Shown here one piece after another: positions 1 to 64,000 of a DNA stretch of 64,000 nt (position 1 is its first letter; every line of letters starts with the position of its first letter). Below the pieces are notes generated by a model. It was given only the letters and a program-made list of their open reading frames with translations, ran no database searches and was not told the origin of the DNA. Both the position numbers and the translations under genes were made by a program. This stretch comes from Bryoerythrophyllum caledonicum (lineage: Eukaryota > Streptophyta > Bryopsida > Pottiales > Pottiaceae), in contig OZ020521.1 of the NCBI GenBank assembly GCA_963971425.1, forward strand, positions 6,217,519 through 6,281,518, read 5' to 3'.

Positions 1-470
1 AAGGATTAGCACGTTCGTCATCTCTCTAACCCGTGGAAGGAGAACAATAACATAAAATCAAGTTGAGAACAGAATGACGAGGGAAGTCATGCGCAAGATC
101 ATGTACCCAACCTTCAAGCCACTGGGGCCCTTCAATAACATCCAAGGCAACGCCAGCAACAGTGCCACTGATGAGCACCTCCTTCAACGCACAATCGTCC
201 AGTAGGTGGCTGCTACTCATAATCACCACTACCGCACCTGTCCAGAACCACTGGTCATCAGAGACCATAATTGAATCCACACCTGAATTAATTAGCATAA
301 CCTAATCCAGTTTGCTTGATGAGGCTCACTAAGCACGAATCTGGTTTGATGTGCTGGAGAGTGTCCGCATTGATGAGCTGCAGTGTTGTTAGTAAGCGCA
401 CAATGCAGCGTGATTATGTCACTGGCAGCAAGCAGCTCCTTCAAGTTGTTCAATTTCTTGGCTCCGAGCA
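1..470 (-). pseudogene. AN: ANGUSTIFOLIA (CtBP/BARS-like) gene, partial, frameshifted
   Basis: Plant ANGUSTIFOLIA is a divergent D-2-hydroxyacid-dehydrogenase-fold (CtBP/BARS) protein that acts in cell shape and trafficking. Three exon-like blocks are visible on the minus strand. 470-330 encodes the segment around LLAASDIITLHCALTNNT, then LQHIKP in a shifted frame. 215-107 encodes HLLDDCALKEVLISG and EGPQWLEGW. 21-1 encodes MTNVLIL and runs off the window. AG/GT splice signals sit at each edge (AG before 470, GT after 330, AG before 215, GT after 107, AG before 21). Near 378-384 the frame breaks: relative to the family about two bases are missing between the TNNT and LINAD segments. The dehydrogenase start and the long C-terminal part lie outside or are absent. 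I read it as a pseudogene or captured fragment; an assembly error at the frameshift is the alternative. Confidence 0.72.
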
Positions 471-714
471 CTGAAAAAGCAAAATCAGGAAGGATCATAA
501 AAGATGAAACAGCTTGATGCAACCACATATGAAAAAAATACAAGCTTTATGCTGTGGAATGTAACCCTCTCCTAGAATTTGAGGGTAAAAGATACATTAT
601 TAGAATTCAGAAGGTTTGAGACACTACCCACACCATTCAACAGCTGCACTACCATGACATGCGATAGCTTCAACAACTCATCCATATGTTGATCTCTAAC
701 AATAAATTCCAGCA

Positions 715-1090
715 AACTCCAGTGGATTCACTGAAAGCCTTCAAAACAGTACTATATCTGGAGACACCCAGTCTATGCTATAATTTACAAAGACTTTTTG
801 CAGCTTCCAGTATGCATACGTCATCCTTACACATACATCACTTAAAGTAAAGAACTGTTTTAAGCTTAAGAATTGGAGATGATGATTTTTTCTACTGTTT
901 TTCATGAAGTCACGGAAGTACTCAAATTAAGCCTCAGGGACAAAATAACACCTCAATTTCGGTGGGCTTGAAGTCCTCCAAAAGAATTGATTGCAAGCAT
1001 GAAATTGCTGTCTGTTGGACCCCACACAGACAGGAGTCATCAGATAACCTAAGTACTGTTTTGAAGGCTTTCAGTGAATCCACTGGAGTT
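715..1090. repeat. 39-bp perfect inverted repeat (715-753 / 1052-1090)
   Basis: Bases 715-753 reappear exactly as reverse complement at 1052-1090. The 298-bp interior contains the last recognisable proteasome alpha-1 exon (1011-952) and AT-rich sequence with no ORF. The arms lie between the AN and proteasome fragments. Confidence 0.9.
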
Positions 1091-1238
1091 CTCAGCAAAT
1101 TAACAATTTCAAACCTTCAAAGCAGCTAGCACGGAGACTCACTTGAACGGTTTCCTCGTACGAGAGTTGCAGATTATTCTTGATCTTCTTTTCGAGGAAA
1201 TTCACTGCCTCTTGGTCCTTGGAACCAAAGCTGGTTGC
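952..1238 (-). pseudogene. PAA: 20S proteasome subunit alpha-1 (PAA), two C-terminal exons only
   Basis: The 20S proteasome alpha-1 subunit is part of the outer ring of the core particle. Exon 1238-1143 (32 codons) contains [15 protein letters not shown] and SYEETVQ. It is preceded by ...TAATGCAG and followed by GTGAGT. Exon 1011-952 (20 codons) contains TAISCLQSILLEDFKPTEIE, preceded by AG and followed by GTGTTA. These match the next-to-last region of plant alpha-1. The upstream three quarters of the protein and the final exon (the region after EIEVGVV) were not found on either side. The exons are clean and phase-compatible, so this is either a recent capture or a partial duplication rather than a long-decayed copy. 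No in-window evidence of expression. Confidence 0.75.
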
Positions 1239-1289
1239 CTGCATTAAGAGCATTCGTTCACCTCTATCAGCAGCTGAAAACGACACAAT

Positions 1290-2160
1290 TGGAAATCACA
1301 GACGGAGAAAAGATTGCAGCGGAATTCAGCAAGGTGTTTCTTTGGTCCTTTGTCATCTTAAGAATTGGTAGTTTACAGGAAGACAACTGGTTCATTGACG
1401 AAGTAGGCACAGTTCTGCCTGTAGCCGTAAACAGTGTCATGTTATTAATATTGACTACGCTGAAGATACTTAGCATAGAGTCTAGGAGTCACAATTCAGC
1501 TAGCACCAGATATAGGAAAATCTCTAGATAAAAGCTGTGGCAGGCAAGAAGGCTAACCGTATGTGCCAAAAATATCTCAAAAGAATTCCAGCACTGATTC
1601 ACGTCAACAATCTTGAGAACGGTCACTGCCTGATCATGCGAACAATCTTGAGGGCCGGTCACTGCCATATCACGAGCCGTTAGATCACCAAGAAAAAAAA
1701 ATCAATAGAATTCTAGCACTGATTCACGTGAATCAACACGTGAATTCCAGCACTGATTCCAACATGTGAATTCCAGCACTGATTCACTGATTCGTGAATC
1801 AACACTGATTCACAACACAACACTGATTCACGATACAAGTTTCAACACATAAACACATAAATGCTCATAATCTACACTCAGAAAACTCACAGACAAATCA
1901 TACATCACCAATCGCAACCAACGACACCCAAACCCTAACCTCAACCTCCAGAACTTCTCTGAAGCCGAAACCTCAAAAACCTCAACCTCAGACCTCCAGA
2001 ACGCAATCAACTCCGACCTTTCTTCTAGTGATTTTCAACCTCAAACCAACGATCAACCTAAACCAGCAATTCCACGAAACCAGCGATCAACCCTAAACCA
2101 GCAATCAACCTAAACCACGAAACCAGCGATCCCACGAAACGTCAAACTTCAAACTCGCAG
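1290..2160. other. Non-coding spacer with short local repeats
   Basis: No supported gene. At 1705-1830 a short module around AGCACTGATTCACGTGAATC recurs several times, and at 2030-2130 an ACCAGCGATCAACC-like module recurs. The ORFs here are short and not conserved in any way I recognise. Confidence 0.5.
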
Positions 2161-2183
2161 GCCTCTCGGCGCAGGCTTACCTC

Positions 2184-2880
2184 GTGATGGCGTGCGGCGA
2201 TGGATCTGTGGCTATGTGGTGGTGCGTCTGCGCTTCGGCGTTGGATCTGTGGCTATGTGGTGGTGCGCCTGCGCTTCCGCGTCGCACGCAAGAAGATGAA
2301 AAGGGATCCCTTCGTCTCCCTCCGTCGCGGTCTGCTCTCCCGTCCGCCGGTCACTGCGCTTCATCGGGAGAGGAAATTTCAGGACGGCGCTTGGAGGTCG
2401 GTCGTGTCGGCGCTGTTCACACCGGATTTGCGATATTTTCTAGGTTTTTGACCGTCCTCCGATCGCTGCGCATCTTAGGGACGTTTGGGTCGGCGCCTGA
2501 AGGTCGGTCGTGGGGGCGCTATTCACACAGGATTGTGACCTTTTTCTGGTTTTTTCGACGAGTATATCTCTTTTATATAAATACTAAACTAAAATTCGCA
2601 TTTTCTATAGTGAACACTAAGTACAAACACGTACACTAATTGCGAACTACACAATTAGTGTAGTGATAGAATACCGCCGTTCGCATTGTTCCCTCGTCTG
2701 TTCCCAAATTTGTTCCTTTTCTTTTCCTGCTTCACTGTTCGCATCGCTCCCTTCTCTGTTCTCATTATTCCCACTGTTCCCTCACCCGTTCATAACCGAC
2801 TTTTCCTGCTTTGCTGTTCGCATCGCTCCCTTCTCTGTTCTCATGATTCCCATCGTTCCTTCACATGTTCATAACCGACA
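2184..2880. repeat. Local tandem duplications (37-bp, ~120-bp and 79-bp units)
   Basis: Three successive tandem blocks. A unit of about 37 bp (CTGTGGCTATGTGGTGGTGC) is duplicated at 2205-2277. A unit beginning GGAGGTCGGTCGTG is repeated at about 2390 and 2500. A 79-bp unit begins at 2722 and again at 2801. The ORFs of 83-151 codons that cross them are consequences of the repeats. A short piece at 2605-2665 (ACACTAA ... TTAGTGTAG) resembles the subterminal repeats of the element at 9125-10058. Confidence 0.7.
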
Positions 2881-2959
2881 AGTTATGGCCCATTTTGGGT
2901 CCTCTTTCCATAATCTCAATAGCAACTGCTCATGTGGAGGGAGGAAATAATCCTACCCA

Positions 2960-3090
2960 ATTTAATTTTCGGTGATAGCCAATATATTTACAATATGAAT
3001 CCAAGTGATTTCATACTTTTTCGATGAAATGTAAATTCTTTGTGAATTTTCAAAGTGTATTGCCTTTTTTAGCCGGCGACCGCTAATAGG
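2960..3090 (+). repeat. Dispersed repeat shared with 27235-27330
   Basis: The segment containing GTGATAGCCAATA and CCAAGTGATTTCATA is found again near 27240 with about 80% identity by eye. No coding content. It is a decayed interspersed element present both here and inside the 5.7-kb insertion in the LINE. Confidence 0.55.
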
Positions 3091-3399
3091 TACCCCCAAC
3101 AGTGCCGACAAAAAGTACGGGATTCTTTTGAGTCGCTAACCTTCACTTGGAGCTAAATAGGTGGTAATGGGATGGAAGTCAATTGTGCACCCTAATTTTA
3201 TTGGTGTTGATTATGAGTTCTCATTGGATACAAAAGGTTACCTTATCCATTATCTTCCAAAATGCAACTAAGTTAAAACTGTAATATATGGGTTTTACAC
3301 AAATCTCATATTGGGAAGACCAAAGCAGCTAAAATTTTGATTTTAGCCTAAAATTTCTCATTTCAATTTATAATTTGTCCATTTGATTTGGTTCTTTGC

Positions 3400-4070
3400 C
3401 TATCAAATTTTTGCATTGTACAAGGTCTAAATCTTTTACCATTGTCTTAAGCATGATGTTATTTCCCAACACACCAATTTTTAGAGGTAGAAAAGGGGTG
3501 TAGCATATTCAAAACAAGTGTGCAAGGAGTGGAGGTTCAATGATTGCCATTTCACGTTTTATTTTTTTGTGAACTACGTATGTATTCAAATGATAATCCA
3601 AACGGTCAATAAGAAGGTTTTCACCACATATTGTTGTTGAAAAAATAAAAAGTGAAAAATTTGAAGATCTTTGGGTCTTATGTAGAAAAGATGAAGTTTT
3701 TTCCCCCGTTGCCCGACAATGTGTGAAAATGTTTGACTTGGAATAAAATGCCATTTTACACTAAAGACAAGATTTTTTATTGAAAATTTCCAAAAAAGGA
3801 AATATTATATATATGTGTGAAAAATCTCAATGTCAATAGAAACTTTTGTCAACAATTTTGGAGGTGCCCGATGTTCCCACTTTTGGCTTTAAGTGGTACT
3901 AACTTTCAAACCACAAATCCAAAAAATAAAATAAAAATACATCTACGAAGCTCTTATGAGAGGCAATCTAGAATAAAAAATTTAGAGAAAAAATATTTTT
4001 TTTCGAGTTTTAGGAACCTGCCCAAAATCAGAAATCCCCCCGAAGGAGACTCTGGTCCTTTAGTGTTATA
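3400..4070 (+). mobile_element. ~0.8-kb TIR family, copy 1 (left end decayed)
   Basis: Shares a long co-linear segment (GTGCAAGGAGTGGAGGTTCA and flanks, then the AATCCAAACGG...AAGAAGGTTTTCACC part) with copies at 45764-46440, 53820-54460, 55131-56075 and 59150-59775 and, inverted, 57909-58719. The right end near 4010-4065 has the family's terminal GGAGACTC...CCTTTAG. No transposase is encoded; the internal ORFs of 80-118 codons are not shared between copies. Confidence 0.7.
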
Positions 4071-4099
4071 TACATTTTGCACCTACTCTATAGGCTTGT

Positions 4100-6400
4100 A
4101 TATATCATACTCAAAAACTTCCTATAATGAACGCAAATCAAAGATACTGGGATTATACAAAAAAAAAAATTAATTTCTTGTTTTTGGAAGATTTATGATT
4201 TAACAATTGAGTTGCAATATTTAATCTTCTTCTTTTTGTGATAGCACATATATAAAAACCAAAAATATAATTCCAAAGTTTTTATATGTTCAAAACAATT
4301 AATATTATTTAAAAGACATGCATAGATTTTGGCCTAATGGCAATATCATGGATAAAATAGTGAGTTTAAATAAATATCTAAGTAGATTGGAATCTAGTGA
4401 TTGGATGAGGGGGCTTCAAATTAAAAATCTCATTTTGAAAACTATCAAATATCTTTCATGGATTGCGAATCCTAATATGTTGTGAGACGAAACTTCAATA
4501 ATGAGATTGTATTTTCAAATACATACTAGCAGTTGGCGCTTGCTTTGCAACGCATTAGTTCAACCATTTTAATGTAGTTTTTATATCACAAAATATATTA
4601 CAAAAAAAGGTAACAACAATCTACATAAAATATAAATATGTCTTTGAAACCTATGCACGAGTTTTAATAATGTAATAGAATAGAATAGAAAAAAATAAAT
4701 TAGGTTTTAGATTTTTTGCATTTTAACATGGAATTTCAAAAATGTTATGAACGTCAAATTTGTAATCAAGAGTTTCAAATTTATTTTGGATAATCACAAA
4801 TTGCAACACACGAATGCAAATTTCACACACCCACAAACTCAACTTTTAATTACAATCTCAATTTCACACATCCACAAACTCAATTTGCAATTACAATCTC
4901 AGAACTTGCAATCTCACCTCAAAACTTGTAATTTCAATCTCCACAACTCGAATATGCAATTTTGCAACTCCAACTTTGTATGCCAACCTCCAAGATCACA
5001 ACTCCATCTTCAGAACTTTTTTACTCCAAGTTTACAACTCATCATTTACAATTCAATCTTTAAGTGCTTAACTAAAAAAAAAAATTGAACGTCAAATTTG
5101 TAATCAAGAGCACAAATTGCAATACACACATGCAAATTTCTCACACCCAAAAACTCAAGCTAATGCTTTGCAACGCATGAGTCCAATTATTTTAATGTAT
5201 TTTTATATATTACAAACTATATTAAAAAAAAGTAACATGATTCACTACACGGTAGGCTGCGCAATTAACTGCGCGGTTGACTATATCGCTCCTATAGTTC
5301 ACTGCACGGTTGACTGCGCGATTGATCGTTGCGTGGTTCACTACGAGGATTATGATTTTAGTAGTATGATGCAATAAGTCATTGATTTTGAAATTGAAGG
5401 TTCTTCAATCATATCAAAGCTACCTCAAATGATCATTGTTTATTCCTAGGATATATCAAATTCCTACGGTTGGACAATAGGACTCCAAATTTATTTGAAA
5501 TTTAACTATAGATTTCTAAAAAGAAAAAATGTGCAATTGATCAAGAATTTATAATCATTGATTATCATTACCGTACCTAGTGGTCGCTTCAACACCTCTA
5601 AGTCAAAAGAATTATTTTCCTTTGTCCCAATGTTTTGGACATAGTGGATTTCACCTAAGTATTACATGGGTTTCACCTAAGTATTACATGGGTATCACCT
5701 ATGCATTATAGGGGTAGCACCTTAACATTACATGGATAATCACCTGGACAAAAAGTTGATACTTTCATCCATTTTATATGAATTATGTACAAAAGCAACC
5801 ACATTACATTGTTTTGGTCAAATTCAACAAATCATTTCCATTATTTGAATTATCTATATCATGAATTTTATTTTATTTCAACACATTTGATTGTACTATT
5901 GATAAATGAAAATATAAATAAAGTTAAACTTGTTGTATACTTCTTTTTAAAGGTCATCTTTTAAATCCAAAGAGTCATTAATAATTTCCATTTTGATAGT
6001 TGAATATTTTTTAAAAATTAATCATTGAATATCTAAAAATATAATTTTGAAAATACATTTGAATATTTAAAAAATATAATAGAAGCTTGATCACTAAGTA
6101 TAAATTCTATGGATTAAATTTACACATAGAATTGATAGTTATTTGCTTAAGATTTTGAAAATAAACTTAACACTGAATATCTTTGAATGAATGATATTAG
6201 CCTGATGAACCTCCAAGTATTTAATTTCTATCAATTAACTCTACCAATATTTGTAAATTTATATCAGATCATTATTTATCTCTATATATAACAATTTTCA
6301 CTATATACTTAATGCAGCCAAAACCTAGATGATGCCCTCATAGGGTCCCTTGCTAAGACAAGATATTACAATGGAGAACAATATTGATACAAAGAACATG
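4100..6400. other. AT-rich intergenic DNA with decayed direct repeats
   Basis: No gene supported. A direct repeat links 4527-4840 and 5086-5230 (GAACGTCAAATTTGTAATCA at 4748 and 5086; TTTGCAACGCAT at 4545 and 5166). At 4800-5000 an ACTCAA/CACAAACTC-rich simple-sequence stretch gives a spurious ORF. At 5240-5350 a degenerate GCGCGGTTGACT-like motif recurs about five times. Confidence 0.5.
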
Positions 6401-7740
6401 TTGATAGTTATTGCAGAATTTGATAGTTTTTTATTCTTTTAATTGTCTTAACCCCTAAACGTCCTTAGGGGGTCGAAACGCTGAAATACAGTCAAAAATC
6501 CCTCAAAATTAAATTCCATGTAGAGCTCAATGGGAGAAAAATATTCAAAAAGTAACCGTTAGATCCTCTTCAAACATAGCCAAATAATAAGTGAGCCAAT
6601 TCTTGTGTACTTTGAACATGATTTGGGCCTCCATCCACTCCAAAAAGTGCTACGTTTGGGGGGTGAAATTAATCGGGGACCCTATTTTTTGGAGTTTTTG
6701 AGAAAATACACCTTGATTGAAAATCCACTTCCAAAAATGGTCAACTACAGAAATGTGACTTTGTCGGTTTGGAAGATAATTCCAAAAACAGATATTTATT
6801 TGGAGGTTTCATGTGTTCACAATCCGCCTTGCAATACACATATGTCATATTTTCTCCTGCTATTTGGAGGCTGCCCTTCCAACTTTGGGTAGGCTATTTG
6901 ACAAAAAGAAAGAAACATGGGCACCTTCACTAAGGAAAAGACGAAATTTTTTTAGAGATTGGCATGTGCAAGGCCACGATCTTATGACAATCACCGTAAA
7001 TATAAGTAAAATCCCTATCTCCGTTGTGAAAAATCCCTATCTCCGTTGTGAAAAGTGTGAGTTATGATGGCAATCTCTGTGGTGTAGCCAAATATTCCCC
7101 CAATTCTTACACAAATATTGTAAGTGGTTTTTTAGACTTACAATAATTGCAAATATGAATGCAAAAAAATAACAGTAATTCTGAATGTTCTGATCTCACA
7201 AATGGAGAAGATCCAACAAGTGAAATTTTGAACAATTCTTCTAAATAAAGTTTGTTACAAGAACTTATAGTTGGAAGTCTGAAAATAGTAAAAAATTGAT
7301 CTATACCGTTGGGAGTGTCTAGAGGCAGAAGATGGTAATTTTGAGGTTTGAAGCTCCAAGACATTGAGGATTTTTCTGAGTTATGATCTCAAATCTGGTG
7401 CACATGTCAGGGTTGAAATTTGAATCAATATTTTTTTTGTTATAATCATCTTTGAGATCATATAGTTCAAATTACAAAAAACAAAAAAATATGATCCATG
7501 CTTCAATGAACACATAGTGGTAGAATATTGTAGTTTTGTAATTTCAAGCTTCTAAAAGCACAATGAATTCTATAATCTCAAAAATGATGCACATCCTATA
7601 GATGAAATTTACAACAATACTTTTAGATAGATTTAGATAGAAGATTCTGTGCTTGAAAGCTTAAAAATTGTAAATAGTCTGATTCATGCATCTATCCATA
7701 CATGGAGGTCAAAAATTGCACTTTACAAATCAATTATTCA
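6400..7740. other. Intergenic, no supported gene
   Basis: Contains an isolated TTAACCCCTAAACG end-like motif at 6448 resembling the TIRs seen at 35937. Otherwise AT-rich with short non-conserved ORFs. The tandem AAATCCCTATCTCCGTTGTG at 7010-7050 is a local 22-bp duplication. Confidence 0.4.
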
Positions 7741-7746
7741 TTTTCC

Positions 7747-8586
7747 CTATTGACTTTCACTATCTAGGTGATCAATATAATTTATCCAAGTGATAGGTGT
7801 TCCACTTGTTAGTTGATTTGATAGCCTTTCACAAATTGCCGATATGTTCACAAGAGCTAGGCCCAATTTGAAATTATTAGTTGATAGGGAATTGACATCG
7901 AACCGTAGCGTTCCGTGGCTGACATATTTGCTAAATACAAATATACCTGCTCCATTATTATTTTGAAGTTTCATGCAGTGTTGAAAGATTCCGAATTCGC
8001 CGCCTTGCGGATGTCCTTCTGTAAACCAGCATAAAAATGAATAATCCAAATCGTTTTTATCAATATGTGGCTTTATAAAAGAATTCTTTGACAAGTGCAA
8101 TTGGTGCACTTTTGTTGGATATGCTTTCAACCCAATTGCGATACAATCCATATGTTGAAATTGATGAGCAAAAAACTCTTTTACAGGAGCTCCAAGTAAA
8201 TTTAACGCCTTCCACATTGCCGTTGCAATAGAATTTCTTGTGCCCCTCAAGGAACGTTTTGTGTCTTCAGTCATGTTTATACGATCATACTGAACGATAT
8301 CTCTTTTTGACTTTTCTCCTACATGGACAACATAGCCGTGGCCTACAGACTTATAAACACCTCGTTTTGGGTCTTTTTGATTAGATTTTCCTACAAACGG
8401 AGCGGTCTGATAATATATATCTGCGGCCTCTAATGTTCTTTGATATTCAACATCGTTTTCCCATATTTTTGGGATATAAATAAATAAAACTTCTTTCAGT
8501 AATATATTTTTTGGATCCAATATTTTATTGTTGATTATAGTATTTCCATCCAGCAATAATACAGCAGTTGATGTTATTGGTTGCAA
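7747..8586 (-). CDS. Candidate 2-oxoglutarate/Fe(II) dioxygenase, TET/JBP-like core
   Basis: An uninterrupted 279-codon frame. Its C-terminal half has the layout of a double-stranded beta-helix dioxygenase: PHIDKND with H174 and D176, GGEFGIF at 195-201, and SHGTLRF with H224, i.e. an HxD...H metal triad. The spacing and the GGEF turn recall the TET/JBP family (oxidation of thymine or 5-methylcytosine in nucleic acid), which in fungi is often linked to transposons. The usual 2OG-binding arginine after the distal histidine is not evident; K240 stands about there. No ATG opens the frame: the first codon is TTG, directly preceded by ATAATCAG, which could be a splice acceptor, so this may be one exon of a larger gene. 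Upstream exons were not identified. Residues 1-150 match nothing I know. Substrate is inference; another DSBH oxygenase family is possible. Confidence 0.5.
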   Translation of the reverse strand: MQPITSTAVLLLDGNTIINNKILDPKNILLKEVLFIYIPKIWENDVEYQRTLEAADIYYQTAPFVGKSNQKDPKRGVYKSVGHGYVVHVGEKSKRDIVQYDRINMTEDTKRSLRGTRNSIATAMWKALNLLGAPVKEFFAHQFQHMDCIAIGLKAYPTKVHQLHLSKNSFIKPHIDKNDLDYSFLCWFTEGHPQGGEFGIFQHCMKLQNNNGAGIFVFSKYVSHGTLRFDVNSLSTNNFKLGLALVNISAICERLSNQLTSGTPITWINYIDHLDSESQ

Positions 8587-9124
8587 CTGATTATTTTCAT
8601 ATACACTTTCCCAACTTTTCTCAAACTTTTTGTTCTCCCAATGTGGCTCTTTTTCAGAAAATACTTATGTATAATATGTAACGCATGAATTTTGTGTGAA
8701 AGAATGCATATGTAAGGTAGTACCGTTTGCAATAAAGAGAAGAGTGATGGAACCAAACTTTTGCAAGTGCGCAAAGTTACACATCAACTTGCAATATGTT
8801 TGAATGACATTAAAAAACATTGCAATCATAACTTTTTGAAGGCACTCAAACTTATGTCCATAATGGCGACAATTGCATAATGTTGCGATCAAAGGATATG
8901 GATGCGCTATTACAGCCGACACCAAAAACTTATAAATTGACTCTATAGGAACTTCCAAAAATTCATAGAATCCTTCGAGGGAACTCTTGGGCCTTTAGGG
9001 TCAAAGATGATTTGAATTATAAAACACATAAATTAATAGTAGTAAGTGAATCAATATCACATGAGACAAGATCATCTAGCAAAGTCAACTCAAAGGAGTA
9101 AATATTGATTTATAACAAATGAGA
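8587..9124. other. Spacer upstream of the dioxygenase ORF, with one TIR-family end
   Basis: Overlapping short minus-strand ORFs (8574-8958) show no recognisable domain, though they could hold upstream exons of the dioxygenase-like gene. A terminal fragment of the 0.8-kb TIR family (GGGAACTCTTGGGCCTTTAG) lies at 8980-9000. Confidence 0.35.
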
Positions 9125-10058
9125 TGAAGTACACTAAAAGTTTCATTTAGTGTAGTGGACACTAAATACGAACCCATACACTAATTGTCAACTACGCAAT
9201 TAGTGTAGTGACAAAATAGTACACTAAATGTGAACTACTACACTATTTGTGAACTTTTGTAAAGATTGGAATATTAACTTTTTTACTCGTGCACATTTAG
9301 TGTATTGAAAGTAGAAGAGAATTGTGTGTACTAAAAGGTGAAGAAGAGTAAAACTAAAACTCACACAGAAAAAATTGGAAAAAACAACAATTGGGAAAAA
9401 ACAACAATTAGGAAAATCAACAATTTGGGAAAACAACAAATAGGAAAAAACTAAATTTTTGCGAAAACAACAATTAGGAAAAAACAATTAGGAAAAAACG
9501 ACATTTTTGCGAAAACAACAATTAGGAAAAAACAATTAGGAAAAAACAGCATTTTTGAAAAAAACAAGAACTAGGAAAAAACATCAATTCGGGGAAAAAA
9601 GACAACTTACCTTTTGCAAAGGTAAACTTTTGAAAAAAAAAGCTTTTCCAAATATAAACATTTGAAAAAGTAAAGATTTGAAAAAGTGAACTTTTGAAAA
9701 GAAATCTTGGAAAAAAGTAAAGTTTTGAAAAAGTAAGGTTTTGAAAAAGTAAGGTTTTGAAAAAGTAAGGTTTTGAAAAAGTAAATGTTTGAAAAAGTCA
9801 AATTTGAAAAAGTAAACTTTTTCAGAAGTAAAACTTGAAAAAGTAATCTCTTGAAAAAGTAAGTTTTAAACAAATTAAATTTCCATAAAGTGTACTCCGA
9901 TAAAGTAATCTTGGATAATGTAAATTTTGATCAAATAATCTTTTGAGAAAGTACACTTGTTTGCAATTAGTACACTATTTGTCAACTTGTTTGCAATTGG
10001 TGTACTACGGTAAGTACACTATTCGTGCCAATACAGTAAATGAAACTTTTAGTGTAGT
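9125..10058. mobile_element. Non-autonomous element with CACTA-like termini
   Basis: Left end CACTAAAAGTTTCATTTAGTG (about 9132) and right end AAATGAAACTTTTAGTGTAGTG (about 10037-10058) are inverted with respect to each other. Both flanks carry many short ACACTAA / TTAGTGTA motifs (9145-9310 and 9955-10020), as expected for subterminal repeats of CACTA/EnSpm elements. The interior (9360-9900) is low-complexity, built of AAAAAACAACAATTAGG-like and GAAAAAGTAAGGTTTT-like units. No transposase. The long minus-strand ORFs rich in F, L and K come from the simple sequence. Confidence 0.6.
9360..9900. repeat. A-rich minisatellite, ~16-22 bp units
   Basis: Two successive low-complexity arrays inside the CACTA-like element: AACAACAATTAGGAAAA-type units (9370-9600) and TTTTGAAAAAGTAAGG-type units (9650-9870; the copies near 9725-9780 are near identical). 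Confidence 0.75.
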
Positions 10059-10185
10059 GACTTCTTAAATCTTATATTTAGGTGATATGTAATGAATTTT
10101 CTTAAATCAATACCAAGGCACAATTCAATTTTGATACGATAAACAATCTTATAGAAAGGACATTTTGATTCAGTGGTAATCTCGA

Positions 10186-10436
10186 TGCTAATCTAAACCC
10201 TAATCCTAAATCCCAAACACAAAACTCTAAAACCCTGAACCCTAATCTTTAAATCATTAAACCTAAACAATAAACTATAAGACCTTAAACCCTAATAACT
10301 AAACCCTTAAACCTAAAACCCTAAACCCAAATCCATAAATCTAATTCTAGAATTGTCTAGTCCGAAACCCTAAACCCTATAATTTACACTTCATACCATG
10401 GACTTGCAATCCTAAACCTTAAACCCTAAACCCTAA
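10186..10436 (+). repeat. Degenerate interstitial telomere-like repeat (CCCTAAA)
   Basis: Roughly 20 copies of CCCTAAA or one-base variants (AACCCTAAACC, CCTTAAACC, CCCTAATAA) are spread across 250 bp. The heptamer is the plant-type telomere unit on its C-rich strand. The array is imperfect and embedded in ordinary sequence, so it is interstitial and not a chromosome end. Confidence 0.7.
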
Positions 10437-10439
10437 ATG

Positions 10440-10957
10440 TCAAAATGTAATTTCAAGCCTAAACCTAAATCTTTACTTTTATAATCTAGTCATAATCAAT
10501 ATCCTTAATATGGATATAAATGACCGTAATCAAATATCCATAACCCCAATTGATAACCTTAAATTGATACATAATTCTATACCTTAAATTTAAATTGATT
10601 CTTGCATATTTAAATTGATACCCATAACCCCAATCGATAACCTTAAACTGATCATGTAAATAGAAACTTCCAATACATCGAGATATGAGGAGAAACTTAT
10701 GTGCTTGTTATTTTTTTGGTCAAGTTTGAAAGATGCTTTATTTAGAATAGCTCCTCCCCACTAAACGTGATGTCATTCCCGCTCTTTTCTTAACGGCAAC
10801 TTGTTTGACGTGGTCAATACACCCCAACCTCTTTTCTCTCTCTCTCTCTCTCTCTATTTGCACCTTTCTGATATGGTAAGCCTTCGTGAATCTATATTGT
10901 CTCGAAGTATGCCTTGACATTTGAAAGACCTATTGCATTCGAAGTCAAATTTCTGTG
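10440..10957. other. Spacer with (CT)n microsatellite
   Basis: No gene supported. TCTCTCTC dinucleotide repeat at about 10831-10855. A short repeated AACCCCAATTGATAACCTTAAA motif occurs at 10541 and 10625. Confidence 0.5.
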
Positions 10958-12029
10958 CAAGAAGTGGATACATTATTCTAGGTCAACTTAGTTGTGTTTG
11001 GAATTTCTAGAGATGCCGAGGTATGTGGTCGTGAATGGTTGCTGCGGCCGTGAGAAAGAGTAGGGTTTTCTCTTCCTTCTTCATTCAAGACGTTTTGGTG
11101 CACGCAATCGGACCATTTGTAAGTGATTTCTGTCTAAACTTTATGGTGATTTACTTGGCATTTGATTTGCACATTTGATACTATCATTTTCAATATAATG
11201 AAATAGTTGTAGGAAGGAGGTGATACTTCGGTGTCAACACAATCACCTCCTTAGTACTGGTTTAGAGATTCATTTTATTATTTGTACGTCAGTATGACAC
11301 ATAAATTCTTGCAACTGTCAAAATGCGTAGTTTTTGTTGGTATGAGTGCTTCAGGTTTTGATTCAGTACTCTAACAAGAAGTGGATACATTATTCTAGGT
11401 CAACTTAGTTGTGTTTGGAATTTCTAGAGATGCCGAGGTGTGTGGTCGTGAATGGTTGCTGCGGCCGTGAGAAAGAGTAGGGTTTTCTCTTCCTTCTTCA
11501 TTCAAGACGTTTTGGTGCACGCAATCGGACCATTTGTAAGAGACTTCTGTCTAAACTTTATGGTGATTTACTTGGCATTTGATTTGCACATTTGATACTA
11601 TCATTTTCAATGTAATGAAAAAATTGTAGGAAGGAGGTGATACTTCGGCGTCAACATAATTGCCTCCTTAGTACTGATTTTGGGATTCATTTTATTATTT
11701 GAATGTCAGTATGACATATATGTTCTTGCTACTGTCAAAAGGCGTAGTTTTTGTTGGTATGAGTGCTTCAGGTTTTGATTCAGTACTCTAGCAAGAAGTG
11801 GATACATTATTCTAGGTCAAATTTAAAGGACATGCATAGATTTTGGCCTAATGAAAAAGTTGTAGGAATGAGGTGATACTTCGGCGTCAACACAATCGCC
11901 TCCGTAGTACAAGTTTAGGGCTTCATTTTATTATTTGTACGTCAGTATGACATATATGTTCTTGCAACAGTCAAAATGCGTAGTTTTTGTTGGTATGAGT
12001 GCTTCAGGTTTTGATTTAGTACTCTAGCT
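10958..12029. repeat. 417-bp tandem array, 2 full and 1 deleted copy
   Basis: CAAGAAGTGGATACATTATT occurs at 10958, 11375 and 11792, exactly 417 bp apart. Copies 1 and 2 are near identical by eye. Copy 3 loses an internal block after about 11822 and carries instead ACATGCATAGATTTTGGCC, a string also present at 4317. Each unit has the conserved AGGAAGGAGGTGATACTTCGG block. The array lies directly 5' of the transposase gene and ends at the palindrome array. Confidence 0.85.
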
Positions 12030-12036
12030 TAACACT

Positions 12037-12237
12037 GCACATTCAGCTCGACCCAAGCTGAATGTGCATTGCATATTCAGCTTGACCCGAGCTGAATGTG
12101 CACTACATATTCAGCTCGACCCGAGCTAAATGTGCAGTGCATATTCAGCTGGACTCGAGCTGAATATGCACAGCACATTTAGCTCGGGTCAAGCTGAATA
12201 TGCACTGTACATTCAGCTCGACTCGAGCTAAATGTGC
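12037..12237. repeat. Array of six imperfect palindromes, ~34-bp period
   Basis: Six consecutive units of the form GCACATTCAGCTCGA-CCGAGCTGAATGTGC, each an imperfect inverted repeat able to form a hairpin, start at about 12037, 12071, 12104 and so on. Three more copies lie on the other side of the transposase gene (15361-15390, 15480-15513, 15598-15625). Known transposase-binding arrays are often subterminal repeats of this kind; that role here is inference. Confidence 0.85.
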
Positions 12238-12371
12238 TTTGTTTTCACCTATTCGTGAAGATGAACAATTATGTTTTTTTTTGTTTGCTTTGATTGATGT
12301 GGGATGAACCTTGGAGTACTATTATACTACGACAATTATTTACACTTTCGCCTTAACTTTGCAGTGCCAAG

Positions 12372-15286
12372 ATGGACACTTCAAGTGGTGCCTCAATCGA
12401 CGATGATTTTGATTTGTCAAGTGACAACTCGTCTTTTCACAATCCTGTAGATGCTGATTTGATGGAATTCGAAGTTCTCCCAAGGCATTCTTGGGTTGGT
12501 AAGATAGTCGAAATGAAAAACCTGTCCGGTGTTACAATTGCCACTGGAATACTTCATAACCTTCACACCACGGCTATTTCTGGGATTGATGCTCCGTTAG
12601 GTGATACGCATGTTGCCATTCAGGTCTCGAGGACATTAGTTGAAGATGAAGCACCGGATGAATGGCGTTATTGTGTTAAGATTTGGCCTATTGGTCAAAT
12701 TTTCTATAATAGTATCAGTCTCTTGCATCACCAGCAGCGTGATACTTACAATTCTGTAATGGCAATGAGAACCCGGTCTCTTGGAGAGAGGACTCGCTCT
12801 TATGAAAGTTCATCTAGGATCCCTTCAACCATGGTTTCAACAAAATCATCAATTCTCCTCTCTGACGAATCTATCAACTCTGTTGCTGGAAAACGTTGTT
12901 GCTCCAGGAGTTGTGTTCAACGCTTCCCACGATTGAAGATTAAGGTATTGCGGATGAGGATGTATTTTGGAACCTCCGTTCAATTTCGAAGGCATATGAA
13001 GCTAGATGTTCACGGACAATTTCATGTGGACAATAACGGTAGAAATGTGGTGACCATTGAGGGCGTTGATGTGTGCGCAGCTGCCTGGCAGCACATCATG
13101 GGCGTCAGTGAAACCTCGTTCTATGAATATGCCAAGGATGCAGCGGCTGGTGTAGTCGCGCAGCCCCATGGTAATTCTGGGAAACGGAAACCTAGAAATC
13201 ACACAGTAGTCGCTACCGCAACATTACGTGTCATCCTTAATAGGAATGCTGACCACATGCCCCACAAGTCCCGCATCTTGCCTTCGGGTGAGACATCTGT
13301 GGCCAAAGTTCTTCCCGCAAATTTCAAGTAGAAAGATCAAATTCTTGCAATTGATGCCCATTTAGTTAATTGCGGGCTTTCCCAAATTTCCACTTCAGGG
13401 CTGAGTAAGATTAGGCGGGTCCATTTTTCCGATTACAATGCAAAACGACCTGGGGATAACTTTGCACGTTGTTCAACGTGTGATAAGTACCATTCCCATC
13501 GGAGATTGCAGCAGCCTGGAACAGAAGCTGCACTATTGTGGCAGCAAAGGTTGAATCTCCATTTGGATTGCAGCAGCCTGGAACAGAAGCTGCGCTATTG
13601 TGGCAGCAAAGGTTGAATCTCCATTTGGATTCAGCATGGGCTCATCGAGAGTTGTATTATTCCAACCCTTACCGCTCTCAAGAGTTGCCGGATGAATGTG
13701 TTACGATTATGCACGACAAGATGGATCACTCAAAGACTGCATCTCCTGTCCTCTCTCACAAGACGAAAGATTTGGATGGTCTGATGAAGTTGCCCATCTC
13801 TGTTACTGGAATGCTTGCACATGGTCATGGTGATGTTCCATATGCTCATTATGGCTTGGACATTTACCCACATGATGTCAACTATATAGTGGGATCTTTT
13901 GCTAGATTGTTGCGAGATTTAGAACCTTCGAAGACATCGTCCCAACAATTATTTCAGGGTTCGGGGAGAACTGCATTGTTTCGAGCTGTTTTGCAAGGTG
14001 CTTCAGATACTTGTGTCCCATTCCTCCGTGCCGCACCTGAGTCTCTAGTTATAGCAAAACCTTTGCCGCCTATTTTGCATGTGCAAATGGACAATGCGGT
14101 GAGTGACAACAAAAATAGATATGTGTTTTGCTTTTGGTCTCTTCTTGTTGCAAAGGGTATCTTCCGAGAGGTTTATGTTAATTTCATGCTTGTTGGCCAC
14201 ACACATGATGACATTGATGCATTATTCGGTCGATGGAGTATGGCTTTGAAGAAGGAGAGTTTCCCCACGATCCCTTTGCTCATGAGATCATTTATGGAGA
14301 ACGAAAGTGTGCCAACAATTCCCCACTTGATTGAAGAAGTCCCGGACTTCAAGTCCTTTATTAGTGAAGGTATTGCAGGTGGAGACGAAGCATTGCAGGG
14401 CCAGACAAAGGCTCACCAATTCAAATTCTTTGTTGACTCCAACGGATGTCCCATGATGAAATACAAGATTCTTTGTCATCAAGATGATTGGCTTCCAAGA
14501 GAAGGGGGTGGGATCAAATTGTGGAAGGAGGATTCAAATGGGAGGTCTTTATGGCCACGTGGAGAACCACCTTCATTGCAGCCACAGGCAATGCGGAATC
14601 TTCCTGAAGTGATTAAAGGTCTTTCTGGATTCATTTCATATTGGGAGCATCAAGCACGTGAGGATCGTACAGGTGAATATCGAAGGCGATATGAGCCTTT
14701 GAGCTACTATTGGCGGGCAGTTAGAGAGTCACTTAGTCAACCAATGGACTTGCCCACCTCTCTACAGGATGGTTTTTGGCCTTCTAGTTGTATTGGTCAG
14801 ACAATCGAGGACCAATTCACTAGTGTGGGCACTGTTCGTGAGGATCATGATGAAGATGACCACTTTGTTGGGCAGAGTCGAGATAGGCCAGCCCCTTCTT
14901 TTCGGATTAATCGAGACATTTACTCAGGCTATTTTGTTGCATTAAGACTGTGTGATGGAGATGAACGTCCTGTTTGGATTGAACAAGCTCTCTCGGACCC
15001 TAATTCGGATCTGGAAAGGCCTAATTCTATCAAAATACAGTACTTCCGCCCCACTTCGCGCGATGCAAATGTCCAAAGATGCTATGATGGATGGGCCTCT
15101 TCCAACGGTCTTCAATGGACAATTGATGACGAGCAACTTCCGCAATGGGAGGACACCGGATCTCTGTTGACTGCATGGAAGTCTAGAAGTAGGAGTGAAT
15201 TTCTTGTTGTGAAGATACCTAGAAATCAAGTTCAAATCATCCAAGATAGTTTGATCAGGGATACCGAGGCGTCTTCTTTGCAATGA
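12372..15286 (+). pseudogene. DUF7869-type transposon protein, split by a TAG and a 62-bp duplication
   Basis: The two large frames form one protein. The first (12372-13331) opens with ATG just after TTTGCAGTGCCAAG, and its end (VCAAAWQHIMGVSETSFYEY, then KPRNHTV...) is the segment usually found before DUF7869. It stops at TAG 13329-13331, but the same frame continues with a C-x2-C motif (ARCSTCDKYHSH). The second frame, 13538-15286, has DKMDHSKT (D60/D63), HVQMDNAVSDNKNRY (D185) and VGHTHDDIDALFGRWS (about 219-234), the RNase H-like acidic core of the DUF7869 domain. A 62-bp tandem duplication (period starts 13506 and 13568) lies between them and shifts the frame by exactly the observed amount. 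So this copy is broken by one nonsense codon and one duplication but otherwise well kept. Presumed role: mobilisation of the element. Confidence 0.8.
13506..13629 (+). repeat. 62-bp tandem duplication inside the transposase gene
   Basis: TTGCAGCAGCCTGGAACAGA begins at 13506 and at 13568. The two 62-bp copies differ at about one position (CTGCACTA versus CTGCGCTA). 62 is not a multiple of three, and subtracting it puts the downstream frame in register with the upstream one. Confidence 0.95.
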
Positions 15287-15726
15287 TTTTTTAGTACAAA
15301 GATGTTACTCTTATACTAGTATCCAAGAATGTGTGCATAAGATCGGAATTTGTTGGCGTGATTTTAGCTCGAATCGAGCTGAAAGTGTACACCCATTTCT
15401 TGTGGAGATTAATATATTTCAAAGTTTTGATATTTTATTATTTGCTATGCTGAATGGTTTATCGCATAGGAATTGTTTGGGCACATTCAGCTCGACTCGA
15501 GCTGATAGTGTGTTTCGATTTGAGATATGCATTTTCGTACCTTGACATTTGATCTTTTGTTTTTGAAATATATTTGGAGTTGTAAGTGTTGCTTGCTTTC
15601 AGCTTAACTGAAGCTAAAAATGTACTTTAATTTCTTTCAAGCCTAATTTTACATTGAAAATAATTCCGCACCTCCCATTTTAGTGGACACCTAACTCGAA
15701 AGATAGTATTAAAAGGTTACTATGCA
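15287..15726. other. 3' flank of the DUF7869 element with palindromes
   Basis: Contains three spaced palindromes of the 12037-12237 type: TTAGCTCGAATCGAGCTGAAA (15364), GCACATTCAGCTCGACTCGA (15480) and TTCAGCTTAACTGAAGC (15598). No gene. The exact right end of the element was not found. Confidence 0.7.
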
Positions 15727-17948
15727 AATCACTCAACATTTGCATATTTAGGTTTGCTTAAGCTTTTCATATTATTTTGGGAGGCTCCTAATCTCCCAAT
15801 ATAATGAATATGGTGTTGATTTGATTGCTGCAGTGGTGTCTTGGCCAACATGGGGGATTTTCCTATCTCCCACAATCCACATTTTGATTTTTGGGAGCCA
15901 TTCCTTGTCGAAGTACTTCCAGTATACATCAACGGCTGGCAAGAGAGCCTTAGCTTCGCCGTAGACATGCTGCACCCACTCTAACAAATTCCACACCTTA
16001 TCGCCGGGAGCTCTCGTCGAAGGGTCTTGGAAGTCACTTGGTGTCTCCGATATGTACATAAGTGAGCCCACAATTTGCAAGGCTCCGGCCCTCGTCTCCA
16101 TGTCTTTCAACTTAGCACATGCATTCTTGTGCCACGCTCGACAAACATCATAACATGCCAGAGACATAGAAATAGATGTGAGTGCGGCCAAACCTCCCTC
16201 CGATAACCCGACAAGCCGATAAGTACAACTCGCTGAAGTCCCGTCACTCGACAACGTAAGAATGCTAAATCGCTTACCGAAGAGAGTTGATCTCATTATC
16301 GGCGTCGTCAAGTACAAAGGCAGTGGGTCTCCAGTCCGGCCTTATCTGCACCAACTTCTGCTTTAGAGCGCGCATCCAAGGCACGAGATCTGTTTGTTTG
16401 GATTTCGCAGTGATCACAAAAGCCACTGGAACCCCGTTTCTCCACTCGTCGAATACCATCATCGTGAAGAGCGGATACTCGACACGCAAGCAAGAAATTA
16501 ATTGGTAGGGGAGTGAGTGCTCCTAAATTCTAAACAGACCCTAACTGGACCACGGTATAGGTATGAGTACCTTTTTGTTGTTCGTTGCGAATGTCCCGTC
16601 TATAGCATTAATGCTTTTGTGACTGTATTTCAGCATCATGTGCGTCTGAATGGGATTTGAATCCCAATTACGAAGGGTATGTTATCGGCATTCAGCACTC
16701 CGTCAACCTTGCTGCCCGGGTCTTGGTAGTAAAAACCGTACCTCGGTTTTCTCTTACCCACATTCTCACACTCTCTCAACGTCGTTGTCGTATTTCTTGT
16801 ATAGTTCCTGCGCACAGACTCCGCATATGTTGCAGATGTCCTCCATGCTAAGGAAACAATCTCGAGAAGGCGTAAGAGTGCCCTCATTGCATGCCTTTAG
16901 TACCAGCTTCTGGTGCTTTTGTATTATAGTTGCCATCGGAACTTGGTCCTCAAATTGCCTGAGAACCCAAAGCCTTACTTCCTCCGACATGTACTTCCGA
17001 AAGCGGAGCTTTCCCCTCTGTACATTGTCCTTATCGTGGACGATGAGGCCCTGTGTGTCAACATGTTCCAAGCAAAAGTACCCTATCTCGACGATATATG
17101 GAAGAAAATAATACCTCTTTACGTAGAATCGACATTGGCAGCCCACCTTCATAGATCCCCCTTCCTTTGCATCGGTGGCACGAGGGCCTTTCTGGCCATT
17201 TCCGGAAGTAAGTTGTTTCCCTTTGTGATGTTATTTGAATGCGTTGGTGTCATTTTGGGCGTGATTGCTTGGATCTTGTCGCTGTTGTCTTCGGGACCGT
17301 ATTGACAACGCCATCTCCAATCGGCTATGACCATTAGAGATACGTGCAGTACTGAAGAGATATTACGGCACAGCCAATAATATGATCGGAAGTACATATC
17401 GTGATATCAGAGGTCAAGATTCACTTACCGCTGGTACTCGATGTGGCAGTTCCACTGATAGTGCGTCTTCTCGCTGACGTTTGTGGGGTTGTTCTTGTGG
17501 CGGACAAAGATAGTCTCTACATCCTTTCGGCCAGACTGCTCACCCTCCACGAAATCGAAGATCCTATTCCAGGGAATGTAGGCAATAAGCTTGGACTGCT
17601 TCCTCTTCGATGATTGCGGATCCTCTACGAACCTCGTATCATTCTCGACCTCTATGTTCCACCCAAGACATTTCCATGTCAAAATTCATGGAGGAGGGTT
17701 CTGTAATGAATCGCGCATCGAAGAACCTTGTCACCGTGCTTCTTCAGGTAATCTGCATGCGGGCCTTCCCGGAACGCGGCATCAAGGTCCTCCACCCCCT
17801 TCTCACACACACCGGCCGATTTCTTTCTCCCATAACGCCTCCATTTCCTCCCTACTGCCCCGTTATCGGCAATCGTTGGTGGCGCCGTTTCGCCAAAATT
17901 CCCATTCGGGTTGTCCTGTGTGGGGAGATTGAGATCGAGGAACTCCAT
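15727..17948 (-). pseudogene. MULE (Mutator-like) transposase, multiply frameshifted
   Basis: Successive frames on the minus strand give one MULE protein. The N-terminal part is at 17948-17425. A FAR1/WRKY-like DNA-binding segment starts KVGCQCRFYVKRYYF at 17146 and contains LEHVDTQG. The catalytic part at 16489-16274 reads FTMMVFDEWRNGVPVAF, the first Asp of the DDE motif, and then VLDDADNEI. At 16317-15772 lie CRAWHKNACAKL, YFDKEWLPKIKMW and GQDTTAAIKSTPYSL, which in MULEs precede the SWIM finger. At least four frame changes or stops separate these blocks; some may be introns, but stops occur within blocks as well. The C-terminal SWIM motif was not seen. The element ends were not located. 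Confidence 0.75.
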
Positions 17949-17949
17949 T

Positions 17950-19500
17950 CACGTGGAGACAAGCACAACCCTTCCGGCAGTGTACTACACGGCACAATGG
18001 ATCGTGCCAAAGACGGCGCCAAACGCAAACGATGTGGATGACACTTTGCGCCGGCAGCCGCCGAGAAGGACGGGTCCCCCCAGGAGTACACGTGTCGGGG
18101 CGAGAAGGGGCTTTCGGTGATCCGTAGAAGGCGGAGGGAGAAAGGGCTTTCGGCGAGCATGCCGACGAGAGATACGGGCAACGCGAAAAAGATTTGGGCG
18201 AAAGTGGCCGTTATCGTGGGAAGAAGGGCGCATGGAGGCGAACATGCGCGAGGGGAGAAGGGCCGCTCTTCGCGGTGTCACGCCTAAAATCGGGCCGTGA
18301 CACCTCGAACCCGGATTGATTGTAGTGAGCGGGTTACATAAGTTGTACAATATAATACCAAAGATACTCATGAATTAACTTGGACTAAATCCATCTCTTA
18401 CAAACAAATCCCACAGTTTGTGAGATGTTACCAGGTCATCATCTTTGCTCTCATGTGAGCTCCTCTTATCATCATCATCACTTCCACTTTCTACTTTATT
18501 TTCATCGTCAACCTGCAACATGCCCATTTTCACATCAAATGACGAGGTAGTGCCCATTTTTGCGTCAAATGACTATGGATGAGCTGAAACAATATATTGA
18601 AGGAGAAGTGGAATGGATCTTACATTTGAGCTACAGTTCCAAAGGGATGCTTTATTAATGGTCTCTACTGAATTTGGCTCATAGTAATATTGTGGGTTGG
18701 ATTTAAATCATGTGGATTCCGGTTCATTGTCAGCTGCAAGGCGCTATGTCTAGAGCTTCAAATGAATGGACCCACATACACTTTTTTGCCCTACATCAAC
18801 CTACGATTGACTACTAGTATTATGGCACTTGGGGCCTCTTTTTCGTCCTGGAACTGGATGAAACCATAGCCCAAGGATTTCTAGTTGCTATCTAGCTTCA
18901 CTTTGCAAGAAATCACAACTCCAATCAATGAGAATGTTTGGTAAATTGACTCTGAGTTTATGGACTCCACAAGGTTGTGCTCAAAATCATTTTCCTAGTG
19001 TTAATATTGGCAAACTTTTCTACATTCAAGGTTTTTTTAATACCATATAGGTACTCTTAACAATCCGAGTTGTGTACGTTGTGGGATTAGATAGCTCAAC
19101 AGCTTAATAAATAGAATTATCTAGAAGATAGATAGACTTACCATGATGATTACGTTGGTGTTTTGGTTGTATTGTGAAGGTGGATCTAGGTTAGAAAATA
19201 GAATGCGCATAGGTATGCTATTGAGTTGTTTGTAGTTAAGTCATTGTCATGCAATATGAGCTAGAAACCACAAATTCAAATAGTGCCAATAGTATAGAAG
19301 CTAGAACCAATACAAGAAGATGAATTTAAAAGAAGAAGAAGAAGAATTCCGGTCCTCAAGGGGGCCGGCGTGAGTAAAGTGTCTGTTTGTACCACCACAA
19401 AGTTCATGTCCACCGGACATAGGTAAGTGGTATGGAACTACTTCCCCCTCTTGAGGATAGACATTATGTACCATGTAACAAGTAACCAAGAACACAGAAC
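17950..19500. other. GC-rich then AT-rich spacer
   Basis: 17850-18320 is notably GC-rich and gives overlapping ORFs in five frames, none with a recognisable domain; it may be the 5' part of the MULE. 18320-19500 shows nothing. An (AGA)n/(GAA)n tract lies at 19330-19345. Confidence 0.4.
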
Positions 19501-19533
19501 TGACGACGCCAAGGGGGCTAATGCGGTGAAGTT

Positions 19534-20128
19534 TTAGTAGGTTTTCAAGGGGGGTCTAGCGTGTCCGAGATGGTTTGGTTGTTTTCGAGTTTCCTTTGTG
19601 TAGGAGTATGGACATACAGTAGCATGTTGGATTGCAATAGTATTGACATTTGTGAAGGTGGTTTTGATTGAGGTAATGGGAATTTTGAATGTTTCTTCCA
19701 ACAAAGTCATTGAGAGGACAAAGGTGGTGGCTCTAGCGCCCGCGGTGATGTCAATGAGGGGGTCTACTATCCATCCAAGTGCTTGAATATCATTGAGGAA
19801 TGTTTGATATTTATTTATGGGTGAGAATCTATCATTACAATATTTGAATTCAATAAATTGAATAGTGAGATTTGGATCCATGTGGGTTGGTGGGGGGTCA
19901 TCATATGGTAGCCCTTTAACACATAATAGGTTGGATTTAAACCTTGCGTTACAATGACATCTTTGAGTTCCGCATGTGCATTGTAATAACGATGGGGAAT
20001 TGTGTTTTCTTGCGGATTGTCGTTAAAAGTTCTCGCATTCATGAGGGTGAAGCAGCGAGATTTGTTTGATGACACAATTAATTTGCGGATTGCCCATACC
20101 GCTTTGTTGTGGTGTTTGATTAGGGTGT
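19534..20128 (-). pseudogene. LINE ORF2 C-terminal domain
   Basis: The frame 19881-19534 has FIEFKYCNDRFSPINKYQTF and, further on, DIQALGWIV and AGARATTFVLSMTLLEE, the end domain found after RNase H in this group of LINEs. Upstream, KHHNKAVWAIRKLIVSS (about 20110-20060) continues it in another frame. Its biochemical role is unknown to me. Frameshifts show that it is inactive. Confidence 0.6.
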
Positions 20129-20129
20129 G

Positions 20130-20716
20130 TAAGGTAGAGACACCCAATTTCGATAAGTAGAGTATGCATGGAATGGTGCATGAAAATGATGAATGCATGA
20201 AATGGTGTGTAAGGTAGAGGCACCCAATTCCGATCAGTAGAGTATGTATGGAATAGTGCATGAAAATGATGAATGCATGAAATGGTGCATGAACCGATAA
20301 CTCAAAATCTGAAAACTCCAGTCATTTTTTGCATTGGGTCATGAAGTGTGCAATTTTATATTGCTCCACCTCAATTGAGCTCTCATTGGTGGCCTTGCCT
20401 CAAAAGTTGAACAAGGCCGATTGGCATTGGAAGTTGGTTATCCATGGCATGTCTTCTTTTTTTTTACTCACTCTCACTTTTGGCATTGGACAAAGGAAGG
20501 CACCAAATCTCACCTACTCTAGAGTTTGATTACGGCTCCGATGGTTTATGGACTTTTAAATTCTATATCAGTTGCAAATCTTTGAGCTTAAATTTGAAAA
20601 AATATTTGTGAGTTTCATTCATAATTCCGCATCTTTCTACAAAAATGTTTTTGACATACAATGTCATTTGAGTTTCCAACTGGCTTAAGTGATCGGAATT
20701 GGGTGCCTCTACCTTA
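20130..20716. mobile_element. TAAGGTAG TIR element, copy A (inserted in the LINE)
   Basis: Starts TAAGGTAGAG-CACCCAATT and ends GGAATTGGGTGCCTCTACCTTA, a near-perfect inverted repeat of about 26 bp that starts and ends in TA. The left end is present twice, at 20131 and 20211, from an 80-bp tandem duplication. No ORF with a domain. A second copy lies at 40125-40675 with about 85% identity by eye. TA at both outer ends fits a Tc1/mariner-type (Stowaway-like) target preference; this is inference. Confidence 0.8.
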
Positions 20717-21139
20717 CATGAGGATTGTGGCATTTGAGCAAAACGTGTAACCATGTGTCTGGGTCCATAGTGTTGCATATTGAACATGTTTTGGAGGGGA
20801 ATCTCTCTATGCCAAAGAAGAGTTAGTTACATGCGTTTAGCATATGTTGCCCGATGCGGAATTTCATGAGGCATGGTTTTTTGTGAGTCCGTGATTACGA
20901 GATTTTTCTAAAAGTTGGTGGAGAGTTCGTTGTCAATGTTTGTATTACTCGTCCATTTATCAATATTAGGGAATTTTTTTGTAAGTATTTCCAAATTATT
21001 TTTGAGGTCATGTTTCCTAAGGTATTTATTGAAGAATCTTATAGGGCCTTTGTCGGGGGTTTTGTCCATAGAGTGCCATTCATATCTATGGAAGTAGTAT
21101 GGGGTGGCATGGGCGTGTTCATAGGGGTGTTTGGCATCT

Positions 21140-21620
21140 TGGTAGGCTTTCTCTCGACCTTCTTTTGCTAATTTGTCGGCTTGTTCATTGCCGTTGATGT
21201 TAGCATGAGCTCGGACTTTGTGGAGTGTGGTGAATTGTGTGCAATTTTAGAGCATTTCGACTATGTCTGTTAGGGTAGTTTTGTCTGGATGGCTATTGTG
21301 TTGGATTGGGTGTTTTATGTATGTGTTTAGGAGGTGTTATACATTCATGCAATCCATGAAAATGTGTGTCGGTTTATTGAGGTATTGCATGGTAATTGTC
21401 TTGAGGGTTTTATAGATAGCCATCATTTCGGCTCTAAGGATGTTTTGGAGTCTGTGTAGTCTTTTGGCAAGTTTAATTCTTTTGGTGGAATTGTATATTC
21501 CTGAGCCGGCTTTTTTCCCGGTGCCAATGTCTCGGGCTTACTTTGGTTGGTTCTTTGAAGGAACCGTCGGTGTAGTAACTAAAGTTGGGGTCAAATTTGA
21601 AAGGGGTGTGAGTATGGTAA
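21140..21620 (-). pseudogene. LINE ribonuclease H domain
   Basis: Reading the minus strand from about 21600: YYTDGSFKEP (first catalytic Asp) at 21580-21550, AGSGIYNSTKRIKLAKRLHR, ILRAEMMAIYKTLK (catalytic Glu), THIFMDCMN (second Asp), and LHKVRAHANINGNEQADKLA (final Asp) at 21225-21170. All four acidic residues of an RNase H1-type site are visible. Frame changes near 21545 and in-frame stops near 21340 and 21245 make it non-functional. Confidence 0.8.
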
Positions 21621-23899
21621 TTAGAAAGTAGTGGGGTTGGAGGACTTAGTGGTGTTAAGTTGTCTGTAGAGGGGGTTTTAGACCATTTTTTTATTGCAAT
21701 TTACATTAGTAAATGTAGGTGTGGGTGGGGCAATTGCGATGTATACGTTATTGATGTTAAGATTTTTTGCAATTAGTGTGAGTTGAGCAAGGTGTTCTAA
21801 TGTGCCAATTTTTTGGTTTTGATGATGTATACATAGGACATGTAGGATTGATGGTTTAAGTCAGGGCTTTTGTATTTCTGGTGGTATAGTAGGTTCCATG
21901 TACATCATTGAGTCTGCTTCAAATAATGCTATGATATGGGAGTCTGGAAATGGGCTAGATTGTGGGTTAAAGTTTTGGTACCAATTGGTGTCGGGTGTGA
22001 TGATAATAGTAGTGTGTAATATGCATGTTTAAGGGGGTCATTTTTAGGTATACAGTATTTGTATCTTTGGTATAGCCAAACAATTCTGGTTTCAAATGGT
22101 TGGGGTGTTGGTTCAAGGTTAATGGGGGTTTGTAGTGCATCATGGTATTGGTTCCATAGCCATTGTAATCTAGAGACCGGTATTGTAATTTGGTGTCTAC
22201 CGTCTCCTTCATACATGTGGGCATTGTCTTGTTGTATTTTTATTGTGTTTGTTGGTGCAAGAATGTCAATTTTGGGGCTACATTTGGTCGTGAAAATGTT
22301 AAGGAGGGGGATGATGATGGGCGGTGTGACAAATCTTGTATCTCTACGTTGTTCTTGGAGGTGATGTAATTTTATAGTTTCTATGTAAAAGTTATTTTGG
22401 GCTTGTTGATAATATTCTTTAAGAATTTCAGTGTTATGGAGCGAGGGGTTTCGATTGTGCCAAGGGGAAAGGTTTCTTTGTGGGAGTCATTTGCTATAGG
22501 TGGTGTTATTGTGGCTCCAAAGGCATAGATATGTTGTGTCTTTTTTGCTTATTGTGTTGAAGTCTACATACATTTTGTGTTTATGGTGGGTAATGTTGTT
22601 TATAGGGTATATTGAAAGATTTTTTTAATATGTGTAGTGGTGGGATAGGGGGAGGTGGGTGTGGCTAATTAAAGGGATTTGGTGCGGGGTTAATTTCAGC
22701 TTGGATGGTATTATTATTAATGATGTACAAGCCTTTTAGTGTGTAAGGTGGAGCGTGAGTGGGGCATGGAGTGGAGCATGTAGGAAGAGAAGCGGGGTGG
22801 CAAGATAGTTGTTTAGCAATGTTAAGTGCACTTTTTAGGAGCTTTGGTGGAGTACCATGAAACTTTTGTAGGTTTTTTCATTCACAAGGTGTATTCCGTT
22901 TGGAAGTGTGATTTGTTTTAGATCTGTGATGTTTACGGAGAATAATTTAGTAGGAGTTTAGAGGATAGTTGTCGGTTGAGTCTAGGGAGGTTATGAATTT
23001 TATTTGCCCATATTTGTTCTAGTCGCGCACGGCCAAGTAGAAAATTTTCTAGTGTGCTTTCTAGGAATGTTTGGCCTTCTGTTTTGAGTAGGAAAAGTGT
23101 GCGGATAATAAGAGACCCCATGCAAGCCGATATTTTAAGTTAAAATGAAGTTTCGCTAAACCCCCATATTTAGAGAGAATATGGCAAATAAGTTTGTTGT
23201 AGATTTTACCAAGTCGTTCCTTGTCATTAAGGGTATTTTGAAGTTGTTCTCCAATGCATCAGAGATAGGCATTTTTTTTAGAGAGAAGGCGTTTAGTCCG
23301 ATAGACTTTGGAGGAGTTGTGTTATGATATTGGGTGTATGTTGTACCACGAATTAAATTTTTTTTTAGTTAGATGATTAGAGATGATTAAGTTGGACAAA
23401 TTAATTAAGTTTGGCGAATTAGTTACGCTAGAGTTAGCCGTTAGGTAGGATTAAGGTTGGAGGAATAAAGGGCTACTATAGGATCCTTAAAAGGGATAAA
23501 GTAGGACCTAAGGCTTGAGCCTAGATCCAAGTTTAGAGCCTTACCCTCGACCCCCAAGCCGGAGGCAACCAATCAACCTCAACCGGAGGCAACCGCGTAC
23601 CCCAGCTCAGGGTGGAAGAAGAAAGCTCGGCAGGACCCAGTCAAGCCGGAAGCCAGCCCATCAAGGGAGCAGCGGGTGAGGAAACCTGAGAGTGAAGCCT
23701 CAAAACAGCTAGTGGAAGCAAGTAGGTGCGAAAACTAACGAGAAAGGTGGAGAGGGGTCAGATTGACTTGGAGAGGGAAGCAGCTCGGAAAGGACTCGTA
23801 GAATCGGGGAGGCAGAGGCTGAACAAAGCTGGTGCGGAAACCGTGTGAGGACGATGGAGCGGTACCTCGAAGCTGAAGGAGAAAGTTCTCGGCAGGAAA

Positions 23900-24830
23900 G
23901 CAAAGGCCAACGTGTGAGCAAACCTCACCAACTTGCGCGGACCTCTCCAACTCATGCACGGACCTCACAACCTTGGTAGAGTGTTTGCGGCACCTCAGCA
24001 TGGAGGTGGAGGACCAGCGAGGAAACGAAGCACGGACTTTAGCTAGTGGAGTGTGTGCAGACCTCACCGACTTGGGCGCAGACTTTAGCTGGTGGAGTGT
24101 GTGCACAGACCTCTTGACGAGTGTGTGCACAGACCTCCTGACGAGTGTGCACAGACCTCACCAACTTATCTGTACGAACCTCATGACCTTGGTGGAAGAA
24201 CAGGACCGACGCGGAGGGCGTGTGCGGACCTCACCAACGTTGGAGGAAGTAGAGGACCAGCGAGGAAGGGAGCGCGGACCTCGCCGCCATGTGCGCCGAC
24301 CCTATCTAGTGGAGTGTGTGCGCGGACCTCAACAACGTGTGTGCACAGACCTCACCAACGAGTGTGCATGGACCTCACTGACCCTGGTGGAGGACCAGCA
24401 AGGAAGGCGAAGCGCGGACCTCACCAACGTGTGTGCACAGACCTCACCAACGAGTGTGCACGGACCTCACCAACCCTGGTGGAAGAGAAGACCAGCGTGG
24501 AAGGCGGGTGCGGACCTCACCGACGGGTGAGCGGACCTCACCAACTTGCACGAACCTCATCGGGGAGCGTGTGCGGACCTCACCGCCTGAGACGAGGACG
24601 AGCAGCACCCACACGGCAAGGAGCGTGTGCGGACCTTATCGACCAAGACGAGGACGAGCAACACCCACACGGCAGGGAGCGTGTGCGGACCTCACCGATC
24701 GAGACGAGGACAAGCAACACTCTCACGATAGGGAGCGTGTGCGGACCTCACCGACGGAGACGAGGACGAGCAACACCCTCACGGCAGGGAGCGTGTACGG
24801 ACCTCACCGACTCTGGTGGGAGGACATGAC
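23900..24830 (+). repeat. GTGTGCGGACCTCACC minisatellite with a 56-bp terminal array
   Basis: The motif GTGTGC(G/A)GACCTCACCAAC recurs about 20 times. From 24565 the arrangement becomes a regular 56-bp repeat, with GAGCGTGTGCGGACC starting at 24565, 24621, 24677, 24733 and 24789. Because 56 is not a multiple of three, the frame rotates from copy to copy, which rules out selection for a protein repeat. Units are contiguous without spacers. Confidence 0.9.
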
Positions 24831-24946
24831 CAGCAGCTAAAGAAGAAGAGGAGTAAAGAGGCCCCTCAGCCGAGACCAGGGGTAAGCAGCCCCACACGGC
24901 GAAGGCAAGACGAACAGGTACCGAGTTCCATGGGCTTGATTTCGGC

Positions 24947-26946
24947 ATGGCTCCCTCTGTGGTAAGAGATATCTCTTCTATGGTTCCCAAGGATCCTCTT
25001 GAACTCACGGAGCTCAAAGAAGATCTTCTCCGCATGGAATGTCTCTCTCTTTTCGATTTCTGTTGGGGATTTTGTATCGAGTCCACGGTACAGAAGATGC
25101 ATCAGGAGCCCTTACTGGAGCCGGAGGGAGATAGTATACGAGCTTGCCCAGAAAGGTGGACCATGGGGAGGTGGCAGGAGGTGTACGGGTTTCCACGCCA
25201 GGGTGCAGGATGGACGAGTTTGAAGGAGGAGTATGCCAAGGGGAGGTTTGGGTCCAAGGACGCCAAGAACGGCTATGCATTGCAAGATTCCCTGGAACCC
25301 CGTGCCAAAAGGGTCTTCTCATTCCTTGTACCCATCTTGTACCTTGAGAGACCCACCCGGGTCACCATCACTCTTGCTAACACGTTGTATGGAGCCTACC
25401 TGGAGGAGAGGATGGTGAATTGGGCCATCATCGTGAAGGACGTAGTGTTGATGTTAACCAAGAGTGTGGGGAGCACCAGACGCTCTCCCATCTGTCCATT
25501 CCTGATCCATCTCTATCACCACTTCAAGGAAACCACCCCGGACGAGGACGTGGTGTATGGGACCCAACTTATATTGAGGAAGTTCGAGGGAACGGAGTCG
25601 GAGCACGAGCCAAGATCGGAAGGAGGGAGCAGTGCATCCCAGTTAGAGGAGGAAGCACCACCACCCCGAAGCGACAGAGGCAGCGACAAGGTGGAGCTCC
25701 TTCTGCACGGACCCGCGCGACAATTCGAGCAGCAGCCACCGGTTCAGCTCTACTCGGAGGTAAGACTTACAAGGCCTCCAAATTGGTAGAAGCTCTCCGG
25801 GTATATGTGGACGACGTGGATAGGACTTTGGGGCATGTGAATGGCTTGGTGGGCAATCCACCTAGCCATGGATTGGTGGCAGCAGCCAAGGAGAAAATGG
25901 GAGGTGCTAGTGACCTCCGCCTCATGGAGCAGAAGGTTGACCGGCTCAACCTCGACATGGCCAAGGTGAAGAGTCGGGCGTTGGAGGCAGAGAAGGGTTC
26001 GAAGGAGACGCTTCTCCAAGCCAATGCCTCAGCATCAGCGTTACAACAGGTGGAGGAGGCATTACACTTTCCAGCGGATGCAGTGTTGAAGGCCAAGATG
26101 TTTGATGCCAAGTTGGAGAGAGATGGCCATATTTTCAGCAAGAGGGTAATTGCTTTCATGGTGGAGTAGACGGTGAAGTTGGAGACAGCTTATGCTAAAA
26201 TGAGGATGTTGGTAAGTAACCTCACCCATATCCAGCCCAAGATCGTGGATGTTTCTGATAGCTCAGGCAACGATGTCGATTCTGGTTCGGAAGCTGATTC
26301 GGAGAGGCAAGACTCGGGTGACCAAGACCTTCCAACGGGGAAGGGTATGATTGATCTAGATAGCTCGGTTCTGCCCTCACGGACTCCACTTGTGGAAGTC
26401 ACTACTTGCCATTCCCCTTCAAATATCACCACACAGGTACAGAGCGTGAGGAAGGAGAGCATGGGTGCCACGATGGAGCCTCCGTGCACGACTCTCCCTT
26501 ACCAGTTTTCCCTTGGAGACCCCGGTCGCACTACACCGACCGTTGTTCCTTTGCAGGGCATGTCTCCTTTTGGGAAGACCACTGGTGAGAGTTCCGCTTA
26601 CTTGCACCTTCCAGTGCGGACTGAGGGCAAGTTGGGACACACTTCCGTTCAGGAGATCTTCATTGGAACTCCGAACCTGGTACCGGTCCTTTCGACCCAA
26701 TCTGAGCCCCACCAAGGCACCACTTCCGTGCTAGTCACTCCGGGTGGCCCGAATGCCTCGTTGACTTTGACGGAGGCCTTGCCTCGGTCATCCATGGCCG
26801 GATTGGCACCCTCTTCATCTGCAGATTTGTTATCACTTCTTGTGACGCTTGCGACGGCTGCGGCCAACCCGACTTCGAGCAAGAGTACGAAGAAGCTGAA
26901 GAGGAGGGAAGAGAAGAGAAGGCTTGAGGAGTTGACCCGGAAGTAG
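24947..26946 (+). pseudogene. gag-like protein of the 5.7-kb insertion
   Basis: The frame opens with ATG at 24947 and carries a conserved-looking alpha-helical domain (WTMGRWQEVYGFP, KNGYALQDSLEPRAKRVFSF, PTRVTITLANTLYGAYLEER, SPICPFLIHLYHHF). I do not recognise a named family; the style recalls plant retroelement capsid or mobile-domain proteins. The homologous continuation switches frame at about 25650-25690 to the frame 25420-26946. That frame has a coiled coil (LMEQKVDRLNLDMAKVKSRA, 25925-25985), an acidic S/D/E stretch (26250-26330), and a basic tail KSTKKLKRREEKRRLEELTRK ending at 26946. A TAG at 26167-26169 interrupts it. Programmed frameshifting and readthrough are possible, decay simpler. 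No zinc knuckle or pol motifs. Confidence 0.55.
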
Positions 26947-27849
26947 GGTCAAAATCTTAGTTTGTAGGTCACTGTTCACTCTCGGACTTGGCCCCAGGGT
27001 GAACGTGGATTTGACTTGGTTTTGCCTTGGGATTTGTATAGATGCCTTTTGACTTTGCACGTAGAGTTGGTGGGACGGCGGCTGCGCCGTCAAGGGTAGT
27101 TAATACTGCCATGTTTAGTTAGAAGGCATCATTTGGTTTGGACGTTTGTGTGTGTTTGCTGTAGTGTAAGGTAAACCCCCCCACAACCGTCACGTTAAGC
27201 AGTTTGCATATATAGAGAACCTAGATAATAATTAAATTATTTTTCAGTGATAGCCAATAGAATTACAATTTCAACCCAAGTGATTTCATATTTTTCCGAT
27301 GTGTTGTGAATTAGTTATGAATTTTCAAAGGCACATGTGAAGAAAGTTGGATGAGCGTCAGTAGGTGGGGGCCATGACCCTTCCACAAATGGCCTAAAAC
27401 CGCATGCATAACAACCAAAAACCGGCAATGAGTCAACCTTAAACTAATTCTAGAAATATTTCATTTTCTCCACTGTTGCATGTACAATAAGTCTAGAAGA
27501 TCCCATTCCCCTAAAACCACCAAATGTGCATCCAATTCATGCCACCCTTGCCTTTACTCCCACCATTAAAAATAGAGAGTTGGTTACATGTGCATGTAGT
27601 GGCGGTTTTTAGTGAAAAAGTAGCTGTCGGCCATGGGATATTCGCGGTTTTAGGGTGGCTTACCTTAAGTAGGGAGCCTCTTGGCACCTCTCTTCACTGC
27701 TTGATGTGTGTATTTGCTTTCAGTTTAATTCTAAACCTACGCTCTCATAAAACCTTCTATGGTTGGAGAGCTCAGATTCTATATGACTGTGAGTACCATT
27801 TCAAGTAGTCCACTCCTCAAGTCCGTACTAACTGTCGAAGTCATTGTTT

Positions 27850-28010
27850 CCTTGTTCCATCAAGTAGAGTTAGTCCGTGTGGATGGGAATAACAGGTGAG
27901 ATGGTTAGATTGTTAGTCGGGCGTGGCTCTAAGTCTGACATTTGTAGTTGTTTCCTTGTTCCATCAAGTAGAGTAGTCCGGGTGGATGGGATTAACAGGT
28001 GAGTTTATAA
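27850..28010 (+). repeat. ~105-bp direct repeat
   Basis: TGTTTCCTTGTTCCATCAAG through GGATGGGA-TAACAGGTGAG occurs at 27845 and 27950. Just after the second copy a purine-rich run (GGGGAGGACGAGGAGGAGTG, 28018-28037) could be a polypurine tract, which would place a 3' LTR start at about 28060; its 5' partner was not found. Confidence 0.55.
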
Positions 28011-29059
28011 GTGGTTTGGGGAGGACGAGGAGGAGTGACGGATGAGGAAGGGGTCTTGATATGTCTTGTGTGACCTATCGGCGGCAAGATGTCACCGATT
28101 GTCAGTATGTACTGTAGATCCCAGATGCATCAACCTTTGGTCGAATAGGTTGATCCATAGGAGTATGATATTACTTTAGCATTCGTGCTAAGGACGGAGT
28201 AGGACCTGATGTGACGTCCATGTGCAATGCTATGCGACATTAACCAAGAACTACTGTAACAGCTCAGATTATCTTGAGAGAAAGAAGGAGATCCAACTAA
28301 CCCCTTTGGACTGTGATCCATTGGAGTAATAGGAGGAGGACTTTGTTCACTGAAGAAAAGGAGTAGAGTTGGTTGTCTCTGGTGCGGATGGCTATGTGAA
28401 CCCACTAGATAATACTCCTTTAGCCGATTCTGAGTTGGAAAATGAAGGACTAACAGCTTAGATGGTAGGTAGGTAAACCACGTGCTTGCCACGAGTGTAG
28501 TATTAGTCCTTAAGGCCCAAGCCTTATTCTTCCTTCCGGGAGAAACCCAGTGAAACCGCCACCATCCCAAGTTAGCGAGTAGTAGTGAAGAGAGAGACTG
28601 TGAGGAAGAATTGTCGTCACCCATACAAACACTAAAATCTCTTTGAGTCCATGAACCATCGTTCATGGTGATAAACACTCTCCGGATACTAAGGTACCCC
28701 AGAGGTCTATAGTGTACATAGTTGTAAAGTCTTTCCCGTCCAAAACCAAGGAGGATCCGTAGTGAGGGCCGCAGAGAGGACCGCAGTGAGGACCGCAGTG
28801 AGGTTCCGCGTTGAGGATACCCCCCTCCCTTTTGGTAACGGTGAACAAAGATTTGGTGTAACTAAGCCTAACCCGTGTAGTTTTTCTTTCTTTCTCTTTC
28901 TTCTTATGTAATTATTGTAGTATGTATAGTATTGTATAGATATAGGCTTACTGTTAGTCGTTGTAGTTCACGAGGATTCTCTGTGGGAACGAATACCTTA
29001 GGGTATCTTTTGTGTTAAGATGTGAATACTTGCCAACGCATACTACGACAGTGTACAAT

Positions 29060-31244
29060 TAAGAAGTCCACATACTTTCTTTTGTATAGCTATAATTTTT
29101 TTGTCTAGTTTTTTTATGGCGGGCACGCTGTGAAATTTTTTTAGGCATATTTTTAGGAATAGAGTTGGGTATGTGGTCTAGACCGGGAGCTTTGTTATTT
29201 CCCAAGTTTTTAGGCATATGTCATATGTATCTCTATTGTAGTAGGTATGTAGTGGGGGGGTTGGTTCTCCCCTTTTATCAATGGTAAATCCATATAAGTT
29301 GTGCCACGGATATTGTCACACTCCACACGTGCATGTGGGTGTGTGATGCGATTGATAATGACACGGAGAGATAGTTGGTATGTTGCTTATACATTGTTGA
29401 GAATGAATTTCGTTTGCAATGTCGTCCGAGCTACTTAAAATATTGTTGTTTTGATCTATTATGCAATCGAGAGGTAAATTAACACTGTTTTTTGAAAAAA
29501 TCTATTAATCTTTTTGTGGCTTGTTTCACATAATTGACGGTATTTAAAAATGGCTTTTTAATGCAATCTCTTGTACGTATTGTATTTATTGTATATATTG
29601 TGGAATTATGGTGTGGCTCAAGTTTTGTAATTTGGAAAGGATAGGATGAGTACGCCAATTAGGATTGGTTTTGACAATATAGATTGTTTTTCGTATGGTG
29701 TGGTATGCACCAAGATGTTGTTTCCAAGTTGTGGCTAGTTTTTGGGGAAGATATCCCCCTTGTTGTGCGGCCCTGGGTGTGAGTTGTGGTATCAAGGGTG
29801 CTTTGCAGTTTTTTTTTATGTGCTAGAAATTGCGTTGAATAGACTATCAAGGTTGGTGCAAGCTTCTTGCCACTATGTCTGTGTGAGGTCTTCGTGGTTG
29901 AAGAGGATATTTGTAAGGTTATCAATTTGTATTGAGTTTTCTTCATTAATGTTGTGTTAAAGATACGTAAATTTTCTTTGGGGTTGGGATTGAGTATTTT
30001 TATATCATTTGAGTTATTTTGTGTGATGAGTCTACTACGGAGGGTATTATGGGGTATGTTGAGTTGTATTGGGAAGTGGTCCAAGTTTAAATTGGCCGTA
30101 GTATTAGTGTTAGATGTGAATTGAGTGGGATTGGATGTTTTGATGAAAAACCCATCAATTAGGCTAGTGTGTGTATAATTGAGTCCGCCTTGCCGAGGAT
30201 ATTGAGTATTAGTTGGAATACAGGATGATTGTAGATTGTGTGTAGATTTGCCATTGGTAGTCTGTTTAAAGTGGAGGGGCAAAGAGAGAGCCATTTCATC
30301 TATCAATTAGGCCAATATCTCGGTTGAAGTCTCCACAAAGTATTATCGTGTGGTTGGTGTGTAGATTTATTTGAATGGCGATGGAGTTTTGAATATCCGA
30401 GATAAGTCTAGAGTCTTCAAGGTGTGAGTGCATATATAAATGTAAAATGAGCCATGGTTGGAGTGGTCGATTAGCTATTTTGATGATTTGTTGGTATGGC
30501 AATATATTGACCGGGGAGGGGATTTTGGTAATATTTCCGCCAAAAACGTAGGATTGGTGTATGAGCATGAGAAGTCCGCCTCTTGTTAGTGTATATGACA
30601 TTTGTTGTTGAATACATTGTGTGAGTGTGTGGATGTTATTAAACATGAGTTTATAATTGAAGAATATTCTTTGTATATATTTTGTGGATTTTGTAGCCAT
30701 TAGTTTAATTCTTGTATTGCAATTATGGCAAGGGGTGTTTTAGTGTGAGAAAATAGATTATGTATGCATGGTAGGGCAGTATATAATGTCAAGGCATTCC
30801 ATGTGGTAACGTATGTGTTTCTATCTTCCGTGTCTAGGTTGCGAGGTGGAGGTGGGGTGTAGGGAGATAGTTTAGGGGGATGCATGTATGCATCTATTTG
30901 TTCAAAGCATCAAAGAGTTTCAATAATAAGCATATTAGGGAAGAAAGAAAATTTAAATTGTATTTCTTCAAGGGTAGGGGGTGGATTTTGGCTAAGAATG
31001 TAGTTATATAAGTCATTGTGGAGGGAGTTTTCTGTTGGAGGATGTGTTGGTTTTCTTCTAGGAATGCGGTGTACAGATGTTGTGTTTTGATATGTCTTTT
31101 GGGGGGCTTTTGCAGGGAGGAGAGAGTGTTGAGTAGTTGATTTGTCCACCGTATTGGTTTATCATTTGTAGCGTGTGGAGGTAGTTTGGAGAGAACCCAA
31201 TGATCATCTAGTTGGTAAAGCATTCGTGGCTGGTCCGTGGTCAA
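29060..31244 (-). pseudogene. LINE ORF2 N-terminus: AP-type endonuclease and start of RT
   Basis: The endonuclease is spread over frames 30885-30700, 30700-30296 and 30306-29659. TTWNALTLY is near 30810, IILCGDFNRDIGLIDR is at about 30345-30297 (catalytic GDFN), and LIDGFFIKTS followed by LDHFPIQLNI lies at 30160-30050 (equivalent of the SDHFPI motif, with L for S). The RT begins with NNKAPGLDHIPNSIPKNMPK at 29200-29140 and is then lost. ORF1 ends at 31241 and ORF2 starts at or just inside it (TTG 31244, first ATG 31223), so the two frames abut. Frameshifts separate the blocks. Confidence 0.72.
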
Positions 31245-33472
31245 TCCACGTTTGATGGATCCTCCAGCGGCAGGAGAGAAGGCACCAAGCTGCTTCTATT
31301 GATTCCTTGCATCACCACAAGAGCATCCATTATTAATTGCTCAACATTAATGAGTTTCAATTTTACCTCGTTGGTGCGGGCGTCAATGTATTCCCATGTT
31401 TCTCGGATGATAATATCGTTAAAGGTGGAGAGCTCCAAGCAAAATTTGCTTTTGGCTCTCGTCCATGATGGCAGTCATTTTCCTGTGTAGAGTGCTAGTG
31501 GAAGTGGAGGTGGTCTTGATGGAGGCTACAATGTTTACCAATGTCGTATTGATGTCATTAATCTCCATTTTGCCACCGAGGCGGCAGATGGGGGGTCAAT
31601 GCCATCTAAACTCCTACGGTGCGGGCAAACCTCTACTTGGTGAAGTCCGATGTTGAAATTCTTGTTGAGGTGTTGCCTATACACAATAGGATTGAGAACT
31701 TGATCGTTGGCGGATCTGTTGTGCTTGCCATGTTGTTGTCTAAGGAACCAAATCGTGACAATGTTCTTGGCCTCAAGATCATGGGTGATGGCGGGCGTGG
31801 TATCAACCACGCCCATGAAAATGAGTAGTTGTGACAAGGTAAGTGTTAGAGCATCCTTTTGGCTTTGTCAGAGGTGGAGAAAATATTAGAGCTGTTAACT
31901 TTGGCGGGAAGAATCTCTTGGAAGGTAGTGATTTGGTGATGCTCAAACTTCTTGGCTTGTTTTGGGGTAGGTGCAACGATCCACGCATGGGACTCCTCCG
32001 CCTCCTTCTGCACATCTATCACTTTAAATTCAAGGTTTCTCGAGAAACCGTTTTGCACCACATTTTGGAAGAGTGCTCGTGTAGTGATTTCCTTGAGGTT
32101 ATCACACTTGATGCGGACCGAGAGGCCCTGGAGACCTACCGCATGCCAACCTTTGCACACCTTTCCCAAAGATGATGGGCCCATGGGATTGAGAGGCAAA
32201 ATGAAGTATCGGGTTCCGTTGAGGAGAGCGATGGCGTCGGTCTCGGGGTGGAGCAGATGTATTTTGATAATTCCTGAGAAAATACCCTTTTGCCCCTCCT
32301 TGACTTCTTTGTAAAGAACTGCAAGGGGGTCAATAAGCTTAGTATCCAACGGCATATCCATGTGCACTAGTCTAGCCTTAACAAGTTTTTTAATGTCATC
32401 GTGATAGAAAGGGTGATTTGGCAACTCAAAAGAAATGGCTATTTGGAAACCAAATGACTATCTAGTCTTTTCATCAATAGGAATATCAAAAGGCACTTGG
32501 ATAATGTAAAGTGTTGCCCTTCAACACCATAATTACATACATGAGGATATAATACATGTGGAATCCAGGGGTGTGCTATTGCAGCATTTAAGGCCTCATG
32601 TGCCTTGCTTTTAGGTAATCCCCTGGTGATCATGTCCCGCACCGTCTCTCCGCTACACAGGATGTCTTGTCTTGCATCTTGGGCAAGCTTCTCCCTGGTG
32701 GAGAAGCCAAGCTAGAACTTGAAGGAACAGAGGTCTAGAAATGAGACATGAGATGTGGCAGGGAAGTGACCTTTAAGTTTCTTGGTAGGGTTTGGTGCAT
32801 CGTGTGAAGTAGAGGCAAAAGACTTCTATGCCATAGTCTATTTGAGATTGACAATCGGGCTCTCCATGTCCATTGCTACCACCTCCGCCATGGATTTCTT
32901 TTGGAGCTGCTCTACAATGTTTGAAGTGACAATAGAGGTGATCTCAGTTTCTTGGGAGGAGGGGGGAGAAGCTGGCACTCGGCGCTTCTAGCTTGCTTGT
33001 GTGCTCTTGATAGGGGAGTTATCTTGGTCGTCAGAGATGTGTATTGGGGTCTCTCGAGGCGCTGTGGAATGAGCCTCCCGGATTTTTTCTTGCAGCTGCG
33101 GGGCTTAAGGATGATGACCCGTTGCGAGGTCGGGGCTACTCGTCTCTTTCTCAATTACAGGCATGTATTGGCAGGAGTCGCTACTACTCTTGGAGTGTTG
33201 CCAGGTATGGACGTTTTTGGATGTGGGATGATCCGAGAGGGCACCAGAGGCTCCTCGCTACTGGTTCTTTGATGTTCAATGCCGAGAATGACTTCTACTA
33301 CAATGCAGAGAATGACTTCTACTACAATGATGATAGCGTTTGACACACAGGGGAATGTGTGCGTGGCAATTATAGATGTATTGTCTATGCGTCCATTAGT
33401 CTTGGTGATACGGGAGATTGTCTGGTGTAAGATCATGAATTGTTTGCTATGGTAGGAAACACCATAGGACAC
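31241..33472 (-). pseudogene. LINE ORF1 remnants
   Basis: The best block is 32424-31846, 192 codons, with KLVKARLVHMDMPLDTKLID and GTRYFILPLNPMGPSSLGK. It has the organisation of a plant LINE nucleic-acid-binding ORF1, though I cannot name a domain. The tail at 31438-31241 is helical (TNEVKLKLINVEQLIMDALV). The basic segment 33154-32912 and the leader 33472-33155 lie upstream in other frames. A 21-bp tandem duplication is present at 33288-33329. Confidence 0.5.
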
Positions 33473-33479
33473 ATAGACG

Positions 33480-35311
33480 AAGTCGCTTTGCTCTAGGATA
33501 AACTATGAGTTATGAACTATGAGTTATGAGCTACAAACCATGGACTTATATTATAGTTGAGCAAACAAGCTTTTTTGGTGGCAAATAGGTCAATACAATG
33601 CAATTCAAGATATGCTTCTATAGTTTTGACAGATTATACACAATTATATTTTTGGTAGTCCTTTTGATATATTTCATTTTAGTATTCCTTTGCAACACTT
33701 TTGAATTGTTTGATTATGTGTATTTTTGCATATAATAAACAATGAGGTGCTTCACACTTTTTCACTACATTGCGTGTTTTATTATTATATTTCTTATAAA
33801 TTGTATTTGTAGTGAGGTACTCTGAAATCATTATTATAATATAAAACTTATATATAAAGAATGAAGGTACATGATTGTAGTTTTGTATAAATAATTGTGA
33901 ATTTGATTGGGAATCATGTATTCTCTAAAAAGTCTTAGCAGATAGAGAAAATAAATTACTTATGTGAACATGAAGAAGTCAGTGTTTAATGCTAGAGATG
34001 TGTAAATTCACTATTAAAAACATGCTAAAATCTTGCCAATAATTTTTATAAAATAATTGTGGAAAAACTTGACATTTCCGACCGGCAATAAATGCACTTG
34101 GCTAAGTGCATAATTGCTTATTTGCGCGTTTACAATGAACAAACCAAATGCTAATTCATCACCAAACTACATCAAGAAAAAATATGAAATGAACATTACC
34201 AATACCATCACAAATTCACAAACAACAAACAAGAGAAGATGAATAATACTAAATACCATCACACATTATTCACAAACAACAAAATAACGATGAAACAAAT
34301 TATGACTAAAACTTGCATATGATGTAGCTTATTATTAAACCCCTAAAGGCCCAAGAGTCCCCTCCGGAGAGTGTAAGAGTCTCCTCCGGGGACTTTTGGG
34401 CCTTAGGGATTAAGTCATGAAAAAGGGGAAGGTATAGTTGGAAAGTAAAAGTAAAAGTAAAAGTAAAAACAAAAGTAAAAGAAGAAAGGTAGATGTGCAT
34501 GGTGTGGTTTGCACCTTTACTTTTGTTGAGTCCAAAATCAAGAAATTACTCTAGAAATATAATTGTACCTATTTGTAGTTGTGCAATTATAATAGGTATT
34601 TGTGAAAGTAAAAGAGTTAGGGGTTGAATGCACTTTTACTTTTATACTTTCATCCTACTTGAAAAATAAAAGCATGTTCTAACATATCATCTTCTAAAAG
34701 TAACTTTGTAATGTCTTTATTAGTCTCTCTATATAATAAATGGCTAAGGCCAATAAATGGCCAAGGCCAATAAATGGCCAAGGCCAATAGTACCTAGGCA
34801 TCCCAAAATGTGACATGTGGCAATATCCGGGTCACTTTTACTTTATATATGTCGAAAATCCGGGTTATTAAATAATGGGCATATGTTTACTTAATTGAGG
34901 ATTATCATTGGCCAGTTGAGGACAACAAGGAGTCTACTACACTAAACACTAAATATAGTGTGGATTCATTATTGATGTGGATCACCCATACTAATTTCCA
35001 TCAAAGCATGTGCATGCCAAGTTCTGATTGGATATTTGTTCTTAAGCAAGTGTGTGTCAATCAACAATTGCATGTAAATTTTCAATTAGTGTAGGAAATT
35101 CAAATAGTCTAGTCTACATTATATTCAGGGAACGTGTAGTTGCTTAATATTTATTCCATAATGGTTGCAATGAAGGTTTTCACTTCCTACTTTCACATTA
35201 AATAAAAAGCTTCCTATAGCAACCTTGAAGTCGCTCCATGAACAGAAAAAGTCATGAAATTTCGGAAAAGCAAAAGAAAAAGGAACAGATCTTGTAGTGA
35301 ACATTCTTTTC
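33480..35311. other. AT-rich intergenic DNA
   Basis: No gene supported. 34333-34412 is a hairpin-like remnant of the 0.8-kb TIR family: AAACCCCTAAAGGCCCAAGA and its near inverted copy CTTTTGGGCCTTAGGG about 40 bp apart, with CTCCGG at the turn on both sides. A (AAAAGTAAAAGT)n tract lies at 34445-34485. At 34737-34795 GGCCAATAAATGGCCAA is repeated three times. Confidence 0.5.
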
Positions 35312-35805
35312 TAAGAGCATCTCCACCCCTGGCAAGAAACTCCCACGCCTGGGGAAGATTTAGGTGTGGGCCAAGGGAGACGGGGGAGAGTTATCCTCCC
35401 CTCCCCGCACCCGCAGCCAGCTGCAGCTGGCCGGCAGCTTCAGGATTTTTTTTATTTTTTAAAAAAAATATATATATAGAAAATTTATTTATAAAAAAAA
35501 ATTATTTTTTGTCCCAATGTTTTCTTTTGTTTTTTTTTCAAAAAAAATCAGAATATATATATTTTTAATTTTAAAAAAAATTCCAACCGCACCACTCTCG
35601 GCATGCCACGTGGCATGTCGGGAGTGGAGGGGCTGAAACTGCAAACCCCGGGGAGCTGGGTGCCGAACCCCAGTTCCCCGTACAGGGGCCCGAAGAACGG
35701 TAGTTTCCTGCACCGATGCCCCGTTTTGGGGCATGCAGTGTGGGCGTTCCACCCACCCCGCGCTGCCAATTTGGCGGTTTGGGGTGCGGGGTGGAGATGC
35801 TCTTA
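35312..35805. mobile_element. AGAGCATCTCCACCCC TIR element, copy 1
   Basis: Starts TAAGAGCATCTCCACCCC and ends GGGGTGGAGATGCTCTTA, an exact 18-bp inverted repeat. About 494 bp with GC-rich flanks and an AT-rich centre, no coding domain. Related copies with the same termini lie at 39622-40033 and 45386-45764. Ends of the GAGCATCTCCA type are common among plant MITEs; superfamily not assigned. Confidence 0.8.
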
Positions 35806-35936
35806 CTCATCCATGATCCCATCCATACGGTAGAATATACGGTCACCAACTCGAGGACCTCGATGATGCTGTGGTTGTAAACTCCGTCAGTTGCACTACA
35901 TATGTGCATTAAAGTACTTCTATTTTAATACTTAAC

Positions 35937-36167
35937 CCTTAAACGTCAGATGGTGCCACTGGTGGCCATCGTATTCTACATGTACCGTGTCGTATTTGAA
36001 CATGATATGGTTCTGATATTGAAATGACTCCCGAATGAAAGATGTTAGTTGAAGATTCTTCAATCCAAAGGTTTAAGTCTTGCTAAACAGTAATACATTT
36101 TCTATTTCTATAGAGTAAAATACGGTCTTGTACATACGGTTCCCGATTGACGTTTAAGGGTGAATGC
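35937..36167. mobile_element. Short TIR element (CCCTTAAACGTCA ends)
   Basis: CCCTTAAACGTCA at about 35936 and its exact inverted copy TGACGTTTAAGGG at about 36149-36161 bound roughly 225 bp without an ORF. It lies about 360 bp before the first ATG of the pseudouridine glycosidase gene. TTAACCCCTAAACG at 6448 resembles one end. Confidence 0.65.
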
Positions 36168-36521
36168 ACATCGTCACATCTGATTTAGGCATCGATTGCA
36201 TTCTTAGCATCGGCATTTAGGGTTTATGGTTTACGGAATCTTTCTCTCAAAGAAATCCAGTGCCTGTGTTGGATTTCAACCAAAGATCAAGCCATGAAGG
36301 TGGGTTTGTCTGAGAATGCAATTGCGGTATGTGTATGTGGGATGGAGTTTGGGTGATGAGAGCGTTGAAGGGTTCCTTTCTTCTGATGATCTGGTGGGCA
36401 TGTGTTGCATATGTGTTGAGTAGAAGAAGGAACGTCGGCGCCAAGCTTCTTTGAATGTATAAAGCGATCATCTCTGGAATATTTCATTTGGGGTTGTTGT
36501 TATGAAGCATCACAGGTGAAG

Positions 36522-39122
36522 ATGATTGACTTTGGATATGAGAAAGTGCTGAAAGCAGGACCTGTTGGCAGTGCAGCGCTGTTCAAGCTTAGAGTTAGCA
36601 GCGCCGCTCGTGCTGTGACTATACCACATCTAAGAGCAAACTCTCAAGCCATGGAGTGGGGTGGGTCGAGGAGGACTCAGACGCGGGTTGCCACCATCGC
36701 TCGCCATCTATCACCAGCTCTCTGTTCGGCATCAAATCCATTCATGGTACGATTAGTCATGATATCTGGTCTGGAAGGCAACATCTTTATCCTACAGTAG
36801 ACGCAATCTTTGCTCTAACCCTAATTCCTCTCGCAGCAGGTGAGCAACCAGGTGAATGATTATGGAGGAATACAAATCAAAGCAGATGTGAGAGATGCGC
36901 TGGAGAGAGGTCTCCCTGTGGTTGCTCTAGAATCAACAATCATATCGCATGGTACCTTGTCAAAGCACTTTGACCTAATTGGAGTAGCTAGATGCTATTA
37001 AACATTCAAGTACCAGAGTGTTTGTTCACTATATTTGGGCATGTGAGAACACTATGATAAAGTTGGAGAGGAATGTGCTTCATTATGCAGGCATGCCATA
37101 TCCACAAAACTTTGAAACCGTAAGAGAAGTGGAAGCTATTGTGCGAGAGACTGGTGCTGTGCCAGCTACCATTGCCATCCTTGACGGCGTCCCTTGCATT
37201 GGTACAACTGGAACCTGATTACACCATTCGCTTGGAGTTTTCTCTACTGGTATGTATCATCAGGTTTTTACTTATTTGTTGTTTGACGACAGGTCTAGAA
37301 GACGGTGAACTGCAAAAGCTTGCGCAGCTTGGGAACAGAACAGTAAAGACGTCTCGTAGAGATATTGCCCATGTTGTAAGTTGCTGACCAATTGCTTTCA
37401 GATGAGGTGGAGCCATTTTCTTTCAGACTTTTTTCTCTGGTCTCACGACTTCAGGTCGTATTCAGATTGCCAATAAAAAGACTGGAGCGACCACAGTTTC
37501 TGCCACCATGTTCTTCGCCGCCAAAGTTAGAATTCTTTTCCTGTCAACTCATCTTTTTCTGCTATGAATCTGGACCAGCATCTCGAGGTCTCGTTGAATC
37601 ATGTCTTTTCTGGGCTCACAGGTGGGCATCAATGTTTTTGTAACTGGTGGCATTGGGGGCGTCCATCGAGAGGGTGAAACAAGTAAAATTTTCCTATCAT
37701 ATGCTCATTTGTATGCATTTGGAATTTTGGTATTAGACAAAGCATGTTCCTCATGAGATATCGTAATATTTTACTTGTGGACTTTGTTCACTTCGTTTAC
37801 TTTCTAACTTGTTTTTCACTTGTGAGGCCTGGTTTCGTGTGGCTCATTCGCCGATGATGATGTGCTTTGTGTGTATAATTTTGCAGCCATGGACGTGTCG
37901 TCAGATTTGACTGAACTTGGTCGAACAGTTGTTACTGTTGTGTGCGCTGGTGTCAAATCCATCCTGGATATTCCGAGGACGCTTGAGTATCTAGTATGCG
38001 CTATGAACCTCTTTCTGCTGAAGTGTACCTTCAGAGAGTAATTTCACATTAGTGAACTTTTCCTGAGGCGGGTGTTCTTACGGTGCAGGAAACTCAAGGA
38101 GTGACAGTGATTGGTTACGGAACTGATGAGTTTCCGGCGTTCTTTACCCCAAGAAGTGGCTGCAAGGTAATACCCTAGCATAACAAGCTTCTCATTAGTT
38201 GCACACTTCTCAAGAAGAGATTTGAAAACTATTTCTTGCGTGTGGTGCAGGCTCCATCGCGTGTGAATACACCAGAAGAATGTGCTGCAATAGCTGGTAT
38301 ATTTCTCTCAAATGCTTATTGCACACATTCACAGACGATTGCAGATTGAATCTGTATCAAATCAGTTGATTCCTCTCTCTATCGGTTCAAATGAGTCCAA
38401 AGAGCTGTGTCAATTGCGCTAGAATGGGCTCGAGTGCAGGTTGTTTCCGTTTAAGGTCTTTCTGCATCTTGAAAACATCAACGTTTCCTCTCTTAGTTTC
38501 ATCTTGTATTGCAGCGGCGAATTTGAATATGGGTCTTCAAAGCGGAATCCTGGTTGGTGTGCCAATTCCAGCCCACAATGCAGCTGCAGCTGAGCCTGTA
38601 GAGGCTGCGATTCAGACCTCCTTAAAAGAGTTGAAGTAAGTTTCATGATGGAAACTATCTCCTAAAGCTGCATTCTTCTTTTTAAGGGAAAAAAGCAGTA
38701 CATATATTAACCTGTTCATAAATGTTCAGTTGCCTCAGTGTACATTAGAGATTCTGTGTCAATGGGCTTGAGTGCAGGCTGTTTCCATTGGATGCTGGTT
38801 TTGAGGAATCAATGTTGTATCTGTCTGACATGTACATGAGCCTGTTATTTGCAGGGAAAACAACATTTCGGGAGCTGCAGTAACCCCTTATGTACTGAAA
38901 CGCGTCAATGAGCTGACTGGAGGTGCCTCTCTGGCTGCAAGTATCCTTCCTTAAACATAGATGAATTGCTGGTTCCCTTTGCTTCATGAAGTAGATGTGG
39001 ATGTCATTTAATACTACTTGAGTTCCTTGATTCCTACTTCAGATATTGCACTGATAAAGAACAATGCTCGGGTAGGATCACAAATTGCCATTGCGACTGC
39101 AGCATTAGTGGAGGGGTCATGA
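36522..39122 (+). CDS. PUMY: Pseudouridine-5'-phosphate glycosidase, 12 exons
   Basis: Cleaves pseudouridine 5'-phosphate to uracil and ribose 5-phosphate, the second step of pseudouridine salvage; family IndA/PsuG. Exons: 36522-36746, 36840-36951, 37091-37201, 37293-37375, 37466-37525, 37622-37682, 37887-37993, 38089-38166, 38251-38296, 38515-38635, 38855-38940, 39043-39122. All introns are GT-AG and the phases agree throughout. Landmarks: [95 protein letters not shown]. The product is 389 residues from ATG 36522 or 346 from ATG 36651; the family length of about 330 favours the second. No kinase domain is fused, as in Arabidopsis PUMY. In plants the enzyme is reported in peroxisomes; I see no clear terminal PTS1 (it ends VEGS). 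Confidence 0.93.
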
Positions 39123-39129
39123 GCATTTG

Positions 39130-39621
39130 TGTCTGCCAATCTTGAGTCTCTCTCAATGGCAGCATGACTTGGGAAGTCATTCTTTGCTGGAGTACACTCA
39201 TCCCTCATATAAGTCATAGCCAAGTATAGCACCGGTGGATGGGTCTGGTAAGAACTTACTAGAGGCTAAAACATAGTTCAAACTTAGCAGAGGGCTTTGG
39301 AACTTCAGCCTGACCAGCACCTCCATCCACGTCAGCAGAGGTTGTAAATTTGCAGAGGTTATTTAGCAGATCATAACTTATCTAAGGGCTGAGTGTAATT
39401 GCATTCATTCAGGAACGTATCCTTGGTGAGCCATTCAATCTTGTGGCCGAAGCAGAGACACCGTTATGAGGATGTTGCGGAATGGAAGCAACCTCTAAGC
39501 TAATCAGAATTTGCGGTTTCTAGCGAACCATCTCTTGATTGCGAACCATCTCTTCTAGCGAACCATCTCTTGGAGACCTCCAGCATGCTGGGACTTTCCT
39601 GTGGTTGAACTGCTATTGATC
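39130..39621. other. 3' flank of the pseudouridine glycosidase gene
   Basis: No gene. GCGAACCATCTCTTCTAGCG-type 20-bp tandem copies lie at 39522-39572. No unambiguous polyadenylation signal picked out. Confidence 0.4.
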
Positions 39622-40033
39622 TTAGAGCATCTGCACTGGGGCGTGGGGCCCCGCGAAAAATGCCCGTTATTCTGTCATGATGTGTGTGAAAGTCACACGG
39701 GAAACGGTCACCCGCTAAAACGGTCGTCTGGGGCCTGGGGATTACCTGCATGTAACAGCAAAGGAGCTTGCAATGCCGGGCCTATGCCAAAAACGACCAT
39801 CTCCGTCCTCCACTCAGTGCCCGCCACGTGTCCGTCGGTGAGTAGCTACGGCACTCAAGTTTCCTTTCTTACATCAGTTTCCTTTGCGTTTCCGTTTCCC
39901 CAACATCGTTTCTGTTTCCCCAGCCAATCCTTTCCCGCTTCCGGTGCACGCCCTCCTAACCAGTTTCGCTCCTGTATCCGCTCTTCACGCATCTTTACCG
40001 CCCTGGCATGGAAAATTCCCCGCCAGGGTTGGA
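39622..40033. mobile_element. AGAGCATCTCCACCCC TIR element, copy 2
   Basis: TTAGAGCATCTGCACTGGGG at the left and CAGGGTTGGAGATGCTTCTA at the right are imperfect inverted repeats of the same family as 35312-35805. GC-rich interior, no ORF with a domain. Confidence 0.65.
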
Positions 40034-40124
40034 GATGCTTCTAGTCCAGCTAGAATTACCGAAGCCTAGTCTCTAATTCGGTAGATGACATGAATTGTTG
40101 CTGGTTTTGCATGTTCTAAGGATA

Positions 40125-40675
40125 TAAGGTAGAGACACCCGATTCCGATCAGCCACCCAATTCCGATGATTAGAGTGTGCATGGCATGGTGCATGAAAGT
40201 GGCAAATGCTTGAAATGGTGCATGAAATGATCCAAAACCGATAACTCAAAATCTGAAAACACTAGTCATTATCGGCATTGGGTCATGATGTGTACAATTT
40301 TGGGTTGCTCCACCTCAATTAAGCTCTCATTGGTGGCATTGCCTCAAAAGTTGAACAAGGCCGATCCGTATTGGGTACCCTCCATGAATTGGTTATCCAT
40401 GGCATGTCTTCTCTCTTTTACTCACTCTCACATATTGGCATTGGGAGAAGGAGGGCACCAAATCTCACCTACTCTAGAGTTTGATTATGGGCTCCGGTGG
40501 TTTCCGGGCTTTTTAAATTCTATATCAATTCCAAATCTTTATGATTAAATTTGAAAATATATTTATTGAGTTTCATTCCTAATTCCACATCTTTCTACAT
40601 AATTGTTTTTGACATACAATGTCATTTGAGTCCCAAACTGGCTTAAGTGATCGGAATTGGGTGCCTTCTACCTTA
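40125..40675. mobile_element. TAAGGTAG TIR element, copy B
   Basis: TAAGGTAGAGACACCCGATT at the left and AATTGGGTGCCTTCTACCTTA at the right. The interior matches copy A (20130-20716), including TTGCTCCACCTCAATT and CAAAAGTTGAACAAGGCCGA. It lacks the 80-bp duplication of copy A but has its own short repeat of the ACCCAATTCCGAT motif at 40145-40165. Confidence 0.8.
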
Positions 40676-40679
40676 GATT

Positions 40680-41798
40680 GACGTACAGCGTCACATCAGT
40701 GTTCTGATGTCACGTGTTGACCTTGTACATCAACTCTAAAATGCTTCAGCCCAAGCTAAAGAAATGACTTCACCTGAACATGTATATTACTATTGTTCAT
40801 GGTGATTTAGCTCCTAGCTGTAAGTTTCATCTTGGGTAGGTTCCTATGATAGCAGATGTTTGAAACATTTATGGATATCTGGGAAGGTATTACCTTAGTA
40901 GAAATATGACTTTTTCCCACACCAGACCTCTTGCAAAAAAGTTATGTTATCAAAACCAATTTGTTTCTGGAGGCTAGAAAAATCCAACTTTTGTTGACTA
41001 CACCCCTTCTCAAATTAGATACATAAGCGTTGGTCGTATCCTAATCGAGATAAAGATAAGCTCCAACGACTAAAACGTTCAATCGACCACCAGGATCACG
41101 TCTAGTTAATAATGGTTACACAAAACTATGAGTTCCATAACTACAACTATATCACAGCAGCTACATTGCCTCTGAGCAATATTGCACCTGCAAAAAGTGT
41201 TGACCCAAAGGCAGCAATTTTACCGATAGGTTGTGCGCTGCTCAGAGGGCGAATGAAGCGATGGAGAGGAGAAGGTGCACAAGCGAACTTCATGCTACAA
41301 GAACCATTGAGAGGTTTACAAAGGAATACCGATTTTCTGCCATAGCTGATAGAAGTTGTTGGAGAATTCTGGACAGATAATCTTGTGACTCTCGGAGATG
41401 GAAACTCCAACTTCCCCTGAGGAAACACGACAAGAGTGGTCAATCCTGAATTAGCCCCAAGTTCTGAGACCCAAATGTTATATGTGAAGTCATCCAAACT
41501 TTCAATAAAATACCCCTCTATTGGTTCATAACACGACTCTTTCCTCGTAGCTATCAGATGAATGGAAGTCTCTCAATTAGAATCCTAAAGTACAGAAGAG
41601 CTTCGTAAACTAAAGCCAAAAAGCCACCCTTAAGAATGAAGGAGAGGTCATGAATCTTAGCCGCCTTGTTCCTCTTCGACCTGGTTGTGGATATTTAGAG
41701 CTACTTAGGGCTGATTTTAAGAATTAAAAAATGAAAACAGAGGTCAAAACTCATTGCCTCACAATACAAATGACTTCAGAATGCAACAAAAGACTGGC
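40680..41798. other. Intergenic between the two repair/salvage genes
   Basis: No gene supported. A 116-codon minus-strand frame at 41497-41147 has no ATG near its start and no recognisable domain. A short inverted motif (TGACGTACAGCGTCACATCA, 40679) resembles one end of the 35937 element. Confidence 0.4.
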
Positions 41799-44614
41799 CT
41801 ACTTCAAGATGGTCCTCTTTTTACGAACCCTGAAGCCCAGTGCAGAAGAGCCTTGATCACTTGCTTGATTCCTGACACGGGCGCTGCGCCGCTTCAGTGG
41901 TTTCTCCGAGGAAGCGCTGCCCTTTACCGTGTTCTGGTCGTCTTCGAGCTTTCCAGCTTTTCTTGCTTTTGAGGAGTATTTGATGCCAGTTTTGCTGTCA
42001 ACGTTTGTCTCTATCGGAGCTGATAGGGCATCCTCGTCTTTACTTTGAGCCTTTTCTTCATCAATAGGCACCACAAACGATTCAGGTAATCCTTTGGGAT
42101 CCTCGTTCTTGTACGCTTGGTGTACCACCACTTTGCCCCCTTTGGCTACCCTCTTCTTGCTGCCACAGACGGAGCAAACTTCATATGTCACAGACGGTCC
42201 ACAGCAAGCAGGTGCCTCAATATAGTTTCTTACCAATCTACTTACATCACACCGAGTTCGTTGCGGGATGTGCATAACACTGAGGATTTGAACAATGCTA
42301 TTTTCATATTAGCTCATGAACAGAAAACACATCTACATGGATACCATAATTTCTCCATCATATCAGAAATTGGGGGCTATTGCAAGGTGAACGTATGAAA
42401 AAACTGTATAACTCGAGTAGATTTACCTCGTAGGCTTCTTTTCAGGTGATGCGCCACCATCGTCTATATCGTCACGATTCTCTGCTGAGATAGAATCAGC
42501 TTCGTCCACCGTCATCTTCCTCATAACTCGTTCGCTTACGGCAGGGGAGTCAAGGGGTGGCGGTTGACAAGCCTCGCAAGCATATACTTTTCTGTGGTGC
42601 ATATTAACCAGCAGGATTATAAGTCAGCACGCTTTAACATAAACGAACAACGAACAAGCCGAAGTAACTTATTTTGGAATGCCCAGACTATATGCCATGT
42701 CATTTCTACTTCATTCTAGAGAGATTAACTGGCATGACCTGGAAAATACAAAACAAAACAGGAAAGTGGTCAGCCTCCAGGGGAAGGAACATTGGTAAAT
42801 TTATTATATATTATTAACTGAACATTATTACAAATTGTTTAGTACCTCTGCGCTATGCTCCAGACTTTAATTACTCCACCACACTTTCCGCAAGCCTTCT
42901 GATTGTATACGTATCGCAGTTTACTTGGGACAGAACTTCGAAGAGGTTTTCCTGGCATGACATTCACCACCGCTAATCAGGAAAACATATTGCCAAGATG
43001 GAAGCCGGTTTAATTCATCTCCTAATATGGGCAACAGGGCCAGCAATGTGAAATCAAGCTTTTCTACAAAGCGCACCTGCATCTTCAGGTAATATAGTAA
43101 TGATATTGCCCACTTCTACTCCAATCTCCATTTGTCGTACGGACTGTCCAGCGCAATAGGATTTAGAAAATAGAAACTCCATATACTCACAAACAGATGA
43201 AATCTAAGAGGAAGCCACTTCCGAAGAACAGCAAAAAACTGAATAGAATGAAGACAACACCTGTTCCCACAGAAACTCAAATTTCTCACGGAACACGGTA
43301 TTCGCTGGTTGGTCTGGATGAAGTCCCACAACAAACAATATTTCTGCAGTGTAGAGGTTTGAAAACAAAATAAATAAGGCCACAACTAAACAGCGTATAG
43401 CACTGACGCAGAACTGGCAGAAGGGAAATTAAGCATGAACATAAAAGTTAGAAACTCTTACACACCTGCTCTATAGATATTGCCAATCCCAGCAACGAGT
43501 GACTGATCCATCAACACGGCACCAATACTCCGCTTCGTTTTCTGTCCACGGCTCAGTAGTCAGATGCAGCTCATAAGTTGATATAAAATTACCATCAAAA
43601 GTTGATCAAAGTGAAACCCTGACAACTACGCACATTGACAATCTTCGTTCCTATCTAGAGTCGTAGTTTCAAGTATGAATGCCTGCATACTCGCCCACAG
43701 AAGCTCCTTGTCAGCTTCCTCTCGTAATGGGTCTGGCCCCAACTCTGAGATCTTTTTCCTGCATCATAGGTGCACCAACAACAAAAGCTCAGAAAAACGA
43801 TACTATTATGCTGAAAACACACATGATGAACTCAGCCTCCCTTTGCAGTGTCATGTGATCCAATTAAACAAATGGAGAAGATCAATATATGTACCGGTAA
43901 AGCTCAATGGTGCCATAGTCACACACCATTGCACTCAAATGTGCTTCAACGCCCAATTCCTCGTTATACAACCGTAGCCGTGTAGCTTCCCTGGGCACTG
44001 GTCCTGACAATCCAAACAACAAACGGATCATCAACATACATGAGGCACATCCACACATCATCAGAGAATAGAAGAAAACACTCCATAGTACCAGGAAACT
44101 CGTATGTGCGAAAGGATCCCGACATTCCCAGATGCATGTGCACAACAACCGCCTTCACCAATACCCCATCTTCGCCCTTCTCCAACCCGGTTCCCACTTT
44201 AACCCTCTCGCGAGTGAAAAACTGATCATTCAAGCATATTAGCAACATGTTCATCATAAAATATCGCCACAGAAAAAGAGGTAAGGAAAGTCCGGTACAT
44301 GATCCTTCAACCCTAAATCCTGAATGCGGAACTCACATAAAATATGTTTTTCCCGTGTGCTTCGATACGCGAAAGGAAGTGACCATCGATAGCTGCAGCT
44401 CCATCCGCGAACCGCCCAGTGGGCGACGTCGCAGTGAATTTCTGCCATGACCCACCTCAGTAAACCAATGCAAGAGCTTTTTCTTAAAAATATGGCAATA
44501 AAACGCCGAGTCGTGAAGAAGAGATAGAGAGAGAGAGAGAGAGCGTAGTACATGTCCTTGGAGAAGCTTGCGATGCGCGAACGCAAGGCGGTGCAGCAAC
44601 GGCCCTTCGACCAT
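41799..44614 (-). CDS. Nei-family (endonuclease VIII-like) DNA glycosylase/AP lyase, 11 exons
   Basis: Removes oxidised bases and cuts at the resulting abasic site. Exons: 44614-44552, 44441-44337, 44221-44092, 44003-43895, 43758-43683, 43541-43466, 43343-43261, 43143-43077, 42972-42846, 42591-42427, 42279-41799; 493 residues. All are GT-AG except the fifth donor, where GC gives the right frame and the family spacing. Start MVEGPLLHRLAFAHRK: E3 kept, residue 2 Val where Fpg/Nei have Pro. GRFADGA and the lysine of HGKNIFY (K52) match actinobacterial Nei. HMHLGMSG, the H2TH segment LMDQSLVAGIGNIYRAEILF, and a Cys4 finger (CGKC...CEAC, with R before it) follow. A plant-style C-terminal tail of roughly 190 residues contains another Cys cluster (CCGPSVTYEVCSVCG) and a basic end (RRSARVRN, RVRKKRTILK), probably nuclear. 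Distinct from plant FPG1, which begins PELPEVE. Confidence 0.88.
44521..44543. repeat. (GA)n microsatellite in Nei intron 1
   Basis: About eleven GA units just inside the first intron of the Nei-like gene, close to the donor site at 44551. Confidence 0.85.
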
Positions 44615-44877
44615 GGCGACTTCCGAGGAGATGAAAGGGAATGCTAGTAGCTTCAGCCTGTGAAGCAAAGCCACATGATTCCAAGTTCTGTATCATGCCA
44701 ACATCCACAGCACATGGTTAACTTAATTGCAACAAAGCTCTGGAGGCCACTCCGTCGACGTCATCGTCTTTGCCTGCTTCAGACCAGCCACTGGACGATA
44801 TAGAAATCTATCAAGGGATAGATTATGCAGCACTTCATCTAGGTCTTGGTACGTTTGCTCCTGGTCTGAAGTGGGGC

Positions 44878-45388
44878 TTAGGGCGGTTTACACTATGGAC
44901 CACCAGGATTGACATAGAGAAATCATTTGTTTTCATGGTCACGGCTCTTTGTCTAGAGCTGTGATCATGAAAAATCGAAATTCATTTTTTGAGTGTCATG
45001 GTCACTTCTCGTAGTGTAAAAGTGGATATGGAACGAAACAAGTATGGGCTGATTTTTTAATGTATATCTAAAAAATCTGTGAAAAAAATCATTAAAAAAT
45101 ATTTAATGAAACGAATTTGAGCCAATGACTAATTTGGCCAATCACGACTTTGCCTTAACACCTCTTTGCCTCGAGGTGACGGATAACTTGTTGGACCAAA
45201 AAACATTATCCACTCGGCAAAAAATAGCATACTTAGGTAACCTTGAACTCCATGGTTGATCTCCTTTTTCCAAGGTAGTGTAAAGTAGACTTGGACCCGG
45301 ACAACTTCCTCGGCAAATCACAAATTTAGAGGGTCGTGGTCAATCTCAGAGGTCAATCTTTGTGGTCCATAGTATAAACTGCCCTTTA
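44878..45388. mobile_element. TIR element (GGGCGGTTTACACTATGG ends)
   Basis: GGGCGGTTTACACTATGGAC at 44881 pairs with an inverted copy ending AAACTGCCC at about 45384; the arms are about 35 bp with a few mismatches. No transposase. Its right end overlaps by two or three bases with the left end of the next element (45386-45764), so one inserted at the edge of the other or they share a target. Confidence 0.7.
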
Positions 45389-45764
45389 GAGCATGCCCCG
45401 GTTGCCCCGGCTAAAATGCCTAGGCCACCGAGCAAGGTGGGTCCGCTTTCCCGGTCGGGTGGGCTACCGCCAAAGTGACTTGCATGTGGTATCTCCAGGC
45501 CGTTTGGTAGGCCAAGACTAGCAAATTCCGTCCGGAGCAACGACTCGCGCAATTGCACGTAGGACTTAATCAGAAATCTGGGACAAATCAGAATCTTGCG
45601 TACCATGCTCAACTACAACATGTGCATCGACTTGGAACCTATGTATTGGGACCCTGCCTTGTCGCGATGGGTGAGCAAACTCAACATTTATTTCTTAAGG
45701 GCTTCTTCACTTGGCCATCTCCCGGCCTAGCATGGGCGGGAAGGCGGTGCGGGTGGAGATGCTA
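45386..45764. mobile_element. AGAGCATCTCCACCCC TIR element, copy 3
   Basis: TTAGAGCATGCCCCGG at the left and GGTGGAGATGCTAA at the right. GC-rich, no domain. The 0.8-kb TIR-family copy begins immediately after it (CTAACCTCTAAATTTC, 45762). Confidence 0.6.
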
Positions 45765-46440
45765 ACCTCTAAATTTCTTTTGACAATTTGACACCAAAAA
45801 CACTTCAAAATTGCTCATTTCAATGCGATGAGTGAAAAAGGAAACAAAACCCTTTTATTTCTAGTTCCAACCACAGGATCTCAAATAAGACATATTAGCT
45901 AACATATAGACAAAATTTCATAAACTTTCTTGGCACAGATTCAAGGACTATAGTGTTTGAAGTAGAGAATAGGTTCATTTTCTTTCCTACGTTTAGTGGA
46001 TCAACAAAATTTGATTTCACTTGGTGTCAAATTCTTGCACTACACAAGGTCTTAATGTATTACCATCATGTCAAGCATGGTGGTAGTTTTTTGTACACAA
46101 ATTTTGAGAGGTAAACAAAGGGTGTAGCATATTCAAGAAAATTGTGCAAGGAGTGGAGGTTCAAAAATTGTCAATTCCCTTAATTTTTTTGTGAGCTTAA
46201 TATGTTTCAAAATGAGAATCCAAATGGATGATAAGGAAGATTACACCACAAAATGTTGCGGGAAAAATAAAAAGTAAAATTTATGATGATCTCTAAGTTT
46301 TATGTGGAAAACAAGAAAAAAATACTTTAAATAAATATGTACTACGTAGTCATTTTTCTCTAAATAAATTGACTATGTAGGAACCTGCCTAAAACCTCGA
46401 GAGTCCCCCGAGGGGACTCTTGGAAATTTAGGGGATAACC
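45764..46440 (+). mobile_element. ~0.8-kb TIR family, copy 2
   Basis: Left end AACCTCTAAATTTC, right end GAAATTTAGGGGATAA. Shares TTGACACCAAAAACACTTCA, the CACTACACAAGGTCT block and the GTGCAAGGAGTGGAGG block with the other copies. No ORF. Confidence 0.75.
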
Positions 46441-46920
46441 CTTTAGTGCCTAAGAGGTCTGAATGTGGTCTCTAGATGTGTTCAATCTCAAGTTGTATAA
46501 AATCTGTAAGGAATTAAGTTGTAAAATTTGAAGTTCAGATTTACGCACACATTATAGGTACATCCTGTAAAAATTAGATCACAATTTGGAGTTAAGAACT
46601 TCTCGAAAAACTAAGGGATACATTGCAAAATACATCAAATACACTAAAATACAATGAATATCTACAAATATCATAGTCAACTTATTTAGATAGTCATTTT
46701 ATACACATGCAAAATAGTTTTGGTCTTAAACTTTTATTGAAATTTGTCTCTAGGAGACTCTTCATTGTTTTGTGATTGTTGATCTCTCATTCCATACAAA
46801 GCTTTCTTTTTGATTTGTATGAGTTATGGAAAAAAATTGTATAGAATCAAGTCAAAAAAAGTAAAATAATCGTCAACAATTATGTATATTAAATGTTTAC
46901 TTCACATATGAAATGACCTC
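46440..46920. other. AT-rich spacer
   Basis: No gene, repeat or regulatory element that I can support. Confidence 0.4.
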
Positions 46921-46924
46921 ACAG

Positions 46925-47190
46925 AAGGGTCTACAAGAGTTCTAGATTATGCAGAATGGCATCTATACCATGGTTACATTTCAAAACAAAAATCCATGAA
47001 CTTGTTTCACGGAAATCATTGTAGCACGTCGATGCTTGCACTGATTGCGGTGGCGTTGGTCTCAAAGGATGCCCATCTTCCTCCACCTCTAAGTCATGGT
47101 CAATTTTTTCCTTTGAGGTGGCATGTAGTGCTTTCTATAAAAAAAATTGTCCAGAATAGACCCATACATGGTCATTCAGCTTTAAAGGAT
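46925..47190 (+). repeat. Dispersed element, inverted copy of 56236-56552
   Basis: The stretch with CATCTTCCTCCACCTCTAAG and TGTCCAGAATAGACCCATAC occurs in reverse complement at about 56270-56520, with roughly 85% identity by eye. It ends where copia-like coding sequence begins (about 47190). The ORF 46996-47193 belongs to this repeat and is not a gene. Confidence 0.75.
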
Positions 47191-47760
47191 TGAGGAGGAT
47201 TAGAATCAAAGACATCTTCCATGTGCCCAAATTACCAACAAACTTGCTCTTGTTGAACAAGCTTGCTAAAAGTATAATGAAGGTGAAATTGAACGCGAAT
47301 GGGTGCATGCTGAGGGTACCAAATGGAGATGTTTTTGTGGTAGCATCTCGTGATGGCAATTCATACCAAGTGACATTTTCCAAATGTATGAAGTGGATGT
47401 GGACAACACAATGGCACAATCATCAACAAAGAGCGGTGCATTGGAACTTTGGTATTGTTGACTTGGTCATTTGAACATAAGAAGTGTGCATTTACTTCAA
47501 AACATGGTAAGTGGCATAAATCTTAACAAAGATAATTAATTCATGCCATACTATGAAGGATGTGTGCAAGGCAAGCAACATAGGGCACCATTTCTAGAAT
47601 GGAGCGACGCATGCAACAAAGCCTTTGAAGATTGTATATTTGGATGTGTTTGGCCCCACGAGGACTTCGATTGCACGAGTTGTATGATAAATGCATTTAT
47701 GAAGTGTTGTATGATTTTTTCCTTCCATGCACGGATAGGATTAGCATAATTTGACTCAAG
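47190..47760 (+). pseudogene. Ty1/copia gag-pre-integrase fragment
   Basis: IKDIFHVPKLPTNLLLLNKLAKS (positions 47205-47270), then NGCMLRVPNGDVFVVASRDG and NSYQV, is the copia segment just before integrase. After a frame change comes the remnant of the histidine-containing WH...HLN part (47440-47490). At 47543-47640 CVQGKQHRAPF is the second half of the integrase zinc-binding motif. No RT, RNase H or LTR was found nearby, so this is an isolated fragment of about 0.55 kb. Confidence 0.7.
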
Positions 47761-48480
47761 ATAATGACAAATTTTTCCACTACACATTGCATAAATTTCA
47801 AGCATCTATATTCTACCTAGTGTTAGGTAATTGTTAAGCAATCACAAATAATGAAGGCGTTTTGGATAAGAAAATTAGGCTTGCAATGACAACGGTTATT
47901 GAAAGTAGCCATTTAAATAAATAAACAATTTTTTTAAACACAAAAATGATTTTTGGATCTAAAAACCAAATAGTTTATGGAATCAACATGTCTTCTTCTA
48001 TTAGGAGAAGAAAAATTAGTTTGAAGAAAACAAATTCTTCAATAGTTATGTATTTTCAATTTAAAACAAGAGGGTCTCAAAAAAATGCATTGTTGAGCTC
48101 TATAGTTATATTATCCACCTATATAGTACCATATATGCCTTGCACGTTTTCCCCATCTAAACTTCAAAGCCATGTAATTTTAGTTTTGTGTCTTGATTTG
48201 ACTCCTAAAGGACCATGACAATTTCACACCACAAAAAACTTCAAAATTGTTGATTCTAGTGCAATGAGGAACGAAGGAGTCAAAACCTAATATTTATGGT
48301 TTTGACTGTAGGATCTCAATGAAGACTTACTAAGTAACATACTCACAAAATTTCATAATCTTTGACCTCACATATTGAAAGATTTTAGTATTTGAAGTCA
48401 AGAAAGTAGTTCATTTGCTTCCTTGCGTTGAGCAGATGAGTAAACCTCGACTTCACTTGATATAGTGACTGCCAAAACTG
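47760..48480. other. Spacer with a truncated copy of the 0.8-kb TIR family
   Basis: 48195-48450 matches the left half of the TIR family (CTCCTAAAGGACCATGACAA, then CTTCAAAATTGTTGATTCTA). It stops before the right half. Nothing else recognised. Confidence 0.5.
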
Positions 48481-48839
48481 AGTACGAAATAGCTTAGTCT
48501 ACCTTTAGCCATTCATATTCTTAAATTTATTGCATTTAATGCCAAACCAATTGACGACTCAAGGATACATGCAAGTAAATGATGACGCTACCAAATTACA
48601 AGTCCAACAATACAAAATAATTTGAGAAAGACATAGATCAAAGTAAATTAGCTCTAAAACTCAGTTATGCTCACAACTAGATTTTGCAATGAATGCTACA
48701 AATCTCACATACACAAGTGGTTTTCTAGGTCAGATTTTTTGGATGGGCATGTTCTTGGCCTTCACATTTATAATTGTGTCCCTATTCACTGCACATCATG
48801 TATGCAAATTGAGAAAAATGGTTTCATTGAGGTCTCTCT

Positions 48840-49790
48840 CTATTGGTGATAGAAAGCATATAGAAGACGAGGGGTGAAAGTACTAGAAATGTTGCTAGAG
48901 ACTTTCATGTATCCCAAAGTTGGATTGCACAATTTTGTAAGCAACATTTTAGTAAGTTGAGTGATGTAAGTTACAGTTTTGGTGGCACACCACAGGTGTA
49001 CAGTACAACTGATCGCATGGCTTATGTGAGATAAATCACTGTAGCTGGCTTAGAAACTGCACACAAAGTTGGAAATTACTTGAGAAAAGAACTTTATGTT
49101 GATATGAGTAATAGTACTGTGAGGAGAGTGTTACGAAAAGCAGGTTTGAAATGTAAAGTGAAGCAAAAGAAACCAAAGCTCACACTTCTTCATATTAAGG
49201 GATGATTAGGATTTGCTAGACGTCATTGCCATTGGATTGGTGATGATTGGGATTGTGTAGTATTCTCTGATGAAACAAAAATCAACCAATTTTGTTGTGA
49301 TGGTCGCAATTGATGTTGGTTTCGTGATGGGCAGAGTAGAAGTGCTGGAATGGTGCAACAAATCGTCAAGTTTGGAGGTGGGGGAGTGATGATGTGGGGT
49401 TGCATGACTCCGAGTGGCCCTGGTATGATGTGTAGGATTGAGGGAAGAATAGATCAGTACATGTATAGAGAAATTTTAGAGCAAGAATCGATTCATACAC
49501 TACATGCATACAATTTAGATCCGACCTATTTGATTTTTCAAGAGGATAATGACTGGAAACATGCATCCAAGAGTGTGCGCCATTGGCTGAATTTACAAGA
49601 ATTCACTCTTTTGAAGTGGCCGGCACAATCACCAGACTTGAATTTCGATTGAACACTCGTGGGCAACTTTAAAACTTTGACTGAACCAATATAAGAGACC
49701 TCCTAAAGGAATGTTAGAATTGTGGGAGCATGTTGAGGATTGTACGGCTTCAATTACTCCAAATGAATGTAAGAACTTGTAACACGCAAT
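48840..49790 (+). pseudogene. Tc1/mariner transposase
   Basis: A helix-turn-helix start (SRNVARDFHVSQSWIAQF, about 48890), STVRRVLRKAGLKCK (49110-49155), then the DDE domain: VVFSDETKINQF (49257-49290, first Asp), GGGGVMMWGCM (49375), FQEDNDWKHASKSVRHWL (49540-49590, second Asp), WPAQSPDLNF (49617-49650). The family continues with IEHSWATLKL; here that block is in the next frame (49650-49676), so one base has been gained or lost at the catalytic end. Stops at 49031, 49202 and 49310 also break it. Terminal inverted repeats were not found. Confidence 0.85.
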
Positions 49791-49799
49791 TAAGCAATT

Positions 49800-51050
49800 T
49801 TGCCCTCACCAAATAAAAGTGCACTTGGGTACAACGGTGGCCATTGCGAACAAAAGTAGGAAAATTGCAAAAAAAAATGTTTTTCAAAGAAAAAAAATGT
49901 TTTTCAATGTAAAAAAAATTGAGCTTCTGCAACAATATTACATACAATCATGGTTGCTAATATTGGAAGCAATTTTCTGGCATTTTCAACTAATTTTTGG
50001 TGGCCCCTTGTCAATACTAGATAAATGTGTATTTAATATAGTTTCACAATGTTTCAAAGATAGATTTGAAGGATTGTAGTATACAAACAGGCGTAATCAC
50101 AAAAAAACATACATTATGCAAGGGTTGGCAGTTGATTAAAAGATATTCTCGTAGTACATAATGCATACAATGGTGGAAACTAAATATAGATGCTTCTACA
50201 ATTTGACTTAGCACCAATAGTAAAAACACCTTTACTCTATAAGATTAATGACATAACATCTTACATCACCCTTAGAATATACTACTCGTACACATACACT
50301 ATATAGCAATTACCATACACAACTAGTATACTCTCATAAAAGCACACTATCTACTCCACAGAGTCTAGGGCTGCTTGCAAACGGTCGTCATCGATAGCTT
50401 CGGTTTGCATTGCAATATATTGTAGTATGTGAGCCTTTGTCGATTAAAGAATGTGAATCCTGCTTTCAACCTGCACTCCAAATACATTACGTTTTCTCCA
50501 CCCGCTAGCCCCAGACATGGTTCTGTCCGCGGTGTCTACCCATGAAAAAATACATGCATCAATATCAAAAATGAATAAAAAGTAATTTCTCACCTCAAGA
50601 TACGTTGCAAGTATTAGCGGTACAAGCACCGGTATTTGATGGCGCTTAACATGAAATCACCATTCCTCCACTGTTGGTAGACATGCTCTTCTACTCTTTC
50701 CTACTTGCTCAACCTGCATAAAATTTATATGGTGCTTTGTTGAAACTATGTGATGAAAAATCCCAAGTATCTTTATATTATATGTAGTAAAATAATTTAA
50801 TATAATATGTAAAAAGTTTAAACACATGGAAAACAAAGTAAAATTTCCAAAGTCCAAAAGTAAACATTGGACTATTCAACTTGAGGCACAAGGTTTCAAC
50901 GTGCATATAAGGTTTCCGTACAAACCTAAATGGTCACTTTTCTTCCCACTTTCAAAGGTGAGCTCTCCTGGAATCACAACATCAAAACCAAGTGTCTTCA
51001 TTAGTTCATTTGCTAATTACAGTTCGTTTTGTGTGGTGTATAGATAGGAG
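49800..51050. other. AT-rich spacer
   Basis: No gene supported. Short ORFs at 50444-51047 show no domain. Confidence 0.4.
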
Positions 51051-51559
51051 GAGGCAAGTGGAGCTTCAAGGCAAATCACGTGAGCTTGGTAAGCTTCTCT
51101 AACTCTGTTTCATTGCAGAATCAAAACTAGGAAACTCAAAGTACACGTCAGAACGATAGAATGTGGTGAAGCAGTATCAATCATTGATCACACAAATAAA
51201 TACAACTTCAATATTTCTAAAATTTCAAATTCATTAGAAGTTTAGTATTTACACATGATAGAAGCCAATAGCTATTGACCGCAACCAACAACATAGTATT
51301 GAAATGTTGGCTTTGAAACCACTGAGAACTGAAACAATAAATCTGTGACTGCAGCTATGGACACCAGCCCACAAAGCTAAATCCTAGCAGCCATATAGAA
51401 CCCGGAGTTCGTGAAGCTGCGCCTGCGGATCCAAACCCTAGCCGCCACAGATCCAAACCCTAGCCGCCGCCACTGGGAACCCAAACCCTAAACTAAAAAA
51501 CCCTAGCCGTCGCGTTCCCATGAGATTCTAGACGATTCCATGGAGTTATGTAGACTTGA

Positions 51560-51578
51560 GGTGTGCGCGCGCACACCC
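51560..51578. repeat. 18-bp perfect palindrome, copy 1
   Basis: GGTGTGCGCGCGCACACC is its own reverse complement and is made largely of alternating purine-pyrimidine steps. An identical copy is at 52878-52895. Confidence 0.9.
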
Positions 51579-52874
51579 CCGACTGCTGGTGTTCCTCCAT
51601 CCAGCACATCCGGACGAGATCTTGGACGACAATTTGTGAGAGCGTCAGCAGCTGATAATTATGAGAGATGAACCTGCTTGCCTGTCGGAGCGTGTCGCAG
51701 GAGATCAAGAGTGTACTGTACGAAGCACGAAGTGTACAGCACAAGTGCAAACACGAAGTTGAAGCTGCGCCGGGCCGCCTTCAACTTCTCCACCCGACCA
51801 AAGTTCGCCGGCAGGAGCTGCAGGAGAAGTTGCGCCCAAAGCTGTGTAGGAGCTACGCCTACAAAACCGGATCTGCGCATGAGTCTTCAGATCATGAAGC
51901 TTGAGTTCGGCCTGAGATCGTGAAGCTTGCGTGGAGAAGCCTGTGTGAAGCCTACAGAAGTCTGCGTGGAGCTTGCGTGAAGCCCGATATCCACTTGCGT
52001 GAAGCCTGGAGAACCCGGAGTTCGTGAAGTTGTCAACAAACTTCGTGAAGCCTGTAGAACTTCAAGAACTCGTCTGAAGTTTGAATTGCGCTTGAAGCTC
52101 TGCACCTGATCTACGCCTGTCTGAAGCTTGCAGAAGCCGGAGTTTGTGAAGCCTGCAGATCCTGTCAACGAAGTTCGTAAACTCACGAACTTCACACCAG
52201 AAGTACTTCACACCGGAACTTCACGAAGGATGATAACCGGGTTGTGGTACTCCGGCAGCAGGTTCCAAGCTTTGTGAAGTACTGAACAGCGGAACTTCAC
52301 GAAGCTTCATAGTAGAAGTACTTCACGAACTTCACATCAGAACTTCACGAACTTCATCTATAGAAGGTGCGACGTGACCTGGAGGTGCGCTTGACGTGAA
52401 GTTGACATGAAGGGAGCTGAGCCTGACCTGAACTACGGAGATGCACCAGAAGATGCGAACTTCACGGCAGAACTTTGCTTCACCGGCCGTGAAGCTGCAG
52501 CAGAACCTGCAGAAGGTGCGACCTTACCTGGACTTCGGAGTTGCGACCTGTCCTGAACTTCGGAGCTGCGACTTGACATGAACTTCGGAGCTGTACCAGA
52601 AGGTGCGACTTGAGATGCGCCGCTTGTAGCTCCTGCTGCAGCTGCTGGCATGTTCGCCTACTGGAGCACAGAGTTCGCCTGCCCGAGCGCCGCCCCTCAC
52701 ATTCTCCTCTCATCCTCAGACGCTGCCCCGGCTCCCTCCCACCTTCATGTTCTCTCACACTCCCTCCATTCCCCTCCTGCCCGCCCTCACAAGCCCCTCT
52801 CTCCCATACCTTCATTATCTCCCTCCTCCAAACCCTAGGCTCTTACACTCACACCCTCCCTCACAACTACTGCC

Positions 52875-52898
52875 AGGGGTGTGCGCGCGCACACCCCT
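52875..52898. repeat. Palindrome, copy 2 (24 bp)
   Basis: The same 18-bp core, here extended to a 24-bp perfect palindrome by AGG/CCT on either side, about 1.3 kb from copy 1. Confidence 0.9.
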
Positions 52899-53119
52899 CG
52901 TAGGACTATCCAAGGTGTCTGGATTGATATCCGTCATTGACACCCTCAATTCCAAAACCCTAATCAAAAACCCTAATCCGAAAACCCTAAGTTGATACCT
53001 TGGTTGATAACCGGGTAGTGGTACCCATGAATTCATGCCCTGCTGGTCATACACTTGTTATTGATATCCAAAGTACGTTGGTCCATAAATTATTTTGAGA
53101 ATATCTCAACCAAAAATCG

Positions 53120-54465
53120 TTTAAAATGCTTGTTTTTGTGCAATTAGCAAGGAAGAAAAAATGAGGTTTTTTTTCGTAGTTTTAACCGTGGGATCTCAAT
53201 TATGATTCAATAAGTAATATACTCACAAAATTTCATAAAGTTTGACCGCACGGATTAAAAGATTATAATGTTTGAAGTAGAGAAATGGCTCATTTTCTTC
53301 CCTGCGTTTACTGGATCAACAGACTTTGACTTCAATTGGTGTCTAATTTTTGCACTATAAAAGGTCTCAATTAATCACCAAAATTTTGTGACAAAAAACA
53401 TACTAAACTCTTGCCAAATTTTTATTTTTTTTAAAGTTATGAGCAAATAACTTGCGGCTTTCTACGAGCAATTAGTGCACTTGGCTAAGTGCATAATTGC
53501 TTAATTGCGTGTTTTGTATAGAAGCATGCCTAAGCGCATTGCAACTGTTATAGCTGCTAAGGATAGGTGGACAAATTTTTAACTTTGTTCCAGCTAGTGT
53601 GAGCAATATTGAGTTTTGGACTGAGCTTCACTTTATTTATTTTTTGTACATGCATACTTGTGTGTAATAGACCTCAATCCCCATAGAAGTATGATTGATT
53701 GCAATGGTAATCCTATGCAATGTATGGTTTTATTTTTTGTGCATCCAATTTCCTTACATTGTTTGTTGAATTTTAATGTGTTGTGTTCTTACTCAATTTT
53801 GGTAGTCAGTGTATCAATTTTTTCACTACACAAGGTCTAAATCTCTTACCATTGCGTTAAGCATGATGTTAGATCCCTATACACCAATTTTTAGAGGTAG
53901 GGAAGAGGTGTAGCGTATTCAAAACAAGTGTGCAAGGAGTGGAGGTTCAAACGTTGTCAATTCACATTTTATTTTTTTGTAAACTTATCATGTTTAAGAA
54001 TGATAATCCAAACGGTCAATGAAAAGGTTCTCACCACACATTGTTATTGAAAAAAAAAAGGTAAATAATATAAAGATCTCTAGGTTTTACATAGAAAAGA
54101 TGAAGTATTTTTTCAATGCTTGCCTAAAGTATGTAAAAATGTTTGACTTGAGTAATAAAAAAAATTATACAAAAGAAAAGAATCATTTTTTGACATTTTC
54201 AAAAAGGAGGAATATTCTCTATATGTATGAAAAATCTCAATGTCAATAGAAACTTCTAGCAAATTTTTAAAGTTGCCAAGAGTCCCCATTTCTAACTTTG
54301 TGTGGTACGAACTTCTAAATCGTGAATCCCCCAAAAAAAAACCTTCCACGAAGCTCTTATCAGGGAAAATCTAGTCTAAAAAATTCAATAAAAGAAGATT
54401 TTTTTTTGAATTTCAGGAACTTGCCCAAAATCAAAATCGTCCCTCTAGGGTTAAATGGTTCTACG
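53120..54465 (+). mobile_element. ~0.8-kb TIR family, copy 3 (split by an insertion)
   Basis: 53190-53360 matches the left half of the family (CTCACAAAATTTCATAAAGTTTGACC, GGTGTCTAATTTTTGCACTA) and 53820-54460 the right half (CACTACACAAGGTCTAAATC, GTGCAAGGAGTGGAGGTTCA, right end CCTCTAGGGTTAAA). About 460 bp of unrelated AT-rich DNA lies between them. No coding content. Confidence 0.65.
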
Positions 54466-55130
54466 GGGATTGAAAAATAAATTACCCTACAAAGCTACTA
54501 CTTACCTACATCTCTAACATAAGTTTCACAAATTCATAATCTTAATTGACATTGGTGTAAGCTATCCAAAAGCTTTAGAAGCCCACCTCTAGACTTTTGG
54601 ACATTGGGGGATTAAGGTTGTTCACCATTTTCAAAGAATTTTACTATAATTGTGGCTCATAATTTAACTTCCTTTTTTAAAAAAAATCCCAAAAAAAAAA
54701 ACCCACGATGTATCCTATGGTGATGTTGGCTATTTGCAAAAATTTATCAAAATGCCTTTGTCCAAACTTTTGACAAATTTCCTTCTAAATGTACAAAATT
54801 TTGAGTAAATTATGAGATAGCTAAGCTACCATAAACCATTTGAGAGTTAAGGCTTAATTTTTAGAAAAACCTAGAGATTTTTCAAACTGTAGAAAGTACT
54901 TATATGGATGTCTACCAATTGGAATATTGGGAACTTTGGCAACATTTCACAAACTATGGCTTCTAGGAAATCTACAAGTGTTTGACATTGTTATCTGTGG
55001 ATTCCAGTAAATATTCCCAATATCTTGATGAAATCCTCATTTCTTGATAAAATGACGAGAGGCCCATAGGTGGTCACGGAGTAATTTGCAAATTTGGTGG
55101 ACCAATACTTCATTTGATCCGTGGCCTAGG
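54466..55130. other. AT-rich spacer
   Basis: Nothing supported. Confidence 0.4.
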
Positions 55131-56075
55131 TTAACTACTAAATTTTTGTGATCCTTTTCCACCAAAAACACTTGAAAATTGTTGATTCTAGTGCAATGAG
55201 TGTGGAAGGCAACAAAAACTTTTATTTCCAATTTCAACCATGAGATCTCAATTACAACTTACTTAATAAGATACATCCAGTTTTTCGTAATTTTTTACTA
55301 CACAGGTTGTAAGATTGTAGTGTTGGAAGAAGAAAAAACAATTTATTCTCTTCCCTACGTTGAGTGGATCAACAACTTTGACCTCACTTGGTGTCAAGTT
55401 ATTATAGTGCACAAGGACTAGATTTGATACCATCATGTTAAGCATAGTATTAGTTCCTTGTACACTAATTTTTAGAAGTAGAGAAGGGGTGTAGCATAAT
55501 ATCTAAACAATTGTTGCAAGGAGTTGAGGTTCAAAAATTGCCAATTCATGTTTTATTTTTTTGTGAAGTAAATTTGTTTTAGAATGAGAATCCAAACGGT
55601 CAATAAGAAGGTTTACACCACATCCTATAGTTGGAAAAATAAAAATAAAAGTAATTTTAGGTCTCTAGTTCTGATGTAGAAAAGAGGAAGTATTTTTGTT
55701 ACCTTTTCCCAACAATGTGTGAAAATGTGTGAAAATGTTTGACTTGGATTGACATGCTATTTTTCACTAAGGACAAGAATTTGTTTTTTTCATTACAGAA
55801 GGAAATAATATTAGTTGCTAGTATTGAAAATCTCACATTTAATAGATTGTCCTAGCAAAAGTTTTTGGAATCCCCTAACATGCCAACTCTCAAGAAGTTT
55901 TGGCATAACTTTTGCATTAAATGTCCGATTTAAATAAAAATTACACTCACATGAAGCTTTCAGTATGTCCGTCTACAATGTAAATTTCTAAGAATAATGA
56001 TCTAAACTGACAATGTAGGAACATGTCTAAACCTTCAAAGGTCCCCAAAGGAGACTCTTGGAAAATTAGGGGTTA
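55131..56075 (+). mobile_element. ~0.8-kb TIR family, copy 4
   Basis: Left end TTAACTACTAAATTTTTGTG, right end TCTTGGAAAATTAGGGGTTAA. Contains both halves of the family in order. The right half holds GTCCCCAAAGGAGACTCTTGG before the terminus, itself a small hairpin. No ORF. Confidence 0.7.
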
Positions 56076-56235
56076 AGTTCTTTGGATCCGTGCGCCTCCA
56101 ACGAATGTGGTGAGAATCTACGTTGGAGTCTTGCTGGCAAACTATAGTGATGTTTGTAGTGACTAGTCTCAATGAGATGTATTAACTGTGTAGATAATGT
56201 AGTGACTAGTCGTAATGAAATGTTAGTAGTAACCT

Positions 56236-56552
56236 CGTCGACCTTAACCTTTTAAGGCCAATCGACCATGTATGGATCTATTCTGGACAAAAAAACTTTA
56301 TAGAAAGAACTACTGGCCACCTCAAAGGAAAAAATTGACCATGACTTAGAGGTGGAGGAAGATGAGCATCTTTTGAGACCATCGCCACCACAATTGATGT
56401 AAGCATCGACGAGCTATAGTGATTTCTGTGAAACAAGTTCGTAGATTTTCATTCCAAAATGTAGCCATTGCGTAGATGCCATTTAGTATGATCTAGAACA
56501 TTTGTCGATCCTCATAGGCCAAAAACGCTCATCGGCCTTAACGGGTTAAAGG
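56236..56552 (-). mobile_element. Small TIR element, inverted copy of 46925-47190
   Basis: CCTTAACCTTTTAAGGCCAA at the left and GGCCTTAACGGGTTAAAGG at the right form imperfect inverted ends about 300 bp apart. The interior is the reverse complement of 46925-47190. Confidence 0.6.
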
Positions 56553-57908
56553 ATTAAGGGTTGCTTCACACCAAGACCAAAGTCAGGAGGCCGTTGAATT
56601 CCATCAATGAGATTGCGAGAATGGCCAAAGTTTGGCCTCTTGGCCTTCACACTGAAGGCCAAAGTCCAAAGGCCATTGCCTTCCATTGTGTCTATACAAA
56701 GGGCCCAGGAGGCATTCACATAAAAGAAAAAAACCGATTTTACCACATGGTTTACTAGTTAATAACACTAATCGGGTAATTTCATTCCATGTAGTAGAAA
56801 TGCGACTTTTATACAAGGTAATTTGACATGCTAAATTGTAGTGCTTTCACATATGTCAATTTCATTGTTTTTTGAATGCTATCTTTCATTAAAATTGGTA
56901 AAAATGCACATTTGAACCAAAAACATCTCCATATTTTCAATCCAACTTTAACATGCATTTTTCTAAATATGGAAGACTCCTAGGCATTCACATTCCATAT
57001 CATGGATGGACAATGCCAACACAACACAAGAGCTTGGATTCACCTCCGCATCATATACTCATCCTTCCACTTGCCCATGACAAACCATATGGGATATATA
57101 AGCAACCACGATTTGTAGATTTGTGGAATTGGTGGATGTTTGTACCACGTACATACATTACACAAGGAGTCTCACAAGGCATTCACATTTGTGAAAATAA
57201 CCAACTTTTACATATGGAAAAATAGCCAACTTTTACACATGGAACGTGTTCAATAATTCATATATGTCTAACCGAAAGAAATTACAAGTTGTTATTGGAT
57301 GTTTGAAGTAGTAAAACAATCTTTTTTGCTCATGGAAGGAATTTACCACATACTCAGTACATAGACAAGAAAAGTGCAATTTTTATCATGTCCCTGAAGT
57401 GCTCAATTTTCATGTAGAAAAAGTGTGATTTTTACCATGTCCCTTGAGTATTAATCCTTGTAAAAAAAGTATGGTTTCTACCATGTCTCTGAATCGCTAA
57501 TCTGTAGAGTGTTCCCTGTGATATGTCTAAATGAAAGCAATTGCCTTGTTACTATATGTTGGAAGTAATAAAAACAATCTTTTTTAGTCATGGAATCAAA
57601 TTTACCAAACCTAGTAAAAATGTGGTTTTTACCACGTCTCCCAAGTGGTAATGCCTACTGGGCCTGGTATGGCAACATTTTAAAAGAATTTTGGCGCCAA
57701 AGCAACAACCCCTCAAGTGCAAACTTAGGTCATTGCTTTTAGCCGACCCAAACTTCCTTACAATGGTCGTCAACTTCCATATATATATATATATTACTAG
57801 TTGATCCCTGTTGTTTCCAACAGACCAAGGAAAATTGCCAATAAAGTAAACATATATCCAATATTTACTTTAGATACGCCGGTTGCCTAAGTATATAAAG
57901 TAAAGGTA
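56553..57908. other. AT-rich spacer
   Basis: No gene supported. A roughly 30-bp phrase around ATTTACCA...TTTTTACCATGTC recurs at 57350, 57430 and 57600. (TA)n microsatellite at 57780-57797. Confidence 0.45.
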
Positions 57909-58719
57909 TTAACCCCTAAATTTCTAAGAGTACCCTCCACAGACTCTTGAAGGTTTGGGCAAGTTCCTCCTGTGTCAATTTATAACATTTTTTATTAAAA
58001 GTTTTATTAACATTACTTAAAGCTTTGTGCAAGTCCAATTTTTTCCAAAATCCAACATTTAATGAAAAAGTTATAGGGTTTTGAAGTTCAAATGGGAAGA
58101 ACGGGCACGTCGGGCAACTTCAAAATCTTTTGTCGCTCATTGTCGGGCAAGGTACCAAAATAACTTCTTTCTTTCCACATAAAACTTTGAGATCTTCATA
58201 TTTTTTACTTTTTATTTTTCCCACGGCATTATGTGGTGTAAACCTTTTCATTGACCATTTGGATTCTCATTTTAAAACATATTAAGTTGAAAAAAATTGA
58301 GACGTGAATTGACAATTTTTGAACCTCGACTCCTTGTACAATTTTTGGAATATGCTGCATCCTTTTTTTACCTCTCAGAATTTGTGTACAAGAAACTAAT
58401 ATCATGCTTAACATGGTGGTATTGAATTTAGACCTTGTGTAGTGCAAAAATTTGACACCAAGTGAAGTCAAAGTCTGTTGATCTACTAAATGCGGGGAAG
58501 AAAATGAACCCTTTTCTGTACTCCAAGCACTATAATCTTTCAATCCGTGCAATCAAAGTTTATACAATGTTGTAAGTATGTTACTTCATAAGTCTTAATT
58601 GAGATCCTACGGTTAAAACTTGAATTGAAAGTTTTTGTTTTCTTCCCTACACATTATATTGAAACGAGTGGTTTTGAAGTGTTTTAGGTTTTAAAATGGC
58701 TTGGTTATTTAGGGGTTAA
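57909..58719 (-). mobile_element. ~0.8-kb TIR family, reference copy (inverted)
   Basis: The best-preserved copy: TTAACCCCTAAAT at 57909 and its exact inverted copy ATTTAGGGGTTAA ending at 58719. It is in the opposite orientation to the other copies. 811 bp, no transposase, non-autonomous. Flanks show no clear target duplication beyond possible TA. Confidence 0.8.
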
Positions 58720-59149
58720 AGTATATGCCACATGTTGACTTCCTAGAGAAGAGGGCATCACCTAGACATTAACGGCTTCCACCATTAGGTAATAATGGCC
58801 TTGCACTTTTATAATATATAAACAAATTTAATGTTTTTTTTAGCCCAAGAGTTTGGCCTCTGTACATTGGGGTGAAATTTTGAAGGATGGCCTCTCGACT
58901 TGACCCAATGTGTAGCGGACAAAAGTTAGTTTATTTCACCACTAAGGCATAAAATAGGACAACCTTTTATACTACGATTCCAACAATCGTTCGAAAGCTC
59001 CTACCAGGAATAAAATACTGTGACAAACAACATTATTTCTAAGAGCACCCCCTGCAGCTCTCGTGATAGGTCACACAAATGGTCACTTTCTAGGTTTAGT
59101 GCAAGGTTTTACGTCAATGGTTCTTCACCAACGCCCCAAAGGTCTAAAT
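58720..59149. other. AT-rich spacer
   Basis: Nothing supported. Confidence 0.4.
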
Positions 59150-59775
59150 TTTATATCATCATGTTGATCATGATATCAACTCCTTGTACACCAATTTTTA
59201 GAGGTAGAGAAGGGGTGTAGCATATTCAAAAAAATTGTGCAAAGAGTGGGGTTCAAATAGTGTCATTTCATGTTTTAATTTTTTGGGAACAAAATATGTT
59301 TTAGAATGATAATCCGAATGGATAATAAGAAGGTCTACAACATGTCTTGAAACATAACAAATAAAAAGTGAAAAATATGAAGATCTCAAAGTTTTTGTGT
59401 AGAAAATGAGAGTTTTTTGGTTCCTTGCCGGATAATGTGTGGCAGTGTGTGAAAATGTTTGACTTGGAATAAATGCATTTTTTCACTGAAGACAAAAAAT
59501 GTTTAAGGATACATGAAAGGAAATAAAATAACTTGCTCACATTGAAAATCTCAACTTTAAGAGAGTGTCCTAGCAAAAGTTTTTGGAGTTGCCCAACATG
59601 CCTACACTCGATAATTTTTCCTTTAAGATGGGATGAATCCTTTCTTATAAGACTGATGAGAATAAAAATGATACTCCCATGTTACATCTTTGCACAAAAT
59701 TTCGAGAATTGCACGTGTCAAATATTTGCAAAAGCCTACCTTGGGACTTTTCTCATTCAGGGGTTAAGTTCCGAA
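59150..59775 (+). mobile_element. ~0.8-kb TIR family, copy 5 (left end missing)
   Basis: Shares the ACACCAATTTTTAGAGGTAG, GTGTAGCATATTCAAAAAAA and GTCCTAGCAAAAGTTTTTGG segments with the copy at 55131-56075. The right end TTCATTCAGGGGTTAAG is degenerate. Confidence 0.65.
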
Positions 59776-61571
59776 GCATGCCAAACCCGTGGTGACATGG
59801 CCCGTGGAGAATAAGTTTAAAACTGTGGCTCTGTTTCGAGGGCCGAATCTGCGCTGGCTGGATGGGCTCTACACCATCGAAACTATGCTGCGGATGGGAC
59901 TATTTCCCACTAAGTTATGTGAGGTGGAAAAAGCCCAACTTTGGTCAGAGTAGCAATTCTGGACGTCTCAAAACCCAGTGGCCCTCAAACTGATTTCAGT
60001 CCATAAATGAATGGTGGCCCAGTGGACCACTGGGCTCCGAAGCAGAATGTTCGGAGATGGTGGATGACCAGAAGCGGTCAACATGTACCACCTTTGGTCA
60101 CTTCATAGTCCAAGGAATATCCGCTTAACGTGACTTATGGTTTAGGTTACAAAAGGAAGTCATGCTACATTTATGCTCTGAAATAAATAATCTCGGTATA
60201 GAAGAACTTTTCAACCCCTAAAGAGAAGATTTTGATTTCGAACATTCACCATCTCAGAGAATCCTACTAAGACTCTGGAATAGAGTACGGCGCAGTACAT
60301 GACCCAACTGTAGCGCCTCCCTGAATTCGGGAAGATTCGGATGAACGGAAAATATTACAGGCTAACTTGAAAATGAACAGTTTCCGCTACCGACGAAGGG
60401 CGGATCAACTTCAACAGCTTGATGGCACCGTCGATGAATGGGGAGAAACGAAGGGTTCGTTGCGAATGATGAGTCATGGCTTTCACGAAAAGATCCTCAC
60501 CAGCCTCCGCGTCGCAGCCATTGCTTCGGGGCACCGAGAATCCCTTGTTAGAGCCCTAGTTAGTAATCACAGTCCTTCGAGAGCCCTAGTTTGAGTACCC
60601 TTAGATGGATGACTTGGTCAGGATTGAACACGGTTCTTGATCTCTTCGTTTGAACTTTTCCAACTGAGACTCTTCAGTTGTGATGGCTGTTCTGATTTCC
60701 TGTACCATTCTTTCATGGCTATGCAGTACCTTGCACTATTCTATCTACAGTCCAGTATGATTATTACATAGTATAATAAAATCAAGCTGATATTGATGGG
60801 CCAGAAGTTGTGTAGTCAAGGCTAAGAGAATGATTGCCACTGAATCCTACTGGATTGAATTCAAACAAATTGGGATTGATGCTTAATCTTAAACAAAAAC
60901 TAATCCATGCTGCTATTTTCTATTCCTTATTATTCCTATTGTCATCCACAGTAATTTAGATCCTGTATTAATCAGGGCCACAGAATCTGGTTCACTGCAG
61001 TGCAAACAACACCGCCAGCTGTACTTGAATTGTTTGGACAGAAAGTAAGAACTCGATCTCTGTAACTTGCTAATTACGATAAGTGCATACAAAACTGGCA
61101 ACTATGCTAACACAGTCCCAACGCTGTAGTAAAGTCAAAGAAGATGAACGTATCCATCATCAAAAAGAGACCACATTGCGCCTCGATTGATCCATCAACA
61201 GGACTGCAGTGGAAAATGGCATCCAGGTGTAGCAAATGAGGTTGTCGATCTGAGGTCACGGTGAAGCATTTAAATTGAACGATGATAATATTGAAATAGT
61301 ACAATGAACGCCTCCTTTGTTTGCATTCTCGAAAGCCAGCTAATTATCTCAACATTGGAAGAGTCGAGCCGGCTTATTGCAAAGAAGGGCCACATCTTCT
61401 CATCATGAGGCGAACTTGGCACTGCACGAGCAGTGAATCTCATTCGCCAACTGAATTAGCACCTGCCCAAAAATTCCGTGGCCAAGGCCCGAAACGTATC
61501 TACATTTACATTTGCAGCGGACTTCAACCTTCGGCAGAAGTAGTAGCTGGGAGGCAAAACTACAGGCAAGA
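59776..61571. other. Intergenic region downstream of NRT2
   Basis: No gene proven. 60300-60600 is less AT-rich and reads on the minus strand as a possible leader ending in ATG at about 60521, but that frame closes after 12 codons (MAATRRLVRIFS); without further exons it cannot be called. The 3' UTR of NRT2 lies within 61571-61300. Confidence 0.4.
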
Positions 61572-63421
61572 TTAGGCTTCAGCGCCTTCTTTGATACCCG
61601 TGAGACCGTCAGGCCTCGAATTCGCCACAGTTTGAGTGGGGCTCTTGTTGGCCTTCTTGCCACGCTCCGATTTGGAATTCTCTGCGAATTTCAGGCTGGC
61701 GGCGTGCAAGCCCTGGTCCTGCTCGCCCTCGCTGTACTCAGACGCGTAGTAATCCTCCTCCGACATCTTGGAGGCCGGGAACAGCATGCCACCCCACTGC
61801 GGGAACCACACGAACAGTACGAGCGCCGTCATGGCGATGATCATGTAGCCCATATTGGTGATCCCGACCTCAGTGTGGTAGGTCGCCTGCGTGAAGAAGA
61901 TGGTCTGCGTGAGCACCGCACCAACGTTGCCGCCCGCGCCAGTGAACCCTGAGATGACGCCCAGGGAGCGGCGCGAGACGAACGGTATGATCCCGAATGT
62001 GGCCCCGCACGCAGCCTGCACAAAGAATGAGAACACGATCATGACTGCAATCGAGGGGCCAAGCGCCGCGGTCTTGCCCAGAATGATGCAGAGGACCCCT
62101 CCGAACGTCTGGATGATCCAAAGGTTCCAGAGACGCCCGCGCATGCCCCACCGCGTAGCCACCAGGTCGGACAAAATGCCGCCCAGCGGGCGCGACACGA
62201 TGTTCATGAAGCCGAACGTGGACGCGATGATGCCTGCGGTTGAGAGGCTCAGCCCGAAGCGGTCATAGAAGTACTCCGCGATAATGTTATCGACTGTGAG
62301 CTCCACTCCGAAGCAGTACCCGTACGTAATCATGAAAATCCACGTCCGGTAGTTCGTCACCGCATTCACGAACACCTTCTTGAAGCTGTCCTTCGCCTTC
62401 ACCCCCTGCGACTGCAGGTCGGCGAAGTTGCCGTCCGGAAGATCCTGGCCTATGAGCAATACCAGGATTCCGATCACGGTGTGCATCACCCCCGGCAGGA
62501 AGAAAGCCAGTCGCCATGCTGTGAAGTTCGTCGCATTGAAACTGCAAAGCACAAGGAGAACTCGTTAACTATCGCGTTGGCTAGAATCATGAGATTCGAT
62601 GATCAATACACCGTAATTGTATAGCACCGAGTAGTGGTCTTGACAACTACATACCTGTCTTTAATTAGAGCGTAAACCAAGGGCATAATGAGCTGCGTCG
62701 CGCCACCCCCAAGGTTACCCCAACCGGCAGCAATGCCGTTGGCAGTGCCGACGATCTTACTGTTGAACATGGAGCTCATCCAGTACTGGCACGAGACGAA
62801 CGTCGCAAGCGAGAATCCAATGAAGAACCGCACCGCCATGAACCCGGCAGCAGTCTCCACCGACGCCATTGCGTACACCGCGGGCGAAATGATCATCACC
62901 AGGAACGCGCACCCGTACCGCGGGCCAATGAGGTCGCACACGGATCCCATCAGAAGCCGAGACAAAATCGAACCTGAAAAATTCAAGCAAACGTGATCAG
63001 AACCAGAGTTCATCGTCTAGGTCATCGAACTAGTTGCATCGGACTCTCCGAACTTACCAGAGACGGAAGCGATGGCAGCGTGGCCGATGTCCTCCTTGGT
63101 GAGGTTGAGATTGTCCCTAATCACAGGGATGAGCGGGGGCGCGGCGAAGGTGGACAGGAAGCACGTGAAGAAGGAGAACCACGAGAGATGGAACGTGCGC
63201 ATGTGCGGCGCGGCGAAGCTGTGAATGCGCATCGTCGTCGCCTTGTGCTCGGAGTCCACCGGCAACGCAAACTTGGCTGTGTCCGGCTCGCTGTTCTTCT
63301 TCGCCCTCTGCAGCATCGAGAACGCGTACACCGGCTCCTTCCCCGTCACGCCGTGCATCGACGACCCCGGGTCACCCTTCGCATTCTTGTCTCCCACCCC
63401 AGATATCGACTGGTCCGCCAT
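61572..63421 (-). CDS. NRT2: High-affinity nitrate transporter NRT2, 3 exons
   Basis: Plasma-membrane nitrate/proton symporter of the NNP branch of the major facilitator superfamily. Exons 63421-63058, 62973-62655 and 62541-61572 join in frame with GT-AG introns of 84 and 113 bp to 550 residues, close to the family's usual 500-550. Seen: a hydrophilic N-terminus, then [21 protein letters not shown] (first membrane helix), the MFS loop motif [13 protein letters not shown], the two nitrate signature motifs [13 protein letters not shown] and [41 protein letters not shown], and the NRT2-specific tail [15 protein letters not shown], where phosphorylatable S/T are frequent. In many plants NRT2 works with NAR2/NRT3; no such gene is in the window. 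Start chosen at ATG 63421; an in-frame TTG nine bases upstream is not needed. Markedly GC-richer than the surrounding repeats. No frameshift or missing motif. Confidence 0.95.
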
Positions 63422-63560
63422 TGCACCCAACGATAGCCTACCGACTCACTACCAGAACTCACACCCACTGTCTGCAGCTAACCAACCACTCACTAATTCA
63501 CTACCAGAACTCACACCCACTGTCTGCAGCGAACCAACCCCTCACTAATCCACCGAGAAT
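63422..63560 (-). repeat. 52-bp tandem duplication in the NRT2 leader
   Basis: CACTACCAGAACTCACACCC begins at 63447 and 63499, so a 52-bp unit ending around CTGCAGC is present twice directly upstream of the NRT2 start codon, presumably inside its 5' untranslated leader or proximal promoter. Confidence 0.85.
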
Positions 63561-64000
63561 CCCCACGAACTCACTAGTTTGGACGGACAAGCACTTGCAA
63601 GTGCTATTGTGAGGTGACTGACCCGGATGGAAGGCACTGCAGTGAAGGATGAAGGTTAATTGTGGCGTGGGGGAGGATATATGAGCATTGGACTGGCAGC
63701 CGCCGTCCGATCAGGGCTGGTGCTCGGTTTGGGGCCGTGGATCTACTGCCTTCCGCTTCGCCGCGGTCGGACCGGACCTACCACCAGGCTCTGATTTCTT
63801 CATTGGAATGCCGCAACTTGGAGACTCCTGCCAAGTCGGATCATACCCTAAACGTTTGGCCTGGAGGTTCCCTGTCTTGGATTTCCAACTGTTCAGGCAA
63901 AGCGCTTTACTGGTATTTGCTATGGGTAAGATCATTTCTCCATCTCTTTTCTCTTGTTCGTTAACCACTAAAGCACCATTTGTACTTGCGGGGAAAATCC
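63561..64000 (-). promoter_or_regulatory. Upstream region of NRT2 (probable promoter)
   Basis: No supported gene on either strand. On the minus strand CATATATCC at about 63683-63673 is a possible TATA element about 255 bp before the ATG; its use is unproven. The four short ORFs here lack domains. The region is cut by the window end. Confidence 0.35.

Follow-up and report, generated by a model that had tools for sequence, protein, structure and literature searches.

Enzymes of the TET type are already known as cargo of DNA transposons. The passages of Kojima 2025 (PMC12730594) drawn on here describe 11 lineages of fungal DNA transposons that carry TET/JBP enzymes, with PU, AG and PE among the types of TET-bearing elements. 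A second point of comparison is CMD1, a 5-methylcytosine-modifying TET homologue of Chlamydomonas reinhardtii (PDB 7cy4-7cy8; Nat Commun 2021, PMC7854593). According to the sections of that paper used here, H345, D347 and H397 of CMD1 bind iron, D350 contacts N4 of 5mC, W358 and T399 contact vitamin C, and Trp358 takes the position that arginine has in TETs and stands in the way of 2-oxoglutarate. Its section 11 describes the Asp/Asn of HxDxxD as the base-reading residue in TET-type enzymes, and Arg410 of CMD1 as not used for the co-substrate (PMC7854593).

We analysed a 64,000-nucleotide stretch of Bryoerythrophyllum caledonicum DNA (hereafter, the window) and the genome that contains it (437 Mb, 894 contigs). 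The reading we consider probable is that a TET/CMD1-like anti-silencing enzyme is cargo of piggyBac transposons in this genome, and that the copy in the window is a near-neutral passenger fragment. The system is like the fungal TET-bearing transposons in its likely TET/JBP-type cargo, in the several kinds of element involved and in gene transfer between unrelated element kinds; it differs in that the hosts there are fungi and that the fungal PE type has HxE where HxD is found here (PMC12730594, passages as above). The words piggyBac and moss are absent from the main text of that paper, its abstract names no piggyBac, and no plant carrier is named in 12 of its 16 places with the word 'plant' (PMC12730594). 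No plant TET/JBP case was recognised in the titles and abstract starts of the literature searched, and earlier descriptions may exist in subscription papers. Carriage of a TET-type enzyme by a DNA transposon is thus familiar in kind, and this variant differs in its carrier, its host lineage and an active site of Lys/CMD1-like type.

The frame at the centre of this study lies on the minus strand and spans 305 codons from stop to stop (8664 to 7747). It is the longest open frame in 4001-11000 and is beyond chance, as 300 dinucleotide shuffles of that region gave a mean of 102 codons and a maximum of 165. Its G+C by codon position (0.438/0.324/0.288) shows a coding-like bias. The frame and its motifs are as follows.

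7747..8664, minus strand: 305-codon open frame with its TAG stop; it represents the 3' end portion of a TET/CMD1-like dioxygenase gene and corresponds roughly to residues 208-512 of the source protein (515 aa).
8050..8067, minus strand: HIDKND, with putative iron ligands H200 and D202 and with D205, which corresponds to the 5mC-reading Asp350 in CMD1 (role of Asp350 from PMC7854593, sections as above).
7993..8004, minus strand: GGEF, residues 221-224, aligned with GGEF of CMD1.
7909..7917, minus strand: HGT, with the putative distal iron ligand His250 and Thr252 (His397 and Thr399 of CMD1).
7867..7869, minus strand: Lys266, conserved in the family, at the presumed place of the TET 2-oxoglutarate Arg (the CMD1 alignment stops short of Lys266).
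7372..8656, minus strand: captured fragment, the stretch common with the piggyBac-borne source gene, 93.7% identical over 1,308 columns.

An earlier, sequence-only reading had described a stop-free frame of 279 codons with TET-like motifs. The open frame is present, and the 279 codons belong to it as only the last part of the 305. The residues named there (H174, D176, GGEF at 195, H224 and K240) are all exact and correspond to H200, D202, G221, H250 and K266 in the 305-codon numbering, so that HxD, GGEF and the distal His of a TET-like enzyme are all in place. Its proposal of upstream exons at 8587-8960 found no support, because coding bias is lacking there and the region is outside the stretch common with the source gene, which ends at about 8656; beyond one TAA at 8665-8667, the in-frame stretch 8668-8994 has codon-position G+C of 0.367/0.339/0.367, with no such bias. 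Elsewhere in the window, CCCTAAA runs resembling plant telomeres occur around 10194-10437, and a frame at 61572-62564 encodes an MFS, NRT2-like transporter; we take both to be plant features. A MITE-like stretch beside the frame (9130-10056) has 29-bp inverted ends (93%) and TACACTAAA motifs, and a related piece lies at 2585-2673.

The search for paralogues that the same reading had called for returned at least 96 matching places in the genome, several of which are fragments of a single copy. With the window itself excluded, their identity reaches 95% at full length and 99% over a part, and falls to about 30%. Window-type copies comprise the window and 10 further loci, all starting at the same junction (VFSEKEPHW or one change from it). 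At the 10 source-type loci the gene is longer, and the whole 515 aa is open in four of them (L014, L017, L018 and L022); the distal His is replaced by Asp in L018. Among the distant copies, L029 encodes 531 aa (41% identical to L018), L030 527 aa (33%) and L034, counted from its Met, 454 aa (32%). The HxDxxD, the distal His and the Lys are kept in relatives at 33-41% identity. A DUF4218 ORF upstream of L030 raised the idea that a CACTA element carries the L030 family; this was rejected as a neighbourhood due to chance, since none of the 25 candidates scored (32 matches) lies beside another L030-type place.

The source gene, which encodes the 515-aa protein with an N-terminal HCHKxCxxC module, resides in piggyBac elements. 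Homology between source-type copies ends at ...TTAGTTAGGGGTTAA in 8 of the 10 loci, and the piggyBac right end ...GGGGTTAA is followed by differing flanks in 8 of 10; in L014 and L022 the right-end probe matched nothing. All four upstream stretches that were inspected contain the left end TTAACCCCTAAACGACC, with a different flank in each. At L017, an 841-codon frame upstream of the dioxygenase gene and on the same strand matches DDE_Tnp_1_7 (PF13843) at 4.7e-77, and the whole element runs from C14:9635891 to C14:9644449, 8,559 bp including both TTAA. The TTAA ends, the CCC starts and the transposase identify the source element as a piggyBac. It is like other piggyBac (DDE_Tnp_1_7) transposons in transposase domain, TTAA ends and terminal CCC, and unlike the known ones it holds a second gene, the dioxygenase, downstream on the same strand, as well as another ORF of 356 aa that matches no Pfam model. 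Copies of the cargo-bearing family are still alike, with 8.56 kb in the copy measured.

Transposase matches occur at no fewer than 108 places genome-wide (108 of the 359 candidates scored). For a count of proximity, 43 of the 96 dioxygenase places (source-type and distant, with window-type places left out) were set against 51 of the 108 piggyBac places. A piggyBac match lies upstream on the same strand, 2.4-6.7 kb from start to start, at nine of the 43 dioxygenase places and on the opposite strand at two; the other 32 have no piggyBac neighbour among those 51 of 108. One of the nine same-strand pairs is distant (the dioxygenase has 43% identity to its query and the transposase 42%), which argues that the link between piggyBac and dioxygenase is probably not one recent event. 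At C15:2972938-2977673, a dioxygenase 84% identical lies 3.8 kb behind a transposase that is only 43% identical, and the cargo may have moved between piggyBac lineages there.

The identity of the protein was addressed with profiles built from the copies. In a search of profile A2 against all solved structures, CMD1 was the best match (E 0.17), followed by likely chance matches at 0.2, 0.26 and 3.1. Profile A3, for which 28 open pieces were selected by hand from the window and 22 loci (L012, L015, L019-L021 and L023-L028 left out), returned CMD1 as its sole match (E 0.043). With the core alone (profile A4), CMD1 reached E 0.004 and the next match 1.2, a flattering E since the core region was cut out after CMD1 had appeared in the A2 and A3 results. 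The profile search proposed in the sequence-only reading, which set TET/JBP families against prolyl hydroxylases, thus has the TET homologue CMD1 as best match and not a prolyl hydroxylase.

Conservation across A3, counted over the rows with any residue at the position, is high for the iron triad (H and D 23/23, distal H 21/22) and for the Asp three residues after the triad Asp (23/23). It extends to W (22/23), T (21/22), Ser399 (23/23) and His397 (19/23), and CHxxCxxC is present in all nine rows with residues in the N-terminal part. The Arg with which TET-type enzymes bind the C5-carboxyl of 2-oxoglutarate is absent from its presumed place; Lys stands there in 20 of the 21 A3 rows that extend over it, so the Lys observed earlier in the window copy is a trait of the family and not a quirk of one sequence. 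When the register of CMD1 and L014 is counted by hand on the printed alignment, H345, D347, H397 and D350 of CMD1 fall on H407, D409, H457 and D412 of L014. In the same register, W358 and T399 fall on the near-invariant W420 and T459, T337 on S399, and S335 on His397. The match covers only about 70 residues, at E 0.004-0.17. Unlike CMD1, the family has Lys where the Arg410 equivalent is expected, a different N-terminal module and a place in transposon cargo; equivalents of CMD1 R244, H249, R418 and Ser414 were not located in it.

Libraries of protein families and predicted folds were also searched. No Pfam model reached its cut-off for the dioxygenase, and Tet_JBP, presumably part of the Pfam set searched, did not match; no NCBIfam model matched either, and the best PHROGs matches (E 0.02 and 0.066) have no known function. 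The single-sequence structure model has a pLDDT of 29.9 with the core below 50, and the alignment-based AlphaFold model (28 rows) a mean of 42.5, again with the core below 50 and confident only at about residues 13-109. With this poor core, Foldseek gave nothing with E at or below 0.001. Residues 13-109 of the L014 protein are predicted to form beta strands with HCHKxCxxC (block pLDDT 61-84, no Pfam model at cut-off), and we regard this part as a candidate DNA-binding zinc module. Since no Pfam model reached cut-off and the predicted core fold is unusable, kinship with TET/JBP is likely and not proven. We describe the enzyme as TET/CMD1-like and not as canonical TET, because Lys replaces Arg and CMD1 likewise makes no use of Arg410 for its co-substrate. 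In sum, the source enzyme likely combines an N-terminal Cys/His (zinc-type) module with a divergent Fe(II) dioxygenase core of TET/JBP/CMD1 type, and it probably modifies DNA bases. A giant-virus, phage, plasmid or prokaryote origin was considered and rejected: no phage relatives were found (no match in the first search and only E >= 2 in another) and no plasmid relatives (only E >= 4), and scans of viral contigs and prokaryote genome contigs with short exact peptide patterns or tblastn, by which distant relatives may be missed, returned none.

The most serious competitor, which we hold to be unlikely, is that the transposons carry a 2-oxoglutarate dioxygenase from a different clade (AlkB-like or prolyl-hydroxylase-like), whose substrates would be protein, RNA or damaged bases and whose likeness to CMD1 would be confined to the common Fe site. 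In its favour are the Lys at the co-substrate position, a residue known there from prolyl hydroxylases, and the missing Tet_JBP match in Pfam. Foldseek with the poor model listed HIF prolyl hydroxylase 2 three times, at E 1.1-1.7, which is not significant, and its list as a whole is given no weight. Against these stand the three profiles, in all of which CMD1 is the best solved-structure match and in two of which it is the only one below E 1, while neither a prolyl hydroxylase nor an AlkB occurs in the three lists. The Asp of HxDxxD, conserved in 23 of 23 rows, is moreover the base-reading residue of TET-type enzymes in the sections of PMC7854593 used here.

The window copy itself does not lie in a piggyBac but in a second, larger transposon, whose features in and beside the window are listed below.

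1..15817, no strand: right 15.8 kb of a 23,906-bp host transposon, whose left end, at base 1431 of locus L062, precedes the window by 8,089 bp.
15793..15817, minus strand: right terminal inverted repeat AACACCATATTCATTATATTGGGAG (read inward), its first 24 bases an exact match to the left end.
15818..15821, no strand: GATT, right copy of the 4-bp target-site duplication, the left copy being in L062.
13487..15286, plus strand: DUF7869 (PF25273) ORF, 599 aa, E 3.3e-41, candidate transposase of the host element.
12357..13331, plus strand: 324-codon ORF directly before the DUF7869 ORF, with a weak winged-helix match (E 0.11, below cut-off).
12037..12236, no strand: palindromic repeats (GCACATTCAGCTCGA...) at 34-bp spacing, with related ones in the left part of the element and in two small derivatives.

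All 12 right ends that were fetched, the window included, stop at one base (...AATATGGTGTT) and continue into differing flanks. Across the genome, the reverse complement of the right end has 416 forward and 432 reverse occurrences, and its reversed control has none. The matching end at base 1431 of L062, with GATT on both flanks, sets the span of the window element at 23,906 bp. The flanking terminal repeats for which the sequence-only reading had suggested a search are thus present as exact 24-bp ends between GATT duplications, and position 3394, a candidate left end, is ruled out by the same search. Its description of a frame surrounded by decayed repeats is apt for the repeats around the frame inside the element, and does not extend to the transposon, which has exact ends and a target-site duplication. 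The association with mobile elements that it inferred is borne out; the frame lies inside the 24-kb transposon, and longer open versions are found in piggyBac elements.

A 4-bp duplication flanks all 10 elements with both ends read, that of the window and nine others. Four of these are large (L063/L064 with TTTA, L065/L066 with GTAG, L072/L073 with ATTT and L074/L047 with CTGT), and five are small derivatives (L067-L071, 163 or 237 bp long) that share the 24-bp ends and are flanked by TGAG, AAAC, ATGG, GAAG and CTTT. The printed small derivatives L067 and L069 contain the palindromic ATTCAGCTCGA...-type repeat of window 12037-12236. The right part of the window element is common to at least 39 other places (40 of 10,968 candidates scored), and the 93-98% identity between these right parts suggests that the 24-kb transposon was recently active. 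Pfam lists DUF7869 without an assigned function, and no paper with both this term and transposon was found in the literature searched. Left of the window, the element also contains a 540-codon ORF (L062:5867-7486, minus strand) with a motif resembling GDLVF.AFGGS and weak matches to PF01555 N6_N4_Mtase (E 0.1) and DUF2239 (0.0034), both below cut-off; it is possibly a second base-modifying gene. Another ORF (L062:3044-3733, minus strand) has an NLI-interacting-factor phosphatase domain (PF03031, E 6.8e-15) and is perhaps a captured host gene.

In a blastn comparison of L018 with window region 2001-14000, the only common stretch is 7372-8656 (about 1.3 kb), which indicates that the 24-kb element acquired part of the piggyBac cargo gene. 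The captured piece is without about 207 N-terminal residues and without a Met before residue 131. We infer the direction of capture, from piggyBac to the 24-kb element, from the longer frame in the source copies. Estimates of dN/dS differ between the two settings. For the full source gene, dN/dS is below 1 in all six pairs (0.33, 0.34, 0.36, 0.38, 0.38 and, in a very close pair, 0.53). For window-type copies it ranges from 0.35 to 1.64 (mean 0.80, 10 pairs of five copies). In both sets the pairs are non-independent with small counts per pair, and copies with stops were left out.

There is a slim chance that the 24-kb transposon puts the captured 305-codon fragment to use, as a truncated enzyme or a dominant binding domain. 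All 305 codons are open in 5 of the 11 window-type copies (the window, L009, L010, L011 and L016), and HxDxxD, the distal His and the Lys are kept in all five. The remaining six are stopped, deleted or cut short, the mean dN/dS of 0.80 includes two pairs above 1, and neither the N-terminal module nor a Met before residue 131 is available to such a product. The window copy is most likely an inert passenger spread by the 24-kb transposon. Slimmer still is the chance of a domesticated host gene family that transposons copied repeatedly, for which the distant-family loci L029, L030 and L034 without a piggyBac shown beside them and the fully open frames of L029 and L030 may be cited, against the many places with stops scattered over contigs and the piggyBac ends that bound the main family. 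For the window frame, no sign was seen of the domestication that the sequence-only reading had allowed for.

If the source enzyme is TET/CMD1-like cargo as we favour, a methylated cytosine would be flipped into its pocket, where the Asp of HxDxxD would read the base as Asp350 of CMD1 does. The enzyme would then oxidise or otherwise modify the methyl group on element DNA, and the modification may weaken methylation-based silencing, as proposed for fungal TET-carrying transposons. A piece of the gene (about 1.3 kb), taken up by the 24-kb transposon with its 4-bp target duplications and DUF7869 protein, gave rise to the window copy. The 2-oxoglutarate-blocking Trp of CMD1 and two further vitamin-C contacts align with conserved residues of the family, which raises a speculative extension, doubtful by our own estimate and less probable than the other-clade dioxygenase discussed above: piggyBac elements of a land plant would carry a CMD1-type enzyme that uses ascorbate and not 2-oxoglutarate, and would place a hypermodified cytosine, for instance 5gmC, on their own DNA, or erase 5mC from it, to escape silencing. 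Arguing against ascorbate, Ser335 falls on His (19/23), Arg244, His249 and Ser414 were not located, and the conserved Lys could serve 2-oxoglutarate.

In angiosperms, DNA is demethylated through excision, and TET enzymes are not known from them. The present findings suggest that the transposons described here carry a tool against DNA methylation. If so, the uptake of base-modifying enzymes by transposons would extend beyond fungi, here to a multi-copy, selected, TET/CMD1-like gene carried by piggyBac in a plant-like genome. Such plants would then have a source of oxidised or hypermodified cytosine, and the anti-silencing hypothesis would be directly testable in a species with many copies.
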